DNA from: Desulfonatronum lacustre DSM 10312 | Lineage (GTDB): Bacteria; Desulfobacterota; Desulfovibrionia; Desulfovibrionales; Desulfonatronaceae | DNA: 64,000 nucleotides | Reading direction: 5' to 3' | Assembly (NCBI RefSeq): GCF_000519265.1 | Contig: NZ_KI912608.1 | Span: 1,367,582-1,431,581 of the forward strand | Shown: positions 1 through 64,000 of the stretch, in pieces | Layout of the letters: each line of letters starts with the position of its first letter | Position numbering within the stretch: the stretch's first letter is position 1 | Notes under the pieces: generated by a model | The model's database searches: none | The model's input: the letters and a program-made list of their open reading frames with translations, nothing else | Told to the model about the DNA's origin: nothing | Translations under genes and position numbers: made by a program

Positions 1-508
1 TGGTGATTCCGGCCAGAACCAGGGCTCTGGTGTTCACCCAGGCGTTGTGGCCGTCAATGGATTTAAGCAGCACCGGACGGTCCGGAACAATGGCGTCCAG
101 ATGCTCGCGGCGCGGCGCAAGATCCGGCAACCAGCCCCCGCCCCGGATGAAGTCCTGGTCCTGGTTGGCCCGGGCATAGCTCGCGATATGGGCCAGGCAG
201 GCATCCCGCTCCACCAGACCGGTCAGATTGCACTCCACCAGATTCATGCCGCCGAGGATGGGGTGGATGTGGGCGTCCCGGAACCCCGGCAGGATCAGTC
301 CGCCCGCAATGTCAACAACCTCCGTGTTCGGCCCGATCCAGGCCCGAATCTCCCGGGCCGTGCCCATGGCCGCGATCCTGCCCTGGCGCACGGCCACGGC
401 ATCGGAGCGTGTTTCTGACGCGTCTTTTGGCGCATCATTTGGTGCGCCTGGCCCGGCAACACGCCCCGCCAACAGGACGCTGTCCGCATAGGGTCGTCCG
501 TGATTCAT
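1..508 (-). CDS. Amidohydrolase, YtcJ-like (Amidohydro_3), N-terminal part
   Basis: This gene runs off the left edge of the window, so only the first 169 residues are visible. Translation from the ATG at 508 gives a typical amidohydrolase opening: a small beta-sandwich (VRQGRIAAMG, residues about 39-48) and then PGFRDAHIHP (about 74-83), whose HxH pair binds the catalytic metal. The later GGGWLPDLAPRREHLDAIVP and LLKSIDGHNAWVN stretches are typical of the YtcJ/Amidohydro_3 branch of exoenzyme-type hydrolases acting on cyclic amides or related compounds. The substrate cannot be read from sequence. It starts 3 bases after the stop of the upstream ATPase-acetyltransferase gene, so the two are almost certainly cotranscribed. 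Confidence 0.85.
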   Translation of the reverse strand, partial: MNHGRPYADSVLLAGRVAGPGAPNDAPKDASETRSDAVAVRQGRIAAMGTAREIRAWIGPNTEVVDIAGGLILPGFRDAHIHPILGGMNLVECNLTGLVERDACLAHIASYARANQDQDFIRGGGWLPDLAPRREHLDAIVPDRPVLLKSIDGHNAWVNTRALVLAGIT

Positions 509-511
509 GGC

Positions 512-2062
512 CTACAGATTCTCGTTGGGGTCATGGCGCCTGATGTAGGCCAGCAGGTCCCGGGCCAGGTCCGAAAAGACCTGCACCTTGTCGTAGTCAA
601 AGGGAATGTTGTTCAGATACTGCAGGATCAGGGCGTCTCCCCGGCCGGCTTCGGGTTGGATGCCGGAGAAGAAGAAGCCGAGTTTTTCCAGTTCCGTTGT
701 GACGAAACAGGTTGTCGGGTCATCCAGGGGCAATAAGAGGTCGATGGCCGCCACCTGCTTCAGGCAAAGCTCGCGGAGGATGCGCCGCACCTCGCGGACA
801 CAGTCCGAGCCATAGTCATGGACCTTGATCATGGCGCAATTTTCCAGGGGATACACCTTGGTATTGATGCGCGAGGCATGGGCAGCGAGAGACGGCGGAT
901 TTTGCGGCGGCGAGGCCAGGACATGGGGGGCGCCGATATGTTCGAGAATGCGTCCGATCATCTCCCGGTGGTGCGGAGGGGCGAAAACTTGACGCGGGCT
1001 GGGCTGTTCGAGGTAGACAAAGCTTACGACCACGCTGATCCGCTGGGTGCCGGGCTCGTCAATGCCCTTGAATTTCCAGGTGGCCGGGCTGGTGGCCAGG
1101 AGAATGCCGCAGTCCCGGTAACCCAGCTTGATCAACCCGCGCTGGGTAAAGACGTGATTGGCCACGGAATAGGAATACACCCCGGTCAGGGGACGGGTTT
1201 TGGGGGTTGTCAGCAGAAACCGGGTCAGCCGCTCCATGCAGCCCTGGTTGCGAAAAGCCTGGTTGACGAACAGAAAGGTGTACTCCGCGGTCCTGGCCTC
1301 GGCATCCTCGAACACCAGCGCGGCATGGCCCATGAACTCATTGGCTCCGGTCACGGCCACCGCGGAGATCATGTCGTCCGCGGCGTTCATTTCCGCCATC
1401 CGTTCCGGATAGTAGATGACCTCGTTGAAAAAGGTGTAGCCGTGGTTCTTGTACGCGCTGCGGGAAACCTCGATGGCCTCGTCCGCGGTCATCCGGCGCA
1501 CGGTGTAGTCGATGCGCGGCGGAGACGTCTTCGGTGCGGGGGCGCTGTCCGTGGGTTGCGGGTCAAAGGCGGTCTCCGTGGGGTCCACGTCCTGTCCCTG
1601 GGCCTCGAAACCCGGGTGGACGCTTTTTCCGGGCAGGTATTTGACCAGGCGGGTTTCCTTGCCGTCCGGCCCCAGGTTGTGGAAGGCGACCTCGTCCATG
1701 GTCTGGCGCATCAAGGCCATGCCCATGCCCCTGGCGGAAACCTGCTCCAGGTCGTCGCCCTGCTCGAAAACAGGAGCCTTGCCCGGGTCAAAGGGGATGC
1801 CCTTTTCCCGGATGATGATCCGCAGGCCCAGGGTGACCTGCTCGCAGACAATATCAAAGGCACCCGGCTCGTCGTCTTCCAGAAAGGCGTGTTGCACGAC
1901 GTTGGACACCGCTTCCTCCACCGCCAGTTCGATCCGGGAAATGTCGTCCCCGGCAAAGCCGACGAGTACGGCAGCCTCGCGCACGTATGCCAGGACAAGG
2001 GGAAGGGCCGCCATATCGCAGGGGGCGGTGAGCTTGAAGGAAAGGGAATGGTTGCGCATCAA
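512..2062 (-). CDS. RsbW-like ATPase domain fused to GNAT acetyltransferase domains
   Basis: 516 residues. Residues about 1-145 form an anti-sigma-factor-type GHKL ATPase domain: the N box IELAVEEAVSNVVQHAF has the Mg-binding Asn at residue 54, and ARGMGMALM is the glycine-rich ATP lid. A linker (about 150-185) leads to an N-acetyltransferase-like domain (about 190-335, with FRNQGCMERLTRFLL in the acetyl-CoA-binding position). A weaker GNAT-like half follows (about 395-516). Such proteins are often annotated as ATP-binding plus GNAT. A regulatory role (partner-switching kinase controlling or controlled by acylation) is inference. The gene sits directly upstream of the amidohydrolase and downstream of a cupin and a permease that carries a related ATPase domain. 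Confidence 0.8.
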   Translation of the reverse strand: MMRNHSLSFKLTAPCDMAALPLVLAYVREAAVLVGFAGDDISRIELAVEEAVSNVVQHAFLEDDEPGAFDIVCEQVTLGLRIIIREKGIPFDPGKAPVFEQGDDLEQVSARGMGMALMRQTMDEVAFHNLGPDGKETRLVKYLPGKSVHPGFEAQGQDVDPTETAFDPQPTDSAPAPKTSPPRIDYTVRRMTADEAIEVSRSAYKNHGYTFFNEVIYYPERMAEMNAADDMISAVAVTGANEFMGHAALVFEDAEARTAEYTFLFVNQAFRNQGCMERLTRFLLTTPKTRPLTGVYSYSVANHVFTQRGLIKLGYRDCGILLATSPATWKFKGIDEPGTQRISVVVSFVYLEQPSPRQVFAPPHHREMIGRILEHIGAPHVLASPPQNPPSLAAHASRINTKVYPLENCAMIKVHDYGSDCVREVRRILRELCLKQVAAIDLLLPLDDPTTCFVTTELEKLGFFFSGIQPEAGRGDALILQYLNNIPFDYDKVQVFSDLARDLLAYIRRHDPNENL

Positions 2063-2160
2063 TCAACTCCTGTGTCTGTTCCCAGGAAAACCGGTAAAAG
2101 ATTATCTGGTCGGATCAATGACGACGATCTCATACCATTTCCAATTCAAAGCTTCTCTTT

Positions 2161-2257
2161 CGGTATCGGTATCGGTATCGGGGTCGAATTAGGATTATTG
2201 GCGAACAAACAGTATCTATCCCGATCCCGATCCCGATACCGACGCCGACCCCGATAA
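2161..2257. repeat. Fold-back hexamer element, copy 1
   Basis: The left arm (2161-2187) is built of CGGTAT units. The right arm (2218-2257) is built of complementary CCCGAT/CCGATA units. They can pair over about 25-30 bases around a loop of about 30 bases. It lies just upstream of the ATPase-acetyltransferase gene and abuts the amidohydrolase relic. It belongs to the dispersed family seen also near 11.5, 20.9, 28.4, 50.5, 51.3 and 54.3 kb. Confidence 0.8.
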
Positions 2258-2267
2258 CTGCATTTTC

Positions 2268-2453
2268 TCAAGCGAAAAACGCATTGCCGAAGCTGACCCC
2301 GGCCCGGGATATCTCGCTTGGCGGGACCTCCAGGACATTGCGGTCCAGGACGACCAGGTCGGCGGACTTGCCGATACTGATGGACTTGGTGACGGCTTCC
2401 TGGAAGTCGACATAGGCCCCGCCCAGGGTGTGCGCGTGGAGCATGGACACGTG
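2268..2453 (-). pseudogene. C-terminal remnant of an Amidohydro_3 amidohydrolase
   Basis: In this frame about 60 residues read like the end of an amidohydrolase: HAHTLGGAYVDFQEAV, then IGKSADLVVLDRNVLEVP, then PSEIS. ADLVVLDRN is the hallmark strand that closes the metal-dependent hydrolase beta-sandwich, and the 'GAY..FQE' helix precedes it in YtcJ-like enzymes. No start codon or upstream amidohydrolase sequence precedes it. Upstream in the same frame is only out-of-frame cupin sequence. It is therefore a relic, apparently of the same family as the gene at the window start. It ends beside fold-back element copy 1. Confidence 0.75.
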
Positions 2454-2460
2454 GCGCGGG

Positions 2461-2901
2461 CTATTCCCGTGTTTGCGTGATGGGCAGGTCCGCTGTCCCG
2501 GCATAGAAGACCACGATGTGCGCGGGTTCGTCGCCCAGGCTTTCGCCCCAGTGCCAGGTGCCGACCACCTCGACAATGGCCTCCCCGGCTTGCAAGTCCA
2601 GGACCTGGCCGTCCAGGGTATGCACCCGCAGGCGGCCGCTGAGCAGGATGCCCGCATTGATGACCGGGTGTTGGTGCACGGGCAGCTTTGTTCCAGGCGG
2701 AATGGTGATGCTCAGAATGCGGACCTCCGGCTGTCCTTCCGGGTAGGACGGCAGCAATGCTCCATCCCAGCTCGTTTCCGCCCTGGCCAGTTCCCGGACC
2801 AGAACACCCGTGCCTTTGGCGGCAACCGGACCAGGGCCAAGCCCAGAACCAAGGAAGACGAACCAACCGATGGCTAAAAGACTGGTCAAACGACGTCGCA
2901 T
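2461..2901 (-). CDS. Exported cupin-domain protein
   Basis: 146 residues. A signal peptide is evident (MRRRLTSLLAIGWFVFLGSG, cleavage near the AAAKG-like VAAKG at about 30). The rest is one cupin barrel: IPPGTKLPVHQHPVINAGILLSG (about 72-92) carries the His pair of cupin motif 1, and GEAIVEVVGTWHWGES (about 106-121) is motif 2. Small secreted cupins of this type bind a metal and often have no known substrate. It is 30 bases downstream of the NCS2 permease gene and probably in the same transcript. Its 3' end abuts the amidohydrolase relic, so an amidohydrolase may once have followed it. Confidence 0.8.
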   Translation of the reverse strand: MRRRLTSLLAIGWFVFLGSGLGPGPVAAKGTGVLVRELARAETSWDGALLPSYPEGQPEVRILSITIPPGTKLPVHQHPVINAGILLSGRLRVHTLDGQVLDLQAGEAIVEVVGTWHWGESLGDEPAHIVVFYAGTADLPITQTRE

Positions 2902-2931
2902 GGGATGTCCTTTGTTGCGTTATTTTCAAGT

Positions 2932-4662
2932 TCAGCCGTCAATGAAAAAAGAAATGTACGTATTCCCGGAGAGATGGTAGTGCAACACGTCGCGGGCCAT
3001 TTTGGCCAGCAGGAACAGCCCCAGTCGCGACAATTCCGCTTCGTTGGCGCAGGAGGGGTGGACGGGCGGGGGGCAATTGTCCACGTCTTCGACCCGTGAA
3101 CCGCAGATGATTTCCACGAACATCCCGTCTTCCCTGCGCTGAATGTCGAACAGGCAGGTCTCGTCCCCGTCGGCGACGTGCCCGCAGAGATGATCGAACG
3201 TCTCTTCGCAGGCCAGGCGCAGGCGATGGAAGCTTCCGTCGCTCATCTTGAATTCGTGTCGAACATCCTCCAGCGTGGCCAGCAGCCTGGGCATTTCCTC
3301 CGACCGCGGCGCAAGCCGGAAGGTCTTGCGGGGCTTGGGAAAGAGGACCAGCAACAGACTCATGAACATGGCCACGAACCCACCCATGGCCACGCCGTTT
3401 TGCAGCATCGGGGCCAGAGCCACGGGCATCACCTCGGGAAAGAAACTGCGGGTTTCGGCCACGAGCCCCGTGCACAAAGACAACCCCAGGATCAGGCCGA
3501 TTTGAAAATCCAGTCCGGAACTGATGATCAGACCGATGCCCGCGGCAAAAAGCATCCCGCAGATGACCACGAGCATTCCACCGATGACCGGGGCGGGCAG
3601 GTCCAGCAGAAAACCGGAAATCTTGGGCAGAAAGGCCAGGGCGAACAGGATGGCCGCGCCCATCAAGCCGACGCGGCGGGACGCCACCCGGGTCATCTTC
3701 AGTAGCGGCAGGTTGTCGCAGAACGTGGCCACCGGCGCGGCTCCGCTCACTCCGGCCAGAGCCTTGGCCGCGGCGTCGCCGTACAGCCCGCCCTGAACCT
3801 GCTGGTAGTCCACCTTGCGAAACCGACGCAACGAAAACTGCTGCACGAGCATGATGTTCCCGGTGCCTTCCATGGCACTGACCAGCGCGGCCATGACGAA
3901 TGCGGCCAGCAGGGGGACATGGGTCAATCCCAGGTTGAGTTCGAGCCCGGGCCAGGCCCATTGAGGCAACCCGATCCAGGGCGCGGAGAGGACCTGGTCG
4001 AGTTGGAGAATCCCGAAAAACCAGGCCGCCGCGCATCCCGCGCCCAGGCCCAGCAGCGGAGTCCAGAGCCGCAACGTGGTGGTGCCGAACAGCATCAGCA
4101 GCACCAGGACGGCCATGGTGACCACGCCCACGACATAGTTGGGATACGAGCCGAATCCGGGCCGATCCGGAAAGCCGCCCTGCCACAGCTCGATGGCGAT
4201 GGGCATCAGGCTCAGCGCCACGAGGATGATCATGATCCCGCCGATTTGCGGGGTGACGATATGGCGTAAAAACCGCAGGAAGTAGGAGTAGAAAAAAACC
4301 ACCGGCGCGCTGAGCAGGGTCATGGTGGCCATCAGCTCCAGCCCGCCCATGCGGATCGCGCTCAGGGTGCAGGCCAGAAAGGCGGAATAGGAGCCCATGA
4401 AGAGCACGAACCCGCAACCGATGCGCCCCACCCGCAGGGTCTGGATCAAGGTGCCCAGGGCCGCGACCAGGATCGTGGCAAAGGTGACGAAGGCGACCTG
4501 TTCCGGCGGAGTGTGGGTGGCCTTGCCGATCATGATCGGCAGGAAGATGATCCCGTCGAAAATCAGGGAAACATGGGTCAAACCCAAAAGCAGCGACAGC
4601 CCCCAGCCCGGCTTGTCGTCCACGGCATGCAGGATGCGATCCGAATCGGCGCGTAGGGTCAT
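2932..4662 (-). CDS. NCS2 xanthine/uracil-type permease fused to a degenerate RsbW-like domain
   Basis: 576 residues. Residues about 20-440 are a polytopic membrane protein of the NCS2 (xanthine/uracil/ascorbate) family, with the NCS2-like stretches TPQIGGIMIILVAL, ALVSAMEGTGNIMLVQQ and ALAGVSGAAPVATFCDNLPLL. After a last helix (FVAMFMSLLLVLF) comes a cytoplasmic domain (about 455-576) resembling anti-sigma-factor GHKL ATPases: LRLACEETFDHLCGHV matches the N box, but His replaces the metal-binding Asn, and the G box is reduced to LSRLGLFLL. The domain may therefore sense or bind partners without hydrolysing ATP. NCS2 transporters import nucleobases by proton symport. The exact substrate is unknown. 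The gene lies between the dipeptidase and the cupin. Confidence 0.85.
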   Translation of the reverse strand: MTLRADSDRILHAVDDKPGWGLSLLLGLTHVSLIFDGIIFLPIMIGKATHTPPEQVAFVTFATILVAALGTLIQTLRVGRIGCGFVLFMGSYSAFLACTLSAIRMGGLELMATMTLLSAPVVFFYSYFLRFLRHIVTPQIGGIMIILVALSLMPIAIELWQGGFPDRPGFGSYPNYVVGVVTMAVLVLLMLFGTTTLRLWTPLLGLGAGCAAAWFFGILQLDQVLSAPWIGLPQWAWPGLELNLGLTHVPLLAAFVMAALVSAMEGTGNIMLVQQFSLRRFRKVDYQQVQGGLYGDAAAKALAGVSGAAPVATFCDNLPLLKMTRVASRRVGLMGAAILFALAFLPKISGFLLDLPAPVIGGMLVVICGMLFAAGIGLIISSGLDFQIGLILGLSLCTGLVAETRSFFPEVMPVALAPMLQNGVAMGGFVAMFMSLLLVLFPKPRKTFRLAPRSEEMPRLLATLEDVRHEFKMSDGSFHRLRLACEETFDHLCGHVADGDETCLFDIQRREDGMFVEIICGSRVEDVDNCPPPVHPSCANEAELSRLGLFLLAKMARDVLHYHLSGNTYISFFIDG

Positions 4663-4700
4663 GGATGGCTATCTTCTTGAAAAAATATGGAAGAGACTGT

Positions 4701-5447
4701 CTATTTTACCACAAAATCGAAATAGGTGTCCGGGAACGGTTCGTCGGCCAAAGTGAAGTGCCACCATTCCTTGTCATAGTATTTGAAGCCGTGTTTTTCC
4801 ATGAGGGTCTTCAGCAGCAGCCGGTTCAGCCGTTGCCGGGTGGTCAGGTTGGAATCCTCCGGGTGGGAGCGTTCATGGAAGCAGTCAAACCCCGTGCCCA
4901 TGTCGATGCCGTTGTCCGGAAAGCGCTGGTCCGCCGGGAGGAAGCATTCCTTTTGCCCCGTCTCGCCGAGGATGAATGCGGGCTGCTCCGCGGGCGGCAG
5001 TTCCACGATGGTCAGATCAACGGTGCTGCCCCGACTGTGTCCCGACCTTTCGGCAATGTAGCCGTCCCGGAACAGGTTTCTTTTATCCACCGTGGGATAG
5101 AATTCGGTCCTGGTGGCCGTGTCGTCCACGTCCTTGGCCCAGCGGACAAAATGGTCCACGGCGCGCTGGGGCCGGAAGCAGTCGTAGATTTTGATCCCGA
5201 AGCCGAACGGCGCGAGGTCCGCCCGCACCCCGGCCAGGGCCTGGGCCGCCTCCCTGGTCAGATAGCACTTGGGGGCCGCGTAGCCGTCCACCCGTGCGCC
5301 GACAAAATTGTGCTCGGTGAAATACCGGATATCCATGATCGCATCCGGAATCACCTCCCTGATTTCCACAAAGGCGTCCGGCCGCTCCGAGGCCTGGACC
5401 CAACCCGACACGACGACGGCAAGCAGCAGCATGATCATTCTTTTCAT
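4701..5447 (-). CDS. D-alanyl-D-alanine dipeptidase (VanX/DdpX type, M15D)
   Basis: 248 residues with a signal peptide (MKRMIMLLLAVVVSGWVQAS). The zinc site of peptidase family M15D is intact: SGHSRGSTVDLTI supplies His137 and Asp144, and EWWHFTL supplies the catalytic Glu227 and ligand His230. FRPQRAV around 91-97 holds the Arg that binds substrate in VanX. It should cleave D-Ala-D-Ala in the periplasm. There is no vanHA nearby, so a role in cell-wall dipeptide scavenging or turnover is more likely than glycopeptide resistance. It is the first gene of the minus-strand run that continues into the NCS2 permease 38 bases downstream. Confidence 0.9.
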   Translation of the reverse strand: MKRMIMLLLAVVVSGWVQASERPDAFVEIREVIPDAIMDIRYFTEHNFVGARVDGYAAPKCYLTREAAQALAGVRADLAPFGFGIKIYDCFRPQRAVDHFVRWAKDVDDTATRTEFYPTVDKRNLFRDGYIAERSGHSRGSTVDLTIVELPPAEQPAFILGETGQKECFLPADQRFPDNGIDMGTGFDCFHERSHPEDSNLTTRQRLNRLLLKTLMEKHGFKYYDKEWWHFTLADEPFPDTYFDFVVK

Positions 5448-5874
5448 GATGTTAACCCGTGATACGCTGTTAGAGCTTTGGAGGATTGCTCCTCATAGCA
5501 ACGGCCCCAAGTCCATGCCTCGACGACCCGCGAGGGCGTGGAGAAGCTGATGAGGCTTTCCTCAGCGACACCCCATCCCGCCTAACTGAGTGCTGTACCG
5601 ACATATTTGTCGGGAGTCGGCGGCTTGACGTTTCTTGGAGCGCCTTAGTCCATTTCAGGCCGCACGGATAGTGGGGGGGGAGGGGCTCGTGTGGGTGCCG
5701 CAGCGCTGTTCGGGATTGCGGACCCTGTCGCTTCCGGATTTACGCGGACATTTCTTGCGCGGGGATTTCGAGGGTCTGGATGGGATTGAGGGCCGCGGCC
5801 CTGGCGGGCCGGGTAGGAGCCGAAGGAGATGCCCAGGGCCGAGACGAAATGGCCCCAGGGATTACTCGAAGGAT
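5448..5874. other. 427-base gap without a recognised gene
   Basis: No convincing gene was found. On the minus strand, about 5464-5600 can be read as a short Ser/Arg-rich stretch ending in a stop near 5468, but I cannot assign it. I considered RNase P RNA because of a GAGGAAAG box, but the conserved bases that should follow are absent. The 5640-5874 part is GC-rich, with a run of eight or more G near 5673. Confidence 0.4.
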
Positions 5875-8136
5875 TCAAACTGCCAGTGCGGCGTGGAACT
5901 GACGTTCAGCGTCTTTCTTGACAGGCGGCTGGCGGTCGGCTTTGAGGCGATATACGTTCGCCTCCAGCATCCTTTCCAAATCCTCCATCCGCACCGGCTT
6001 GGCCAAATAATCGTCCATCCCGGCTTCAATGAACTTCTCCCGGTCCCCGGTCATGGCATAGGCGGTCAGGGCGATGATGGGGACATCTTTCTTGGGACCG
6101 AGGTCGGTGGATGAGCGGATGGCTTTGGTGGCTTCCACTCCGTTCATCACCGGCATCTGAATGTCCATCAGGATAACGTCGAAATCCTGATCCTTGAACA
6201 CGTCCAAAGCCTGTTGCCCATCCTCGGCCAGGGTCACGGCGTGGCCGGCTTTTTCCAGTAATTTACCGATCGGCAGGGCGTTGGACGGGTCGTCTTCGGC
6301 CAGCAGGATGCGCAGTTTGTGTTTGGATTCATGCGGTCGTGCCGGCCCATTTCGGCCATGTCGGCCATGGCGGCCATGGCGGTCAAGAGCGCTCTCCCCG
6401 GCGGTCGGTCTGAACGGCAGGACCACATGTACGGAGGTTCCTTTGCCGACCTCGCTTTCAACGGAAATTTTCCCATCCATCAGGGCCACGAGGCGTTTGA
6501 CGATGGCCAGGCCGAGCCCGGCCCCCTGGAAGCCGCGGGCATAGGAGCCGTCCACCTGGACAAAGGGCTTGAACAGGCCGCCCAGCTTGTCGTCAGGAAT
6601 GCCGATGCCCGTGTCGGATACGCAAAACCAGATTTTGCGGACATTGTCCGTGTCCGTGTCCGTGGCCAACGGCGCGATTTCCAGCCGGACGCTCCCCTGT
6701 TTCGTGAACTTCAGGGCATTGCCCACCAGGTTGAACAGAATCTGACGGACCCGCGCCTCGTCGCCGATGAGCCGTGAGGGGGTGTCTGGATCAATGGAAC
6801 ATTCCAGATGGACGCCCTTTTCCCTGGCCGCGACCTCGAACAGGTCGGACACGGAATCGCCAAGCTCCCGGACCAGGAACTCGGCCTCGTGGATGGTCAT
6901 CTTGCCTGCTTCGACCCGGGACAGATCCAGGATATCCGAGAGCAACCGGGTCAATCGGCGAGCAGAGGATGTGCACAATTTGACGTATTCCTCCTGCTCG
7001 GCATCAAGGAGCGTGGTGTCCAGAAGCTGCATCATGCCCATAATGCCGTTGAGGGGAGTGCGGATTTCATGGCTCATGTTGGCCAGGAACTCGCTCTTCG
7101 CCTTGTTGGCGGCCTCGGCCTGGTGCTTGGCCTGGATCAGGGCGGCTTCGGCCTGCTTGCGATCCATGATATCCAGGCAGTGGCCGATATAGCCGAGAAA
7201 ATTCCCCTGGGCGTCATAGCGGGGAGTGCCGTCGTCCTGGATCCATCGATATTCGCCGTCGTGGCTGCGCAGACGGTAATCCATGCTGAACGGCTCGCGG
7301 CGGTCAAAGGCCGTGGTGTAGATGTGCAGGCACCGATCAAAGTCGTCGGGATGGACGCCCTCGATCCACCCGTTGCCCAGTTCCTGCTCCAAGGGCCGCC
7401 CGGTGAAGGCCAGCCATGGCTGGTTGAAGTAGTCGCACTTCTTGTCCAGGCCCGCGGTCCAGATCAGGGCCTGGCCGAAGTCGGCCAGGTGCCTGTAGCG
7501 CTGTTCGCTCTCCCAGAGCGCCTCTTCGACCTGTTTGCGCGCGGAAATGTCGCTGATCACAAGGTGATAGACCCATGCGTCGTCTCCGTCCCGTGCGCAG
7601 GCGGCGGACAGATGCGCCCAGAAAAGCGCCCCGTCCAATTTGACCAGCCGCAAATCCCATTTCTGGGGTTCGCCCGTCTCAACGAGTGTTTTGCGATGCA
7701 GATAGAAGATGTCCTGGTCTTCGGGAAGGATGAAGCGGGTCAAGGGCTGCTTGGCCAGCTTGCTTCTGGTCGTGCCCAGCAGGGTGGCCATGGTCAGGTT
7801 GGCCTCCAGGATCCGCCCCTCTTCATTGACCGTGCAGTAGCCCGCCGGGGCCAGGTTATAGAGGTCGAAATAGCGTGCCCGGACCGTATCCAGTTCGGCC
7901 TGGGTCCGGCGCAGCTCTTCGTTCTGCAGCTCCAGTTCGATCTTGTGCACCCGAAGCTCATGGAGGGTTTGCCGGACTTCCTCGGGAACCTGGCCTTCCA
8001 AATTCCCGGACGACCAGTCGTCATTGTCCCGCAGGTAATCCTCGGCCCGTCGCCGCAGAAGAATCCGGTCAGCGGGGCCGCCCCTTTTCTTTGAAACAAC
8101 GCTCCCGCCGCCTTGTCTTGCTTTCCGTTTGGTCAT
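5875..8136 (-). CDS. Hybrid sensor histidine kinase (PAS-PAS-HisKA-HATPase-REC)
   Basis: 753 residues, no membrane segment. A leading coiled-coil with LRVHKIELELQNEELRR (about 60-80) enters a first PAS domain (YFDLYNLAPAGY onward, to about 215). A second PAS domain follows (about 220-340, ending GHCLDIMDRKQAEAAL). HisKA has MSHEIRTPLNGIMGM (His near 370). HATPase has NLVGNALKF, DTGIGIP and GAGLGLAIV (about 480-610). A receiver domain ends the protein (about 635-735; LLAEDD, phospho-acceptor in ILMDIQMPVMNG, Lys in YLAKPV). Between kinase and receiver is a HGRHGRHGRNG stretch coded by a 9-base repeat. It is 57 bases downstream of the CheB-CheR fusion, so they may act together. Confidence 0.92.
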   Translation of the reverse strand: MTKRKARQGGGSVVSKKRGGPADRILLRRRAEDYLRDNDDWSSGNLEGQVPEEVRQTLHELRVHKIELELQNEELRRTQAELDTVRARYFDLYNLAPAGYCTVNEEGRILEANLTMATLLGTTRSKLAKQPLTRFILPEDQDIFYLHRKTLVETGEPQKWDLRLVKLDGALFWAHLSAACARDGDDAWVYHLVISDISARKQVEEALWESEQRYRHLADFGQALIWTAGLDKKCDYFNQPWLAFTGRPLEQELGNGWIEGVHPDDFDRCLHIYTTAFDRREPFSMDYRLRSHDGEYRWIQDDGTPRYDAQGNFLGYIGHCLDIMDRKQAEAALIQAKHQAEAANKAKSEFLANMSHEIRTPLNGIMGMMQLLDTTLLDAEQEEYVKLCTSSARRLTRLLSDILDLSRVEAGKMTIHEAEFLVRELGDSVSDLFEVAAREKGVHLECSIDPDTPSRLIGDEARVRQILFNLVGNALKFTKQGSVRLEIAPLATDTDTDNVRKIWFCVSDTGIGIPDDKLGGLFKPFVQVDGSYARGFQGAGLGLAIVKRLVALMDGKISVESEVGKGTSVHVVLPFRPTAGESALDRHGRHGRHGRNGPARPHESKHKLRILLAEDDPSNALPIGKLLEKAGHAVTLAEDGQQALDVFKDQDFDVILMDIQMPVMNGVEATKAIRSSTDLGPKKDVPIIALTAYAMTGDREKFIEAGMDDYLAKPVRMEDLERMLEANVYRLKADRQPPVKKDAERQFHAALAV

Positions 8137-8193
8137 GGCTTCTCTCCTTGCGACGTGTCCCCGACATTTTTCGGTCTTTTGGACCGACGGTTG

Positions 8194-11100
8194 CTAGGGA
8201 GTGGCGGGTCCATGCCTGGACACGCACAACGCCCAGGCGGGCTTTCCATGTTCGTCGCTGACCGATTCAGCCTGCAACGTCGAGAACCTTTCCACTCCGG
8301 CGTCTGTAACGACCCTGCTCCGGATCTCTTCCTTCTTTCCCGTGCCCAAGACCCGGCGGACCAGGGCAAGCTGTTCCTCCGCCTGCTCAGGAGGAAAAAA
8401 GTCATGGGGCGTTTTCCCGATCAGTTCAGCGGGCTGGACATGCAGGACTTCGGCAAAGGCGTCGTTCACGAACCGGTATGTTCCGTCGCGATTGACGCTG
8501 AAGATCGGATCGCTGGAGAATTGGACAAGCAGACGGAACCGCTCTTCGCTCTGCTGCAACGCCTCACGGGCCTTTTTCATCGTCGTGATGTCCACGAAGG
8601 TCAGCACCGCGCCTTCGATGACGTTGTCCAGGGTGCGGTAGGGCTGGATGTGCATGGCGTACCACCGGCCCTCGGTTGTCCGCACCTCCACTTGCTTGGA
8701 GACCAGGGTGTCCAGCACGGACTGGGTGTCGGATACCAGCGTGTCGTAACCGGACAAGTTGGAGACGATGTGGGCCACGGGCCGACCGATGTCGCTCAGG
8801 ATCAGGTTGATGATCCTGGTGGCCGCGGGGGTGAAGCGCAGGATGCGGAGTTGGTGGTCCACGAAAACCGTGGCAATGCCCGTGCCGGCCAGCAGATTGT
8901 TCATGTCGTTGTTGGCCCGGGACAGGTCGGCCACCTTGGTCTGCAGTTCGACGTTGACCGTGGACAACTCCTCGTTGACCGATTGCAGCTCTTCCTTGGA
9001 GGTTTCCAGCTCCTCGTTGGTGGATTGCAGTTCCTCGTTCACGGACTGCATCTCCTCGTTGGAGGACTTCAACTCTTCATTCGATGTCTCCAGTTCCTCG
9101 TTGGCGGCCTGAAGGTACTCATCCTTGGCCAGCAACTCCTGCTTCAGGGCCGCGATGCGGGCGTCGGCATCCCCCCTCTCCCCCGTGCCCGGCTCTAGGG
9201 ACGGGATGCCATCCGGCCCGATGGCCATTGTTGCCGACTTCGGCTCTTGTGCCTGCTCCCGTGCCTGTTCCAGGACGACCAGGCACAGGGGGGGCTCCAG
9301 CGAGGCGGCAGGGGCGACGGGCACCGGACGGACAATCAGGTTGACGGTGATGAAGTCGCCGTTGGTTTTGACCCGCAGACCCGGATGGTGCACGGTTTCC
9401 CTGGTTTGCGAAACGTTGTGCAGGGCGCTCGTCAGGGCGCGGCGCAGGCCCTCGCGGGCCATCTTCAAGATGTTCAGGGTGTCGCTCTCCCCGGGGGCCG
9501 GTTCCAGGTACATGCCCGTGCGGCCGTGCAGGTAAAGGATGTCGCCCTGGGCGTTGACCAGGGCCCCGGCCTGGACGACCTCTTGCAGCAGGGCCTGTTC
9601 GGTCAGCTCGCGCACCGACGGTCTTTTGGGGGCGGACGTCCTTTCGGCACCCTGTGGGGATGCGGCCCCCATGGCCGTCATGGACGGCACGAACCGCCCC
9701 AGGCTCGTGCGCTGGCCCCCCGAAAGGTCGTCCTTGCGCTGGAAGAGCTTTTGCTTGCGCTCCAGCGCGGCAAAGATGTCCAAAAACTCGCCCACGGTCT
9801 CGGAAGACCCCAGAAAGAGAAAACCGCCCGGACGCAGAGCGTAGTGGAACAGCGGGATGATTTTTTTTTGCAGCTCGGCGCTCATGTAGATCAGCAGGTT
9901 GCGGCAACTGATCAGGTCGAGCTTGGAAAAGGGCGGGTCCTTGATCACGTTCTGCTCGGAAAAGACCAGCATGTCGCGAATCTTCTTGTGGATGCGAAAG
10001 GCGCTGTTGTCCGGCTCGGTCGTAAAAAAACGCTCCAGCCGCTCCGGTGAAATATCCGCGGCGATGGAAGCCGGATAGATCCCGGCCCGGGCCGTGGCAA
10101 TGGCCCGGCTGTCAATGTCCGTGGCAAAGACCTGGACCTGGAAGTTCTGGCGGATGGCCGCCTGGTGTTCAGCCAGAAGGATGGCCAGGGAATAGGCCTC
10201 CTCACCGGTGGAGCAGCCCACGGACCAGACCCGGATGACGGCGTTGGCCGACCTGCCGGCAAAGAGCTTGGGCACGATCTGTTCCTCCAAAGCCTTGAAG
10301 GCTTCGGGGTCGCGGAAGAAATTGGTCACCCCGATGAGCAGGTCGCGGAACAGGGCGTCCACCTCTTTCGGCGCCTGTTGCGCGAACCGGACGTAGTCCT
10401 CCATGGTTTCGATCTGATGAACGGCCATGCGCCGTTCGATGCGCCGCAGGACAGTGGATGGTTTGTACTGGGAAAAGTCGTGCCCGGTCTGGCTGCGCAG
10501 CAGGACATAAATTTTTTTCAACGCCGTGTCGGCCTTGGGCGCGGGGGTCGCGGGCTTGGGAGGCCGACCAAAGGCATGGGCCGCGTAGGTGACAAGCTGG
10601 GCCGGCATCTCGGCCGGCGGCAGCTCGAAATCCACCAGGCCCGTGGCCAGGGCGCTGCGCGGCATGCCGTCGAATTCCGTGGATGCCGGGTTCTGGGCCA
10701 TGACCATGCCGCCCTCGCCCTTGATATCCCGGACGCCAAGGGTGCCGTCGCTGCCCGTGCCGGAAAGCACGATGCCGATGGCCCGTTCGCGTTGATCATG
10801 GGCCAGGGAGCGGAAGAAGAAGTCGATGGGCAGACGATGACCACGCGGGGCGGCGGGCTCCAGCAACTGGAGCGAGCCGTTCAGGAAGGCCATGTCCCGG
10901 TTCGGCGGGATGATGTAGGTGCAGTTGGGACGGACCTGCATCCCATCCTCCACCTCGAAGACCTCCATCCTCGTGTAGCGCCGGATCAGGTCCGTGAGCA
11001 TGCTTTTGTGATCCGGGGCCAGGTGCTGCACCAGGACAAAAGCCATGTCGGGGTCGGCATTCTCGGGCATGGCGGAGAAGAAGGCCTCAAACGCGGCCAG

Positions 11101-11331
11101 GCCCCCGGCCGAGGCCCCGATGCCCACGATGGGGAAGTCCGGGCCGTGACCTGGATCGGGGCCTGGATCGGGGCCTGGATCGGGCACGGGATCGGGCTGT
11201 TGCGACGCTTCAGCCGACTCCGGCGCGGCTGCTTCCTGTCCGGCGGCCTTGCTCGGCTTGGCCTTGCTTTTCTTGCTTTTCTTGCTTGTCTTGCTTGTCT
11301 TGCTTGTCTGGCTTGTCTGGCTTGGAGACAT
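8194..11331 (-). CDS. CheB-CheR fusion with C-terminal PAS domains
   Basis: 1045 residues. The N-terminus is low complexity (SKTSKTSKKSKKSK, then DPGPDPGPDPG), coded by 9-base and 12-base repeats. The CheB methylesterase domain (about 68-250) shows the catalytic Ser in GIGASAGGLAAFE, His in QHLAPDHKSML and Asp in GTGSDGTLGVRDIKG. The CheR methyltransferase (about 265-540) shows WSVGCSTGEEAYSLAI (AdoMet site) and DLISCRNLLIYM. A long coiled coil of NEELETSNEELKSSNEE type (about 725-790) leads to two PAS domains (about 800-1035). This architecture is well known in bacteria with complex sensory networks. It likely sets methylation-linked output of a chemosensory or two-component pathway, perhaps through the hybrid kinase just downstream. 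Confidence 0.93.
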   Translation of the reverse strand: MSPSQTSQTSKTSKTSKKSKKSKAKPSKAAGQEAAAPESAEASQQPDPVPDPGPDPGPDPGHGPDFPIVGIGASAGGLAAFEAFFSAMPENADPDMAFVLVQHLAPDHKSMLTDLIRRYTRMEVFEVEDGMQVRPNCTYIIPPNRDMAFLNGSLQLLEPAAPRGHRLPIDFFFRSLAHDQRERAIGIVLSGTGSDGTLGVRDIKGEGGMVMAQNPASTEFDGMPRSALATGLVDFELPPAEMPAQLVTYAAHAFGRPPKPATPAPKADTALKKIYVLLRSQTGHDFSQYKPSTVLRRIERRMAVHQIETMEDYVRFAQQAPKEVDALFRDLLIGVTNFFRDPEAFKALEEQIVPKLFAGRSANAVIRVWSVGCSTGEEAYSLAILLAEHQAAIRQNFQVQVFATDIDSRAIATARAGIYPASIAADISPERLERFFTTEPDNSAFRIHKKIRDMLVFSEQNVIKDPPFSKLDLISCRNLLIYMSAELQKKIIPLFHYALRPGGFLFLGSSETVGEFLDIFAALERKQKLFQRKDDLSGGQRTSLGRFVPSMTAMGAASPQGAERTSAPKRPSVRELTEQALLQEVVQAGALVNAQGDILYLHGRTGMYLEPAPGESDTLNILKMAREGLRRALTSALHNVSQTRETVHHPGLRVKTNGDFITVNLIVRPVPVAPAASLEPPLCLVVLEQAREQAQEPKSATMAIGPDGIPSLEPGTGERGDADARIAALKQELLAKDEYLQAANEELETSNEELKSSNEEMQSVNEELQSTNEELETSKEELQSVNEELSTVNVELQTKVADLSRANNDMNNLLAGTGIATVFVDHQLRILRFTPAATRIINLILSDIGRPVAHIVSNLSGYDTLVSDTQSVLDTLVSKQVEVRTTEGRWYAMHIQPYRTLDNVIEGAVLTFVDITTMKKAREALQQSEERFRLLVQFSSDPIFSVNRDGTYRFVNDAFAEVLHVQPAELIGKTPHDFFPPEQAEEQLALVRRVLGTGKKEEIRSRVVTDAGVERFSTLQAESVSDEHGKPAWALCVSRHGPATP

Positions 11332-11453
11332 GACGTGGTCCTTGGCTAGAGAGATCGCTGAGAGTAAAGTGGGGAACTATCGCCCTCAGAATCGGGCCAG
11401 TCAAGGATAAGATGGAATCCTTGCAGGGCAATCATTGTTTCTCCTCAAAATCC

Positions 11454-11575
11454 AAATCGCGATCGAAATCGAAATCGAAATTGAAAAATACTGTTCATCT
11501 TCCCCCGTGATGACGCCATCTTCTTGGATATGACGCTCGATTTCGATCACGATTTCGATTTCGATTTCGATTCAG
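11454..11575. repeat. Fold-back hexamer element, copy 2
   Basis: The left arm (11454-11486) is of ATCGAA units and the right arm (11536-11575) of complementary TTCGAT units. They are separated by about 50 bases that include ATGACGCCATCTTCTTGGAT. Read on the minus strand, the loop matches copy 7 at 51.3 kb (shared GAGCGTCATATCCA and AAGATGGCG), so these two copies have a common ancestor. The right arm supplies the last codons and stop of the histidine kinase that ends at 11547. Confidence 0.85.
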
Positions 11576-12926
11576 ATAGCGGAATGGTAAAGGAAAACGT
11601 GCTGCCCTGGCCGGGAATGCTTTCCACCCGGATTTGCCCGCCGAGTTTCTCCACGAATTCCTTACACAGGACCAGTCCCAGGCCGGACCCTTTTTCTCCG
11701 CGAGTGCCGGGATGCGACGTCTTGTGGTCAACGGCGAAAATAGTGTCCATAAATTCCTGATTCATGCCGATACCGTTGTCCTGCACGGAAATCGTGACCA
11801 TTCCGTCGTCTTGGGTCGCCGCGACGGCCACGTGGCCCCCGGGGCCGCTGAATTTGACGGCGTTGGAGATGAGGTTGCGCAAGACGGCGTTCAGCATATG
11901 CCGGTCGGCGAAGACCTTCAAACCTCGAGGAACGATGCGTTGCAAGGCTACGGCTTTCTGATCGGCTCTGGTTTTGGCCAGTACGAGGTTGTCTTTGACC
12001 AGATCGTCCACATCCAGCTCCACTGGTTCATATTTAAATTCCCCACGTTGCAAGGAGGACCATTCCAGCAGATTGTCCAGCAGGCGAAACAGTGTTTCCG
12101 CGGATTCCTTCAGATTTAAGAAAACATTTTTCAGCTTGTTCGGCGACCAGTCAACGACACCGTTTGCCAGGAGTCTGGCAATCCCGACAAAGCCGACCAG
12201 GGGAGAACGCAGATCATGGGCAATGATGGCAAATAATTTGTTCTTTTCGGCCAACGCCCGCTGAAGCTGCTCCTCGGCCTCCTTGCGCTTGGAAATATCG
12301 CTGATCACCATGCGGCAGACCGGCTTGCCGTTGTCGTCACGGGTACTGGAGGATGCCAGGTGCGCCCATGAATATCCTCCATCCGCCCGGACAAGCCGCA
12401 GCTCTCGCTCCAGGGGCTTGCCGGTCTTGAAAACCTGCCTGTGGTACAAGTGGTAGGCGTCCAGGTCCGCCTTGTGAATAAATCGGACCAACGGCTGGGT
12501 GACCAGGGCGTCTTGATCCGTGCCCAGCAGGGCGGCCGCGGCAAGGTTGGCCTGCTGGATCAGTCCCGGCTTGGAGATGGTGACATAGCCTACGGGGGCC
12601 AGATTGTAGAGGTCGTAGTAGCGGGCCTTGACGGCCTCGAGTTCATCATGGGCCGTGCGCAGCTCCTCGTTCTGCAGCTCCAGTTCGATCTGGTGCATCC
12701 GCAGTTCGTGGAGGGTCCGGCGCACGTCGTCGGTGGACAACGCGGCGGCCAGCTCCATGTTTTCCATCTCCAGCTTGATCCGCTGCACATGCTGTTCGCG
12801 AAGATATTCTTCAACCGACAAGGCAACCTGGTTGTCGGGTGGCGACTGCGAGTCCTGCTTGCGCACAATCGCTTCGGCCTTTTGGCGCAGTTTCTCGGCG
12901 TACCCGGGGTCAGATCTTTTTTTCAT
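11547..12926 (-). CDS. PAS sensor histidine kinase
   Basis: 459 residues from the ATG at 12926 (MKKRSDPGY); a GTG 36 bases upstream is less likely. An N-terminal coiled coil contains LRMHQIELELQNEELR, closely like the kinase at 5875-8136. It enters a PAS domain (YYDLYNLAPVGY to about 215). HisKA has IIAHDLRSPLVGFVG (His near 240). HATPase has LRNLISNAVKFS, DNGIGM and GSGLGLVLCKE. There is no receiver domain. The final SESKSKSKS is encoded by fold-back element copy 2 and replaces whatever ended the protein originally. The kinase core is complete, so it is probably active. It is 215 bases upstream of the CheB-CheR gene. Confidence 0.9.
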   Translation of the reverse strand: MKKRSDPGYAEKLRQKAEAIVRKQDSQSPPDNQVALSVEEYLREQHVQRIKLEMENMELAAALSTDDVRRTLHELRMHQIELELQNEELRTAHDELEAVKARYYDLYNLAPVGYVTISKPGLIQQANLAAAALLGTDQDALVTQPLVRFIHKADLDAYHLYHRQVFKTGKPLERELRLVRADGGYSWAHLASSSTRDDNGKPVCRMVISDISKRKEAEEQLQRALAEKNKLFAIIAHDLRSPLVGFVGIARLLANGVVDWSPNKLKNVFLNLKESAETLFRLLDNLLEWSSLQRGEFKYEPVELDVDDLVKDNLVLAKTRADQKAVALQRIVPRGLKVFADRHMLNAVLRNLISNAVKFSGPGGHVAVAATQDDGMVTISVQDNGIGMNQEFMDTIFAVDHKTSHPGTRGEKGSGLGLVLCKEFVEKLGGQIRVESIPGQGSTFSFTIPLSESKSKSKS

Positions 12927-12981
12927 TGGTCCCACCAACCGATAAAAGCCAAATCTTCCCACCGCGTTCGTTTCAGCCTGA

Positions 12982-13197
12982 TCACCCGCATGGTTCCTCT
13001 TTTTTCATGTTGGAGTGATCGAAAACATCAGCAACACGCTCGCCGAACTCCACCAGTTCGGCGTCCAGGACCAACAGTGATTCTCTGATGGTGTTCACGA
13101 TGCTTTCGGCATATTCAGCGGCATGGCCGGTCGTGAACACGCCCACTCTCTTCAGTTCTTGTGCGGGCCGCTTTTCTGCCGTGTCGTCTTTCACCAT
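12982..13197 (-). pseudogene. Truncated N-terminus of a PAS sensory protein
   Basis: 71 residues. AAEYAESIVNTIRESLLVLDAEL matches the helix and first strand that open a PAS domain in many PAS histidine kinases, and AEKRPAQELKRVGVF is the usual lead-in. After VLDAEL the reading departs from a PAS domain (VEFGERVADVFDHSN) and stops. It looks like the stump of a larger sensor gene that has lost its body. A longer reading to 13359 runs into a palindromic repeat and is unlikely to be native. Confidence 0.6.
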
Positions 13198-13267
13198 AAC
13201 CCCGCCGATTTGTCGTCCTGCCTCTTTTCCAGCAATCCGTCGCTTCTTCCACTCTGCTTTCAAATCT

Positions 13268-13302
13268 GTAGGGGCGGACCTATGTGTCTGCCCCCGCGGA
13301 TG
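13268..13302. repeat. GTAGGGGC-type palindromic repeat, copy 1
   Basis: TGTAGGGGCGGACC then TATGTGTCTGCCCCC forms a hairpin of about 8 base pairs with one mismatch. The same unit occurs inverted at 13391-13425. Repeats of this kind are scattered between genes in many bacteria. Confidence 0.7.
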
Positions 13303-13390
13303 GTCGATCCTGCTGTTTATGATGCCGTTTGCAGCGTTTAGCCATTCAACCGTGGGCATTTTCCGCCCATGCGACGTGTCGCCTCAGCCC

Positions 13391-13425
13391 GCAAGGGGCG
13401 CACACACAGGTGCGCCCCTACGGCA
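13391..13425. repeat. GTAGGGGC-type palindromic repeat, copy 2 (inverted)
   Basis: AAGGGGCGCAC-ACACAG-GTGCGCCCCT is a perfect 9-base-pair hairpin in the GGGGCGCAC arms. Read on the minus strand it matches copy 1 at 13268-13302. The pair flanks the stretch upstream of the PAS relic. Confidence 0.75.
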
Positions 13426-13435
13426 CGGTTGCTAT

Positions 13436-13472
13436 TCCGATTTCGATTTCGATTCCGATTTCGATTTTGATC
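13436..13472. repeat. Single arm of a fold-back hexamer element
   Basis: TTCCGATTTCGATTTCGATT and following bases repeat the six-base unit about six times with drift. No facing arm is visible within 150 bases, so this is either a broken copy or a simple expansion. It lies 47 bases beyond the stop of the radical SAM gene. Confidence 0.65.
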
Positions 13473-13518
13473 CAGTGCCGGCCTTGGCGATGCATCTTAA
13501 ATTGAACGCAAACTACAA

Positions 13519-15036
13519 TTACAACACCCGCAATTCGCAGACCCGCCGAAAATGGTAACCGTAGATGGCCAGGGTCACGGCCAGGGGCAGGGATCGTGGC
13601 CGCCGGAGCAGGGTCCAGAAGAACAGCTTCCAGTAGTGGAACCGTTCCTGACCCAGGATGCCAAGACGGATGATGGATCGGGACAAGGCCAGCAGACTTT
13701 CGGAGAGGCCCCGGATTTGCCATGGTTTCTTGGTGCTCGGCAGGTTGTACTCCCGCAAAAAGGTGATCACCCGCTGATAGTACGCCTCGGGCGAGTAGAT
13801 GTTTTTCAGGATGTCCTTGTACCCGTCGCGCAGCGACTCCAGGGTCATGGCCGGCAGGATGTTCGTCGTTCCGTCCACGTTGTCGCCGGAAATGCCTTCC
13901 CGCAGCCGCCCGGCCTGCTTAAGCCTCTTGTAAAGCCTGGTGCCGGGAGGAGCCTGGAGCAGGCCGACCATGGCGGTTGTGATGCCGCTTTGCTGGATGA
14001 ACTCCACGAGGCGGGTGAAAACGGCCGGTTCGTCGTTGTCAAAGCCGACGATGAACCCTCCCTGGACCTGGATCCCGAACCGCTGGATCCGCTTCACGTC
14101 CCGGATCAGGTCGCGACGGATGTTCTGCCCTTTGCCGCATTCGGCCAGACTGGCTTCGTTGGGCGTTTCAATGCCGATGAACACGGTATCGAACCCCGCC
14201 TCGACCATCATGGCCATCAGCTCTTCGTCGTCAGCCAGGTTAATGGACGCCTCGGTGCCGAAGGGCATACCCTTCTTGTCTTTTCGCCAGTTGACCAGGG
14301 CGGGCAGCAGCTCGGTTTTCAGCCGCCGCTTGTTCCCGATCAGGTTGTCGTCCACGAAAAAGATCCCGCCCCGCCAGCCGTTGGCATACAGACCGTCCAG
14401 CTCGGCGATCATCTGGGGGGCGCTCTTGTTGCGCGGCGTTCGGCCCAGCAGGGCCGTGATGTTGCAGAAGTCGCAACTGAAGGGACACCCTCGGGAGTAC
14501 TGGACGCTCATGCTCGCGTACTGTTTCAACTCCAGAAGGTCCCACCGCGGAATGGGCGTTTGTTCGATATCCGCGTACGCATCCGAGGAGTAGACCCGTC
14601 TGGCTCGTCCCTGGGCCAGGTCACGCAGAAATTCGGGCAGGGTCAGCTCGGCCTCGTTGAGCACGAAATGATCCACCTCGGGAAACTGTTCATGCTCCAC
14701 CGTGAACAGCGGCCCGCCGGCGACGACCAGCAGGTCGGCGTCCTTGCACAATTTGATCGCCCTGCGCGATGATTCCCGTTGCACGGTCATGGCGCTGATC
14801 AAGGCGTAGTCAGCCCAGATCAGATCATCCAGGGACAATTCCCGGATATTCAAATCCACCAGGCGCAGGTCCCAGTTTTCCGGTAGCATGGCCGCGATGG
14901 TCACAAGTCCTAATGGCGGCGAAGAAACTTTCTTGTCTATGAACTTCAAAGCGTGCTTGAAGCTCCAGAACGTATCCGGGATCTCGGGATAGACCAGCAG
15001 GACGTTCACGGTGCGCGGTGATGATGCAGGAGTCAT
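13519..15036 (-). CDS. B12-binding-domain radical SAM protein (DUF4070 type)
   Basis: 505 residues. Residues about 10-150 form a cobalamin-binding-like Rossmann domain (VNVLLVYPEIPDTFWSF; no DxHxxG motif seen, as is common here). The radical SAM core carries SRGCPFSCDFCNI (CxxxCxxC, about 182-194) and binds a 4Fe-4S cluster and AdoMet. GGFIVGFDNDE and APPGTRLYKRL lie in the rest of the barrel. The C-terminal 130 residues match the DUF4070 region of this group, which includes the hopanoid C-3 methylase HpnR. The substrate cannot be told; lipid methylation is only one option. It is not clearly in an operon with its neighbours. Confidence 0.85.
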   Translation of the reverse strand: MTPASSPRTVNVLLVYPEIPDTFWSFKHALKFIDKKVSSPPLGLVTIAAMLPENWDLRLVDLNIRELSLDDLIWADYALISAMTVQRESSRRAIKLCKDADLLVVAGGPLFTVEHEQFPEVDHFVLNEAELTLPEFLRDLAQGRARRVYSSDAYADIEQTPIPRWDLLELKQYASMSVQYSRGCPFSCDFCNITALLGRTPRNKSAPQMIAELDGLYANGWRGGIFFVDDNLIGNKRRLKTELLPALVNWRKDKKGMPFGTEASINLADDEELMAMMVEAGFDTVFIGIETPNEASLAECGKGQNIRRDLIRDVKRIQRFGIQVQGGFIVGFDNDEPAVFTRLVEFIQQSGITTAMVGLLQAPPGTRLYKRLKQAGRLREGISGDNVDGTTNILPAMTLESLRDGYKDILKNIYSPEAYYQRVITFLREYNLPSTKKPWQIRGLSESLLALSRSIIRLGILGQERFHYWKLFFWTLLRRPRSLPLAVTLAIYGYHFRRVCELRVL

Positions 15037-15078
15037 GTGCTCTCCCTGTGATAGAGGCTGACAAGAAGTCCGAACAGG

Positions 15079-15468
15079 CTATTCTTGTGTATGGCAGCCT
15101 TTGCAGTCGACGGGTCCGCCGGGCTGTTCCCGTTTCTTAAAGTCCGCATGACAGCCGATACACAGATCATGATACGCCTTTTGAAAATACCTGACGTCCC
15201 TTCTCTGCTCGGGAGTCTCCACAACGAACATGTCGTGACAGCCGGTATCCTTGCACCCCTGATCGACCTCGGTGCCTCCGGAGGTGTGGTGGCATGCGAT
15301 ACATTCCATGGTTTCGTGCTTGCCGTGGGAGAAAACTACGGACTTCTGCCTGGTCTCGATTCCTTCCGGTTTGGCGATCAATTCGGTCCGGGCCGCCGAA
15401 GTGGACGACCACATAAAGAGCAGTGCAAAGGCTACCGAAGCCAGAATCGCGGACGATGATTTTTTCAT
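15079..15468 (-). CDS. Tetrahaem cytochrome c3
   Basis: 129 residues with a signal peptide (MKKSSSAILASVAFALLFMW, cleavage after about 25). Four haem-binding motifs are present in order: CIACH, CKDTGCH (the CxxxxCH spacing typical of cytochrome c3), CIGCH and CKGCH. VVFSHGKHETMECIACHH carries the distal His ligands. The size, motif order and spacing fit the type I periplasmic tetrahaem cytochrome c3 of sulfate reducers, which takes electrons from periplasmic hydrogenase or formate dehydrogenase and passes them to membrane complexes. It is one of the strongest markers of the organism's lifestyle in this window. Confidence 0.93.
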   Translation of the reverse strand: MKKSSSAILASVAFALLFMWSSTSAARTELIAKPEGIETRQKSVVFSHGKHETMECIACHHTSGGTEVDQGCKDTGCHDMFVVETPEQRRDVRYFQKAYHDLCIGCHADFKKREQPGGPVDCKGCHTQE

Positions 15469-15484
15469 GGGGGTGACTCCGTCG

Positions 15485-15522
15485 ATAAAAACGCGGGAAC
15501 AAATCGTGATTCGTTCCCGCGT
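15485..15522 (-). terminator. Terminator after the CsbD gene
   Basis: ACGCGGGAAC and GTTCCCGCGT form a 10-base-pair stem. Read on the minus strand it is followed by TTTTTATC, a fair rho-independent terminator for the CsbD transcript ending at 15534. Confidence 0.75.
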
Positions 15523-15533
15523 GGCGTACCGCT

Positions 15534-15713
15534 CTACTTTCCCGCGGCCCTTTTCACATCGCCGACTTTTTCCTGCACGACTCCGCCGAGTTTTTCGATT
15601 TTGCCTTCGGCTTCCATTTCGGGATTGTTGACGGCCCTCCCGAGGACCTCTTTGATCTTTCCTTTTCCCTGATGCAACTTGCCTTCAGCCTCATCCATCG
15701 TGCTGGATTTCAT
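15534..15713 (-). CDS. CsbD family stress protein
   Basis: 59 residues from the ATG at 15713, with GGAGA nine bases upstream. DEAEGKLHQGKGKIKEVLGRAVNNPEME and then AEGKIEKLGGVVQEKVGDVKRA are the two halves of the CsbD fold, a small soluble four-helix protein induced by general stress in many bacteria. Its molecular function is unknown. It is followed by its own terminator and preceded by two tiny membrane-protein genes on the same strand. Confidence 0.9.
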   Translation of the reverse strand: MKSSTMDEAEGKLHQGKGKIKEVLGRAVNNPEMEAEGKIEKLGGVVQEKVGDVKRAAGK

Positions 15714-15774
15714 GATGGTTTCTCCGTTATTGTCAGTGATTATCAAAAACTCGGAATGCTCCCAACGATTCCGG

Positions 15775-15909
15775 TCATCCAATCAACCCGAGAATACCGA
15801 ATATGATCAGATAGACGGCGACGATGTAATTCAACAGTCTCGGAAACATCAGAATCAGGATCCCCGCAATGAGCGCAACCACCGGCTCAGGCGCGATGTT
15901 CAGTTGCAT
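15775..15909 (-). CDS. DUF3096 small membrane protein
   Basis: 44 residues from the ATG at 15909. The sequence is almost all one or two hydrophobic helices: IAPEPVVALIAGILILMFPR, then LLNYIVAVYLIIFGILGLIG. This matches the DUF3096 family of short inner-membrane proteins of unknown function, often near CsbD and similar stress genes. GGGAGG lies about 10 bases upstream. Longer upstream starts in the same frame would add a basic, unrelated leader and are unlikely. Confidence 0.85.
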   Translation of the reverse strand: MQLNIAPEPVVALIAGILILMFPRLLNYIVAVYLIIFGILGLIG

Positions 15910-15982
15910 ATTTTTCAACCTCCCATGAAAATAGCGGCGATTCATGGACCGCCTTGCCGTGATGCCGTGCATCATGACCATC

Positions 15983-16135
15983 TCAAATACGCCCCATGAG
16001 CAGGAGAATGACCAGGATCAGCAGGATCAATCCGATTCCGCCACTGGGGTAAGGTCCCCAGGATCTGCTGTGGTTCCAGGTGGGCAGAGCGCCGATGAGC
16101 AAAAGGACAAGGACGACGACCAGAATGGTTCCCAT
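15983..16135 (-). CDS. DUF3309 small membrane protein
   Basis: 50 residues. The ATG at 16135 has AGGAG about 14 bases upstream. It reads MGTILVVVLVLLLIGALPTW, then NHSRSWGPYPSGGIGLILLI, then LVILLLMGRI: two membrane helices around a WGPYPSGG loop, the signature of DUF3309. Function is unknown. Members sit in stress-gene clusters like this one. A longer reading frame on the same strand across this spot is a frame-shifted shadow. Confidence 0.88.
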   Translation of the reverse strand: MGTILVVVLVLLLIGALPTWNHSRSWGPYPSGGIGLILLILVILLLMGRI

Positions 16136-16168
16136 GACATGCATCTCCTGTTTTCAATGCTTTTTTAG

Positions 16169-16417
16169 CTAATAGATGATCGAACCCCGCTGAATCTGCT
16201 CTTTCCTGATGTTGTATTCCTGTTCGTTGATTCTTCCTTCACTGTAATCCAGCTCGAGCTGATCCATCTGCCGCTTATTTTGATATTCGTATGCCGCTCC
16301 CGCGCCAAGCACGCCTACGGCTGCTCCCGTGGCCGCGCCGCCTGTAAACCGATCACAACCGAAAAAGGCGAACGATACGGCGATCAACAAAGATCCGATA
16401 AGAATTCTTGATTTCAT
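16169..16417 (-). CDS. Glycine-zipper lipoprotein with C-terminal short domain
   Basis: 82 residues. MKSRILIGSLLIAVSFAFFGC is a lipoprotein signal with the lipobox FFGC; Cys21 would be lipidated. GGAATGAAVGVLGAGAAY (about 26-43) is a glycine-zipper segment that could insert in or pack against membrane. The end (DYSEGRINEQEYNIRKEQI) resembles the SHOCT short helical domain. The protein is probably anchored in the outer or inner membrane. No specific function can be assigned. Confidence 0.75.
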   Translation of the reverse strand: MKSRILIGSLLIAVSFAFFGCDRFTGGAATGAAVGVLGAGAAYEYQNKRQMDQLELDYSEGRINEQEYNIRKEQIQRGSIIY

Positions 16418-16570
16418 ACAGCCTCCCGCACGAATAAATCTTCTGGCTATGTTTATCCATGTGGCTCACACCCCATGGTGACGTCCAGAACCGTGCGCTT
16501 CTTCGTGCCCGGTCCTGAAGGCCCCATGATCCACTATTTCAGGACCAGATCGTTCTTGATGGCGTCGACA

Positions 16571-16720
16571 TTACGTAACTCTTCTTCCCTGAAGTACCTG
16601 AATCACGACGACAATGAGGGCGATGACCAGCAAAACATGCACAACGCCGCCCATAGTGTACCCTGTCATCAGACCAGCCAGCCATAAGACCAATAGAATG
16701 ACGAAAATTGTCCACAACAT
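16571..16720 (-). CDS. lmo0937-like small membrane peptide
   Basis: 49 residues. A strong TAGGAGG ribosome site lies 6 bases before the ATG at 16720. The reading MLWTIFVILLVLWLAGLMTG, then YTMGGVVHVLLVIALIVVVI, then QVLQGRRVT matches the lmo0937 family of two-helix membrane peptides (LW..GxxxGG.hhlLlviAlivll). These occur widely next to CsbD-type stress genes. The function is not known. Confidence 0.88.
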   Translation of the reverse strand: MLWTIFVILLVLWLAGLMTGYTMGGVVHVLLVIALIVVVIQVLQGRRVT

Positions 16721-16766
16721 ATTGACCTCCTAAAATGCTGAATTCATCTATAATACTGAATCACAG

Positions 16767-16880
16767 CTACTGTTTCTCCATGGGCTGATCACAGCATACC
16801 AGTTCGCCTTCACCTGCTTCTTTCACTTCCACGACATTGCCGCATAATTCACACTTGTAAATCTCATTTACCTTGGTCAT
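16767..16880 (-). CDS. dsr: Desulforedoxin
   Basis: 37 residues from the ATG at 16880, with GGAGG 8 bases upstream. The sequence closely follows Desulfovibrio gigas desulforedoxin from memory: YKCELCGNVVEV, then GELVCCDQPMEKQ. The two Cys pairs (CELC and adjacent CC) bind one iron as Fe(SCys)4, and the adjacent CC gives the distorted site that distinguishes desulforedoxin from rubredoxin. The same motif is the N-terminal domain of desulfoferrodoxin. A free-standing gene probably serves electron transfer in oxygen or superoxide defence. The frame stays open far upstream, but that part is not coding. Confidence 0.93.
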   Translation of the reverse strand: MTKVNEIYKCELCGNVVEVKEAGEGELVCCDQPMEKQ

Positions 16881-17028
16881 GATCTGTCCTCCATTTTTTA
16901 TTTCCCGTTGCGAAATTGCATGCCTGGAGATCCTCTTTTTCATTTTCCGAACCACCAGCCGCCCTTGTTGAAAAGGATCCGCGAAGATATATTTCCCTTT
17001 CCAACACAATAGCATTTTGCTTGGCCGT

Positions 17029-17090
17029 GTCTGTAGGGGGATCACTTGTTTTCGCCCAGGAAAAATCCCGGAGAACGGGAATAATTCCCG
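17029..17090. repeat. 62-base repeat with CGGGAATAATTCCCG palindrome, copy 1
   Basis: This stretch aligns without gaps to 22866-22927. By eye 48 of 62 bases agree, including GTCTGTAGG at one end, AGGAAAAATC in the middle and a perfect palindrome at 17076-17090. It lies about 150 bases upstream of the desulforedoxin start and also just before the HigBA genes on the other strand. Confidence 0.7.
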
Positions 17091-17121
17091 AGTGGATTGC
17101 GAATTGGGAGATTGCATGCCG

Positions 17122-17137
17122 GTATCCGATCGGATAC
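17122..17137. promoter_or_regulatory. Perfect 16-base palindrome before higB, likely operator
   Basis: GTATCCGATCGGATAC is identical to its own reverse complement and ends 10 bases before the toxin start. Toxin-antitoxin operons of this kind are repressed by their antitoxin at such palindromes, so HigA binding here is the natural inference. Confidence 0.6.
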
Positions 17138-17147
17138 ACTCGACTGC

Positions 17148-17447
17148 ATGAATAGCTTTTACCGCTCCGACGAATTCGATTCCTGGCTCGCGGCATTGAA
17201 AGACAAGGTGGGTCGTGCCCGCATAGCCCATCGCATCCGGTCTGCCGAGCACGGAAATTTCGGTGACTGTGAGCCTGTGGGCGAAGGGGTCTCTGAAATG
17301 CGTATTCATTTCGGCCCCGGCTACCGAGTCTACTTCACCCGTCGCGGCGGGTTGCTCTATCTGCTTCTGTTGGGCGGCGACAAGTCCTCGCAGAAGCGCG
17401 ACATCAAACGCGCCATTGAGATGGCGCGGACTTTGGACAAGGAGTGA
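17148..17447 (+). CDS. higB: RelE/HigB-type toxin
   Basis: 99 residues from the ATG at 17148. FDSWLAALKDKVGRARIAHRIRSAEHGNFGD, followed by VSEMRIHFGPGYRVYFTRRG and LLLGGDKSSQKRDIKRA, is the standard phage-derived Gp49-like/HigB addiction-killer layout. The Arg and Lys residues of GPGYRVYF and GGDKSSQKRDI are those expected of a ribosome-dependent mRNA endonuclease. The toxin gene comes first and the antitoxin follows after 3 bases, as usual for HigBA. Isolated between minus-strand genes, the pair was probably acquired by transfer. Confidence 0.9.
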   Translation: MNSFYRSDEFDSWLAALKDKVGRARIAHRIRSAEHGNFGDCEPVGEGVSEMRIHFGPGYRVYFTRRGGLLYLLLLGGDKSSQKRDIKRAIEMARTLDKE

Positions 17448-17450
17448 ACC

Positions 17451-17738
17451 ATGACCAAATTTGCCCCCTTCGACGCTGCCGACTACCTGGACAATGAAGA
17501 CACCATCGCGGAATATATAGCTGCCGCACTGGAAGATCCGAATCCCGACGTATTTCTCTCCGCGGTGCGTGATGTGGCTCGCGCCCGGGGCATGGCCCAA
17601 CTCGCGAAAGACGCCGGCCTTGGCCGCGAGAGCCTTTACAAGGCGCTGACGCCCGGCGCCAAGCCACGCTACGACACGATGCTCAAGCTGTTACATGCTC
17701 TCGGCGTAAAGCTCTCAGCTTCCCCGATCCATTCGTGA
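17451..17738 (+). CDS. higA: HigA-type antitoxin
   Basis: 95 residues. AAALEDPNPDVFLSAVRDVARARGM is followed by a helix-turn-helix: MAQLAKDAGLGRESLYKALTPG. The end, YDTMLKLLHALGVKLSA, completes the addiction-module antidote fold. It should bind and neutralise the toxin upstream and repress the operon, probably at the palindrome 17122-17137. AAGGAG at the toxin's 3' end provides the ribosome site, so translation is likely coupled. Confidence 0.92.
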   Translation: MTKFAPFDAADYLDNEDTIAEYIAAALEDPNPDVFLSAVRDVARARGMAQLAKDAGLGRESLYKALTPGAKPRYDTMLKLLHALGVKLSASPIHS

Positions 17739-17854
17739 GCAATTTACTGTTTCCCACCGTGAGGCCCGCGCCTGTGAAAAGAGGCAAGGCCTTTTATTGC
17801 TCCTTGCCATCAGTTTTTTGACCAACCCGCGCGGAATCTGGCTTCTTTCAACCG

Positions 17855-18796
17855 TTACCGCGCGCTCTTCATGTCCGGCCTGAACATCTGATAGTTGTTG
17901 CGCCCGTTTTTCTTGGCATAATACATCGCGGCGTCGGCATTGCAGAGCACCGTGTCCATGTCCTTGGCGTCATCCGGATAGATGCTGATGCCGATGCTCA
18001 GGGTCACCTGGTGGAAACTCTGGTCGCCGACAAGATGCGGCTCAGCCACGGCCTCGATCAATTTTTGCGCGGTGAGGGTAACGCCGCCGACATCCTCGAC
18101 ATCGGTCAACAGCACCACGAATTCGTCGCCTCCCTGGCGGCTGACGGTATCCGAGAAGCGGACGCACGTTTGCAAACGCTTTGCAACGGACTGCAACAAC
18201 TGGTCGCCGATGGAATGTCCGAACGTATCATTGATTTGCTTGAAGTTGTCGACGTCCAGATACATCAGGGCGACCTTCGTGCCGTGACGCTCGGCGAGCG
18301 CTATCGACCGTTCCAATCGGTCGGCCAGCAGGGCCCGGTTCGGCAAGCCCGTGAGAAAGTCGTGCTCGGCCTTATGGGTCATTTGTCGGACGGTCTGCTC
18401 AGCGGCTTCAGCCGCGGTTTGGGCGCGGACCGTCGCGACGACGAGTTTTTCATTGACTTCGCGGAGCAATGCCTCGGGTTGCCCACCCTCCGCGAACGAT
18501 GTTTTCTCATACAACCTCCCGGCACGCGAATCATTCCTGCGCGGTCCGAAAGTTTTCCTGCGCCGCTCCGCGAAACCTTGGCGCCTGTCAGTGTCCCTCC
18601 TGCGCCTGTCAGTGTCCCCTTTGCGCCTGTCTTCGACATGTTTGCCGACAAGGGCCGTTTGTCTGGCGGCAGCAGGTAAAGCCATACGTCGTGCAAGGTC
18701 GTTCATGATCGCCAAAGCAGGATATCCGGGGCTTACGCGCGTCGTTTGCCGCTCACCGGGAGCGGTATTGTGCCGGGAACGTCCATTCATGCGCAT
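17855..18796 (-). CDS. Diguanylate cyclase (GGDEF), soluble, with DRR-rich N-terminus
   Basis: 313 residues. The C-terminal GGDEF domain (about 145-310) has HDFLTGLPNRALL at its entry and an intact active site RQGGDEFVVLL. An RFSD motif five residues before GGDEF is the RxxD inhibitory site for c-di-GMP feedback. The N-terminal 110 residues are basic, with repeated DRR/ERR pairs (VEDRRKGDTDRRRRDTDRR), then a short coiled coil. No sensor domain is present. The start overlaps the KaiC-like gene, with GGGAGG nine bases before the ATG at 18796; a second ATG at 18790 is possible. Activity is probably set by the KaiC-like partner. Confidence 0.9.
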   Translation of the reverse strand: MRMNGRSRHNTAPGERQTTRVSPGYPALAIMNDLARRMALPAAARQTALVGKHVEDRRKGDTDRRRRDTDRRQGFAERRRKTFGPRRNDSRAGRLYEKTSFAEGGQPEALLREVNEKLVVATVRAQTAAEAAEQTVRQMTHKAEHDFLTGLPNRALLADRLERSIALAERHGTKVALMYLDVDNFKQINDTFGHSIGDQLLQSVAKRLQTCVRFSDTVSRQGGDEFVVLLTDVEDVGGVTLTAQKLIEAVAEPHLVGDQSFHQVTLSIGISIYPDDAKDMDTVLCNADAAMYYAKKNGRNNYQMFRPDMKSAR

Positions 18797-20286
18797 TGCT
18801 GTTTGCCTCCCTTGATCGTGTCTTCCGTCCTGATAAGCGACGGCTGACCACCAAGAATGCCTTCGTAGTCGAGCACCGGGTCGCCGATGACGATGCCCTC
18901 ATCGGTTATCTCATACCGCCTGATCTCTTTGTTGTGAGCGCTGGCACGCACCTTGACCACCGCCATGACCCGCTGCAGACGGCTTCCCACCTCAATGTAG
19001 CGCTGCACGATGATCGCATCGGTGAGAAAGGCCGCCCCATAGGGGCTGAACCGCAAATCATTGTAGCGATCTTCGAGTTCCGACGTCATCAGCACCGTGA
19101 CCCCGAGTTTGGACAGCACGGTGAACATCCGAAAAAGAGACTCTCGAAAGTCCTCGCGAAAGGTCGGCGCCACGGCCAACTCGAACCCGGACAATGAATC
19201 GATCACCACACGGGCGGCGTTCATGCGCTGAATGAGTTCGGTCAGACGATAAACAATCTCGTCGATGGACAGATCCAGGGAACGGGTATTGATCAGGCCA
19301 ACTTGTCCGTTACAAATCATATCGTAAAGCGTGCGCATACAGGATTGATTCGGCGTTTGTTCAAAAGCAACGATCACGCCCGGCTCGCCCCGGCGGACGC
19401 CTTCGGCAAGAAAGGCCGTGGCCAGAACGGTCTTTCCCGATCCGGACGGCCCCGCCACCAACAGGGAATACCCCGACGGCAACCCACCGCCCAGCATTTC
19501 GTCGAGGCGCGCCACGCCGGTGGCCAGCCTCACCCTTCTGCACGGCTTCCCGGCCACCGACGAGGCGCCCCCGATGGTGTCCAGAACCAGCGCGGTCGGG
19601 TAGACGGCGATCCCCGCGCTGGTGATACTCAAGGTATGCATCCCCGGGCTCGTCGCCTGGCCGCGCATTTTCAGAACCTGAATTTTGCGGACCATGGAAT
19701 TGCGATAGACGCTTTGATGCAGCGAGAGCAGGCCGTCGGCCACGGTGAAGACCGGATGGTATTCGCTTTCCGACGAGTATTCACCAATCAGAAAAGAGGT
19801 GGCCTGCCAGCAGCTCAGTTGGATTCCGAGCTGCTGGATGAACTGTTGCAGGTTGATGGTGTCCCTGGGAAGTTGCCGCGCCTCATACATCACCGAGCGG
19901 AAGGAATCGACGAAAACCAGACCCGGTGGTGAAACCTGGACTTCCTGGGCGATGCGCGCCAGCACCCGATCATAATCGCCGGATGCGATGTCCTCGCTCA
20001 GGCTGACGAAACGAATCGTGTCATTGACTTTGTCTGGGTTGAAGAACGAAAACTGCTGTTGATAACGCAGCATCTTCAGCGGCGGTTCGCCGAGCACGGT
20101 GAAAAACAATGCGGGTTTCTCCCGGGTTGCCAGGGAGAACATGATTTGGTTCACCAGCGTCGTTTTGCCGGAACCCGGGGGCCCAATAATGATGTTGAAG
20201 GAATATTCCGGCAAACCGCCGCCCAGGATCGCGTCAAGGCCCGCTACGCCCGTGGGCAGACGACGGATGACTGTTTTCTCGTTCAC
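18787..20286 (-). CDS. KaiC-like double-domain ATPase
   Basis: 499 residues, two RecA-fold KaiC domains. Domain 1 (about 1-235) has Walker A GPPGSGKTTLVNQ and Walker B-like PPGLVFVDSFRS. Domain 2 (about 250-490) has GPSGSGKTVLATAF and AARVVIDSLSGFE. The catalytic Glu pair of cyanobacterial KaiC CI is not obvious: domain 1 has TVLGEPPLK and domain 2 FEQTPNQS. The length matches KaiC. No kaiA or kaiB is nearby. It starts with GTG in a GTGA overlap with the upstream unknown gene and overlaps the GGDEF gene at its end, so the three form a tight operon. A timing or stress-signalling ATPase driving a diguanylate cyclase is inference. Confidence 0.9.
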   Translation of the reverse strand: MNEKTVIRRLPTGVAGLDAILGGGLPEYSFNIIIGPPGSGKTTLVNQIMFSLATREKPALFFTVLGEPPLKMLRYQQQFSFFNPDKVNDTIRFVSLSEDIASGDYDRVLARIAQEVQVSPPGLVFVDSFRSVMYEARQLPRDTINLQQFIQQLGIQLSCWQATSFLIGEYSSESEYHPVFTVADGLLSLHQSVYRNSMVRKIQVLKMRGQATSPGMHTLSITSAGIAVYPTALVLDTIGGASSVAGKPCRRVRLATGVARLDEMLGGGLPSGYSLLVAGPSGSGKTVLATAFLAEGVRRGEPGVIVAFEQTPNQSCMRTLYDMICNGQVGLINTRSLDLSIDEIVYRLTELIQRMNAARVVIDSLSGFELAVAPTFREDFRESLFRMFTVLSKLGVTVLMTSELEDRYNDLRFSPYGAAFLTDAIIVQRYIEVGSRLQRVMAVVKVRASAHNKEIRRYEITDEGIVIGDPVLDYEGILGGQPSLIRTEDTIKGGKQQCA

Positions 20287-20714
20287 GATAATCTCTCCTG
20301 TTCAGACTGAGGAGATGCCCAAACCGGGCCCAACAAGCGCTCGACCAATGGCTCTCCAATCATGTCCACCAACAGTTTGATGAAGGTCGCAAGCAGAGCA
20401 TGGCATGCCTCCGCCGCGGCATCCGGCTCACTGTTCGCCAAGCGCGTCTTGATCTCCGCGAGTACCGCGGAATTGTTGTCTGTATCCTCGGGAACCGCCA
20501 GCCACGGGTATGCCTTGCTCGTCATGTGCAGCGTGCAGGCAAAGAGAATGTTGAAGCCCCGCACGCCGATCACCGGCGAAAGCTGGGCACTCATCTGGAG
20601 CCAGATATCGAATACAGCGTCAGCGACGGCCGCGGCGTCCGGGGAGTCTCCGACGCGATCCGCCAGGGTTCGCCGAATCGCTTCTCGATCCAAGCCACTG
20701 TCTTTTTTCGGCAT
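20283..20714 (-). CDS. Unknown protein, first gene of the KaiC operon
   Basis: 143 residues, soluble and mostly helical by appearance. I do not recognise a named family. Visible features are an N-terminal helix DREAIRRTLADRVGD, a central LSPVIGVRGFNILFACTLHMTS, and FIKLLVDMIGEPLVERLLGPVW near the end. GGGAGA precedes the ATG at 20714. Its stop overlaps the KaiC start by four bases (GTGA), so equal expression with the ATPase is likely. By position it could be an adaptor or sensor input for the KaiC-like protein. Confidence 0.75.
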   Translation of the reverse strand: MPKKDSGLDREAIRRTLADRVGDSPDAAAVADAVFDIWLQMSAQLSPVIGVRGFNILFACTLHMTSKAYPWLAVPEDTDNNSAVLAEIKTRLANSEPDAAAEACHALLATFIKLLVDMIGEPLVERLLGPVWASPQSEQERLS

Positions 20715-20787
20715 TGAAGCATCTCCCGTGACGCGGCGTTGACTTTGGAATCAGTAAAAAAATCAGTGCAATAATCCAATAAGATTC

Positions 20788-20965
20788 GTAACTACTCAGT
20801 ACATTTTGTGTCCGATCTTGCTCCGGCAATCGGTGTCGGGGTCGGCGCTTCGCTATCGGAGTCGGAATCGAAACAGAAATTTAGAACGCATCCCAGCGTT
20901 TTCGATCCCGATCCCGATTCCGATTCCGACCCCGGTAACAGAATTACTCTGTGCTGAGTAGTTAC
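20788..20965. mobile_element. Fold-back element copy 4 with terminal inverted repeats (MITE-like)
   Basis: 178 bases. The ends GTAACTACTCAGTACA and TGTGCTGAGTAGTTAC form a 16-base terminal inverted repeat with one mismatch. Inside, GTCGGG/ATCGGA units (20830-20870) face ATCCCG/ATTCCG units (20902-20935) around a loop containing GAACGCATCCCAGCGTTTT. The copy at 28301-28473 is the same element in the other orientation. It has no coding capacity and no clear target duplication. It sits 74 bases upstream of the KaiC operon. Confidence 0.85.
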
Positions 20966-21006
20966 TTAAAATTCTTGCCCCACCTGTCGTTGGGCTTGGG
21001 ATGATT

Positions 21007-21315
21007 TTACGGCTGCGCGGATCCCAACAGAAAACGGATTTCATTGTCCGTCATGACATGACCGGCCTGTCCACGGGCCTGGTAGGTTCCTCTTCGGTCA
21101 TTGCCGACCCGACGCTCCTCCGCGGCATCATGCTTGAATCCTTTCTTTTGTGAGGATTTTCCATCATTCATGTGCAGCGTCCCATGAACCCCACGCGCAC
21201 GTCTTTCATCTTCCAACCGTCTGTCCAGGCCGCTTCTGCGGTCGGTCTGCTTCCTGCGATCCGTGTCCGGTTTTCGTCGCCCTGCGCCGGTACGCCCGTC
21301 CTGTTGTGTCTGCAT
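21007..21315 (-). CDS. Basic DRR-repeat hypothetical protein
   Basis: 102 residues. The N-terminal 40 residues repeat acidic-Arg-Arg units: TDRRKQTDRRSGLDRRLEDERR. A second set, AAEERRVGNDRRG, lies near 67-79. The protein ends MTDNEIRFLLGSAQP. The same unit occurs in the N-terminus of the diguanylate cyclase at 17855-18796. I do not recognise a family with known function. The ribosome site is weak (GGGAG close to the ATG), so the start is uncertain. It lies 33 bases downstream of the flavodiiron gene and could share its transcript. Confidence 0.55.
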   Translation of the reverse strand: MQTQQDGRTGAGRRKPDTDRRKQTDRRSGLDRRLEDERRARGVHGTLHMNDGKSSQKKGFKHDAAEERRVGNDRRGTYQARGQAGHVMTDNEIRFLLGSAQP

Positions 21316-21348
21316 ACTCCCTGCGCCCTCCTTTGATTTCGACCTTCA

Positions 21349-22527
21349 TCAGGAAAAACCCTGTTCCCGGTGTTTTTCGGCAATTGTGTCCGCCATGACA
21401 TCAATGGCCGCAAACACCTCTTTCGTCGGCAGTCCCTTGCAAAGAACCGGATCGATGACCTCCACCTTGAGGTTGGGGATCATGGCGGAGAGTGTCTCCA
21501 CCGTTTTGCCGCCCCACCCGTAGGACCCGATGATGGAAAGGTACTTGGCGCGGGGACGCAGGGCGTTGGCCAGAAACGCGGCATACGCGGCCAGGGGGTG
21601 AGGACCCGCAAGAACAGTGGGCGTTCCCACGACAATGGTTGCACCGTCCACCAGGGACATGGCCAGCTTGCCGATGTCGGTGACCGTGAGATCATACAGC
21701 TCGACCCGCACCCCGTTGTCGACAAGCTTGGTCGTCAGGTGATCGACCATGCGGGCCGTACTTTCATGCATCGACACGTAGGGCAAAACCACAAGATTTT
21801 TGGGCGGGGCGAACACCCAGTCCCGCCAGGCGTCCATGATCCATGCCGGGTCGTCATAGATCTGGCCGTGGGAGGGCGCGATCATGTCGATGTCGTACTT
21901 TTTCAGCTTTTCCAGATTCTTTCCGATCACGTCGCGAAACGGCATCATGATTTCGGCAAAGTACCGTTTGCCTGCCTCGTGTACACGGCCCTTATCCACC
22001 ACGAACATGTCGGAGGTGGCGATGTGAGAGCCGAAAAAGTCGCAGGAGAAAAGGATCCGGTCTTCCCGCAGGTAGGTCACCATGGTTTCGGGCCAGTGCA
22101 CCCAGGGCGTGTAGATAAATTCCAGGGTTTTGGCGCCGAGAGACAGCGTTGCCCCGTCTTCGACCGTGTGAAACGATTCCTCCGGAATATGCAGCAGATC
22201 CATGAGCATGCCCCGGGCTTTTGTGGTGCAGACCACCTTGGCATCCGGGTATTTCTCCAGAAGCATCGGAATGGACCCGGAATGATCCTGTTCGGCATGG
22301 TGGGACACGATGTAGTCGATTTTGGCTACGTCCGTTATCTGTGAAAGCAGGACATCCGCCATGCAGGGATCCACGCTGTCCAGCAAAGCCGTCTTTTCAC
22401 TTCCGCAAACCATGTAGGAATTGTACGACGTCCCATCCGGAAGAGGGATCAGGGAATCAAACAGCCGCCGGTTCCAGTCCACCGCGCCGAGCAAAAACAC
22501 ATTGTCTTTCATTCTTCGCCTGTTCAT
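21349..22527 (-). CDS. roo: Flavodiiron protein (rubredoxin:oxygen oxidoreductase type)
   Basis: 392 residues from the ATG at 22527 (AGGTGG six bases upstream); an ATG at 22512 is also possible. The N-terminal metallo-beta-lactamase-like domain (about 1-250) holds the diiron ligands HHAEQDHSG (H, E, D), HWPETMVTY, SCDFFGSH and APSHGQIY. The C-terminal flavodoxin domain (about 255-390) binds FMN: PYVSMHESTARM and SYGWGGKTVE. Such proteins reduce oxygen to water, or nitric oxide, with electrons from rubredoxin. There is no fused rubredoxin, so a separate donor is needed. The 62-base repeat shared with the desulforedoxin gene lies about 340 bases upstream. Confidence 0.93.
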   Translation of the reverse strand: MNRRRMKDNVFLLGAVDWNRRLFDSLIPLPDGTSYNSYMVCGSEKTALLDSVDPCMADVLLSQITDVAKIDYIVSHHAEQDHSGSIPMLLEKYPDAKVVCTTKARGMLMDLLHIPEESFHTVEDGATLSLGAKTLEFIYTPWVHWPETMVTYLREDRILFSCDFFGSHIATSDMFVVDKGRVHEAGKRYFAEIMMPFRDVIGKNLEKLKKYDIDMIAPSHGQIYDDPAWIMDAWRDWVFAPPKNLVVLPYVSMHESTARMVDHLTTKLVDNGVRVELYDLTVTDIGKLAMSLVDGATIVVGTPTVLAGPHPLAAYAAFLANALRPRAKYLSIIGSYGWGGKTVETLSAMIPNLKVEVIDPVLCKGLPTKEVFAAIDVMADTIAEKHREQGFS

Positions 22528-22865
22528 TTTCCACCTGTTTTTTAACCGGTTATTGTCTGTTGCCATTATTTACGGACTGACGAATAAGGACTTCTTCAAC
22601 ACGCGATTTTGGAAATCCAGCAATCCAACGGAGTTTTCCGCAAAAAACAGATTCGTTCTTTTCAACGTCTTGTTCTTGCAAAAATCTAACCGGACAACAC
22701 AGATATGATTTACTTTACACACTCCCTGTATTCAAAAACAGAAAATGCATCATCCAAATAGCTGCAAAAAGCCTGGAATAAAAATTTTCAAGTGTTGCCC
22801 GACTAGTATATTTAATCTTAACGCGGCGAAAGCTGGGCTGGAGAATATCGTTTTGGAAACCCCTC
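22528..22865. other. AT-rich leader region of the flavodiiron gene
   Basis: About 340 bases with much lower GC than the neighbouring genes and no supportable coding frame. It probably holds the promoter and a long untranslated leader for the flavodiiron gene. Confidence 0.45.
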
Positions 22866-22927
22866 GTCTGTAGGAAAATCACATGGTTAGTGCGAGGAAA
22901 AATCACAGGCAACGGGAATAATTCCCG
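22866..22927. repeat. 62-base repeat with ACGGGAATAATTCCCGT palindrome, copy 2
   Basis: Gap-free match to 17029-17090 in the same orientation. The palindrome at 22912-22928 is perfect over 17 bases. It lies upstream of the flavodiiron gene, as copy 1 lies upstream of desulforedoxin. Confidence 0.7.
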
Positions 22928-22949
22928 TGCGGAAGTGTTGAAATTAAAT

Positions 22950-22986
22950 AAAAAAGGGGCCGAGGATGAACATCCTCGGCCCCTTT
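22950..22986 (-). terminator. Terminator after the acyl-CoA ligase gene
   Basis: GGGGCCGAGGATG and CATCCTCGGCCCC make a 13-base-pair stem with a two-base loop. On the minus strand a run of T follows. It ends the transcript of the ligase gene whose stop is at 23015. Confidence 0.9.
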
Positions 22987-23014
22987 GATCATGAGCAGGC
23001 AAGTTCTTTGCCCC

Positions 23015-24724
23015 TCAATCCCCCTTCCGTCTCTTCCTGCGCTGCTCCACCTTTTCCATTTCCTCCTGGCGCAAGGCCCGCCGCAAAACCTTGCCCACCA
23101 AGGTCTTGGGCAATTCGGTCCGGAACTCCACCCGGCGGGGGACTTTGTACTTGGCCAGTTTCTGGGAGCAGAACTCGATGATTTCCGATTGTTCGATCAC
23201 TTCGCCGTCCTTGGGCACGATGAAGGCCTTGACGATTTCCCCACGGGTGGGATGCGGGATGCCCACGGCCACGGCTTCCTTGACCTTGGGGTGCTCATAG
23301 AGCACCTCGTCCACATCCCGAGGATAGACGTTGTAGCCTCCGGTGATGATCAGGTCCTTCTTACGGTCCACGATGAAGCAGAAGCCGTCCTCGTCCATGT
23401 AGGCGATGTCCCCGGTGTACAGCCAGGTATTACGGATGGTGGAAGCGGTCTCGTCGGCCCGGTTCCAGTAGCCCTGCATGACCTGTGGCCCCCGGACCAC
23501 CATCTCGCCCAGCTTGCCCACGGGTACGGGTACGGCCCCCCCTTCCATGTCCACGATGCCCGCTTCGGTACCGGGCAGGGGAATCCCGATGGAGCCGGGC
23601 TTGTGCTTGCCGTCCAGGGGGTTGAGGTGGGTCACCGGCGAGGCTTCGGTCAGGCCGTAGCCTTCGATGATCTCGGCTCCGGTCAATTTCTGGAATTTCT
23701 GCATGACTTCCACGGGCAGCGGCGCGGAGCCGGAAATACAGTAGTCGATGGAAGACAGCTTGAACCGGCCGAGATTCTTGTGCTGGACCATGGCCACGAA
23801 AATTGCCGGAACCGCCGGAAAAATCGTGGGTTTGTACTTCTGGATGGCCTTGAGCAGGTCCGGAACCACCAGCCTCGGAAAGGGGATAATGGTCGCGCCC
23901 AGTCCCACGGCGAAATTCATGCAGACCGTCAGGCCGAAAATATGAAAAAACGGCAACACGGCCAGCAGGGTGTGCCGGGACTTCGTGAGCCTGGGCAGCA
24001 TGGCCAGACACTGCTGGACATTGGCGGTCAGGTTGGCATGGGACAGCATCACTCCCTTGGGCACGCCGGTGGTCCCGCCGGTGTACTGGAGCATGGCCAG
24101 ATGGTTGCGCGGATCGTCGACGACCTGGCTATAGACCTCCCGACCTTTGACGATCTCTTTCCACGGAAGTATCGCCCCGTCATCGTAAGGCACGTCCTTG
24201 CCCATGCCCTGTTTCCAGGCCTTGAGCTTGTAGAGCTGGCGCAGGGGAAAGCCCAGGGCGTCGGCGATGCTGGCGACGATGATCTTTTTCAGGTGCACCC
24301 GCCGTCGCAACCCCGCGACCTTGGACCAGAGCAGATCCAGGGTGACCAGAAATTCCGCCGAGCTGTCCGATATCTGGTCTTGCAGCTCGTTTTCCATGTA
24401 CAGAGGATTCATCATCACCACCACGCCCCCGGCCTTGAGGATGGCGAAGTAGGTGATCAGGGTCTGGGGCAGGTTCGGAAGAAGCACAGCGATCCGTGTC
24501 CCGGAGGTCAGGCCCAGCCGTCGCAGATTCGCGGCCATGACCCCGGTCAAACGATCGAACTCGGCGTAGGTTATGGACCAATTCTGAAAAACAATGGCCT
24601 TGCGCTGGGGATTCTTCCGGGCCGACCGGGCCAGCAGGTCATGGATGGCCATGGCTTCCGGCTCAAACGGGGAAGGAACTTCGGGGTCATAGAATTTTCG
24701 CCAGGGGCTTGGAACGTCGATCAT
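23015..24724 (-). CDS. Long-chain fatty acid-CoA ligase
   Basis: 569 residues from the ATG at 24724 (GAGGTG upstream). It is an ANL-superfamily adenylating enzyme: the P-loop YTGGTTGVPKGVMLSH (about 200-215), EGYGLTEASPVTH (about 345-357), WLYTGDIAYMDEDGF (about 435-450), DRKKDLIITGGYNVYPRD and the C-terminal catalytic Lys in KTLVGKVLRR. The length and motifs fit FadD-type acyl-CoA synthetases that activate fatty acids with ATP and CoA at the inner membrane. It stands alone with its own strong terminator. The next gene upstream on this strand, a histidine kinase, ends 27 bases before it. Confidence 0.93.
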   Translation of the reverse strand: MIDVPSPWRKFYDPEVPSPFEPEAMAIHDLLARSARKNPQRKAIVFQNWSITYAEFDRLTGVMAANLRRLGLTSGTRIAVLLPNLPQTLITYFAILKAGGVVVMMNPLYMENELQDQISDSSAEFLVTLDLLWSKVAGLRRRVHLKKIIVASIADALGFPLRQLYKLKAWKQGMGKDVPYDDGAILPWKEIVKGREVYSQVVDDPRNHLAMLQYTGGTTGVPKGVMLSHANLTANVQQCLAMLPRLTKSRHTLLAVLPFFHIFGLTVCMNFAVGLGATIIPFPRLVVPDLLKAIQKYKPTIFPAVPAIFVAMVQHKNLGRFKLSSIDYCISGSAPLPVEVMQKFQKLTGAEIIEGYGLTEASPVTHLNPLDGKHKPGSIGIPLPGTEAGIVDMEGGAVPVPVGKLGEMVVRGPQVMQGYWNRADETASTIRNTWLYTGDIAYMDEDGFCFIVDRKKDLIITGGYNVYPRDVDEVLYEHPKVKEAVAVGIPHPTRGEIVKAFIVPKDGEVIEQSEIIEFCSQKLAKYKVPRRVEFRTELPKTLVGKVLRRALRQEEMEKVEQRRKRRKGD

Positions 24725-24750
24725 GGTCACCTCGAGGCAATGGGGGTTGG

Positions 24751-25593
24751 TTAGCTGTTGGCGAGCTGCACGGGCAGCATCATGATGAAGGCACTGCCGC
24801 CGTCGGGTACGGATTCGGCCCTGATCAGGCCATGGTAGTGCTCAATGATGCTTCTACAAAGGGCAAGACCCAGACCGGTTTCCCGGGGAATCGTCATCCA
24901 GGATGCATCCCGGCTTTCCGCCGAGGGCTGGTGAAAGGGTTGGAACACTGCCTCCAGGTTCTCCGCGGCGATCCCGACACCCGTATCCTGAACCTGAATC
25001 CGGATAGTCTCGTCCACGAAATCGGAGGCAAGGGTCACGCAACCGGACGGCGTGAAGCGAACGCCGTTGGAAAGCAGATTGACCAGGACCTGGATCAGTC
25101 TGTCCCGGTCCATCCGGAGAATCGGCAAGGCGTCCGGCACGTTCACCTCCAGGCGCACCTCCGGCTTGGCGTCGTAGAGAGGCTGAACCTGTCGGACCGC
25201 TTCGGAGACGGCGTCCGACACGGCCACGTCCTGGTCGTGCCACTCCATGCGTCCGCTTTGAATCCGATGCAGATCCTGGACGTCCCCGACCAGCCGGGAA
25301 AGCCGCCAGCCGGCCTGCTCGATCATGGACAGATTTCTGAGAATTTTCCGACCGCGTTCACGGATTTTCTCGTCCTCCGCCAAAGGCAAAAAATGGCGCT
25401 CAAACCCTTTTTTGCCCAAGGCGGAAAAGCCCAGCAGCGAGGTCAACGGGGTGCGCAATTCATGGCAGACCGCGGCCCAGAAGGCCTCTGAAGCCTCGGG
25501 ATCACCAGAATGTCCGCTGGAGACGTCGTCCCGGACAAGGTTTTGAGAACCGGGCGAATCGGCTGAGCAGGAACAGGGCTTCATCCCGTTCAT
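24751..25593 (-). CDS. Sensor histidine kinase without sensor domain
   Basis: 280 residues from the ATG at 25593, with GGGGAGA just before it; it overlaps the preceding stop by four bases. HisKA has VCHELRTPLTSLLGFS (His near 44). HATPase has LVNLLSNGVRFT, DTGVGI and ETGLGLALCRSI. There is no PAS, membrane or receiver domain; the first 35 residues are Cys- and Ser-rich (MKPCSCSADS). The HisKA closely resembles that of the upstream CBS hybrid kinase, suggesting duplication. It may form heterodimers with that kinase or take its input from it, which is inference. Confidence 0.88.
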   Translation of the reverse strand: MNGMKPCSCSADSPGSQNLVRDDVSSGHSGDPEASEAFWAAVCHELRTPLTSLLGFSALGKKGFERHFLPLAEDEKIRERGRKILRNLSMIEQAGWRLSRLVGDVQDLHRIQSGRMEWHDQDVAVSDAVSEAVRQVQPLYDAKPEVRLEVNVPDALPILRMDRDRLIQVLVNLLSNGVRFTPSGCVTLASDFVDETIRIQVQDTGVGIAAENLEAVFQPFHQPSAESRDASWMTIPRETGLGLALCRSIIEHYHGLIRAESVPDGGSAFIMMLPVQLANS

Positions 25594-27890
25594 TCTCCCC
25601 TTTGCCCGTGCCCGCCGACCGAGGAACCAAGGGCGTCCGCCTCCTGTTCTTCGGGCAGGATCATGATCAGCACGTCGTTGATTCTGGAGATGGCCCCAAT
25701 CACTTCGGGGGGCTGGGCCCCTCGTCCGGGCAGGTATACCGTGCCCGCGAACTTGTCCGAAAAACGATCGGCCAACTCCTCGGGCCGGACATAGCGCAAC
25801 TTTCCGGCGGCAATCATCAGCATGTTGCCTTCCGGTTTGGCATTGGGAACCAAAATGCACTTGCGCCCCTTGATCCGCCCGCCGCGGATCAGTCCCCGGA
25901 CGGTTTGCACCAGCATGCTCTCGTCCACGGGCTTGGCCAAGGCCGCGTCCTCCCCACTGGAGCGTCGATGCGGATAGGCGGAAAGGATAACCACCGGAAT
26001 GTCCTTGGTGACCGGGTTCTCCCGCAGTCGCCGGATGACCTCGCCGCCATCCATTCCGGGCATCATCAGGTCCATGATTATGCACTGGGGCAGGACTTCC
26101 TCGGCCACCCGCAAGGCCGTCACCCCGTCGGGCACGGTGACCACCCGGAAGCCCTCGTCCACGAAGAGCTGATCCAGATACTCCCGGATGGCCGGGCTGT
26201 CGTCCACGGCCATTACCAACGGAGCCTCTTGGGCCGTGGTTACTGGAGACGCCTGAACGATCGGCTCGGGGAACCGCTCGCGGGATTTCGGGCCGGCCGC
26301 CGGAAGGCGAAATTTAAAGCAACTGCCCCGGCCCACCTCGGACTCCACCCAGATCCGTCCTCGGTAGTGTTCCACGATTTCCTTACAAATGGCCAACCCC
26401 AGACCGGTCCCCTTGACCTCCTGCCCCTGGCCGCGCTGCTCCATTTGGTGGAACTTGTCAAAGACCTTGCTCAGCTCGGACTCGGGGATGCCCATCCCGG
26501 TATCGGCCACTCGAATTTCCACGAACTGGTTGTCCACGTTCAGGGCTTCCACGGTCACCCTGCCCCGGTCCGTAAACTTGGCCGCGTTGCTCAGCAGATT
26601 GATCATCACCTGGAGCATCCTGTCCACGTCCACAAAGACCATGGGCAGATCGTCCTCCACCAGAATGCGCAGTTCCAGGTTCTCCTTGGCCTCGAACTGG
26701 CCCTGCAGGGAATGGCCGGCATGGAACACGAAATCGGCGACATGGACCAGCTTGTCCTGCCAGTCCACCCGACCGGCCTCGATCTTGGTCAGATCCAGAA
26801 AATCGTTGATCAACCGAGCCATCCGTTCGCCCTCGTGGACGAGGATGTCGAGATTGCCGAGAATCTTGGCGGCCTGGGCGCGCAGTTTGTCGTCTTCCTG
26901 AACCAGTGGTCCGAAATGGCGGGAAAACGTCTTGCCCGTGATCTTCGCGAACCCCAGCAGGGAGGTCAGAGGAGTACGCAACTCGTGGGACACCGAGGAT
27001 AAAAACGCGGACTTGATCTCATCCAGGTGCCGCAACTGTTGATTGGAAAACTCCAGTTCCTCGCTTTTTCTGGTCAACTGCCGGGTCCGTTTGCGGACCA
27101 TGAATTCCAGGTTGGCGTGACGCTTGATCAGCGTGGCCACCATGTCGCTTTGCGTGATCAGACCGATCAGGAGACCGTCGGCGTCGTTGACCACAAGGTG
27201 ACGCACCCCGAAATCGTTCATCGCCGCCACGGCCTCAAAAGCGTACATTTCCCCGGACACGGCATGCACCGGCTTGCTCATCACATCGCTCACCGGACTC
27301 AGAAGGGCGGACGCGTCCGACGTGGTCAACCGGCTCAAGTCCCGTTCCGTAAGAATGCCCACGGCGCGTCCGTGCTCCACCACCGGAACGCAGCTGATGC
27401 CGTGCTCCAGCATCAGATTCAGCACCGAGCGCACGGTGTCCTCTCGTGACGCGGTGACGGCATCCCTGGTCATCACGTCGCCCACGGTCTTGATTTCCGC
27501 CAGGTACTCTCGACCCAGACCGGACATCAGGTCCGTGAAGGTCTTGACTCCCGCCACGGCTTCCCGATCATCGGTGAGCACCAGGTGCCGGATGCGGTTG
27601 CCGCACATTCGAGAATAGATTTCGTAGAGATCGTCATGCTCCGAGGCGACGACCACCCTGGAACTCATCACGTCCCGGACCAGATAGCCTTCAAGGTCCA
27701 GCCCGGTATTCAGGACGATCCGCACCAGATCCCGTTCGGTGAGGATGCCCACGGCCACGCCGCCGCGCAGCACCGGCAAACAGGAAATGTTTTTCTCCCG
27801 CATCAGGGTCACGGCGGCCCGCAACGGTTGATCCGATTCAATGGAATAGACATGGGTCGGCATGATTCTCTCCGGTGGGTGCTCGGGCAT
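25590..27890 (-). CDS. Four-CBS-domain hybrid histidine kinase with receiver
   Basis: 766 residues. Four CBS domains open the protein (about 8-65, 72-130, 138-195, 200-260), seen as repeated GILTERDL and VSDVMS/VGDVMT units; CBS pairs bind adenine nucleotides or AdoMet. A coiled coil leads to HisKA (VSHELRTPLTSLLGFA, His near 310), HATPase (MINLLSNAAKFT, DTGMGIP, GTGLGLAICKE) and a receiver domain (MAVDDSP, IIMDLMMPGMDGGEV, LAKPVD, about 550-660). About 100 further residues (RKCILVPNAKPEGNML onward) are unassigned. It is cytoplasmic, so energy charge is the likely signal, by inference. It lies between a response regulator and a second kinase in one operon. Confidence 0.92.
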   Translation of the reverse strand: MPEHPPERIMPTHVYSIESDQPLRAAVTLMREKNISCLPVLRGGVAVGILTERDLVRIVLNTGLDLEGYLVRDVMSSRVVVASEHDDLYEIYSRMCGNRIRHLVLTDDREAVAGVKTFTDLMSGLGREYLAEIKTVGDVMTRDAVTASREDTVRSVLNLMLEHGISCVPVVEHGRAVGILTERDLSRLTTSDASALLSPVSDVMSKPVHAVSGEMYAFEAVAAMNDFGVRHLVVNDADGLLIGLITQSDMVATLIKRHANLEFMVRKRTRQLTRKSEELEFSNQQLRHLDEIKSAFLSSVSHELRTPLTSLLGFAKITGKTFSRHFGPLVQEDDKLRAQAAKILGNLDILVHEGERMARLINDFLDLTKIEAGRVDWQDKLVHVADFVFHAGHSLQGQFEAKENLELRILVEDDLPMVFVDVDRMLQVMINLLSNAAKFTDRGRVTVEALNVDNQFVEIRVADTGMGIPESELSKVFDKFHQMEQRGQGQEVKGTGLGLAICKEIVEHYRGRIWVESEVGRGSCFKFRLPAAGPKSRERFPEPIVQASPVTTAQEAPLVMAVDDSPAIREYLDQLFVDEGFRVVTVPDGVTALRVAEEVLPQCIIMDLMMPGMDGGEVIRRLRENPVTKDIPVVILSAYPHRRSSGEDAALAKPVDESMLVQTVRGLIRGGRIKGRKCILVPNAKPEGNMLMIAAGKLRYVRPEELADRFSDKFAGTVYLPGRGAQPPEVIGAISRINDVLIMILPEEQEADALGSSVGGHGQRGE

Positions 27891-27892
27891 GG

Positions 27893-28276
27893 CTACTCCA
27901 AAGCCAGCAATTGCCTGGCCAGTTCCAGTATATCGTCAGGGTCAAAGGGTTTGGTCATGTACCGGCACGCTCCCAGCTCCAGTCCCCGACGACGATCCAG
28001 ATCCTGGCCCCTGGCCGTGAGCAGGACGATAGGCAGGTCGCGTAAATGCTCGTCCCGGGCCACCTGTTCGCAGACCTCGTGCCCATTCATATGGGGCATC
28101 ATCACGTCCAGGAAAACCAGGTCCGGACGGTGCTCGCGAATCATCTCCACCGCCTCGCGACCATCCGAGGCGGTCAACAATTCAACGCCGTTTTCCTCGA
28201 CCAGATCTTCCAGGGTCTGTTCCAGCAGCATTCGAAGGTGCGCCTCGTCGTCCACGATCAGAATTTTTTGGGGCAT
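27893..28276 (-). CDS. Single-domain response regulator
   Basis: 127 residues from the ATG at 28276; a GTG at 28315 lies inside the fold-back element and is unlikely. It is a plain receiver: ILIVDDEAHLR (acidic pocket), LVFLDVMMPHMNGHE (phospho-acceptor Asp), VLLTARG (Thr) and YMTKPFDPDD (Lys). With no output domain it probably relays phosphate or acts by protein contact, in CheY or Spo0F style. It is the first gene of the operon, two bases before the CBS hybrid kinase. The mobile element copy 5 ends 25 bases upstream of its start and may carry or disturb the promoter. Confidence 0.92.
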   Translation of the reverse strand: MPQKILIVDDEAHLRMLLEQTLEDLVEENGVELLTASDGREAVEMIREHRPDLVFLDVMMPHMNGHEVCEQVARDEHLRDLPIVLLTARGQDLDRRRGLELGACRYMTKPFDPDDILELARQLLALE

Positions 28277-28300
28277 CGCTGTATCAAAGGTTATGGTGGC

Positions 28301-28473
28301 GTAACTATTCAGCACAGAGTAATGCCGTTGTCAGGGTCGGAGTCGGGATCGGTATCGGGATCGAAAACGCTGGGAAGCGTTCAAAATTTTTCCTGTTTCG
28401 ATTCCGATTCCGATAGCGACCCCGACTCCGATTGCCGGAGCAAGGGCGGATACAAAATGTGCTGAGCAGATAC
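28301..28473. mobile_element. Fold-back element copy 5 with terminal inverted repeats (MITE-like)
   Basis: 173 bases. The ends GTAACTATTCAGCACA and TGTGCTGAGCAGATAC are imperfect inverted repeats. Reversed, it lines up end to end with 20788-20965: shared CAGCACAGAGTAAT, TTGCTCCGGCAATCGG, GAATCGAAACAG and CCCAGCGTTTTCGATCCCGAT. The arms are 28333-28364 and 28397-28434. It sits directly upstream of the response regulator. Confidence 0.87.
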
Positions 28474-28783
28474 ATGGTGGCAAACATAGTAACGATCCAG
28501 CACATCCAGGGTAACGCCTCAGTCCGATGCTGGATTCATTCGATCTCGACGACTGGAAGAAGCGGGTCGCCTCCGAGCAGCCTGATTCGAGAAGCGCGTC
28601 GGCGTCCGGAAATCGAAATTGCTTTGCATAACAAAGAACGTTTGATTTCGAAAGGCCCGAAATGGCCCTCGCCGCTCCAGGACGAGCCGACGGGGCGCCC
28701 AAGCTTGATCCGAGTGTAGAAAAAATCCTTATCCGGCGGGAGAAAAAAAACGGCTCATTGAGGGGCGAGCGGCCAGGGAAGAA
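28474..28783. other. 310-base gap without a recognised gene
   Basis: No supportable gene or RNA. AATCGAAATTGC and TTGATTTCGAAAGG near 28611 and 28650 resemble isolated hexamer units of the fold-back family. An A-run at 28741-28750 would give a T-run just beyond the end of the XRE-PAS-GAF gene on the minus strand, but without a clear stem. Confidence 0.35.
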
Positions 28784-30862
28784 CTAGCAAATATTTCTCG
28801 GCATGGCGGCGCCGATGGCCGCGGCCACGATGCGCAGCACGCTTTCCTCGGCCGCCGACCATATCCTGGGCGTGCGCACGGAGTCGAACCCGAGAAAGCC
28901 CCAGAAGCGATCCTCCACCTGAATCGGAACCACCAACAGGCTTTGAATCTCCTGGGCCTCCAGAATGAGCTTTTCCTGTTCCGAAAAATCCTGCACGAAT
29001 CCCATGATGGAGTTCCCCGCATTCATTTCCCGCACCCAGCGCGGGGTCAGATCGCAAAGCGGAACATTTTGCAGCATCGGATTGTCGATCTGCGGGGTCA
29101 CGCCGGATCTGGACCATTCCAGAATCTGGCTGGACAACAGCTTTCCGGTGGGTTCGTCCTGGTGATTTTTGAAGATGTAGACGCGGTCCGTGTTCGTGCG
29201 CAGACCCAACTGAGCCAAAATGTCCGGAAGCTTCCGTTCCGGACTCGACGAGCGCAGCAGCTTCAGCGCGGTCGTCGCCGCCAGTTCCAGAAGCAGATCC
29301 CGTTGCTGCAACGCGTCCTCGTCCTGCTTGCGGACGGTGACGTCCCTGCCCACGGCGTAGACGAGATCACCCATAACCTGGAGATTCCATTCAATGGTTC
29401 GGTAGCCGCCGTCCCTGGCGCAATATCTGTTGATGAAGGACCGCACGTATTTGGCGGTGGCCAGCTTTTCGAAGGTGGCGACGCTGTCCGTCTGGTCCGC
29501 CGGGTGAATGAACCGGAGGTACTTGTAGCCTTCCAGTTCGCTCCGAGGGTAGCCGAGGAGATGCTCCCAGGCCGGGCTGAGCCGCAGAATGGAACCGTTT
29601 TTATGTTTGATCGCCAACAAGTCCTGGGAAATCGAGAAAAAACAGTCCAGTTCCTGAATCTTGGCCCGCAGGGCCGCCTCGGTATGGCGCAGTTGTTCCT
29701 GGATCGTCATGACGTCCGTGACGTCGTGAATCGTGACGACTACGCCCACGATATCCCTGTCGCGTCGGCACGGCACGTAAGTCCGCTTCACGAACCGCGG
29801 CCCGCGACCATAATCCACCCATCCTTCGCGTTGGGCCTTGGCGCCTCGCAGCAAGGCCCGATCAAGGTGGAGGCGGATTTCCTTCTCAAAAAACTCATCT
29901 CCCCAGAATTGACGGAGAAAGTCGGCGTAGCAGGTACCGTGAAGTTCGTCCGCGGACACGCCGACAAGCTGTTCATACGCCTCATTGACCACGACGATGG
30001 TCCCGGAATGGTCGACAAAAGCCTGGGCGTCCTGGGAGTTGCGCACCATCAGCCCCCAGATGCGTTGATGATACTCGGCCTTCGCCTTTTCCTCGGTCTC
30101 CCGCTTGTAATTATCCAGGGCCAGAGCCAGGTCCTTGTTTCGCACCCGGACATGCTCTTCCAGTTCCTGCTGGTTCTGCATCAACGTTCCAGCCATGGCC
30201 GTCACGTCCGTGACGTCCTGAAGAATCAACAGCATCTCTCGACCCGTCTCCGACCGCATTGCATTCTTTTCTTCAAGACCTTTCTCCACACGGCCTTTGT
30301 CCACATGAATGGAAACGGTCCGCGGCCCCAGGGATTTGGTGTCCACTTGGACCAGTATATGGCGGCCACGCCCTTGCCCGGCCTCCTCAAAAAAAATCCG
30401 TGCTTCGTCGCACTGATCCGGGCGAACATGCTTCAGAAAGCGTTTCAACGTCGGTTTGACGGAAAAGGGCGGATACCCCAGAAGTTCAAAAACCGACGCG
30501 GACCAGCGCGTCTTTCCCGAACCGACCTCCAGGCTCCATACGCCGATCCTCGCGGGCGTACGGATATCCATGACCCAGGGACGATCCTCCTCCATGAAAG
30601 GGATTTTTTGCGAGGCCGGGGAACGACCAGGAGAGTCCTGATCGGGAAACAGAAACAGACTGACCATGCTGACGTCCAGCACCTGGCCGAATTTTTCCAA
30701 CACCGCGAAGGACGGTGAGGACGATCCCTGTTCGATGCGGCTGATCTGACGCAGACTCAATCCGACCTTGTCGGCCAATTCCGCTTGCGTCATGTTCCGC
30801 AAGGTTCGCAAATAGCGCAGACGAGCGCCGAATCGGCGCGCCGTGAGAGAAGGTTCGGGCAT
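28784..30862 (-). CDS. XRE-type DNA-binding protein with PAS and GAF domains
   Basis: 692 residues. Residues about 8-68 are an XRE helix-turn-helix: MTQAELADKVGLSLRQISRIEQGSSSPS. PAS-like domains follow at about 100-225, 270-395 (AFVDHSGTIVVVNEAYEQLVG) and 405-510 (LSPAWEHLLGYPRSELEGY, ending VYAVGRDVTVRKQ). A GAF domain ends the protein (about 530-690; QSLLVVPIQVEDRFWGFLGFD). In most PAS-GAF proteins a kinase, cyclase or chemoreceptor output would come next, but this one stops at the GAF edge. So either the helix-turn-helix is the output, making it a multi-sensor transcription factor, or the gene has lost its 3' end. Confidence 0.85.
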   Translation of the reverse strand: MPEPSLTARRFGARLRYLRTLRNMTQAELADKVGLSLRQISRIEQGSSSPSFAVLEKFGQVLDVSMVSLFLFPDQDSPGRSPASQKIPFMEEDRPWVMDIRTPARIGVWSLEVGSGKTRWSASVFELLGYPPFSVKPTLKRFLKHVRPDQCDEARIFFEEAGQGRGRHILVQVDTKSLGPRTVSIHVDKGRVEKGLEEKNAMRSETGREMLLILQDVTDVTAMAGTLMQNQQELEEHVRVRNKDLALALDNYKRETEEKAKAEYHQRIWGLMVRNSQDAQAFVDHSGTIVVVNEAYEQLVGVSADELHGTCYADFLRQFWGDEFFEKEIRLHLDRALLRGAKAQREGWVDYGRGPRFVKRTYVPCRRDRDIVGVVVTIHDVTDVMTIQEQLRHTEAALRAKIQELDCFFSISQDLLAIKHKNGSILRLSPAWEHLLGYPRSELEGYKYLRFIHPADQTDSVATFEKLATAKYVRSFINRYCARDGGYRTIEWNLQVMGDLVYAVGRDVTVRKQDEDALQQRDLLLELAATTALKLLRSSSPERKLPDILAQLGLRTNTDRVYIFKNHQDEPTGKLLSSQILEWSRSGVTPQIDNPMLQNVPLCDLTPRWVREMNAGNSIMGFVQDFSEQEKLILEAQEIQSLLVVPIQVEDRFWGFLGFDSVRTPRIWSAAEESVLRIVAAAIGAAMPRNIC

Positions 30863-30882
30863 GTCGTTGGTTTTTGGAGTTC

Positions 30883-30943
30883 AAAAAAGATTCATCCGAC
30901 TGGAACGTCGCCGATCGGGCGATACCTTCCAGCCGGATGAATC
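30883..30943 (-). terminator. Terminator downstream of the chemoreceptor
   Basis: GATTCATCCGACTGGAA and TTCCAGCCGGATGAATC form a 17-base-pair stem with one mismatch. On the minus strand TTTTTTG follows. A second hairpin (CTTCGCGGTCG/CGACCGCGAAG, 30972-31001) lies between it and the chemoreceptor stop. Confidence 0.88.
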
Positions 30944-31017
30944 TCAAGTATGACGGCGTCGCGAACCGTTCCTTCGCGGTCGCCTTTTGACGACCGCGAA
31001 GAAACAGTCCCTGCGCA

Positions 31018-33300
31018 TCAAGCTTCTTTCAGCTGCCGGACCAGCTCCCGCAGCTCGTTTCCTTGCCTGGCCAGTTCGGACACGGCTTCGGCGGACTGGT
31101 TCATGACCTCGCTGGTTTGCGAGGCGATGCGGTTGATGTCCTCCACGCCGCGATTGATCTCCTCACTGGTGGCGGACTGCTGTTCCGCGGCCGTGGCGAT
31201 GGACCGGACCTGGTCAGCGGCCTGTTCGGCCAGGGCCAGGATTTCCTTCAGGGCTTCGCCCGACTTGTTGGCCAGTTGCGTGGCTTCCTCAATGGCGGCC
31301 ACGGACTGATCCATGCCCTGGATGTTGTTCCTGGTGCCCTGCTGGATGGCGGAAATGGCGTCGCCCACTTCCTTGGTGGCGTTCATGGTCTTTTCCGCCA
31401 GCTTGCGGACCTCGTCGGCCACCACGGCGAAGCCGCGTCCAGCGTCCCCGGCCCGGGCCGCCTCGATGGCCGCGTTCAGGGCCAGGAGGTTGGTCTGATC
31501 CGCGATATCCTCGATCACGTTCATGATCCGTCCGATCTGTTCGGCCTGCTGTCCCAGTTGACTGAGATTGTTTTTCATTTCTCCGGCCTGCCGCTGAACC
31601 TTGTTGATGGCGGCGACCGAGGCGCTGACCACGTCCGCGCCGTTCACGGCCTTGGTCCGGGCCATATCCGAGGCCTCGGCGGCCTGGGAGGCGTTCTTGG
31701 CAACCTCCAGAACCGTGGCGTTCATCTCTTCCATGGCCGTGGCCGTTTCGCCGGTGCGGGAGCGCTGCTCTTCCGCGCCCCGGCTGGCCTGCTCCACCTG
31801 AGCCGCCAACTGTTCGGAGGCCGATCCGACCTGTTCCACCACGCCTTCAATGCGTCCGGCGGCCTGGAGCATCCCGTCGCGTTGGGCTTGTTCGGCTTGG
31901 CGTTTGGCTTCCTCGGCCTCCTGAGTGGCCAGGTTGCATTCCTCGGCCTTCTGCTCCGCCTCCTTGGCCTTGACGTCGGCCTCTTCCATTTTTTCGATCA
32001 AGGTGCCGACCATGGATTGAATGCTCCGGTTCAGCTTCCCGACCTCGTCCTGTTGATCAATGTTGGACTGGGCGTGCAGGTCTCCACCGGCCACGGCTTC
32101 GGCGTACTTCATCAAACGATTGATGGGTCCGGTAATCCGGGAGGCCAGCAGCAGCCATAAGGCCACCACGGCGATCAGGGTCGCCGCGAGAACGCTCCAA
32201 ATGACCATCCGGCCCTGGCTGTTCGTGGTCCTGATCAATTCCACATCCTGAAAAATTTCCTCGTCGAAAGTTCCCGCGCCGATAATCCAGTCCCAAGGCG
32301 CAAAGTAAGCGATGCTGACGGTCTTCATCCGGGCTTCGGCTTCCCCCGGATTTTTCCAGGGATAGCGGTCTTCGGCGAATTCCCCGGTTCTCAAGGCCTT
32401 GGCTCTGGCGATCATTTCTTGAACAAACAACCTGCCGCCGGCGTCCCGGGCCTCCCAGATGTTCTCGCCGTCCTGTGCGCCATGGTGGGAAATGATATAT
32501 TGGCCTTTGGAGTCGACCACGAACACATAGCCGGTCTCGCCCACCGTGATCTCCATGATCTGTCGACGCAGACTCTCGGCGCTTTCTTCCGGCACTCCGA
32601 CATACAACACGCCCACGACCCTGCCGCCATCGTCCATAATCGGCTCATAGGCCGTGACATACCAGGCGTTGACCACAAAGGCCCGACCGATAAAACGCTG
32701 TCCGGACAGCACGCGCTCCAAGACCCGGTTGGGGGTCCCGTCCGGGTTGCGCGCCGGAATGTAGGTGCCGATGGCCCTGTTTCCGTCCAGGGTCTGGACG
32801 TTGGTGCTCACCCGGAGCATGTCTCCGGCCTCGTTCATGCGTTGAAAAATGGTGGCGGTGCCGCCCACCAGTTCCCGGGTGTCGTCGACAATCGGCGAAT
32901 AGCGGTCCACGTTGGCGTTCTGGCCCAGCCAGGTGTCGCCGACCATCATCCTCGGCAGGCGGATATTTGTCTCTTCACGGGAAAATTGATTGATCGCCCG
33001 CCATTGCACGGTGGCCTCCGCGAAATGCACCCGGCCGGTCCGGCGCAAAATGTCCCGGGCCACGTTCAGGTCGCTGATGGTCTTTTGCTCCAGCACTTCC
33101 TGCATGCTGGTGACCATGGCCACGACCCCGGACACGACGCCCTCGTTCTGATTCCTTGCGAGCTGCTCCACCGCGTGCGCCGCGATCTCCTCGGCCTGCT
33201 CGGCCTTCCACATGGCTATCCCCGCGATAAGCACCAGGGGAATGATGGTCGCCACCACCCCCGCGATGATCAGCTTCATTCGAATGGTCATGTTCTTCAT
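31018..33300 (-). CDS. Methyl-accepting chemotaxis protein with Cache-type sensor
   Basis: 760 residues from the ATG at 33300, with AAGGAG upstream. The first membrane helix is [22 protein letters not shown] (about 9-30). A large periplasmic sensor follows (about 31-370), with the single-Cache stretch [23 protein letters not shown] and [10 protein letters not shown]. The second helix is [20 protein letters not shown] (about 378-397), then HAMP. The signalling hairpin tip [37 protein letters not shown] is intact. There is no C-terminal pentapeptide for CheR docking. It is 70 bases downstream of cheW and likely shares its sigma-28 promoter. Confidence 0.93.
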
Positions 33301-33370
33301 TGCCTCGGTCTCCTTCTGTTTCGTTACGTGAGCGGCTATTCGAACCAACGCGCTTCAGGCCGGAAACAAC

Positions 33371-33856
33371 CTAAATGCCGGCCAGCATGCTCTGTTCGCC
33401 CCTGCTCAACAGGCGATCCAGGTCCAACAGGATCAACAACCTGTCGGCCAGCTTGCCCACTCCGTTGATGTATTCGGATTCGATCCCCGAGATGATGGCC
33501 GGGGGCGGTTCCACCGTATTCGCCGGGATGCGCAGCACTTCGGAAACCGAATCCACCACGAAGCCGACGATGACGTTGTTGATTTCGATGACGATGATCC
33601 GGGTGTGCTTGTCGTGCTCCTGGGTCGTCATTCCAAAGCGCTTGCGCAGATCGATGATCGGAATGACCTTGCCCCGCAGGTTGATCACTCCTTCCACGAA
33701 ATCCGGGGCCTTGGGCACCCTGGTGATGCCCATCATCCGGATGATCTCCTGGACCTTGAGGATCTCCACGCCGAATTCCTCTTCCCCGATGTGGAAGGTG
33801 ACCAATTGCAGCAGTTCCGCTTCCGGACCTTTTTGAACGAGGTTCTCCTGTGCCAT
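33371..33856 (-). CDS. cheW: Chemotaxis coupling protein CheW
   Basis: 161 residues from the ATG at 33856, with GGAGG upstream. LLQLVTFHIGEEEFGVEILKVQEIIR, then ITRVPKAPDFVEGVINLRGKVIPIIDLRKRFGM is the classic CheW fold, and IIVIEINNVIVGFVVDSVSEVLRIP completes the second subdomain. CheW links chemoreceptors to the CheA kinase. No cheA is in the window. Its pairing with a receptor gene suggests a dedicated receptor-coupler pair feeding a pathway encoded elsewhere. Confidence 0.95.
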   Translation of the reverse strand: MAQENLVQKGPEAELLQLVTFHIGEEEFGVEILKVQEIIRMMGITRVPKAPDFVEGVINLRGKVIPIIDLRKRFGMTTQEHDKHTRIIVIEINNVIVGFVVDSVSEVLRIPANTVEPPPAIISGIESEYINGVGKLADRLLILLDLDRLLSRGEQSMLAGI

Positions 33857-34002
33857 CCTGCCTCCGCGCATGTTTGTCGTGGCGGGACGCCGCCAACGAC
33901 ATGAAAAGTCCATGGCCCGATCGTCCGAACTCCGCGCCGTCGTGTCTCGCGAACGCCGCCGCATTTGACGAAGCGTCGTGATAAACTCTTTTTGTTTCAG
34001 CC

Positions 34003-34029
34003 TTATCGACAGGTCACGTGATTTTTTTA
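34003..34029 (-). promoter_or_regulatory. Sigma-28 (FliA)-like promoter for cheW
   Basis: On the minus strand the sequence reads TAAA, 15 bases, then GTCGATAA. The consensus for flagellar sigma-28 is TAAA-N15-GCCGATAA, so spacing is exact and only one base differs. It lies about 150 bases before the cheW start. Confidence 0.7.
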
Positions 34030-34110
34030 ACAATCTTAACACGAGGGGCGACAAAAAGAAATGACACTGAATGTCTTATTTTTCCAAGCCTGAAATGCCG
34101 TTGTGTTTGC

Positions 34111-34134
34111 GTTTACAGGCGCTCTCTTGTAAAC
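34111..34134. promoter_or_regulatory. Inverted repeat GTTTACA-N10-TGTAAAC upstream of carB
   Basis: Two perfect seven-base arms one helical turn apart, 150 bases before the carB start, are typical of a dimeric repressor site. No regulator can be named. Confidence 0.4.
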
Positions 34135-34285
34135 GACCGAACGGTTGATCCACGCGCCGCTGTATCGTGACCGGCTCGGCGAACAGTCCAAACCGGACGG
34201 CCTAAGGTCACGGCGCGACGCGTTCCCGTTCCAGGTCCATTCATTTCGCCACCACCCCAAGAACCCGTTTTCGAGACATTCCAAC

Positions 34286-37531
<3,246 letters not shown>

Positions 37532-37536
37532 ATCTC

Positions 37537-37806
37537 ATGAGCGAGAACACTATGCTGAAAGCCGATGAATTTGATCGACGTTTCGATGATGGAGAAGATA
37601 TTTCCGATTTTCTCGAATTCTCTCAAGCATCAAGGCCAGGCTTGGAAAAACAGACCGTTTCCTTTTCCTTTCCGAGTTGGATGATTGCATCAATGGCTGA
37701 TCAATCAAAAATCCTCGGGGTCTCCACGGAAGCCATGGTGACCATGTGGATTTCCGAAAAATTGCCGAAAACACACCGACACACTTTTCAGGAACACGCT
37801 CAATGA
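37537..37806 (+). CDS. Orphan BrnA/CopG-type antitoxin-like protein
   Basis: 89 residues from the ATG at 37537; ATG at 37552 is also possible. FDRRFDDGEDISDFLEFSQASRPG is followed by TVSFSFPSWMIASMADQSKILGVSTEAMVTMWISEKL. This is the layout of BrnA-type ribbon-helix-helix antitoxins, where the usual core reads VNVDFPxWMIxxLDxxAxxxGVTRQSIIKxWL. No BrnT-like toxin gene is next to it. It lies 5 bases after carB and its stop overlaps the purF start by four bases (ATGA), so it is locked into a housekeeping operon. It may be a domesticated regulator or a transfer relic. Confidence 0.75.
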   Translation: MSENTMLKADEFDRRFDDGEDISDFLEFSQASRPGLEKQTVSFSFPSWMIASMADQSKILGVSTEAMVTMWISEKLPKTHRHTFQEHAQ

Positions 37807-39200
37807 AACGAGAATACTGCGGACTCGTCGGCATTTCCGGGCATCCGGAGGCGGCCAGAATGGCCTATTTCGGACTGTACGCCCTGCAGCATCGCGGCCA
37901 GGAAAGCGCCGGCATCGTAACCTGGGATGGGACCAAGATTCGCGAGCAGCGGGGCATGGGCCTGGTGGCCGACGTGTTCAACGAGCGCCACCTGGGCAAG
38001 GAACTCAAGGGCTCCACCGCGGTGGGTCACATCCGCTACTCCACCACCGGGGCCTCCCTGCTGCGCAACGCCCAGCCCTTCATGGTCCGCTTCGGGGAAT
38101 ACCGTCTGGCCATCGGTCACAACGGGAACCTGGTCAACGCCCAGACCCTGCGTCAGGAATTGGAAGAGCAAGGATCGATCTTCCAGACCACCATGGACAG
38201 CGAAGTCATCGTTCACCTGATCGCCCGCAACCTGAACGGCAAAAGCCTGGAAGAAGCCATCGCCCTGGCTTGCTCTCGGATTCAGGGGGCCTATTCGCTG
38301 GTCATCCTGGCCAACAACAAGCTCATCGCCCTGCGCGACCCCCTGGGTTTCCGCCCCTTGTCCCTGGGCCGGATGGGCGACGCCTACGTGGTGGCCTCGG
38401 AAACCTGCGCCTTTGACCTGCTGGAGGCGGAATACCTGCGCTGCATCGAGCCCGGGGAAATGGTGATCATTGAGGATCGCTGTCTCAGCTCACGGCGCTT
38501 CGCCGAGGTCGCGCCCTCCAAGTCCTGCATCTTCGAGTTGGTCTATTTCGCGCGGCCGGACTCGTTTGTCTTCGGTCGGGAGGTCTACGCGGCCCGCAAG
38601 AGAATGGGCGAGCTTCTCGCCCAGGAAGCCCCCGTGGACGCGGACTTCATCATGCCGTTCCCGGACTCCGGGATGTACGCCGCCGTGGGCTACGCCCAAG
38701 CCTCGGGCATGCCCTTCGAACTGGCCATGATCCGCAACCACTACATCGGCCGGACCTTCATCCAGCCCTCCCAGGACATGCGGGACTTCGGCGTGCGCGT
38801 CAAACTCAACCCGGTCCGTTCGCTGATCAAGAACAAGCGCCTGGTGATCATCGAAGACTCCATCGTTCGCGGCACGACCATCCGGACCAGGGTCAAAAAG
38901 CTGCGCGAGCTGGGAGCTCGGGAGATCCACATGCGGGTCAGCTGCCCGCCCATCCGGCACCCCTGCTATTTCGGCATCGACTTTTCCTCCAAGGGAGAAC
39001 TGATCGCCTCCAACCATCCGGTCCCGGACATCGCCCGCTACATCGGCCTGGACAGCCTGCACTACCTGAGCATCGACGGCCTGCTGACCTCGGCCGGCAA
39101 GGACATGGGCTATTGTCTGGCCTGCTTCGACGGACGCTATCCGTTGGACGTGGATCCCGCCTGCTCCAAGATGTGCCTGGAAGACAAGTGTTGCGGATAA
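37803..39200 (+). CDS. purF: Amidophosphoribosyltransferase
   Basis: 465 residues from the ATG at 37803. A short propeptide MKREY precedes the catalytic Cys6 of the class II glutaminase (CGLVGISG). YALQHRGQESAGI, STTGASLLRNAQPF and HNGNLVNA belong to the same domain. The phosphoribosyltransferase half has VIIEDSIVRGTTIRT, the PRPP loop. The Cys-rich end (YCLACFDGRYPLD, CSKMCLEDKCCG) and propeptide indicate the iron-sulfur, Bacillus-type enzyme, which is oxygen-sensitive. It makes phosphoribosylamine, the first step of purine synthesis. It overlaps the antitoxin-like gene and is followed by kdsD after 16 bases. Confidence 0.96.
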   Translation: MKREYCGLVGISGHPEAARMAYFGLYALQHRGQESAGIVTWDGTKIREQRGMGLVADVFNERHLGKELKGSTAVGHIRYSTTGASLLRNAQPFMVRFGEYRLAIGHNGNLVNAQTLRQELEEQGSIFQTTMDSEVIVHLIARNLNGKSLEEAIALACSRIQGAYSLVILANNKLIALRDPLGFRPLSLGRMGDAYVVASETCAFDLLEAEYLRCIEPGEMVIIEDRCLSSRRFAEVAPSKSCIFELVYFARPDSFVFGREVYAARKRMGELLAQEAPVDADFIMPFPDSGMYAAVGYAQASGMPFELAMIRNHYIGRTFIQPSQDMRDFGVRVKLNPVRSLIKNKRLVIIEDSIVRGTTIRTRVKKLRELGAREIHMRVSCPPIRHPCYFGIDFSSKGELIASNHPVPDIARYIGLDSLHYLSIDGLLTSAGKDMGYCLACFDGRYPLDVDPACSKMCLEDKCCG

Positions 39201-39216
39201 CCTCCGGAGGACGGCG

Positions 39217-40254
39217 ATGACCCAGGTTCCGCCCCAGGCTGCACATCAAGCCCTGTCTCCCCCACCATCCCAGGCACCGGCCCGCGACTGGCTGGCCCTG
39301 AGTCGGGAAGTCCTGGACGTGGAGATTGCCGGCCTGGTCGCCGTACGCGACGACCTGGGCCGGGGCTTTCTGGACGCCCTGGAAACCCTGGCCGAATGCT
39401 CCGGACGGGTCGTGGTCATCGGCCTGGGCAAGTCCGGCCTCGTGGGCCGCAAGATCGCGGCCACCCTGAGCAGCACCGGCACTCCGGCCTTTTTTCTGCA
39501 TCCCGTGGAAGGGGCCCACGGCGACCTGGGCATGATCCGTCCCGAAGACGTGGCCCTGGCCATCTCCAACAGCGGCGAAACCGACGAGTTGAACGCCATT
39601 CTGCCCACCCTGCGCTCCCTGGGAGTGCGCGTCGTGGCCCTGACCCGCAACGAGCACTCCTCCCTGGCCGGGTTGAGCGATATCGTGATCAAGGTCGCCG
39701 TGCCCAAGGAGGCCTGCCCACTGGGACTGGCCCCCACGGCCAGCACCACCGCGGCCCTGGCCGTGGGCGACGCCCTGGCCGTCTGCCTGATTCACTGGAA
39801 GCGCTTCGACGCCTGCGCCTTTCGGCGCTGCCACCCGGGCGGCACCCTGGGGCAGCGGTTGCGGCTGCTGATCCAGGACGTCATGCATCGGAAAAATCTT
39901 CCAGTGGTCCGCTCCGGAGTCGCCCTGGCCCAGACCCTGACCGCGTTGAACTCCGGCGGCCTGGGCACGGTGGCCGTGGTGGACGACCAAGGCCGTCTCA
40001 CGGGCATTCTCACGGATGGCGACGTCCGGCGGCTGGTCTGCCAGGAGCGGCTTGACCCGGCGATCGCGGTGGACGCGGTGATGACCAAATCCCCGCGCAG
40101 CGTCTCTCCGGACCAGACCGCCGCCCTGGCCCTGGACGTCATGGAATCCGCCGCCATTACGGTTCTGCCCGTGGTGGACGCCGCGGGCCGACTCCAGGGC
40201 ATGGTCCATCTGCACGACCTGCTGGGCAAGGGAGGCGTCAAATTTGCCGGGTGA
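39217..40254 (+). CDS. kdsD: Arabinose-5-phosphate isomerase (KpsF/GutQ family)
   Basis: 345 residues. A SIS sugar-phosphate domain (about 50-190) shows VVIGLGKSGLVGRKIAATLSSTGTPAFFLHP and ISNSGETDELNAILP. HPGGTLGQRLRLLIQDVMH marks the junction to two CBS domains (about 215-340; GILTDGDVRRLV and LQGMVHLHDLLGKG). It converts ribulose 5-phosphate to arabinose 5-phosphate for Kdo in lipopolysaccharide. A proline-rich N-terminal extension of about 20 residues is not typical and may not be ordered. GGAGG lies before the start. It belongs to the carB-purF transcription unit by spacing. Confidence 0.93.
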   Translation: MTQVPPQAAHQALSPPPSQAPARDWLALSREVLDVEIAGLVAVRDDLGRGFLDALETLAECSGRVVVIGLGKSGLVGRKIAATLSSTGTPAFFLHPVEGAHGDLGMIRPEDVALAISNSGETDELNAILPTLRSLGVRVVALTRNEHSSLAGLSDIVIKVAVPKEACPLGLAPTASTTAALAVGDALAVCLIHWKRFDACAFRRCHPGGTLGQRLRLLIQDVMHRKNLPVVRSGVALAQTLTALNSGGLGTVAVVDDQGRLTGILTDGDVRRLVCQERLDPAIAVDAVMTKSPRSVSPDQTAALALDVMESAAITVLPVVDAAGRLQGMVHLHDLLGKGGVKFAG

Positions 40255-40285
40255 GCCCATACGTGCGTCTGCTCAAAAAGATTCA

Positions 40286-40837
40286 ATGAATACCCAGTCT
40301 GAACCAGTCGACATTTGCGGCCGATGCGCCGAGAAGTTTCCGACCTGTTGCCGGATCATTCCCGGGATGGAGGCCTCGTGCATCCCCATCAGCCCGGAAG
40401 AACGCTTGCGGCTGGAGCCCCACGCTTTGGAGCCCGGTGTTCCGGCATGCGTCGAGGAGCCCAATTCCGAAAGTTTTTTACGGGCCGTGCATAAGCTGTT
40501 TCCAGGCCGTCGCGAAGAAATCCAAAAGCTCTATCCATCCCGGAACACCCACTATCGTTTGTCGGTAACCACTGACGGAAGCTGTATTTTTCTCGACCAA
40601 AACGGCTGCGTTCTGCCCGTGACGGACCGTCCCTATTATTGCCGACTCTATCCATTCTGGTTTATTCATTCCAAGCTGTTCACGTTGACCTCGCCGGAAT
40701 GCCTGGCCGTGAACACCTGTTCGTCAACTTCGGGGCTTCTCGCCCTGTTCAAGACCGATCCATCCGCCCTGCGTTCCTTGCACGACTCCTTGCTGACCGC
40801 CTGGGGGCTCTTCGCGGATGAACCGAGACCAAGATAA
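40286..40837 (+). CDS. YkgJ-like cysteine-cluster protein
   Basis: 183 residues from the ATG at 40286. CGRCAEKFPTCC near the N-terminus and CIFLDQNGCVLPVTDRPYYCRLYPFWF (about 112-138) form the CxxC...C(x)nC...RPxxCRxYPF pattern of YkgJ/UPF0153-type metal-binding proteins. These probably hold zinc or an iron-sulfur cluster; the function is not settled. Its stop codon overlaps the start of the PBP1A gene (TAATG), so translation is coupled. A longer start at 40244 overlaps kdsD and adds no conserved sequence. Confidence 0.8.
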   Translation: MNTQSEPVDICGRCAEKFPTCCRIIPGMEASCIPISPEERLRLEPHALEPGVPACVEEPNSESFLRAVHKLFPGRREEIQKLYPSRNTHYRLSVTTDGSCIFLDQNGCVLPVTDRPYYCRLYPFWFIHSKLFTLTSPECLAVNTCSSTSGLLALFKTDPSALRSLHDSLLTAWGLFADEPRPR

Positions 40838-43260
40838 TGCGTAAACTGTTGATCATTGGCCTTATACTGGTGGTTTTTCTGGTCCTGGCCGGGGCCGGAG
40901 GCCTCCTTGGACTGTATGTTTGGGCCGCGCGGGACCTGCCCAGCTTCAAGAAAATCACGGACTACAACCCGTCATTGGTTACCACGGTGCTGGCCCAGGA
41001 CGGCGAAGTCTTGGGCTACTTCTACAACGAGCGTCGTTTTCTGGTGGAATCCTCCGACTTGCCCCCCCACGTCGTCCAGAGCTTCCTGGCCGCCGAGGAC
41101 AGCAATTTCTATCAACATGAGGGCATCGACATCTCAGGGATCATGCGCTCTTTGATCCGCAATATCCAGGCTCGGGGCATCGTTCAGGGCGGCAGCACCA
41201 TCACCCAGCAGGTGATCAAGTCTTTGCTGCTCACTCCGGAACGCAGCTATGAGCGCAAGCTCAAGGAAGCCATTCTGGCCTACCGGCTGGAGCGCTACCT
41301 GACCAAGGACGAAATCCTGACCATCTATCTGAACCAGATATTCTTCGGCGCCGGGGCCTACGGCATCGAAGCCGCGGCCAGGACCTACTTCAACAAACAC
41401 GCCCATGAGCTGGATTTGGCCGAGGTGGCCCTGCTGGCCGGTCTGCCCAAGGCGCCTTCCTTGAACAATCCGTTGCGCAACGCCGCCGGGGCCAGATCCA
41501 GGCAAGTCTATGTGTTGGATCGTCTGCTGGCCCTGGGATGGATTTCCCCGGCAGAGTATTCGGCGGCCCTGGAACAACAGTTGGTCTTCGACAGCGGAAG
41601 CGACCCCTCCTGGCAACGCGGGTCCTGGTACCTGGAAGAAGTCCGCCGGGATTTGGTCGCCAAGTACGGAGAGGAAAAGGTCTACACCGGCGGACTGAAA
41701 GTCCGGACCGCGGTGGACCTGCGCCACCAGATCGCGGCGGAACAGGCCATGCGCTCCGAGCTGATCGCCCTGGGCAAGCGCCAAGGCTGGCGCGGCCCCA
41801 TCGAACGGCTGACCGGCGCGGCGGCGGATATTTTTTTACAGAACCAGCATGTGGACATGGACGCCGTGCTGAGCGGCGACTGGATTCGGGCCCTGGTCAC
41901 GGACGTGCGTGCCGACGGCGCATATGTCCGCTTCGGTCCGTATCATGGATGGCTGGACGTCGCGGCCATGGGCTGGGCACGAACTCCAAACCCGGCCCGA
42001 GCTCCGGAAGATGTTCCGCCGATCCGGGACGCTCAACGCGTCTTGGAGGTCGGCGACGTTGTGTGGGCCTCGTTGCTTCCCATGGAGAACGAGAGCCTGG
42101 ACGAACTGGCCCTGGACTTGGAAGCGGAGAACGGCGAGCAGGCCGATGATATCGCCCAGGCCTTGCTGGGCAGGAAGTGGGAACTCGCCCTGGAGCAGGA
42201 ACCCACCGTGGAGGGCGCTCTGGCCTCCATCGATCCGCTGACCGGCGATGTCCTGGCCCTGGTCGGAGGCTACAGCTTTCAGCGCAGCCACTTCAACCGA
42301 GCCACCCAGGCCGTTCGCCAACCCGGTTCCACGTTCAAGCCCATCGTTTATTCCGCGGCCCTGGATCACGGCTACACGGCGGCATCCATCGTGATGGACG
42401 CGCCCATCGTCTTTACGGACGCCGCGACCAGCGACACATGGAAACCGGAAAATTTCGAGGGCCGATTTTACGGCCCGACCCTCCTCCGGACCGCCCTGGT
42501 CAAATCCAGAAACCTGGTCACCATCCGGGTGGCCCAGTCCGTGGGCATCACCAACATTATCGCACGAGCTCGGGAACTCGGCCTCCAAGGCGACTTCACC
42601 CCCGACCTCTCCGTCAGCCTCGGTTCCATCCCGGTCAATCTGGTCAATATGTGCCAAGCGTTCTCCGCATTTGCCCGGGACGGCTCCACGGTCGAACCCC
42701 GAACCATTCTCTCCGTGCATACGGCCTGGGGTGAAGTGCTGTTGGAAAACGAAGTCCACGCCACTCCGGCCATATCCCCCCAGAACGCATACATCATTAC
42801 CAACATGCTGGAGGAGGCCGTGCGCGACGGGACAGGGCGCCGGGCCCGCGCCCTGGGACGCCCGGTGGCCGGAAAGACCGGCACCACCAACAACCACCAC
42901 GACGCTTGGTTCATCGGCTACACCCCGTATCTGCTGACCGGGGTGTATATCGGTTTTGACCAACTCGCCCCTCTGGGCCGCCTGGAGACAGGTTCGCGGG
43001 CCGCGCTTCCGGCTTGGCTGGCATACCGCCAGGAGGTGGAAAACATGTATCCCACGCAAAACTTCACCCCTCCCCCCGGGCTGGTCATGGCCCGGGTCGA
43101 CGCCGGCAGTGGTCTGTTGGCCGGACCGGCCTGGGAGGGAGAAACTTATCTGCTGCCCTTTGTTTCCGGAACCCAGCCCCAGCAGGTGGCCAGCTCACGA
43201 AAGAACGGCGACGCGGGGCGACCGAGTTCGGAAGAAGACCTGTTGCGGCAAATATTTTAG
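40837..43260 (+). CDS. mrcA: Penicillin-binding protein 1A
   Basis: 807 residues. One N-terminal membrane helix (LLIIGLILVVFLVLAGAGGL). The GT51 transglycosylase domain (about 55-230) has catalytic FLAAEDSNFYQHEGID and GGSTITQQVIKSLLL, plus YLNQIFFGAGAYGIEAAARTYF. An OB-like insert follows (about 300-400). The transpeptidase (about 430-770) has the active Ser in GSTFKP, KSRN and KTGTTN. It polymerises and cross-links peptidoglycan in the periplasm. It is coupled to the cysteine-cluster gene upstream; the D,D-carboxypeptidase gene two genes downstream fits a wall-synthesis theme. Confidence 0.95.
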   Translation: MRKLLIIGLILVVFLVLAGAGGLLGLYVWAARDLPSFKKITDYNPSLVTTVLAQDGEVLGYFYNERRFLVESSDLPPHVVQSFLAAEDSNFYQHEGIDISGIMRSLIRNIQARGIVQGGSTITQQVIKSLLLTPERSYERKLKEAILAYRLERYLTKDEILTIYLNQIFFGAGAYGIEAAARTYFNKHAHELDLAEVALLAGLPKAPSLNNPLRNAAGARSRQVYVLDRLLALGWISPAEYSAALEQQLVFDSGSDPSWQRGSWYLEEVRRDLVAKYGEEKVYTGGLKVRTAVDLRHQIAAEQAMRSELIALGKRQGWRGPIERLTGAAADIFLQNQHVDMDAVLSGDWIRALVTDVRADGAYVRFGPYHGWLDVAAMGWARTPNPARAPEDVPPIRDAQRVLEVGDVVWASLLPMENESLDELALDLEAENGEQADDIAQALLGRKWELALEQEPTVEGALASIDPLTGDVLALVGGYSFQRSHFNRATQAVRQPGSTFKPIVYSAALDHGYTAASIVMDAPIVFTDAATSDTWKPENFEGRFYGPTLLRTALVKSRNLVTIRVAQSVGITNIIARARELGLQGDFTPDLSVSLGSIPVNLVNMCQAFSAFARDGSTVEPRTILSVHTAWGEVLLENEVHATPAISPQNAYIITNMLEEAVRDGTGRRARALGRPVAGKTGTTNNHHDAWFIGYTPYLLTGVYIGFDQLAPLGRLETGSRAALPAWLAYRQEVENMYPTQNFTPPPGLVMARVDAGSGLLAGPAWEGETYLLPFVSGTQPQQVASSRKNGDAGRPSSEEDLLRQIF

Positions 43261-43337
43261 CCAATATATCACATTGCCAACACTTTTTTTTGTGGCTTGT
43301 TGCCGGCCCGGCACCAATCCATCCAGGAGCACCATCC

Positions 43338-43796
43338 ATGAGCATAGAAATCGCCAAGTCCTTCATCAAGGCGACAACGGAAGTTCTGTCCACCATGGCC
43401 ATGATCACCCCCGTGGCGGGCAAGCCGTACGTCAAGAAGGACAGCATGGCCAAAGGCGATGTTACCGGCGTGATCGGCCTGACCGGGGACAAGAGCGGGA
43501 CCATCTCCGTGACCTTCACGCAAAAATGCGCCTTGGCGGTGGTCAAGAACATGCTGGGCGACGCCATTGAAGACGTCATCACGGACACAAAGGACGCCGT
43601 GGGGGAAATCACGAACATGATTTCCGGGAAGTCCCGACAACTTCTGGCCGAAACCGGTCTGACCATCCAATCGGCCACGCCCACGGTGATCATGGGCAAA
43701 GGCCACACCATCCATCACATCTCCTCCGAGCCGATCATGGCCATCCCGTTCACCACGGATCATGGCGAGTTCACGGTTGAATTTTGTTTTCAATGA
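43338..43796 (+). CDS. cheX: CheX-like chemotaxis phosphatase
   Basis: 152 residues from the ATG at 43338, with AGGAG upstream. The order IAKSFIKATTEVLSTMAMI, GVIGLTGDKSGTISVTF and DAVGEITNMISGKSRQLLAETG matches CheX, whose E-x-x-N pair (here EITN) is the catalytic site that dephosphorylates CheY. Orphan CheX proteins often act on other response regulators. It sits between two cell-wall genes rather than in a chemotaxis operon, so its partner is not evident. Confidence 0.88.
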   Translation: MSIEIAKSFIKATTEVLSTMAMITPVAGKPYVKKDSMAKGDVTGVIGLTGDKSGTISVTFTQKCALAVVKNMLGDAIEDVITDTKDAVGEITNMISGKSRQLLAETGLTIQSATPTVIMGKGHTIHHISSEPIMAIPFTTDHGEFTVEFCFQ

Positions 43797-43932
43797 TGCG
43801 AACCTCCCATGCCGACGGAGCGGAATAGACCTCCCGTGCTCCCCGCCCCAAGGACATCCAAGCATATTGCGGATGCCTCAACCTCAGGCTCCGCATCATC
43901 TGACTGAAAACATTTTTCCAGGATGGCGTATC

Positions 43933-45102
43933 ATGCGACTACTCCGTATTTCTTTTCTTTTTTTCCTTTTCCTGCTTTTGGCCGCGTCGGTCCACGCCCG
44001 CCTGGACATCAACCCGCCCTCCGAGCTGACGGCCCGCAACTATTTTCTCATGGACGCCCGCAGCGGCGCGACCCTGGCGGACAAAGACGCGGATCAGCGC
44101 GTGGAACCGGCCAGCCTGACCAAAATCATGACCGCCTACCTGGTCTTCCGCGAACTGCAAGCCGGCAAGTTGACCCTGGACGAGAACGTACCGGTCAGCG
44201 AACAGGCTTGGCGCACCGGAATGACCGGAGCGTCCCGGATGTACATCGACGTGGGCAGCCACGTCTCCGTGGAGGACCTGATCCGGGGGATGATCGTCCA
44301 GTCCGGCAACGACGCCTGCGTGGCCCTGGCCGAACGGATCGCCGGAACCGAAGCGGCCTTCGTGGACCTGATGAATGCCCAGGCCCTGGCCCTGGGCATG
44401 AACGACACCCAATTCCAGAACAGCCACGGCCTGCCCAGCGAACAGACGCAGTACACCTCCGCCCGAGACATCGTCACCCTGGCCAGAGAGCTGATCATCA
44501 ACTTCCCGGAATATTACGGTTACTACTCGGAACGCAGCTTCACCTACAACAACATCACCCAGCACAACCGCAACCTGCTTCTCGGCCGGGACCCCTCGGT
44601 GGACGGCGTGAAAACCGGCTGGACCTCGGCGGCCGGATACAATCTGGTGACCTCGGCCCAACGCGACGACATGCGATTGGTGGCCGTGGTCATGGGCATC
44701 GAAGCTTCCAGTTCCCGTGAAGGCGGACTGGCCCGGGCGGACCAATCCCAGGCCCTGCTGAATTGGGGGTTTCGGCAATTTGAAACCGCGACCATTCAAC
44801 AACCCGGAGACATTCTCGTTGAACCTCGGCTGTGGTTTGGAGCGGAGACCCGCCTGCCCGTGGGCGTTGAAACGACGTTTTACGCCTCCATACCCAGAGG
44901 CAGCCGGGAAAATCTTCGCCAGGAGATGGCTCTTCAGGAACTGATTGAAGCTCCGGTGGAGGTCGGTCAGCCCGTGGGAGAGTTGCGTGTTTATCTCCAA
45001 GACGACCTGATCGCCGAGCATCCTCTGGTTGCCTTACGCACCGTGAGCAAGGGCGGCATCTTCCGCTATCTTCTGGACACGATTCTGCGTTGGTTTCAGT
45101 AA
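43933..45102 (+). CDS. dacA: D-alanyl-D-alanine carboxypeptidase (PBP5/6 family, S11)
   Basis: 389 residues from the ATG at 43933. A signal peptide (MRLLRISFLFFLFLLLAASVHA) is followed by the S11 active-site motifs: PASLTKIMTAYLVF (Ser and Lys), VQSGNDACVALAE (SGN) and VDGVKTGWTSAAGY (KTG). The C-terminal beta domain and the closing amphipathic helix FRYLLDTILRWF, a membrane anchor, are present. It trims the terminal D-Ala from peptidoglycan stems and controls cross-linking. Confidence 0.94.
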   Translation: MRLLRISFLFFLFLLLAASVHARLDINPPSELTARNYFLMDARSGATLADKDADQRVEPASLTKIMTAYLVFRELQAGKLTLDENVPVSEQAWRTGMTGASRMYIDVGSHVSVEDLIRGMIVQSGNDACVALAERIAGTEAAFVDLMNAQALALGMNDTQFQNSHGLPSEQTQYTSARDIVTLARELIINFPEYYGYYSERSFTYNNITQHNRNLLLGRDPSVDGVKTGWTSAAGYNLVTSAQRDDMRLVAVVMGIEASSSREGGLARADQSQALLNWGFRQFETATIQQPGDILVEPRLWFGAETRLPVGVETTFYASIPRGSRENLRQEMALQELIEAPVEVGQPVGELRVYLQDDLIAEHPLVALRTVSKGGIFRYLLDTILRWFQ

Positions 45103-45211
45103 AGGCTCCGTTTTTTTGGAGCAGAGAGTCGAAGCCTTTTAGCCGAACATCCCCACCCGTCCCCGCCGCTCAGCGGTTGCCATTCACTTTTTCCGCGGCG
45201 GTACGCATTCC

Positions 45212-48145
45212 ATGTCGCCTTCCCCCGACTCTTCCTCCATTCATTCTTCCGATTCCCCTCCACTCGATGCAGCGCCGCGACAAAGCGCGGTCGCTCGGTT
45301 ACGCGGCGAGCGCGACGATCTTTTGCGGGCCACGTTGGCCGAAGGGCTGGTCCCAACTGATTTTCCGGTGTGCTTGTCCCGGCTTACGGACCGCTACTTC
45401 CAGACCAGGGTTTCGGAAATCCTGACGCAATCCACCGAGGATACAAGCCGGATTTTCGCTGACTCTTTCGTCGTTCTGGGCGTTGGTGGATATGGTCGGG
45501 AATCTCTGTGCCCCTATTCCGATCTGGACGTGCTGGTGCTGTTCCAGGATAGCGTGCCTGAAACGGCCGGGCCTTTTTGTCGAGAGCTCTTTCTCCCGCT
45601 CTGGGATCTGGGGCTGGATCTGGGGCACGGGGTTCGCGGCCTCCAGGAATGTCTCACCCTGGCCCAGGAAGACCATAAGACCTTCACCGCCCTGCTTTCA
45701 ACGCGGTTTCTGGCCGGAAGCCGTCCCGTGATGCATCGGTTCGCCGAGGCCTTTATCGAACTGGCCGCGCACCACGACCTCGCACTCCTGGCTGATACAG
45801 CCATCGCGACCGATAGTCTTGGTGGTCGGGACAGGCATGGAGCGCATGGTTCCAATCCGGCGGAGTCCGCGCAGGAAGTTCCAGGGGAAGTCTCGGGGGA
45901 ACTCTCAGAGGCACTCTCGGGCGGAGCTCGAAAACGAAACGCGGATTTCTTTTTCGACCTTGCGACGGAAAATCTCCTGGAACCCAATATCAAGACCAGC
46001 CCCGGCGGCCTTCGGGACTACCACGGCCTGCTTTGGCTGGCGATCCCGCGCTTGGCCCCGGGCAAGAACCAAATAACCACTCAACCGGCGGGGCCATTCT
46101 CTGAAGCGGACGTTCTCCAACTGGAACGGGACGTGACATTTCTGCTCCAAACCCGCACGGCCCTGCACCTAACGGTCGGCCGCAAGGCGGACGTGCTGCA
46201 TCTGGAACTGCAACCCCGTGTCGCCCGTCTCCTGGGGTTCGAAGCAAACAACGCCGGGTTGGCCGTGGAGTTGTTTCTGAGCAAACTACACAAGGCCATG
46301 GAGCGCATCCGGGCCATGTACCTGGCAGTCCTGCGGACCATCCGCGGACTGGACCGTCCCCGGTCCGTTGTCCCCTGGCCGGAAAGAGAAAGCAAACAGG
46401 GCATCGTCCTGGCCGCGGACGGGTTGACCTTTGCCCAGATATTCCCTCCTCGGCACCTCCCGCCTGGAAAACAGGTCATGGCCCTGTTCACCGCTATGGG
46501 GCAAAACGGCCTGCCCCTTTCCTGGACGGTTCGTGAGGCGGTGGCTTCCGCCTGCACCACTCTGCTTCAGGACGTGGGAGAACGCTTCGAAACCCTCCAG
46601 GAACTGACGGCCATTCTGATGGCTCCCGGCGGTGTTCAGGCCGGACGCGACCTGCTCGCCTCCGGCGTACTGGGCGCCCTGATCCCGGAATTGGGCCGGG
46701 TCCAGGACCGAATCCAGTTCGACGCCTACCATCTGCGCCCTTTGGGGGCGCATACCATGGAAACTCTGGGTTGGCTGAACAGGTGGAACAAGAGGGGCGT
46801 GGAGGAGCAAACTGCCCGAAATGGGGAACGAAGGTCGGTGTTGGCGGGAGACATCCTGCAACGCCTGCCGGACGCCACGTCCTTGGTCCTGGGGGCGTTG
46901 CTGCACGACATCGGCAAAGGCGCTCCCGACCATGCCGCGGCCGGGGCGGAACTGGCCGCGAGGATACTGGGGCGCTTCCGGGTTCCGGAGCCGATCGTCC
47001 GGGAAACCATTTTCCTGGTCCGTGAACACCTGCTGCTGTTCAAGACCGCCACCCGCAAGGATCTGCACGACGAACAGGTGGTGGCCGCCTGCGCCGAGCG
47101 CGTCGGCGACGAAGCGCGGCTGGATCGCCTGTTCCTGCTCAGCATGGCCGACGCCCGGGCCACCGGCCCCAAGGCCTGGAACGAGTGGACCGCGTCCCTG
47201 CTTCAGGATCTCTACTTCAAAATCCGCAAGCTCTTCGCCCATGGCCCGCTGTCCGAACCCCAAGCCGTGAAGCGGGTCGAAAGGGTTCGAGAAGAGGTCA
47301 GGCACCTTTTCTTGGGACGCGACGTCCCCAAAAAACTGGATGACAAACTGGATGACAAGCTTGATGCCGACCTGGATGAACTCCTGCGAAAAATCCCCTT
47401 ACGCTACCTGCTGACCACCCCGCCCGGCACCATCCGCGGCCACATCCACCTCGTCGCCCGCCTGGGTCGGGAGGTGGCCGAGGAAAGAAGACGCATTCCC
47501 GGCGGCCGCGGCGGCCTGGGGCTCGCAACCGTTGAAGCGGCGGACCTTCCGGAAATGGGCTGCCATGAAGTAACCTTCGCCGTCATGGGCCAGCCCGGCA
47601 TCTTTCCGGTGCTCTGCGGCTCACTGGCCCTGCACGAGGTGAACGTCCTGGCCGCGGAAGTGGTCACCTGGCCCGACGGCGTGGTGCTCACCGTGTTCAA
47701 GATTCAGGACCCGCCGGACCCTTTGCACCTGGAAGAATTGGCCTTTCGCCTCAAACAGGCGGTCAAGTACGCCATGACCGGCAAACTTTTTCTGGACTAC
47801 CGTCTGGAAGAAAAACGCCGTTCCCGGTTGAACGCCAAAGTCGTCCCCCACCCATTGCCGCCAACGGTCCACATCGACAACGAGACCAACGACTTTTCCA
47901 CCCAGATTGAGATCATCGCCGACGACCGCCCCGGCTGCCTCTACCAGATCGCCGATTCCCTCGAACGTCTCCAGGTCCGGGTCCATCGCGCCAAAATCGC
48001 CACCCAGGCCGACCGCATCGCCGACACCTTCGACGTCCGGGACCACCTGGGCCAAAAAATCACCGACCCCGCCCACCTCCGCGAAATCCAAAACGCTCTG
48101 CTTTTCGCACTCCGAAGCAGTTCCTCTCCGACCCAAATTGGGTAA
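45212..48145 (+). CDS. glnD: [Protein-PII] uridylyltransferase / uridylyl-removing enzyme
   Basis: 977 residues. The nucleotidyltransferase core has GVGGYGRESLCPYSDLDVLVLF (G-G-x8-D-x-D, about 90-112). The HD hydrolase domain has GALLHDIGKGAPDHA (about 565-580). Two C-terminal ACT domains (about 770-870 and 900-975) bind glutamine. It uridylylates PII when nitrogen is short and reverses this when glutamine is high. Two low-complexity insertions of 12-base period are unusual: EVPGEVSGELSEALSGG around 226-242, and KLDDKLDDKLDADLDE around 709-724. Both are in frame and in linker positions, so function is probably kept. Confidence 0.95.
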   Translation: MSPSPDSSSIHSSDSPPLDAAPRQSAVARLRGERDDLLRATLAEGLVPTDFPVCLSRLTDRYFQTRVSEILTQSTEDTSRIFADSFVVLGVGGYGRESLCPYSDLDVLVLFQDSVPETAGPFCRELFLPLWDLGLDLGHGVRGLQECLTLAQEDHKTFTALLSTRFLAGSRPVMHRFAEAFIELAAHHDLALLADTAIATDSLGGRDRHGAHGSNPAESAQEVPGEVSGELSEALSGGARKRNADFFFDLATENLLEPNIKTSPGGLRDYHGLLWLAIPRLAPGKNQITTQPAGPFSEADVLQLERDVTFLLQTRTALHLTVGRKADVLHLELQPRVARLLGFEANNAGLAVELFLSKLHKAMERIRAMYLAVLRTIRGLDRPRSVVPWPERESKQGIVLAADGLTFAQIFPPRHLPPGKQVMALFTAMGQNGLPLSWTVREAVASACTTLLQDVGERFETLQELTAILMAPGGVQAGRDLLASGVLGALIPELGRVQDRIQFDAYHLRPLGAHTMETLGWLNRWNKRGVEEQTARNGERRSVLAGDILQRLPDATSLVLGALLHDIGKGAPDHAAAGAELAARILGRFRVPEPIVRETIFLVREHLLLFKTATRKDLHDEQVVAACAERVGDEARLDRLFLLSMADARATGPKAWNEWTASLLQDLYFKIRKLFAHGPLSEPQAVKRVERVREEVRHLFLGRDVPKKLDDKLDDKLDADLDELLRKIPLRYLLTTPPGTIRGHIHLVARLGREVAEERRRIPGGRGGLGLATVEAADLPEMGCHEVTFAVMGQPGIFPVLCGSLALHEVNVLAAEVVTWPDGVVLTVFKIQDPPDPLHLEELAFRLKQAVKYAMTGKLFLDYRLEEKRRSRLNAKVVPHPLPPTVHIDNETNDFSTQIEIIADDRPGCLYQIADSLERLQVRVHRAKIATQADRIADTFDVRDHLGQKITDPAHLREIQNALLFALRSSSSPTQIG

Positions 48146-48189
48146 AATCGGCCAGTAGTGGAGAACAGAGCGATATCCTTCCCGTCGCG

Positions 48190-48375
48190 CTACACCGCCT
48201 CGTCGACGATCTGCCCCGCGGCCTGCTCCGGGGCCCTGGAGGCAGCAGCCAATTCCTCTTGGCGGCGAATATCCTGCTGTTGAAGCCGTTCCTGCTCCGC
48301 GATTTCCCTGCTCCGCTCGCGCTCCGCTTCAATTTTGGCCGCGGCCACCTGGGCCTGTGCCGAGGAAACGTCCAT
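48190..48375 (-). CDS. Small acidic-basic helical protein, unknown
   Basis: 61 residues from the ATG at 48375, with a very strong AAGGAGG seven bases upstream; the TTG six bases earlier is unlikely. The protein is one predicted coiled-coil helix (QVAAAKIEAERERSREIAEQ), ending in EQAAGQIVDEAV. No known family is recognised. The strong ribosome site makes it a real gene despite its size. Confidence 0.65.
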   Translation of the reverse strand: MDVSSAQAQVAAAKIEAERERSREIAEQERLQQQDIRRQEELAAASRAPEQAAGQIVDEAV

Positions 48376-48524
48376 GGGCAACCTCCTTGTTCGGTTAAAG
48401 AAAAATGATCCAGCCGACCTCGATCGAGATCGGTCAAACCTTGTCTTGCTGACGGCGTTGCTCTACGATCAAGCCGTTCCCCCTACCCCGCAATGATCTG
48501 AAATCCTTCCAGACGGAGGCAACC

Positions 48525-49163
48525 ATGGGCAGAGCGCAACCCGTCGAGACCATCAGCGTTCAGGAGTACCTGGCCGGTGAGTTGGAAAGCGACGTCCGCC
48601 ACGAGTATATCGACGGCGCGGTCTACGCCATGGTCGGCGCCAGCGACCGGCACGGCCTGATCGCCCTGAATATCGCCACGGCCCTGCGGCCTCATGTCCG
48701 GGGCACTCCCTGCCAATTGTTCATGTCAGACATGAAAGTCCGCATCCAGCTTCAAGGCAAAACCATCTTCTACTACCCGGACCTCATCCTATCCTGCGAC
48801 AAAAACGACCGACACACTTACTTCCGAACCAGCCCGTGCCTGATCGTCGAGGTTCTTTCCGCCTCTACACGCCGGGTGGATCAGCAGGAAAAGCTGTCCA
48901 CCTACATCACCATCCCCAGCCTGCGGGAATACGTGCTCGTTGATCAGGATCGCGAACGGGTTCAGGTGCATCGCCGGTCCGACAACTGGGTCGGCCAGAC
49001 CATGACCTCGGGATCGGTCCTGTTTGAGTGTCTGGCCGTGGAACTGCCGCTGGAATTGATCTACGAAGACGTCCCGCTTCCGGGCCCAGGCGTTGACGTC
49101 CTTCGGGAGCAAGATGCTTTGGAGTACGGCGAAGAGGCTGAAGCCCCCCTGCCCCACCCATGA
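48525..49163 (+). CDS. Uma2 family (DUF820) PD-(D/E)XK nuclease-fold protein
   Basis: 212 residues. VQEYLAGELESDVRHEYIDGAVYAMVGAS, then FYYPDLILSCDKNDRHTYF and PCLIVEVLSASTRRVD carry the restriction-endonuclease-like core: E in HEYIDG, D in YPDL and E-x-L (EVLS). YLVDQDRERVQVHRR-like YVLVDQDRERVQVH follows. Uma2 proteins are very numerous in some genomes, often with no proven target, and may be remnants of mobile elements. It stands alone between convergent genes. Confidence 0.88.
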   Translation: MGRAQPVETISVQEYLAGELESDVRHEYIDGAVYAMVGASDRHGLIALNIATALRPHVRGTPCQLFMSDMKVRIQLQGKTIFYYPDLILSCDKNDRHTYFRTSPCLIVEVLSASTRRVDQQEKLSTYITIPSLREYVLVDQDRERVQVHRRSDNWVGQTMTSGSVLFECLAVELPLELIYEDVPLPGPGVDVLREQDALEYGEEAEAPLPHP

Positions 49164-49176
49164 CGCCCCCGTCCGA

Positions 49177-50385
49177 TCAAGTCGTTTTTTCCAGGATTTC
49201 AGCCAGGGCTTGACTGAACCGTCGCAAATCCGCCTCCGTAACGACCAACGGCGGAAGAAGCCGAAGCACCCGGTCCTGGGTCAGGTTCAGGACAAAGCCC
49301 GCTTCCAGAAGCCCACGCCAGACGTCCTGGCCGGGAAAAGACAGTTCGATGCCCAGCATCAGGCCGCGACCGCGCACGTCGACGATCTTGCCCGGATGGG
49401 CCGCCTGAACCTGGCGGAACAGTCCCTGAGCCAGATCGCCAAGGCTCGCGGCCCTGCCGGGCAGGTCGTCCCGGAGCAGGATGTCGACCACCTTGGCGGC
49501 CACCATGGACACCACCGGCCCGCCGCCGAAGGTGGTGGCGTGACTGCCCGGCTCGAACCCCAGGGCCGCCTCGTCGGTGCAGAGCATCGCCCCCATGGGC
49601 AGGCCGTTGGCCAGGGCCTTGGAGGTGGTCAGAACATCCGGACGAAGCCCGGCATGCTGATGGGCCCAGAATCTTCCGCTGCGTCCCATCCCGGTCTGCA
49701 CCTCGTCCACCATCAGCAACACGCCCCGCTCCCGGCACAGTTCCTGAACAGCGGCCAGGTAGTCGTCGGTCAAGGGCCGCACCCCGCCTTCCCCCTGGAT
49801 GATCTCCAGGAGCACGGCGGCGGTTTTCCCGGACACGGCCCGCTCCAGGGCGGAAAAATCCCCGAACGGAACGGTCAGAAACCCCTCCGGCAACGGCGCG
49901 AAGCCGTCCTTGACCTTGTCCTGTCCCGTGGCCGTCAGCGTGGCCAGGGTCCGGCCATGGAACGACCCGGCCAGGGAGATCACCTCGTAGGCCTCGCGGC
50001 CCTTGACCTTGCGCATGTACCGACGAGCCAGTTTGATGGCCGCCTCGTTGGCCTCGGCTCCGGAATTGCAGAAAAAGGCCTTGTCCAGGGAGCAGGTGGC
50101 CAGCAACTTCTCAGCCAGGATCAACTGCTCCTCCTGATAGAACAAATTACTGACATGGATCAGCCGCTCGGCCTGGTCCCGCATCGCGGCCAGCAGTTCC
50201 GGGTGGGAATGCCCGAGGTTGCACACGGCGATTCCGGCCAGCAGGTCCAGATACTCCCGTCCGTCCGGATCGACGAGGGTACATCCCGAGGCTGAAGCCA
50301 CGGCCAAAGGATAGCGACCGTAGGTCCGACACAATACGCGCTGTTCGCGCTCCTGAAGCAATTCAAGGGAAGATGTCATAGGCAT
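49177..50385 (-). CDS. argD: Acetylornithine aminotransferase
   Basis: 402 residues. It is a class III PLP aminotransferase: YLDLLAGIAVCNLGHSHPEL, FFCNSGAEANEAAIKLAR, GSFHGRTLATL, EIIQGEGGV, LMVDEVQTGMGRSG and the PLP Lys in TTSKALANGLPMGA (about 245-258). The length and GIAVCNLGHSHP favour ArgD, which makes N-acetylornithine in arginine synthesis; succinylornithine or diaminopimelate side activities are known in the family. It is a single gene. Fold-back element copy 6 and dut lie upstream. Confidence 0.92.
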   Translation of the reverse strand: MPMTSSLELLQEREQRVLCRTYGRYPLAVASASGCTLVDPDGREYLDLLAGIAVCNLGHSHPELLAAMRDQAERLIHVSNLFYQEEQLILAEKLLATCSLDKAFFCNSGAEANEAAIKLARRYMRKVKGREAYEVISLAGSFHGRTLATLTATGQDKVKDGFAPLPEGFLTVPFGDFSALERAVSGKTAAVLLEIIQGEGGVRPLTDDYLAAVQELCRERGVLLMVDEVQTGMGRSGRFWAHQHAGLRPDVLTTSKALANGLPMGAMLCTDEAALGFEPGSHATTFGGGPVVSMVAAKVVDILLRDDLPGRAASLGDLAQGLFRQVQAAHPGKIVDVRGRGLMLGIELSFPGQDVWRGLLEAGFVLNLTQDRVLRLLPPLVVTEADLRRFSQALAEILEKTT

Positions 50386-50467
50386 AATTCGTCAGTTACA
50401 CGTTGCATGTTGGTGAATTCCACTCCACTTTCCAAACGACATGAGCAATCAGACTTGGCATTGGAGC

Positions 50468-50558
50468 CGGAATCGAAATCGGTATCGAAATCGAAATCGA
50501 AAATAGCCCCGTCATTGAATGGCGATGATGCCGATCTCGATTTCGATCGCGATTTCGA
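50468..50558. repeat. Fold-back hexamer element, copy 6
   Basis: The left arm (50468-50501) has ATCGAA/ATCGGT units and the right arm (50531-50558) has TCGATT/TCGATC units. The loop GTCATTGAATGGCGATGATG resembles that of copy 8 (GTCACTTGAATGACGGCGAT). It lies between argD and dut, 83 bases upstream of argD. Confidence 0.82.
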
Positions 50559-50576
50559 GTACGCCCCTGGCTCTAT

Positions 50577-51029
50577 TCACCCCGTATGCCCAAACCCCCC
50601 GGCCCCGCGCCGGGTGGCGGTCAGCTCGTCCCGGACCGTGAATTCGGCCGGGAAAAAGGGCTGAAAGATCAACTGGGCGATGCGCTGGCCGCGGGTGATG
50701 GTCCTTTCCTCCCCGGAGGTGTTCAGCAAGGAGACGATGATCTCCCCGCGATAGTCGGGATCGATCACGCCCACGCCCTGGCTGACCACCAAGCCCTGCT
50801 TCGTGCCCAGCCCGCTGCGGGAGTAGACGAACCCGGCGATTCCCGGTCGGCGGATGTCGATGGCCAGACCGCTGGGTACCGCCGTGCGTTCTCCCGGAAG
50901 CAAGACCCGCTGTTCTTCGGTAAAACAGGCCATCAGATCCAGTCCGCAAGACCCCGGCGTGGCGCCCCGCAGATCGGACTGGGACCACAGCGGGCTGAGA
51001 AGGCGTACATCGACTGGAATGGAATGCAT
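50577..51029 (-). CDS. dut: dUTP diphosphatase
   Basis: 150 residues from the ATG at 51029. The five trimeric dUTPase motifs are present in order: PGSCGLDLMA, RSGLGTKQGLVV, GVIDPDYRGEI, RGQRIAQLIFQP and the glycine-rich tail RRGAGGFGHTG that closes over the substrate. It hydrolyses dUTP to dUMP, keeping uracil out of DNA and feeding thymidylate synthesis. A TTG start 84 bases upstream would add a basic leader and is unlikely. Confidence 0.95.
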   Translation of the reverse strand: MHSIPVDVRLLSPLWSQSDLRGATPGSCGLDLMACFTEEQRVLLPGERTAVPSGLAIDIRRPGIAGFVYSRSGLGTKQGLVVSQGVGVIDPDYRGEIIVSLLNTSGEERTITRGQRIAQLIFQPFFPAEFTVRDELTATRRGAGGFGHTG

Positions 51030-51612
51030 GGAAAAAATCCTCGGTTTTTGAAATGTATTTTTTCGGCGTGCCGCCGCGTTTTTTTCAATAGCCCTTGCGC
51101 CCAGCCCTCGCAAGTAGGGCGACGTGATGTGCGGAGTAATTTTATTCTTGACTTACCCCCTGTGAAATCAAGATGATACAGACCCAGCGTTTACAGGACG
51201 ATTTATCGCGGTCGAAATCGAAATCGAGATCGAAATCGAGATCGAAATCGAGATCGAAATCGAGATCGAAATCGAGATCGAAATCGAGATCGAAATCGAG
51301 ATCGAAATCGAGATCGAAATCGAGCGTCATATCCATAAAGATGGCGGCTTATCGAGGTGATACACAGCTATTTTCCGATTTCGATTTCGATTTCGATCGC
51401 GATTTGGATTTTTGATGAGAACAAAAGAACATATTTCCCCTCCTCGACGACATTCTCAACCATTGAATTTTCGGACGTTCCCTGGCACAACTCCAAAGCA
51501 AGCCCGGATATTGCCCTGACCATTTCACCGCACCCTCGGCAACGGCCCGCGGGAACGGGCCTTCCGGGAAACTCCCGGCCCTCGCCAAACGTGTTCGATT
51601 CAGGAGAACCCC
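51030..51612. other. 583-base gap between dut and glgP
   Basis: Apart from fold-back copy 7 this gap should carry the divergent promoters of dut and glgP. No clear -35/-10 pair was identified, and no gene is supported. Confidence 0.4.
51211..51412. repeat. Fold-back hexamer element, copy 7, expanded 12-base array
   Basis: The left arm (51211-51323) contains about eight tandem GAGATCGAAATC units, nearly identical to each other. The right arm (51375-51412) is much shorter, with TTTCGA/TTCGAT units. The loop has GAGCGTCATATCCA and AAGATGGCGG, matching copy 2. Because the period is a multiple of three, both strands stay open (SRSKSRSK one way, DFDLDFDL the other). I take neither as a gene. Confidence 0.9.
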
Positions 51613-54177
51613 ATGAAACCGCTCCGCACCTATAGCGTCATTCCCAAGCTCCCCGCCAAGCTGCACGCCTTGTGGGACTTGGCCTACAACGTCTGGTTCG
51701 ATTGGAACCACGAGGTGACCGGGCTCTTTTCCCAGATCGACCCCAAGTTATGGGCCAGAAGCTACGGGAACCCCATCGCCTTTCTCAACCATCTGCCCCA
51801 GGCCACCTTGGAATCCCTGGCCAAGGACGACTTTTTCCTGGAGCGCCTGCGTGCGGTCAAACACAGCCAGGACATCTACATGGAGCGCAAGAGCACCGCG
51901 CTGCCTTTTGCCTACAAGGAAAACCAGCCTTTGGTGGCCTACTTCAGCCTGGAATACGGACTGAGCCTCTGCCTGCCCATCTATTCCGGGGGCCTGGGCA
52001 TCCTGGCCGGAGATCACCTCAAGTCCGCCAGCGATCTGAACATCCCCCTGGTGGGCGTGGGCCTGGCTTATCAGCAGGGCTACTTCCGGCAGTACCTGAC
52101 CGCGGACGGTTGGCAGAACGAACGCTACCCGGACTACGACTTCTCCCAGATGCCCATGGAGCTCGTCCGCGACACGGATCAGAAACCGATCACCGTCAGC
52201 GTGGATCTGGCCGGTCAGCCGCTGTCCGCCCAGATATGGAAGGTCCGGGTGGGCCGGATCCAGCTTTATCTGTTGGACTCCAACATCGCCGAGAACCCGC
52301 CCCACTTCCGGCAAATCACCTCCCGGCTCTACGGCGGAGATCTGGAAATGCGCATCTGGCAGGAAATCCTGCTGGGCATCGGCGGGATCAAGGCCCTGAA
52401 CATCCTGGGCCTGACGCCCCGGGTGATCCACATGAACGAGGGCCACTCCGCCTTTGCCGGCCTGGAGCGCATCCGGGTGTTCATGGCCGAGTACGGGCTG
52501 TCCTTTGAGGCGGCCATGGAACTGACCGCCTCCACCAGCGTGTTCACCACCCACACCCCGGTCCCGGCCGGCAACGACCGCTTCCCCGCGGAGCTGATGC
52601 AGCGCTATTTCGACGGCTACGCCCGCAGCCTGGGGCTGGCCTTCAAGGTGCTTTTGGCCCTGGGCCGGGAAGATCCGCGCAACGACGGGGAATGGTTCTG
52701 CATGACCGTCCTGGCTCTGCGCCTGTCCCGGTTCAACAACGGGGTCAGCGAGCTGCACGGCCATGTTTCCCGGCGGATGTGGCAAAAGGTCTGGCCTCAG
52801 TACCCGGTGGAGGACATCCCCATCGGCACGGTGACCAACGGCGTGCACATCGCCTCCTGGGTGGCCCGGGACATCGCCATGCTCTTCGAGCGCTACCTGG
52901 GCGGCAACTGGAAGGAGGATCCGGACTGCACACGGGTCTGGCAGCAGGCCGAGACCATCCCGGACGGGGAACTGTGGCGGGCCCATGAACGGCTGCGGGA
53001 ACGGGTGGTGGACTACGCCCGCTTTCGTCTGCGCGAGCAACTGGTCCATCGCGGGGCCCGGCGCAAGGAACTGCAGGAAGCCGACGAAGTGCTGGATCCG
53101 CAAGTCCTGACCATCGGCTTTGCGCGGCGTTTCGCCACCTACAAGCGGGCCACCCTGCTCCTGGCGGACCAAGAGCGCTTCCTGCGCCTGCTCACGAACC
53201 CCGACCGACCGGTACAGTTCATTTTTGCCGGAAAGTCCCACCCCCACGACAACGAGGGCAAAAAGTTCATGCAGCAGCTTGTCCAGTTCTGCCAGCAGCC
53301 CGAGGTGCGCAAGCGGGTGGTCTTTCTGGAGGACTACGACATGGAGGTGGCCGAGTACATGGTCCAAGGCTGCGACGTCTGGCTGAACACTCCCCGCCGC
53401 CCCCTGGAAGCCTGCGGCACCAGCGGAATGAAGGCCATTGCCAACGGTGTACTCCAGGTCAGCACCCTGGACGGCTGGTGGGTGGAGGCGCACCGCATGG
53501 ACAGCGCCGTGGGCTGGGCCATCGGCCAGGGCGAGGAGTATGAAGACTCGGCCTACCAGGATTTCGTGGAAAGCCAGATCCTCTACACCCTCCTGGAAAA
53601 GGAGGTCATCCCCACCTTCTATGAGCGCGGCCAGACCAACCTGCCCCGGGAGTGGATCCGTCGGATGAAAAAATGCCTCCAGCTCTTCACCCCGGTCTTC
53701 ACCTCCCACCGGATGGTCGCGGATTACGTGAAGAACGCCTACCAGCCGGCCTACAAGAACTCCGTCAGCCTGATGGAGGAGAACTTCGCCCCGGCCAAGC
53801 AACTGGCCTCCTGGCGGATGGAAATCATGACCAAGTGGAACGCCCTGCGGATTACCAACGTCCAGGCCAGTGCCCCCGATGTCCTGCATGTGACCCAGCC
53901 CATGGACGTCCAGGCCGACGTCTACCTCGACGGCCTGACTCCGGAGGACGTCCGGATGGAAATCTACGCCGGTCCGGTCACCGCGGACGGCTCCTTCGCC
54001 CAGCGCGGCACGGCCCGCATGGACCTGACCGGGCCTCTCAAGGACGGCTGGTACCGCTACTCCGGCCAGTTCATCCCCGAGGTCCCCGGACGCTTCGGCT
54101 TCACCGTGCGCATGCTCCCCAACCACAAACTCCTCCTGGACCCGCACTCCCTGGGATTGATTCATTGGGCGCAGTGA
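51613..54177 (+). CDS. glgP: Alpha-glucan phosphorylase (GT35, short bacterial type)
   Basis: 854 residues. VAYFSLEYGLSLCLPIYSGGLGILAGDHLKSASDL (about 112-146) opens the phosphorylase core, HMNEGHSAFAGLER and TTHTPVPAGNDRF follow. The PLP-binding Lys is in EACGTSGMKAIANGVLQVSTLDGWW (about 600-624). A short C-terminal beta domain ends the protein (about 760-850). This architecture is the alternative phosphorylase type found in bacteria and archaea, which releases glucose 1-phosphate from glycogen or maltodextrin. No other glycogen genes are in the window. AGGAG lies 8 bases before the start. Confidence 0.93.
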   Translation: MKPLRTYSVIPKLPAKLHALWDLAYNVWFDWNHEVTGLFSQIDPKLWARSYGNPIAFLNHLPQATLESLAKDDFFLERLRAVKHSQDIYMERKSTALPFAYKENQPLVAYFSLEYGLSLCLPIYSGGLGILAGDHLKSASDLNIPLVGVGLAYQQGYFRQYLTADGWQNERYPDYDFSQMPMELVRDTDQKPITVSVDLAGQPLSAQIWKVRVGRIQLYLLDSNIAENPPHFRQITSRLYGGDLEMRIWQEILLGIGGIKALNILGLTPRVIHMNEGHSAFAGLERIRVFMAEYGLSFEAAMELTASTSVFTTHTPVPAGNDRFPAELMQRYFDGYARSLGLAFKVLLALGREDPRNDGEWFCMTVLALRLSRFNNGVSELHGHVSRRMWQKVWPQYPVEDIPIGTVTNGVHIASWVARDIAMLFERYLGGNWKEDPDCTRVWQQAETIPDGELWRAHERLRERVVDYARFRLREQLVHRGARRKELQEADEVLDPQVLTIGFARRFATYKRATLLLADQERFLRLLTNPDRPVQFIFAGKSHPHDNEGKKFMQQLVQFCQQPEVRKRVVFLEDYDMEVAEYMVQGCDVWLNTPRRPLEACGTSGMKAIANGVLQVSTLDGWWVEAHRMDSAVGWAIGQGEEYEDSAYQDFVESQILYTLLEKEVIPTFYERGQTNLPREWIRRMKKCLQLFTPVFTSHRMVADYVKNAYQPAYKNSVSLMEENFAPAKQLASWRMEIMTKWNALRITNVQASAPDVLHVTQPMDVQADVYLDGLTPEDVRMEIYAGPVTADGSFAQRGTARMDLTGPLKDGWYRYSGQFIPEVPGRFGFTVRMLPNHKLLLDPHSLGLIHWAQ

Positions 54178-54225
54178 GGGGGGGAATCAGAAGTCAGGAT
54201 TCAGTAGTCAGAAGTCAGAAGTCAG

Positions 54226-54322
54226 GATCGAAATCGAAATCGAAATCGGAATCGAAATCGAGCAAAACAAGTCCGTCACTTGAATGACGGCGATTTCGAT
54301 CTCGATTTCGATTTCGATTTCG
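54226..54322. repeat. Fold-back hexamer element, copy 8
   Basis: The left arm (54226-54262) is GAAATC units and the right arm (54290-54322) GATTTC units. The loop GTCCGTCACTTGAATGACGG is itself a small hairpin. Just before it, 54189-54225 repeats AGTCAGAAGTCAGGAT-like units, a different tandem repeat. The right arm runs in frame towards the PaaK-type gene. Confidence 0.85.
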
Positions 54323-54357
54323 ACGAAACCATTCAAACCCTTCAACCATCACCCCAA

Positions 54358-55692
54358 ATGCCCTTCATCCCCCAAACATCGCCCGAACAACTGATCGACA
54401 TCCAGACCGCCGGGCTGCGCTGGACCGTGGAACACGCCTACGCGGGCAGCCCGTTTTACCGTGAGCGCATGGACCAGGCCGGAGTGCGGCCCGAGGACGT
54501 CCGGACTCTGGACGATCTGCACCGCCTGCCCTTTTGCGACGCCGGGGATTTGCAGACCGGCTACCCGTACCCCCTGCGCAGCGTGCCCTTCGAGGACATC
54601 GTCCGCATCCACGCCTCTTCCGGCACCACGGGCAAGCGCAAGGTGCTCTGCTACACCCAGCGGGACATTGACGACTGGCGGAATATGTTCGCCCGCTGCT
54701 ACGAGCTGGCCGGGCTGACCCCGGCGGACCGGGTCCAGATCGCCGTGGGCTACGGACTGTGGACCGCGGGGGCCGGATTTCAGCTCGGGTGCGAGCGGTT
54801 CGGGGCCATGGCCGTGCCCCTGGGGCCGGCCAATTCGGACATGCACTGCGAAATGATGGTGGACATGGAAACCACGGTCTTTTGCGCCACGGCCTCCATG
54901 GCCCTGCTCATGGCCGAGGAGCTGCACCGCCGGGGCCTGATCGACCGGGTCAAGGTCTCCAAGATCATCCTCGGCGCGGAACGCCACGGCGACTCCATGC
55001 GCCAGCGGATCAAGGAACTGCTGGGCGTGGAGCACATCTTCGACATCTACGGCCTGACCGAACTCTATGGTCCGGGCACGGGGCTGGACTGCGCATTGCA
55101 CCGGGGCATCCATTACTGGGCCGACTATTTCATCCTGGAAATCCTGGACCCGGTCACCCTGGAGCCGGTCCCACCCGGTGAACCCGGCGAAATGGTCGTC
55201 ACCACCCTGCGCAAACAGGCCGCCCCGCTGATCCGCTACCGCACCCACGACGTAAGCCGCCTGATCCCCGGCGAGTGCCCCTGCGGCGTGGATTTTCCGC
55301 TACATGACCGGGTCCTGGGCCGTACGGACGACATGTTCATCTACCGGGCCGTGAACATCTACCCCGGCCAGATCGACGACGTGCTCAGCCGCATCCCCGG
55401 CCTGGGCAGCGAATATCAGATCCACCTGCTCCACCGGGACGACGGTCGAGACATCATGACCCTGAAGGTGGAACGCGGGCCCAACGTGGACGCCTCCGCG
55501 GACAAGGACCTGGCCGAGGCCGTGGCCGGAGAGATCCGACGCAAAATCATGGTCCGCTCCCAGGTCGAAATCCTGGATTACGCGGCCTTGCCCCGTACCG
55601 AGCGCAAGAGCAAACGGGTCTTCGACCATCGGGAAAGCATGTCCAGCTTTTTGGACCAGGCCGAGGCCAAGACCGAGACCAAGACCGGGTGA
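54358..55692 (+). CDS. Phenylacetate-CoA ligase family protein
   Basis: 444 residues from the ATG at 54358 (MPFIPQTSPEQLID). It is an adenylate-forming ligase of the PaaK branch: YAGSPFYRERM at the N-terminus, the P-loop IHASSGTTGKRKVLCYT (about 82-98), FDIYGLTELYGPG, and RTDDMFIYRAVNIYPGQID before the C-terminal domain. PaaK activates phenylacetate, but in anaerobes many paralogues act on other aryl or indole acids, so the substrate is open. An upstream ATG at 54280 would add 26 residues, mostly DFDLDFDFDFDE encoded by fold-back copy 8. Confidence 0.88.
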   Translation: MPFIPQTSPEQLIDIQTAGLRWTVEHAYAGSPFYRERMDQAGVRPEDVRTLDDLHRLPFCDAGDLQTGYPYPLRSVPFEDIVRIHASSGTTGKRKVLCYTQRDIDDWRNMFARCYELAGLTPADRVQIAVGYGLWTAGAGFQLGCERFGAMAVPLGPANSDMHCEMMVDMETTVFCATASMALLMAEELHRRGLIDRVKVSKIILGAERHGDSMRQRIKELLGVEHIFDIYGLTELYGPGTGLDCALHRGIHYWADYFILEILDPVTLEPVPPGEPGEMVVTTLRKQAAPLIRYRTHDVSRLIPGECPCGVDFPLHDRVLGRTDDMFIYRAVNIYPGQIDDVLSRIPGLGSEYQIHLLHRDDGRDIMTLKVERGPNVDASADKDLAEAVAGEIRRKIMVRSQVEILDYAALPRTERKSKRVFDHRESMSSFLDQAEAKTETKTG

Positions 55693-55697
55693 ACGTG

Positions 55698-56210
55698 ATG
55701 AGCGCAGCTTCCCAAGCCCCTTCAGAGCGCCCTCTCTACCGCCATACCCAACGCGGCACCCTGATGATCGCCTCTTTCGTGCTGGCCGGGGCCTTTGTCC
55801 TGCATCAGCTGATCCAGGGCGGAGCGTCCTGGCTCTGGGCGCTGCTGGCCGTGGCCGTGGCAATCGGCTTCACCTTTTCCAGCCTGACCGTGACCATCAC
55901 CTCCTCCGTGCTGACCGCCGCCTTCACGCCTGGCTGGCCACGCAAGGTTGAGCGCCTGGAAAACATTGCCCAGGCCCGCGTGGTCCGCAACCCGTGGTAC
56001 TACGGCTGGGGCATCCGCCTCACGCCCCACGGAACGCTCTACAACGTCTCCGGCCTGGACGCCGTGGAAATCCGCACCAACCAAGGCAAAACCTTCCGCA
56101 TCGGCACGGACGAACCTGAAGCGATGGTTCAAGCGATACAGAGGGCAACCGGGCGCTCTGTCGGCATGGAGTCGAAGCCGGGAGCATATCCTTCTCCGCA
56201 AGTGAAATGA
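55698..56210 (+). CDS. Small membrane protein, bacterial PH-like, unknown
   Basis: 170 residues from the ATG at 55698. Two membrane helices (MIASFVLAGAFVLHQLI and LWALLAVAVAIGFTF, about 23-60) precede a soluble part: SSLTVTITSSVLTAAFTPG, ENIAQARVVRNPWYYGWGIRLTPHGTLYNVSG and VEIRTNQGKTFRIGTDEPEAM. This pattern resembles the bacterial PH-domain membrane proteins seen in many genomes, with no assigned role. It follows the PaaK-type gene at once and its stop overlaps the next toxin gene start by four bases. Confidence 0.7.
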   Translation: MSAASQAPSERPLYRHTQRGTLMIASFVLAGAFVLHQLIQGGASWLWALLAVAVAIGFTFSSLTVTITSSVLTAAFTPGWPRKVERLENIAQARVVRNPWYYGWGIRLTPHGTLYNVSGLDAVEIRTNQGKTFRIGTDEPEAMVQAIQRATGRSVGMESKPGAYPSPQVK

Positions 56211-56485
56211 TCACCAGCTTTTCGCATAAAGGTCTTGCCGAGTTGTTTGCAAAGGGGTTCACGAAAAAGATCAATCCGGAACTCCATGCTCGGATACTTC
56301 GACGCCTGGAAGTGCTGGATCAAGCCGAGACATTGCGAGACCTTCACTTGCCGGGCTTCTTCTGTCATCCTCTTCAAGGAGAACCACCAAAGCGTTACAG
56401 CATATCCGTGAATGGTCCATGGCGCATCACGTTTGAATGGCAAGACGGAAATGTTCTCCGCGCCGACCTTGAGCAGTACCACTGA
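56207..56485 (+). CDS. higB: HigB-type toxin, second locus
   Basis: 92 residues. SHKGLAELFAKGFTKKINPELHARILRRLEVLDQA, then LPGFFCHPLQGEPPKRYSISVNGPWRITFEWQDG and ADLEQYH is the classical plasmid-type HigB (RelE fold, mRNA interferase). The Arg in GPWRITF and the His near the end are the active-site positions. Its ATG overlaps the stop of the membrane-protein gene (ATGA), and the antitoxin follows after 13 bases. Confidence 0.93.
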   Translation: MITSFSHKGLAELFAKGFTKKINPELHARILRRLEVLDQAETLRDLHLPGFFCHPLQGEPPKRYSISVNGPWRITFEWQDGNVLRADLEQYH

Positions 56486-56498
56486 AGGAGTTTATAGC

Positions 56499-56828
56499 AT
56501 GTCTGAATATTTCGTTAATCGCCCACTCCACCGCGCTCCGGTCCACCCTGGAGAAATTTTGCGTGAAGACGTTTTGGAGCAGTTGGGAATTTCGACGCAT
56601 GAAGCGGCGGAACGACTCGGCGTTTCCCATCAGCATCTGCGCCAAATACTTGACTGCTCTCACCCCATCACGGCCGAAATGGCTTTGCGAATCGGCAAGT
56701 TCGCTGGGAATGGGCCGGGGATTTGGCTTAGATTACAACAGAATTATGATATTTGGATGGCGGAACAGCGCCTTTCCGATGAGCTGTCTCGTATCGAAAC
56801 AGCCTCCGTGCCTTGTTACACCGCTTGA
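56499..56828 (+). CDS. higA: HigA-type antitoxin, second locus
   Basis: 109 residues from the ATG at 56499, with AAGGAG upstream. APVHPGEILREDVLEQLGISTHEAAERLGVSHQHLRQIL is the HigA helix-turn-helix, and GIWLRLQQNYDIWMAEQRL follows as in the VapI/HigA family. It neutralises HigB and represses the operon. This second pair is of a different HigBA subtype from the one at 17148-17738. Confidence 0.94.
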   Translation: MSEYFVNRPLHRAPVHPGEILREDVLEQLGISTHEAAERLGVSHQHLRQILDCSHPITAEMALRIGKFAGNGPGIWLRLQQNYDIWMAEQRLSDELSRIETASVPCYTA

Positions 56829-56869
56829 CCCCACAACCTTCAACCCCACTGTATTGGGAGGAATAATCA

Positions 56870-57946
56870 ATGGATATCCGCATCGAACCGGCCCCGGAGG
56901 CCCAACGTCGCGGCAAGCCGACGGACGAGAGCAAGCTGGTCTTCGGCAATACCTTCAGCGACCACATGTTCCGGCTGGACTACCGTGAGCCCCAGGGCTG
57001 GGTGGACGCGCGGGTCGCGCCGTACCAGAACATCACCCTTGATCCGGCGGCCATGGTCCTGCATTACGGCCAGGGCATCTTCGAGGGCATGAAGGCCTAC
57101 CGCTGTCGCGACGGTCGGATTCACCTGTTCCGGCCTTTCCAGAATTTCGAGCGCATGAACCGCTCGGCCACCCGGCTGTGCATGCCCACCATCGACGTGA
57201 ATGACCAGCTTGCCGCCCTGGAGACACTGCTGCGCGTGGACCACGGCTGGATTCCCCATAGCATGGGCTCGTCCCTGTACATCCGCCCGACCATGATCGC
57301 CTCGGAACCGCACATCGGGGTCCGACCTGCCAAGGAATACATCTACTACATCATCACCGGACCGGTGGGCGCCTACTACGCCGAGGGCTTCAGCCCCGTG
57401 AGCATCTACGTGTCCGACGAGTTCGTACGGGCCGTGCGCGGCGGCGTGGGCGAGGCCAAGACCATGGGCAACTACGCGGCCAGCCTCTTCGCCGCCGAAG
57501 TGGCCAAGAAGAAAGGCTTCACCCAGGTGCTCTGGCTGGACGGCATCGAACGAAAGTACATCGAGGAAGTGGGGACCATGAACATCTTTTTCCGGATCGG
57601 AGACACCCTGGTCACCCCGCCCCTGACCGGCTCCATCCTGCCGGGCATTACCCGGGATTCAGTCCTGACCCTGGCCAAAAAATGGGGAATGGACGTCCAG
57701 GAACGGCTGATCGACATCCAGGAGTGCGTGGACGCCATCCAAAGCGGAACCATGACCGAAATCTTCGGTTCCGGCACCGCCGCGGTCATTTCCCCGGTGG
57801 GCTCCATTTCCTACAAGGACAAAAAATACACGGTCCGGGACGGCGGCGTGGGCGACCTCGCCCGGCGGCTGCATGACGAGATCGTGGGTATCCAGTACGG
57901 CGAAAAGGAAGATGTATTTGGCTGGGTGCATGAAGTGAAAATCTAA
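56870..57946 (+). CDS. ilvE: Branched-chain amino acid aminotransferase
   Basis: 358 residues, the longer (type II) form. [42 protein letters not shown] and the PLP Lys in [14 protein letters not shown] (about 199-212) are typical, as is [19 protein letters not shown]. It exchanges amino groups between glutamate and Leu, Ile or Val. GGGAGG lies 9 bases before the ATG. It is followed after 14 bases by the cyclophilin gene. Confidence 0.95.
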
Positions 57947-57960
57947 CCGAGGCCATAGCC

Positions 57961-58605
57961 ATGACGCGAAACACCCCAAAGCCCGGCACACGGGCGACGC
58001 GAATTCTGTCTGCCCTGATCCTGGCCCTGGTTCTGGCCATAATCCCCTTGGCGGCATCCGCCCAGGACGCCGCCTCACCCGCCCCCGAGGGGGCTCAACC
58101 GTTGGAGAAGATGATGACCAAAGTCGTGATGACTACCAGCCATGGAGCGTTCACCATTGAGCTGGACGCTGAAAAAGCGCCGATAACCGTGGAGAATTTT
58201 CTGCGTTACGTGGATGATGGCTTTTTCCAAAACACCATTTTTCACCGCGTGATCCCCGGCTTCATGATCCAGGGCGGCGGCATGACCGAGGACATGACGC
58301 CCAAAAGCGGCCATCCGCCTATCAAGAACGAGGCGGACAACGGCCTGAAAAACCTGCGCGGCACCCTGGCCATGGCCCGCACCGCGGACATCAACAGCGC
58401 CACCAGCCAGTTCTTCATCAACCTCAAGGACAACGCCTTCCTGGACCATGGTGGCCGGGACTTCGGCTACGCCGTGTTCGGCAAAGTGGTGGAGGGAATG
58501 GACGTGGTGGACGCCATCGCCGGAGTCAAGACCGGTAACAAGAGCATGCACCAGGACGTCCCGGTGGAACCGGTGCTGATCACGGACGCTGTCCGCGCCG
58601 AGTAG
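57961..58605 (+). CDS. Exported peptidyl-prolyl isomerase (cyclophilin)
   Basis: 214 residues. A signal peptide ([19 protein letters not shown], cleavage near 34) is followed by a single cyclophilin domain (about 52-212): [63 protein letters not shown] and [17 protein letters not shown]. The catalytic Arg and the Phe and Met of the [11 protein letters not shown] strand are all present. It should speed folding of periplasmic proteins. It probably shares a transcript with ilvE and ends at the terminator 58653-58723. Confidence 0.94.
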
Positions 58606-58652
58606 TAGCCGCAGGGAAATCCGCCGGACGCTCGCTGGCGAGCTCGCCCCAC

Positions 58653-58723
58653 AAAAAAGGTCGCTCACTGAAACCGACCAGCCATGCTTGGCTGGATGCA
58701 GGTTTCACGAGCGACCTTTTTTT
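58653..58723. terminator. Long structured bidirectional terminator
   Basis: AAAAAAGGTCGCTC and GAGCGACCTTTTTTT pair at the base. Inside are GAAACC/GGTTTC and CCAGCC/GGCTGG stems, giving one long jointed hairpin. It has T-runs on both strands and separates the plus-strand cyclophilin from the minus-strand antitoxin-like genes. Confidence 0.88.
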
Positions 58724-58773
58724 ATCTCCCGATCCGAGAGTGCTCCACCTCGGCATACCCGCCGGGATGTATG

Positions 58774-58986
58774 TCAACGCTGTACATTGGCGTTCCGGTA
58801 GAGTCGATCTCGCACCTCTTCCCACGGAACGCATTTTACGGTGCCGTTGTCGATTTCGTGCAACCGCTTATCGATCTCCGTCCGCCAAGCAAGTTCGACC
58901 TCCCTGTCCGTGGGAACATCGAGACTTGCAATCAGCGCCTCGGCGATCCGTGCCTGGTCAGTCTCCGATTGCTTGAAAGCGCACAT
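58774..58986 (-). CDS. Addiction-module component (TIGR02574-like), orphan
   Basis: 70 residues. IAEALIASLDVPTDREVELAWRTEIDKRLHEIDNGTVKCVPWEEVRDRL follows the pattern of the TIGR02574 putative addiction-module proteins (ELLdSLd...veaaWleEIerRlaEid.Gkv..vpWeeV). These normally precede a RelE-like toxin gene, but here a terminator follows and no toxin is present. The ATG overlaps the stop of the upstream gene by one base, so the two are coupled. Confidence 0.8.
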   Translation of the reverse strand: MCAFKQSETDQARIAEALIASLDVPTDREVELAWRTEIDKRLHEIDNGTVKCVPWEEVRDRLYRNANVQR

Positions 58987-59288
58987 CAGCGCGGCCGCTG
59001 GGCTGACTTGAGTGCGGAGATGTCCTTGAGTCCGCCGGAAACAAACTTGTGCAGGACACTGGACACCAGGGACTGGTAGGGAAGCCCCTCCTCCAGCGCC
59101 CGGCGCTGAAGTGCTTCCAAATCCCGGCTGGAGATTCGGACATGAATGCGCTTGTCTTTCTTGAACGTTTCTTCTGCTGCCCTGGCAAGAGACTCCCTCC
59201 GGTCGGCATTCAGATCCGATTCAAACCCACCTGACTCATAAGCTTCCAGCAACTCTTGCTCTTCCGGGTCCAATCTTGTCTTGGTCAT
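58986..59288 (-). CDS. CopG-like antitoxin, orphan
   Basis: 100 residues from the ATG at 59288. LDPEEQELLEAYESGGFES precedes a ribbon-helix-helix-like end: KDKRIHVRISSRDLEALQRRALEEGLPYQSLVSSVLHKFVSG. This form is typical of CopG-family antitoxins of RelE- or BrnT-like toxins. No toxin gene lies on either side; the next gene is another antitoxin-like protein. It may be a relic or the antitoxin of a toxin elsewhere. Confidence 0.8.
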   Translation of the reverse strand: MTKTRLDPEEQELLEAYESGGFESDLNADRRESLARAAEETFKKDKRIHVRISSRDLEALQRRALEEGLPYQSLVSSVLHKFVSGGLKDISALKSAQRPR

Positions 59289-59341
59289 ACTCAACGTTTG
59301 AGCTGCATCGCCTCCGTAGCAGGTCGGCTGCAGCAAAGAGT

Positions 59342-59686
59342 TTAGGCCTCATCGCTGGGAAAGACGACGGGGACCGAGAACTTTATCCGCGAGTGCGAGG
59401 ACGACTCTCCATGCGACGAACCTTGGGAACCAAGGCCGACAGTCCCGAGAAAGACACCGATTCCGCCTTTGGTGTCTTTGGCGCTCGCCTCGGCAAGAGC
59501 GATGTCAAACTCAACCGTTGTGACAGGACGGTCCTTTTCGTCGGTGATCACCTTCGCATCTTTGACATGACCATAGACGCGGTTTGAGCCGACGTTGGCT
59601 CCGTGCTTGTGCGCTTCTGGGCGGGCATCGGCAACGCCCGCGATTATGTCGGCGAGCGCGGTCTTGACGAACTCTTGAAGATTCAC
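59342..59686 (-). CDS. Small conserved protein, trypco2-like
   Basis: 114 residues from the GTG at 59686, with GGAG six bases upstream; a TTG four codons earlier is possible. LQEFVKTALADIIAGVADAR is a helix. VTTVEFDIALAEA, GGIGVFLGTVGLGSQGSS and SRIKFSVPVVFPS are three strands typical of a widespread family of small proteins resembling the trypsin-co-occurring domain 2. Those domains occur in predicted bacterial conflict and signalling systems. No protease or effector gene is beside it here, so its role is unknown. The family call is from memory of the pattern. Confidence 0.65.
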   Translation of the reverse strand: MNLQEFVKTALADIIAGVADARPEAHKHGANVGSNRVYGHVKDAKVITDEKDRPVTTVEFDIALAEASAKDTKGGIGVFLGTVGLGSQGSSHGESSSHSRIKFSVPVVFPSDEA

Positions 59687-59862
59687 ATTCGACTCCAATG
59701 GGGTAACTTAACAACAAATACATTCTACAGTCTGCTGAAAAACAGTAAATACTACTCTCCATCAACCGTTCCCGTATCGGACATCGCAAAGTATCTTGAA
59801 CACCTGACCAGATCAAGGGAGCAGTGGCGGATTGAACAATCCAAGTTGCGAGGACATGCCGA

Positions 59863-59900
59863 AGCCGGACCCCAGGCCGGTGTTTCGGCGGGGTCCGGCC
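59863..59900 (-). terminator. GC-rich hairpin after the ABC operon
   Basis: AAGCCGGACCCC and GGGGTCCGGCC pair around CAGGCCGGTGTTTCGGC. No T-run follows on the minus strand, so it may be a weak terminator or an mRNA-stabilising hairpin. Confidence 0.5.
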
Positions 59901-59910
59901 AAGGACGGCG

Positions 59911-61197
59911 CTATGAAGTGCGGCGTCCAGGCTGGAGGAACAGCACGGCCAACAGCCCGATGAAGCCGGTCAAGGCAACGGGGATAAGGTCCGCAAGTCC
60001 CGGCAGGGTTTCGTTGCGGGCGCGACGGATCAGCAGGAGGGCGGCCAGGGCCGTCAGGATTCCGCCGATGGACCAGGGGCCGCCGAGCTGGATGTGAGGG
60101 TCGGCTTGGCCGCGCCAGGGGCTTTGTAGGTGCAGCTCGACGGGGAAGAGAAACTCGCGCATCCGGAGAACCCAGGATGGTGAGGAGTCCCGGCGGGGGA
60201 GCTCGAATCGGTGGAGGGGTTCGTAGGCCGTGTTCATGGCCACGCCGAATACGCTGCTGGCCGAGCTGACGGTGACGGTTCGGTACAGGGGATCGATGAG
60301 CAGTTTGAAGTCCATGCGGGCGGGATCGTAGCCTTGCACCGGCAGGTGAATCAGCCGGTAGTCGTCCCAGGCAATCAGGAACGCTTCGCCCTGCCTGGTG
60401 ATGATCACCCCGTGAAACTCCCGGCGCTCGTTCTCGTTGACGATGATGTCCAGCACGTCCAGGGACGGATCAATGGCCGTGGCGACCACCTCGGGCTGGT
60501 TCAGGACCCGTTTGACGTGGAATATCCGCCCCACGGCGTCACGGATGAAGTAGCCGTCGTCAAAGGGCTTCAGGTTCGTGGGCTTGCCGCCGATCACCGT
60601 GGCCGGGAAGAAAAAACCTTGCTCCTTGAGGGCATTGGTGAAGATTTCCGTCAGGTCGTGGTCGATGCGGTTGAAATCCGCATTGAGGAATTCCATGGCC
60701 GAATCCGTGAACCGGAACATCTCCACGGGAAAGCGCATCATGGCGATTGCCGGGTCGATGTTGAACAGCGGATAGAGGTCGATGCGCGGGTGATGGCCGC
60801 GCAGGTGGCGGGCCCGGATTTCCAGGCCCTGGCGGTCGGCGGCAATGGCTTCCGTGTCGAAGGTTCGCCCGGCGATGGTCATGGGCAGCAGGTTGCGCCG
60901 TTCCAGATTGCGAAAATAGACAAAGGGCAGTTGATCCTCGAACTCCTGCCGACTGTAGTCGCGGCCCTGTTCATCCCGATACACGAATTGGTGGCCTCCC
61001 AGGGACTCTTGATAGATGAAGCCTTCCGAAAGCGGACTGTAAAACAGCAGCGGCTCGTCCCCTCCGGATCCCGCGACCTTGTTGAAAATCGCGGGCAGAA
61101 GAAAGCTCAGGGCCAAGACAGCCAGGACGGCCAGGACCGTCGTGCTCCACCGCGAGACCGGGGTCAGCACGCGGGACGGTATAAGTGGGGACATCAC
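59911..61197 (-). CDS. DUF4857 membrane protein of an ABC exporter
   Basis: 428 residues. One N-terminal membrane helix (STTVLAVLAVLALSFLLPAIF, about 18-38) is followed by a large soluble part with many beta-like stretches (GFIYQESLGGHQFVYRDEQGRDYSRQEFE; LPFVYFRNLERRNLLPMTIAG). Two helices close it (IGGILTALAALLLIRR; LIPVALTGFIGLLAVLFL). It fits the DUF4857 group, which accompanies a two-gene ABC transporter. Its start overlaps the permease stop by four bases. Substrate unknown. Confidence 0.8.
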   Translation of the reverse strand: MMSPLIPSRVLTPVSRWSTTVLAVLAVLALSFLLPAIFNKVAGSGGDEPLLFYSPLSEGFIYQESLGGHQFVYRDEQGRDYSRQEFEDQLPFVYFRNLERRNLLPMTIAGRTFDTEAIAADRQGLEIRARHLRGHHPRIDLYPLFNIDPAIAMMRFPVEMFRFTDSAMEFLNADFNRIDHDLTEIFTNALKEQGFFFPATVIGGKPTNLKPFDDGYFIRDAVGRIFHVKRVLNQPEVVATAIDPSLDVLDIIVNENERREFHGVIITRQGEAFLIAWDDYRLIHLPVQGYDPARMDFKLLIDPLYRTVTVSSASSVFGVAMNTAYEPLHRFELPRRDSSPSWVLRMREFLFPVELHLQSPWRGQADPHIQLGGPWSIGGILTALAALLLIRRARNETLPGLADLIPVALTGFIGLLAVLFLQPGRRTS

Positions 61198-61862
61198 GCG
61201 CCTCCCTGGTGAAATCGGCGGCAGGGTTCAAAGACGCCAAGCAGCGCCAAGGGCAAAAGAATCACCAGCCAGGGCAAGGCCGGGGTGAACCAGCCGTAAC
61301 CGAGGCCCATCAGGAGGACGAAAGCCGCCGTCCCGTACATGAGCCCCAGGAACAGGCGTCGCGGCCAACCGGGCTCCAGGAACAGGACCGCCGCTCCCAG
61401 GTAGCCCATCAGCCCGGCCGCGTACCAGGGAGCCATGGTCGCCAATGCGGACAGGCTCACCTCGGCGGGAAAATATCTGGTCATGGTCAGATGGGTCAGT
61501 CCGGCGACCATCCCGATCACGACCAGGACATGCCCCAGGCCCGCCAGCAGGCACCAGACAAGCATGGTTTCCCTGGCAACGGGCAGATGCAGGGCGATGC
61601 GCATCCGGCGGCCCAGCAGTTCGGGAACGAACTGGGCCGCGGCCAGGGCCAGGCCCGTGAGCAACGGCAGGTGGCGCATCTGATACTGGAACACGGTCTG
61701 GAGATGAACGGCCTGGTACCAGACCATCTGGGCGTGCTCCGTGTTCATCTGCTGCCGGATGTCCAGGAACACCTTGACGCAGAACGCCACGTTCACGGCC
61801 AGGGCCGCCAGAAACACCCAGCGCAGTTTCAGCCCTTCCTTGAGCAGTATGGATCGAATCAT
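61194..61862 (-). CDS. ABC transporter membrane subunit
   Basis: 222 residues with six hydrophobic helices (VFLAALAVNVAFCVKVFL; LPLLTGLALAAAQFVPELL; TMLVWCLLAGLGHVLVVIGMVAG; PWYAAGLMGYLGAAVLFLE; LFLGLMYGTAAFVLLMGLGY; LPWLVILLPLALLGVF). The GRRMRIALHLPV loop between helices 2 and 3 resembles ABC-2-type permeases. It lies 12 bases after the ATPase gene and overlaps the DUF4857 gene, so the three proteins should form one complex. Confidence 0.82.
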   Translation of the reverse strand: MIRSILLKEGLKLRWVFLAALAVNVAFCVKVFLDIRQQMNTEHAQMVWYQAVHLQTVFQYQMRHLPLLTGLALAAAQFVPELLGRRMRIALHLPVARETMLVWCLLAGLGHVLVVIGMVAGLTHLTMTRYFPAEVSLSALATMAPWYAAGLMGYLGAAVLFLEPGWPRRLFLGLMYGTAAFVLLMGLGYGWFTPALPWLVILLPLALLGVFEPCRRFHQGGA

Positions 61863-61874
61863 TCCCCCTCCCGG

Positions 61875-62756
61875 TCAATATTTGCCCATCAGGCCGATAA
61901 ATCCATCCTCCAGGCTCATGGACGCTCGGCAAAGCTCCAAGGGTTGGATGCCCAGGCCGACCAGATGGCGCTCCACGGTCTGGATGTCTTCGTAGGAATA
62001 CACCGAAATTTTTGTCCCCCGCCGTTCAAAGCCCTTGATCACCTCGTCCTGGGGCGGTTCGGCCACGGTTTCGCCGTGAAAGACGTACTTGCAAAACGTG
62101 CCCATGAACTCGTCCAGACCGACCTGCATGATCTCGCCCCGGTCGATGAAGATGATGGAGTCCACCAGTTGCTCCAGATCCTGGACAATGTGACTGGTGA
62201 CGAAGATGGTCTTGCCCTTCCCGGCCGCGAAATCGTGCAGCACGTCCAGGAACAGCCGCCGGTATCCGGCGTCCAGGCCCATGGAATAGTCGTCCAGGAT
62301 CAGCAGGTCCGGGTCCTGGGCCAGGATCACGCCCAGGACCACCTGGGAACGCTGGCCGCAGGACATGTTGCCCACCTTGTGGTCCAGGGGCAGGCCCATC
62401 TTGTTCACCAGCCCGAAAAACACCTCCGGATTCCAACGGGGATAGAAACCGCGATAAAAACGTTCGGTCTGGGCGATGGTCATGAACTCATAGGCCAGGT
62501 GCCCTTCGTGGAGCAGGCCGATCCGGGCACGCACGGACGGAGGCAGGTCGTGGGAATCCTCGCCCAGCACCAGGCACTCTCCCTTGAAGGGTTTGAGAAA
62601 GCCCATCAGGATGTTCACCAACGTGGTCTTGCCCTGCCCGTTCTTGCCCAACAATCCGCAGACCGACCCCTCCGGGACGCTGAAATTGAGGTTCTCGTAG
62701 ATCGTTCGTCCGTCGTACCGGTGGCCCAGGCCGCGGACCTCGATGGCGTTGCTCAT
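61875..62756 (-). CDS. ABC transporter ATP-binding protein
   Basis: 293 residues. Walker A GKNGQGKTTLVN (about 38-49), Q-loop region MGFLKPFKGE, a signature that is altered to MSCGQRSQVVLG (normally LSGGQ), Walker B LLILDDYSMGLD with Asp rather than Glu after the Walker B Asp, and the switch His in IFVTSHIVQDLE. The Walker B Glu-to-Asp change may slow hydrolysis. A C-terminal part of about 80 residues (FCKYVFHGETVAEPP onward) is typical of exporter ATPases. Its start overlaps the stop of the upstream periplasmic-protein gene (ATGA). Confidence 0.92.
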   Translation of the reverse strand: MSNAIEVRGLGHRYDGRTIYENLNFSVPEGSVCGLLGKNGQGKTTLVNILMGFLKPFKGECLVLGEDSHDLPPSVRARIGLLHEGHLAYEFMTIAQTERFYRGFYPRWNPEVFFGLVNKMGLPLDHKVGNMSCGQRSQVVLGVILAQDPDLLILDDYSMGLDAGYRRLFLDVLHDFAAGKGKTIFVTSHIVQDLEQLVDSIIFIDRGEIMQVGLDEFMGTFCKYVFHGETVAEPPQDEVIKGFERRGTKISVYSYEDIQTVERHLVGLGIQPLELCRASMSLEDGFIGLMGKY

Positions 62757-63076
62757 TGGGCGATCCGGCTGCCCGGCACCCGCAATTGATGCTCGGGGCC
62801 CGCGTCAAAGACCACGAGGAAATCCGCTCGGGGCTTCATGAAGGTGAATTCCGAGCTGTCATCCATTCGGCCTTCCTGCAACACGCGCCCATCCGGGGAC
62901 TTGATCCGCATGATCACCCCGGCGGCGGACGAACCGTCGGAAAATCCGCCCTGGCAGGTGATGGAATTGTCGCCGTTGTCCATGCACAGACAAAGCGGCA
63001 TATGCGCCCAGGCTGGGGAACCGGCTGAGAGCAGCAAAGCAAATGCCAGACAAATGATCGTTCTTTTCAAAATCAT
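62753..63076 (-). CDS. Small periplasmic protein, first gene of the ABC operon
   Basis: 107 residues with a signal peptide (MILKRTIICLAFALLLSAGSPAWA). The mature part, MPLCLCMDNGDNSITCQGGFSDGSSAAGV, then IRIKSPDGRVL-like MRIKSPDGRVLQEGRMDDSSEFTFMKP and FLVVFDAGPEHQLRVPG, looks like one immunoglobulin-like or carboxypeptidase-regulatory-like domain with a Cys cluster (CLC, C). It may bind the transporter's substrate, perhaps a metal. GAGG precedes the ATG. No known family is certain. Confidence 0.72.
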   Translation of the reverse strand: MILKRTIICLAFALLLSAGSPAWAHMPLCLCMDNGDNSITCQGGFSDGSSAAGVIMRIKSPDGRVLQEGRMDDSSEFTFMKPRADFLVVFDAGPEHQLRVPGSRIAQ

Positions 63077-63163
63077 CCTACACCTCGATGTATTTATTCT
63101 TGTAGTCCAGTCGCGAAAACCAGATTAATCATATCAATCACCAAACCCAAAAAGTCAATGGTG

Positions 63164-63180
63164 ATGAAAACAATTTTCAT
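63164..63180. promoter_or_regulatory. Palindrome ATGAAAA-CAA-TTTTCAT in divergent promoter region
   Basis: A perfect 7-3-7 inverted repeat in the AT-rich 223-base gap between the ABC operon and the P-type ATPase. It is placed to control either or both, as Fur-like or other metal regulators do. Confidence 0.5.
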
Positions 63181-63299
63181 AATACTGATTTTAATTTGAT
63201 GTCACTTCTTTACAACCCACAAACTATTCGCTAGTCAAAAATCTTTACACTCAAACAATATTTCCAAACACAAACCTGCTTCACTATCCGGAGTTGACC

Positions 63300-64000
63300 A
63301 TGATCGGCCGCTTCGCCACCCTGGGCGTGTACAGGGAGTTGTTCGTCTTTCGGGATTTTCAGGTGTGTCTGGCCGGAGGCGGGTTGGCCCTGGCCGGGTA
63401 TCTTTGGGAGGTCTTCGGGCCGGTTTGGGCGTGGCCCGTGCTCGTGCTCTACGCCGGGTCCATCGGCCTGAACGGCGGGCCGATCATCTGGGGGGCAATC
63501 CAGGGCCTGCTGGAGCGCCGGGTGAACGTGGACGAGCTGGTCAGTCTGGCCTTGATCGCCTGCCTGATCCAGGGCGAACTGCTCACCGCGGCGGTGGTGG
63601 CCTTCATCATGACCCTGGGCACGCTGATCGAGGAGGCCACCAGCGATTCGGCCCGCCGCTCCATCCATGAACTGATGCGCGTGGCCCCCCGGACCGCCCT
63701 GCTTCTGGACGGCGACGGTCAGCGGGAAATCGCGGTCCGGGACATCGCCCCGAACGACCTGCTCCTGGTCAAGCCCGGAGACCGCATTCCCGTGGACGCC
63801 CGGATCGTTTCCGGGGCCTCGGCCTTGGACGAGTCCGCCATCACCGGGGAATCCCTGCCCGTGACCAAAAGCGAGGGAGACGAGGTGCTGGCCGGAACCC
63901 TGAACCACAACGGCGTGCTGCGCATCCGGGCCGAGAAAGTGGGAGAGGACACGCTCCTGGGCCGGGTGATCCGCCTGGTCGGCGAGGCCGAGCAGCACAA
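63300..64000 (+). CDS. Cation-transporting P-type ATPase, N-terminal part
   Basis: The gene runs off the right edge; 233 residues are visible. There is no N-terminal HMA metal-binding domain. Membrane helices at about 24-60 and 78-112 (LVSLALIACLIQGELLTAAVVAFIMTLGTLIEEAT) lead to the actuator domain: VKPGDRIPVDARIVSG and DESAITGESLPVTKSEGDEVLAGT, with the TGES phosphatase loop. The spacing fits heavy-metal P1B ATPases. The CPx or other metal-selectivity motif lies beyond the window. GGAG lies 8 bases before the ATG at 63300. It is divergent from the ABC operon and may share its control site. Confidence 0.9.
   Translation, partial: MIGRFATLGVYRELFVFRDFQVCLAGGGLALAGYLWEVFGPVWAWPVLVLYAGSIGLNGGPIIWGAIQGLLERRVNVDELVSLALIACLIQGELLTAAVVAFIMTLGTLIEEATSDSARRSIHELMRVAPRTALLLDGDGQREIAVRDIAPNDLLLVKPGDRIPVDARIVSGASALDESAITGESLPVTKSEGDEVLAGTLNHNGVLRIRAEKVGEDTLLGRVIRLVGEAEQH

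Follow-up and report, generated by a model that had tools for sequence, protein, structure and literature searches.

What controls a diguanylate cyclase that has no evident sensor of its own, when its gene directly follows one for a relative of the clock protein KaiC, and does this arrangement amount to a timer? The question arises from three overlapping genes of Desulfonatronum lacustre DSM 10312, here called S, K, and G, which lie in the window, i.e., the whole stretch of 64,000 nucleotides that was analyzed. On balance, we lean towards the view that S-K-G represents one form of a mobile module of three parts, in which K would be a switch that acts via S as an adaptor on a helical segment of the effector.

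The S-K-G locus

An ORF check of the window confirmed three minus-strand genes at the positions listed in Table 1, with overlaps of 4 bp between S and K and 10 bp between K and G, as the initial annotation had described. A scan for promoters and terminators gave no excess in comparison to shuffled sequences. The assignment of G as a GGDEF enzyme with an intact I-site was confirmed: the GG(D/E)EF motif and the I-site RxxD are both present, and the I-site is regarded as intact because RFSD sits five residues before GGDEF. G had also been described as lacking a sensor. This holds insofar as the structure model predicted no confidently folded domain ahead of the GGDEF domain, but the N-terminus is not empty. 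In the model (mean pLDDT 66, 7 rows), residues 1–106 were mostly of low confidence, a 21-bp period at 18581–18631 (TRF) underlies an N-terminal heptad region, and residues 107–149 form one helix, within which the model places a segment that is shared with other effectors, as described below.

Table 1. Features of the S-K-G locus, with positions in the window.
Feature	Position	Strand	Basis
S, gene 1: 143-aa protein, all-helical in the model, unnamed family	20283..20714	-	ORF; homologues upstream of K elsewhere
K, gene 2, GTG start: 499-aa double-domain KaiC-type ATPase	18787..20286	-	PF06745 twice; S-associated tree group
K domain 1 Walker A, GPPGSGKT	20161..20184	-	motif alignment
K domain 2 Walker A, GPSGSGKT	19429..19452	-	motif alignment
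K AAFLTD, place of the KaiC phosphosites, here Ala/Phe	19018..19035	-	alignment to solved KaiC and 25 K
G, gene 3 (effector): 313-aa GGDEF diguanylate cyclase	17855..18796	-	PF00990, 6.6e-51
G N-terminal basic heptad repeats (DRR units)	18557..18625	-	sequence; TRF
G conserved helical segment ALLREVNEKLVVATVRAQ..., proposed docking/input element	18359..18472	-	profile; helix 107–149 in model
G I-site RFSD	18149..18160	-	motif
G GGDEF active-site motif	18119..18133	-	motif

K is a KaiC protein without the phosphosites of the clock

The description of K as a two-domain KaiC-like protein was borne out by PF06745, which matched in two stretches (6.9e-71, over the Pfam cut-off), and the nearest solved chains were KaiC proteins (phmmer, best E 1.6e-58). 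In the 25 S-linked K proteins that were aligned, window K included, both domains carry Walker A and B motifs, and each catalytic loop has its glutamate. The Ser-Thr phosphosite pair of clock KaiC was found in none of the 25. At this place, which is matched by AAFLTD of K and which we take to be numbered Ser431/Thr432 in KaiC, 19 proteins including window K have Ala-Phe, four have Ser-Phe, one has Cys-Phe, and one has Ala-Ile. The NCBIfam models of clock KaiC stayed under their cut-offs for K (TIGR02655, 142 bits versus 546; NF006799, 217 versus 408). As had been noted for kaiB, no KaiB was found in the 3.76-Mb, single-contig window genome with PF07689 at E<=0.001; as a control, this model matched 6 of 14 named genomes, Synechococcus included.

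These data bear on the possibility of a true hourglass or clock, in which ATPase cycling of K would time c-di-GMP synthesis. A double-domain KaiC with both nucleotide sites present would be compatible with this, as would the published shift of the Synechococcus rhythm by c-di-GMP levels (PMC13001216). However, De Luca et al. (2011, PMC3164672) state that a cyclic timer is probably not sustained by a KaiC that cannot phosphorylate two residues. As the phosphosites are replaced and KaiB was not found, we rejected the clock as the main reading and regard it as very improbable; the part of the initial annotation that called K a clock- or timer-like ATPase is thus not upheld.

Two further considerations were dropped. 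The C-terminal tail of K extends 10 residues past the aligned part versus about 16–22 in the solved KaiC proteins listed, a difference too small to serve as an argument against a clock. A defence system was also dismissed, as PADLOC gave no match for S or G, and for K gave P-loop matches only (best mad8, 3e-14 over about 74 residues).

The S-K gene order recurs in other genera and phyla

A K search of 297 genomes from the window's order yielded six close K genes with 68–100% identity, the window's included, each of which is preceded by S and followed by a GGDEF gene. The other matches in this order had at most 34% identity among the matches listed, and such distant KaiC genes were not counted as K. 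When the S profile was applied to 18 distant-KaiC loci, one protein matched, in L036 (three overlapping loci, E 0.0017). In the order of a Rhodocyclaceae metagenome-assembled genome (MAG), 10 of 250 genomes had K at E<=1e-100 (52–76% identity to the query K), and, apart from the MAG itself, an S-like sequence stood upstream of K in 9 of 9. Among 72,556 plasmid records, K was present in four (three Caballeronia, one Paracoccus), one of them broken, and S was upstream in all four. The labels in PLSDB for the intact plasmid loci are hypothetical protein, ATPase domain-containing protein, and diguanylate cyclase or HWE histidine kinase.

Altogether, these searches gave 20 close K genes (6 from the window's order, 10 from the order of the MAG, and 4 from plasmids), and in every case S, whether intact, broken, or partial, stands immediately ahead of K. 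The imperfect cases are L104, where an insertion element interrupts S, and L109, which matches in the second half only. A same-strand effector follows K in 17 of the 20; the exceptions are L108, which lies at a contig edge, L109, for which no effector was seen within the stretch read, and the plasmid carrying the broken K, which has a convergent hybrid kinase instead.

Searches that started from S gave a consistent picture. Across 348 genomes of the window's class, the S profile matched in 9 genomes at E<=4e-60, with 10 copies in total. The best match beyond these was at E 0.003, and S-like matches at or above this value in the class were treated as chance. A GGDEF effector accompanied all 10 copies, and K accompanied 6. 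Of the eight genomes listed for the window's genus, four contain S. A contig scan yielded nine named loci, two of them already counted. The seven new ones belong to Thermodesulfobacteriota, Pseudomonadota, and Acidobacteriota, and all have S followed by K; the third gene encodes a GGDEF-EAL protein in six and a histidine kinase in a Holophagaceae genome. For Rhodoferax, this gene was taken from a second contig, which bears the remainder of K. Within Acidobacteriota, the phylum to which the Holophagaceae genome belongs, the S profile (20 rows) matched 8 of 189 genomes, that genome included. The other seven all have K after S (in two frames in L126), and in six of them a histidine kinase comes next. 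Neither L109 nor L126 has a same-strand effector adjoining K.

S also occurs without K directly after it. This was the case for two further S-like genes of Acidobacteriota, one just before the S of the L126 locus (L126:8580-9284) and one standing apart (L127:4372-5055), and a Polaromonas plasmid carries S without K as well. In 18 of 25 tabulated loci, S and K overlap by 4 bp. Before counting, L077 was removed because its DNA is identical to that of L031 over the 4,000 bases compared, and L079 because its DNA is identical to that of L030. The arrangement is rare: it was found in 1 of 297 genomes sampled from the window's phylum and in 1 of 200 from the phylum of the MAG, in each case the centre genome alone.

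As further genera and phyla show the S-K-G order too, it stands above chance, and the recurrence of the S-K order in other genomes excludes a strain-specific accident. The search for the same three genes elsewhere, which had been proposed as a check, thus showed that their order is not unique to this strain. S-K-G is a real, conserved unit, and the earlier suggestion that S and K are the likely inputs of the sensor-less cyclase is supported.

One group of K proteins is linked to different outputs

K was S-linked in 33 loci, 25 of which contributed to a tree of 30 KaiC proteins. We left out L082/L102 (split over contigs), L108, L109, L126 (two frames, Ns), and the plasmid K genes L130–L133. The 25 S-linked K proteins grouped together at 100/99, apart from the five other KaiC proteins, which were L038 (beside a KaiB gene), L037, L039, and L033 and L034 (near GGDEF genes).

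The effectors of this one group differ. According to Pfam, the cyclase-type outputs are GGDEF, GGDEF-EAL, and GGDEF with HATPase (plus HisKA in Caballeronia), and the kinase-type outputs are HisKA-HATPase, HisKA-HATPase with a receiver, GAF-PAS-kinase-receiver, PAS-kinase, and HWE kinase. With GGDEF-HATPase scored as cyclase, the output class changed at least three times on the K tree, a count that is a minimum on one tree because of seven open forks and the long end branches of L110 and L106. The proposed link of a KaiC-like ATPase to c-di-GMP would be one version only, as histidine kinases follow the same S-K pair in other lineages.

Each of the 22 GGDEF effectors tested has GGDEF and RxxD intact. 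In the five EAL-bearing effectors of the genus g256, the EAL motif reads DNFGTG instead of DDFGTG, and the EAL domain is absent from the four Desulfonatronum effectors and from L071. Hence, the phosphodiesterase half was altered or lost there, whereas the cyclase motifs were retained.

The direction of control could be the reverse, with the c-di-GMP or kinase output controlling the ATPase, whose own output would lie elsewhere. Gene order does not reveal direction and so leaves room for such an arrangement. However, outside Desulfonatronum, K remains about 49–74% identical to window K while the effector chemistry changes, which makes K upstream of the effector the easier reading, and we give the reverse direction very little credence.

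Nearly all effectors share a helical segment

Ahead of the output domain, all 22 effectors scanned contain a helical segment of the form LREANExLVxATxxAQ or a variant, a pattern that was written after seeing them. When 10 genomes were searched at E<=0.01 with a 38-position profile of 21 such segments, 14 places matched, all of them in effectors beside S. As the profile was built from module effectors, the lack of other matches is the sole informative part of this result. Among loci found later, the profile matched strongly in L123 and L124, less strongly in L125, and weakly (E about 0.0007) in L128 and L129, and it missed the L127 effector; to judge from these misses and weak matches, weaker relatives of the segment exist. 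The segment of G is shared with histidine kinases in other genomes, and it is present in the Paracoccus kinase. Convergent hybrid kinases with the segment occur in three Caballeronia loci, in two of which the effector and the convergent kinase alike contain it.

These observations weigh on the idea that signaling genes merely hitch-hiked on mobile DNA in loose association and without a joint function. The patchy distribution, the plasmid copies, and the insertion elements nearby would fit such an origin, whereas the overlapping frames, the unbroken S-K adjacency among the close K genes, the single K group across three phyla, and the segment in otherwise different effectors all argue against it, and we consider it highly improbable. 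With S, K, and the segment constant and the enzyme variable, a switch with an exchangeable output fits better than a clock.

S is a small helical protein that can persist without K

The earlier description of S as an unrecognized protein still holds. S had no Pfam match at E<=1 and one NCBIfam match at noise level (E 0.21), and 20 S proteins compared with Pfam and NCBIfam gave scattered single matches only (best E 0.009, in one member). The S profile likewise reached noise level against solved sequences (best E 0.44). Single-sequence S searches recovered the window's own genome alone (1 of 395) and none of 68 candidates in the contig scan. The AF model of S consists of helices only (mean pLDDT 83). 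Compared with known structures, it gave a best Foldseek E of 2.0 among the matches listed and a best VIA-align Z of 6.8, to part of pyruvate phosphate dikinase, in a range that the tool calls common for helical proteins. KaiA and KaiB were not among the structural matches listed for S, an absence that excludes nothing.

The four S copies of the window's class that have a GGDEF effector and lack K (L069–L072) all come from g256, with L070 and L071 in one genome. In L069, K is cut after about 62–69 codons, and its frame ends at the G start. Traces of K of about 27 codons were detected in L070 and L072 (tblastn E 0.004 and 0.15), with an additional trace of the K 3' part in L070 (E 0.0003); in L071, nothing clear is left of K. 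The loss in L069 is recent, as its S and G are still 92% and 95% identical to those of the K-bearing L032. L070 and L072 have diverged further (dS 0.63 for S and 0.70 for G), at dN/dS ratios of 0.24 (S) and 0.18 (G) that are similar to those of the K-bearing pair L031–L032 (0.23 and 0.29). These ratios are pairwise Nei-Gojobori estimates, selection was judged on them alone, and L070 and L072 possibly reflect one shared loss. L071 looks degraded, having lost the usual start codon of S as well as the EAL part.

Since S and G persist without K, S may be the part nearest to the effector, and it may be a nearer input of the cyclase than K. The loci without K fit S as a direct partner of G, and they also fit a decaying system.

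Alternatively, K would touch the effector segment directly, and S would serve only to regulate or assemble K, a role comparable to that of KaiA or KaiB towards clock KaiC. S directly upstream of K in all 20 cases would suit this assignment, as would L038, where a KaiB gene (PF07689, 6.9e-24) occupies the same place just before the KaiC gene. However, S was kept with G at dN/dS well below 1 where K was lost, and the S model is all-helical, unlike KaiB, the fold of which is not. We therefore regard direct contact of K with the segment as unlikely, albeit the strongest of the alternatives.

A proposed switch and its relation to known KaiC systems

In the adaptor arrangement that we prefer, K would be a KaiC-type ATPase, hexameric by homology, that works as a nucleotide-state switch and lacks the residues of the phosphorylation clock. 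S would be the small helical adaptor that relays the state of K to the helical segment at the effector N-terminus, and the segment would set the activity of whichever output domain comes after. The signal sensed might be ATP/ADP or a ligand of S. In Desulfonatronum, the output would be a diguanylate cyclase whose own I-site limits it, with c-di-GMP as the presumed product, and elsewhere a GGDEF-EAL protein or a histidine kinase. The order of action from K via S to the segment, and direct binding between them, are inferred. Loci in which no same-strand effector adjoins K, S copies apart from K, the weak or missed matches to the segment, and the rare and patchy occurrence of the module speak against this arrangement. 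More tentatively, and with a probability that we place somewhat below even, S-K may be a KaiC signaling core that is independent of KaiB, and perhaps of KaiA, that has S as a partner family of its own, and that uses a portable effector helix to drive c-di-GMP enzymes and histidine kinases in at least three phyla, with S regulating the effector directly and able to outlive K.

To our knowledge, many bacterial KaiC relatives have no clock partners, and their mechanism of action is not known. Against this background, a KaiC group in which the partner stays constant and the effector helix recurs while the enzymes change offers a concrete test of non-clock KaiC signaling, and the helix could possibly be grafted to make other enzymes respond to K and S. 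With the cyanobacterial KaiABC clock, K has the double KaiC fold in common, and it differs in the missing Ser-Thr pair, in the clock models staying under cut-off, and in KaiB not being found in the window genome. Archaeal KaiC-like ATPases, which Makarova and colleagues reportedly proposed as signaling hubs in 2017, resemble the S-K module in their varied signaling outputs, whereas the module is bacterial, its KaiC protein is double-domain, S is its fixed partner, and its effectors have a segment in common.

The closest precedent is the survey of De Luca et al. (2011, PMC3164672), which reports that bacterial kaiC genes outside cyanobacteria almost all lie near signaling genes, histidine kinase or GGDEF/EAL genes included, and makes the point that several bacterial KaiC relatives are without clock partners and without a known mechanism. 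The adjacency of kaiC and c-di-GMP enzymes was thus already described in 2011 and is not new. A third, 'black' kaiC group of that study mostly has one or no phosphosite, with AF among the residue pairs (legend of Fig. S6), and, like K, it combines few phosphosites with nearby receiver, histidine kinase, or GGDEF/EAL genes. Unlike for the S-K module, the text of De Luca et al. (PMC3164672), as far as it was accessible, names no conserved small upstream gene, effector segment, or output change within a clade, but the figures mark hypothetical proteins (HP), and S could be drawn there unnamed. Among open-licence papers, which cover the literature in part, we found no account of S, the segment, or output swapping.

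KaiC with a signaling output is also seen in kaiBC clusters. Legionella presumably has such a cluster with a GGDEF/EAL gene. The kaiBC cluster of Rhodobacter includes a histidine kinase gene (PMC5520375). Both resemble the S-K module in pairing a KaiC ATPase with a signaling output, but they have kaiB, whereas the module has S and no KaiB.

L106 carries a KaiC-KaiB-KaiB cluster separately from the module; about 3 kb lie between the end of this cluster and S, and this interval contains one further same-strand gene.

Distant KaiC genes and further features of the module loci

Three loci from the window's taxonomic order (L033, L034, and L036) carry distant KaiC genes, which were not counted as the K ATPase. 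They are accompanied by one small gene and one coding for a GGDEF protein, and these gene sets are a second KaiC–GGDEF arrangement. By eye, the N-terminus encoded by the small and GGDEF genes looks receiver-like; Pfam found no receiver domain in the two proteins from these loci that were tested. As a weakly S-like protein (E 0.0017) lies upstream of another distant KaiC in L036, the range of S is possibly wider than counted.

The N-terminus of the effector, the module's output enzyme, is made up of 21-bp tandem repeats in the window and in L075, L076, L080, L081, and L030, with about 2.4 to 5.6 copies (TRF, six loci run). The repeat unit corresponds to heptads such as ADQREEV or, in the window's cyclase G, to DRR units. 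Upstream of S, a 102-aa ORF has DRR repeats resembling this cyclase N-terminus, to which an ORF in L028 shows a weak likeness (E 1.2).

Both tandem effectors of L081 contain the helical segment, and in L106 the S-K-effector module begins about 1.3 kb after the upstream KaiC-KaiB-KaiB cluster region. A gene pair lies directly downstream of the window's S-K-G operon and is convergent to it.

Coordinates of the features
Locus	Position	Strand	Feature
Window	17097-17738	+	Gp49-like (PF05973) and addiction-module antidote-like (PF21716) pair
Window	18557-18625		21-bp repeats
Window	21007-21315	-	102-aa ORF
L028	7336-7698		ORF
L036	6464-6877		Weakly S-like protein
L036	6883-8838		Distant KaiC
L081	8940-12531		Tandem GGDEF-EAL effectors
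L104	2180-5110		S split by an insertion element
L104	~8762-11132		Second copy of the same element
L106	3-3394		KaiC-KaiB-KaiB (PF06745, PF07689 twice) plus next row
L106	1673-3394	same as cluster	Further gene
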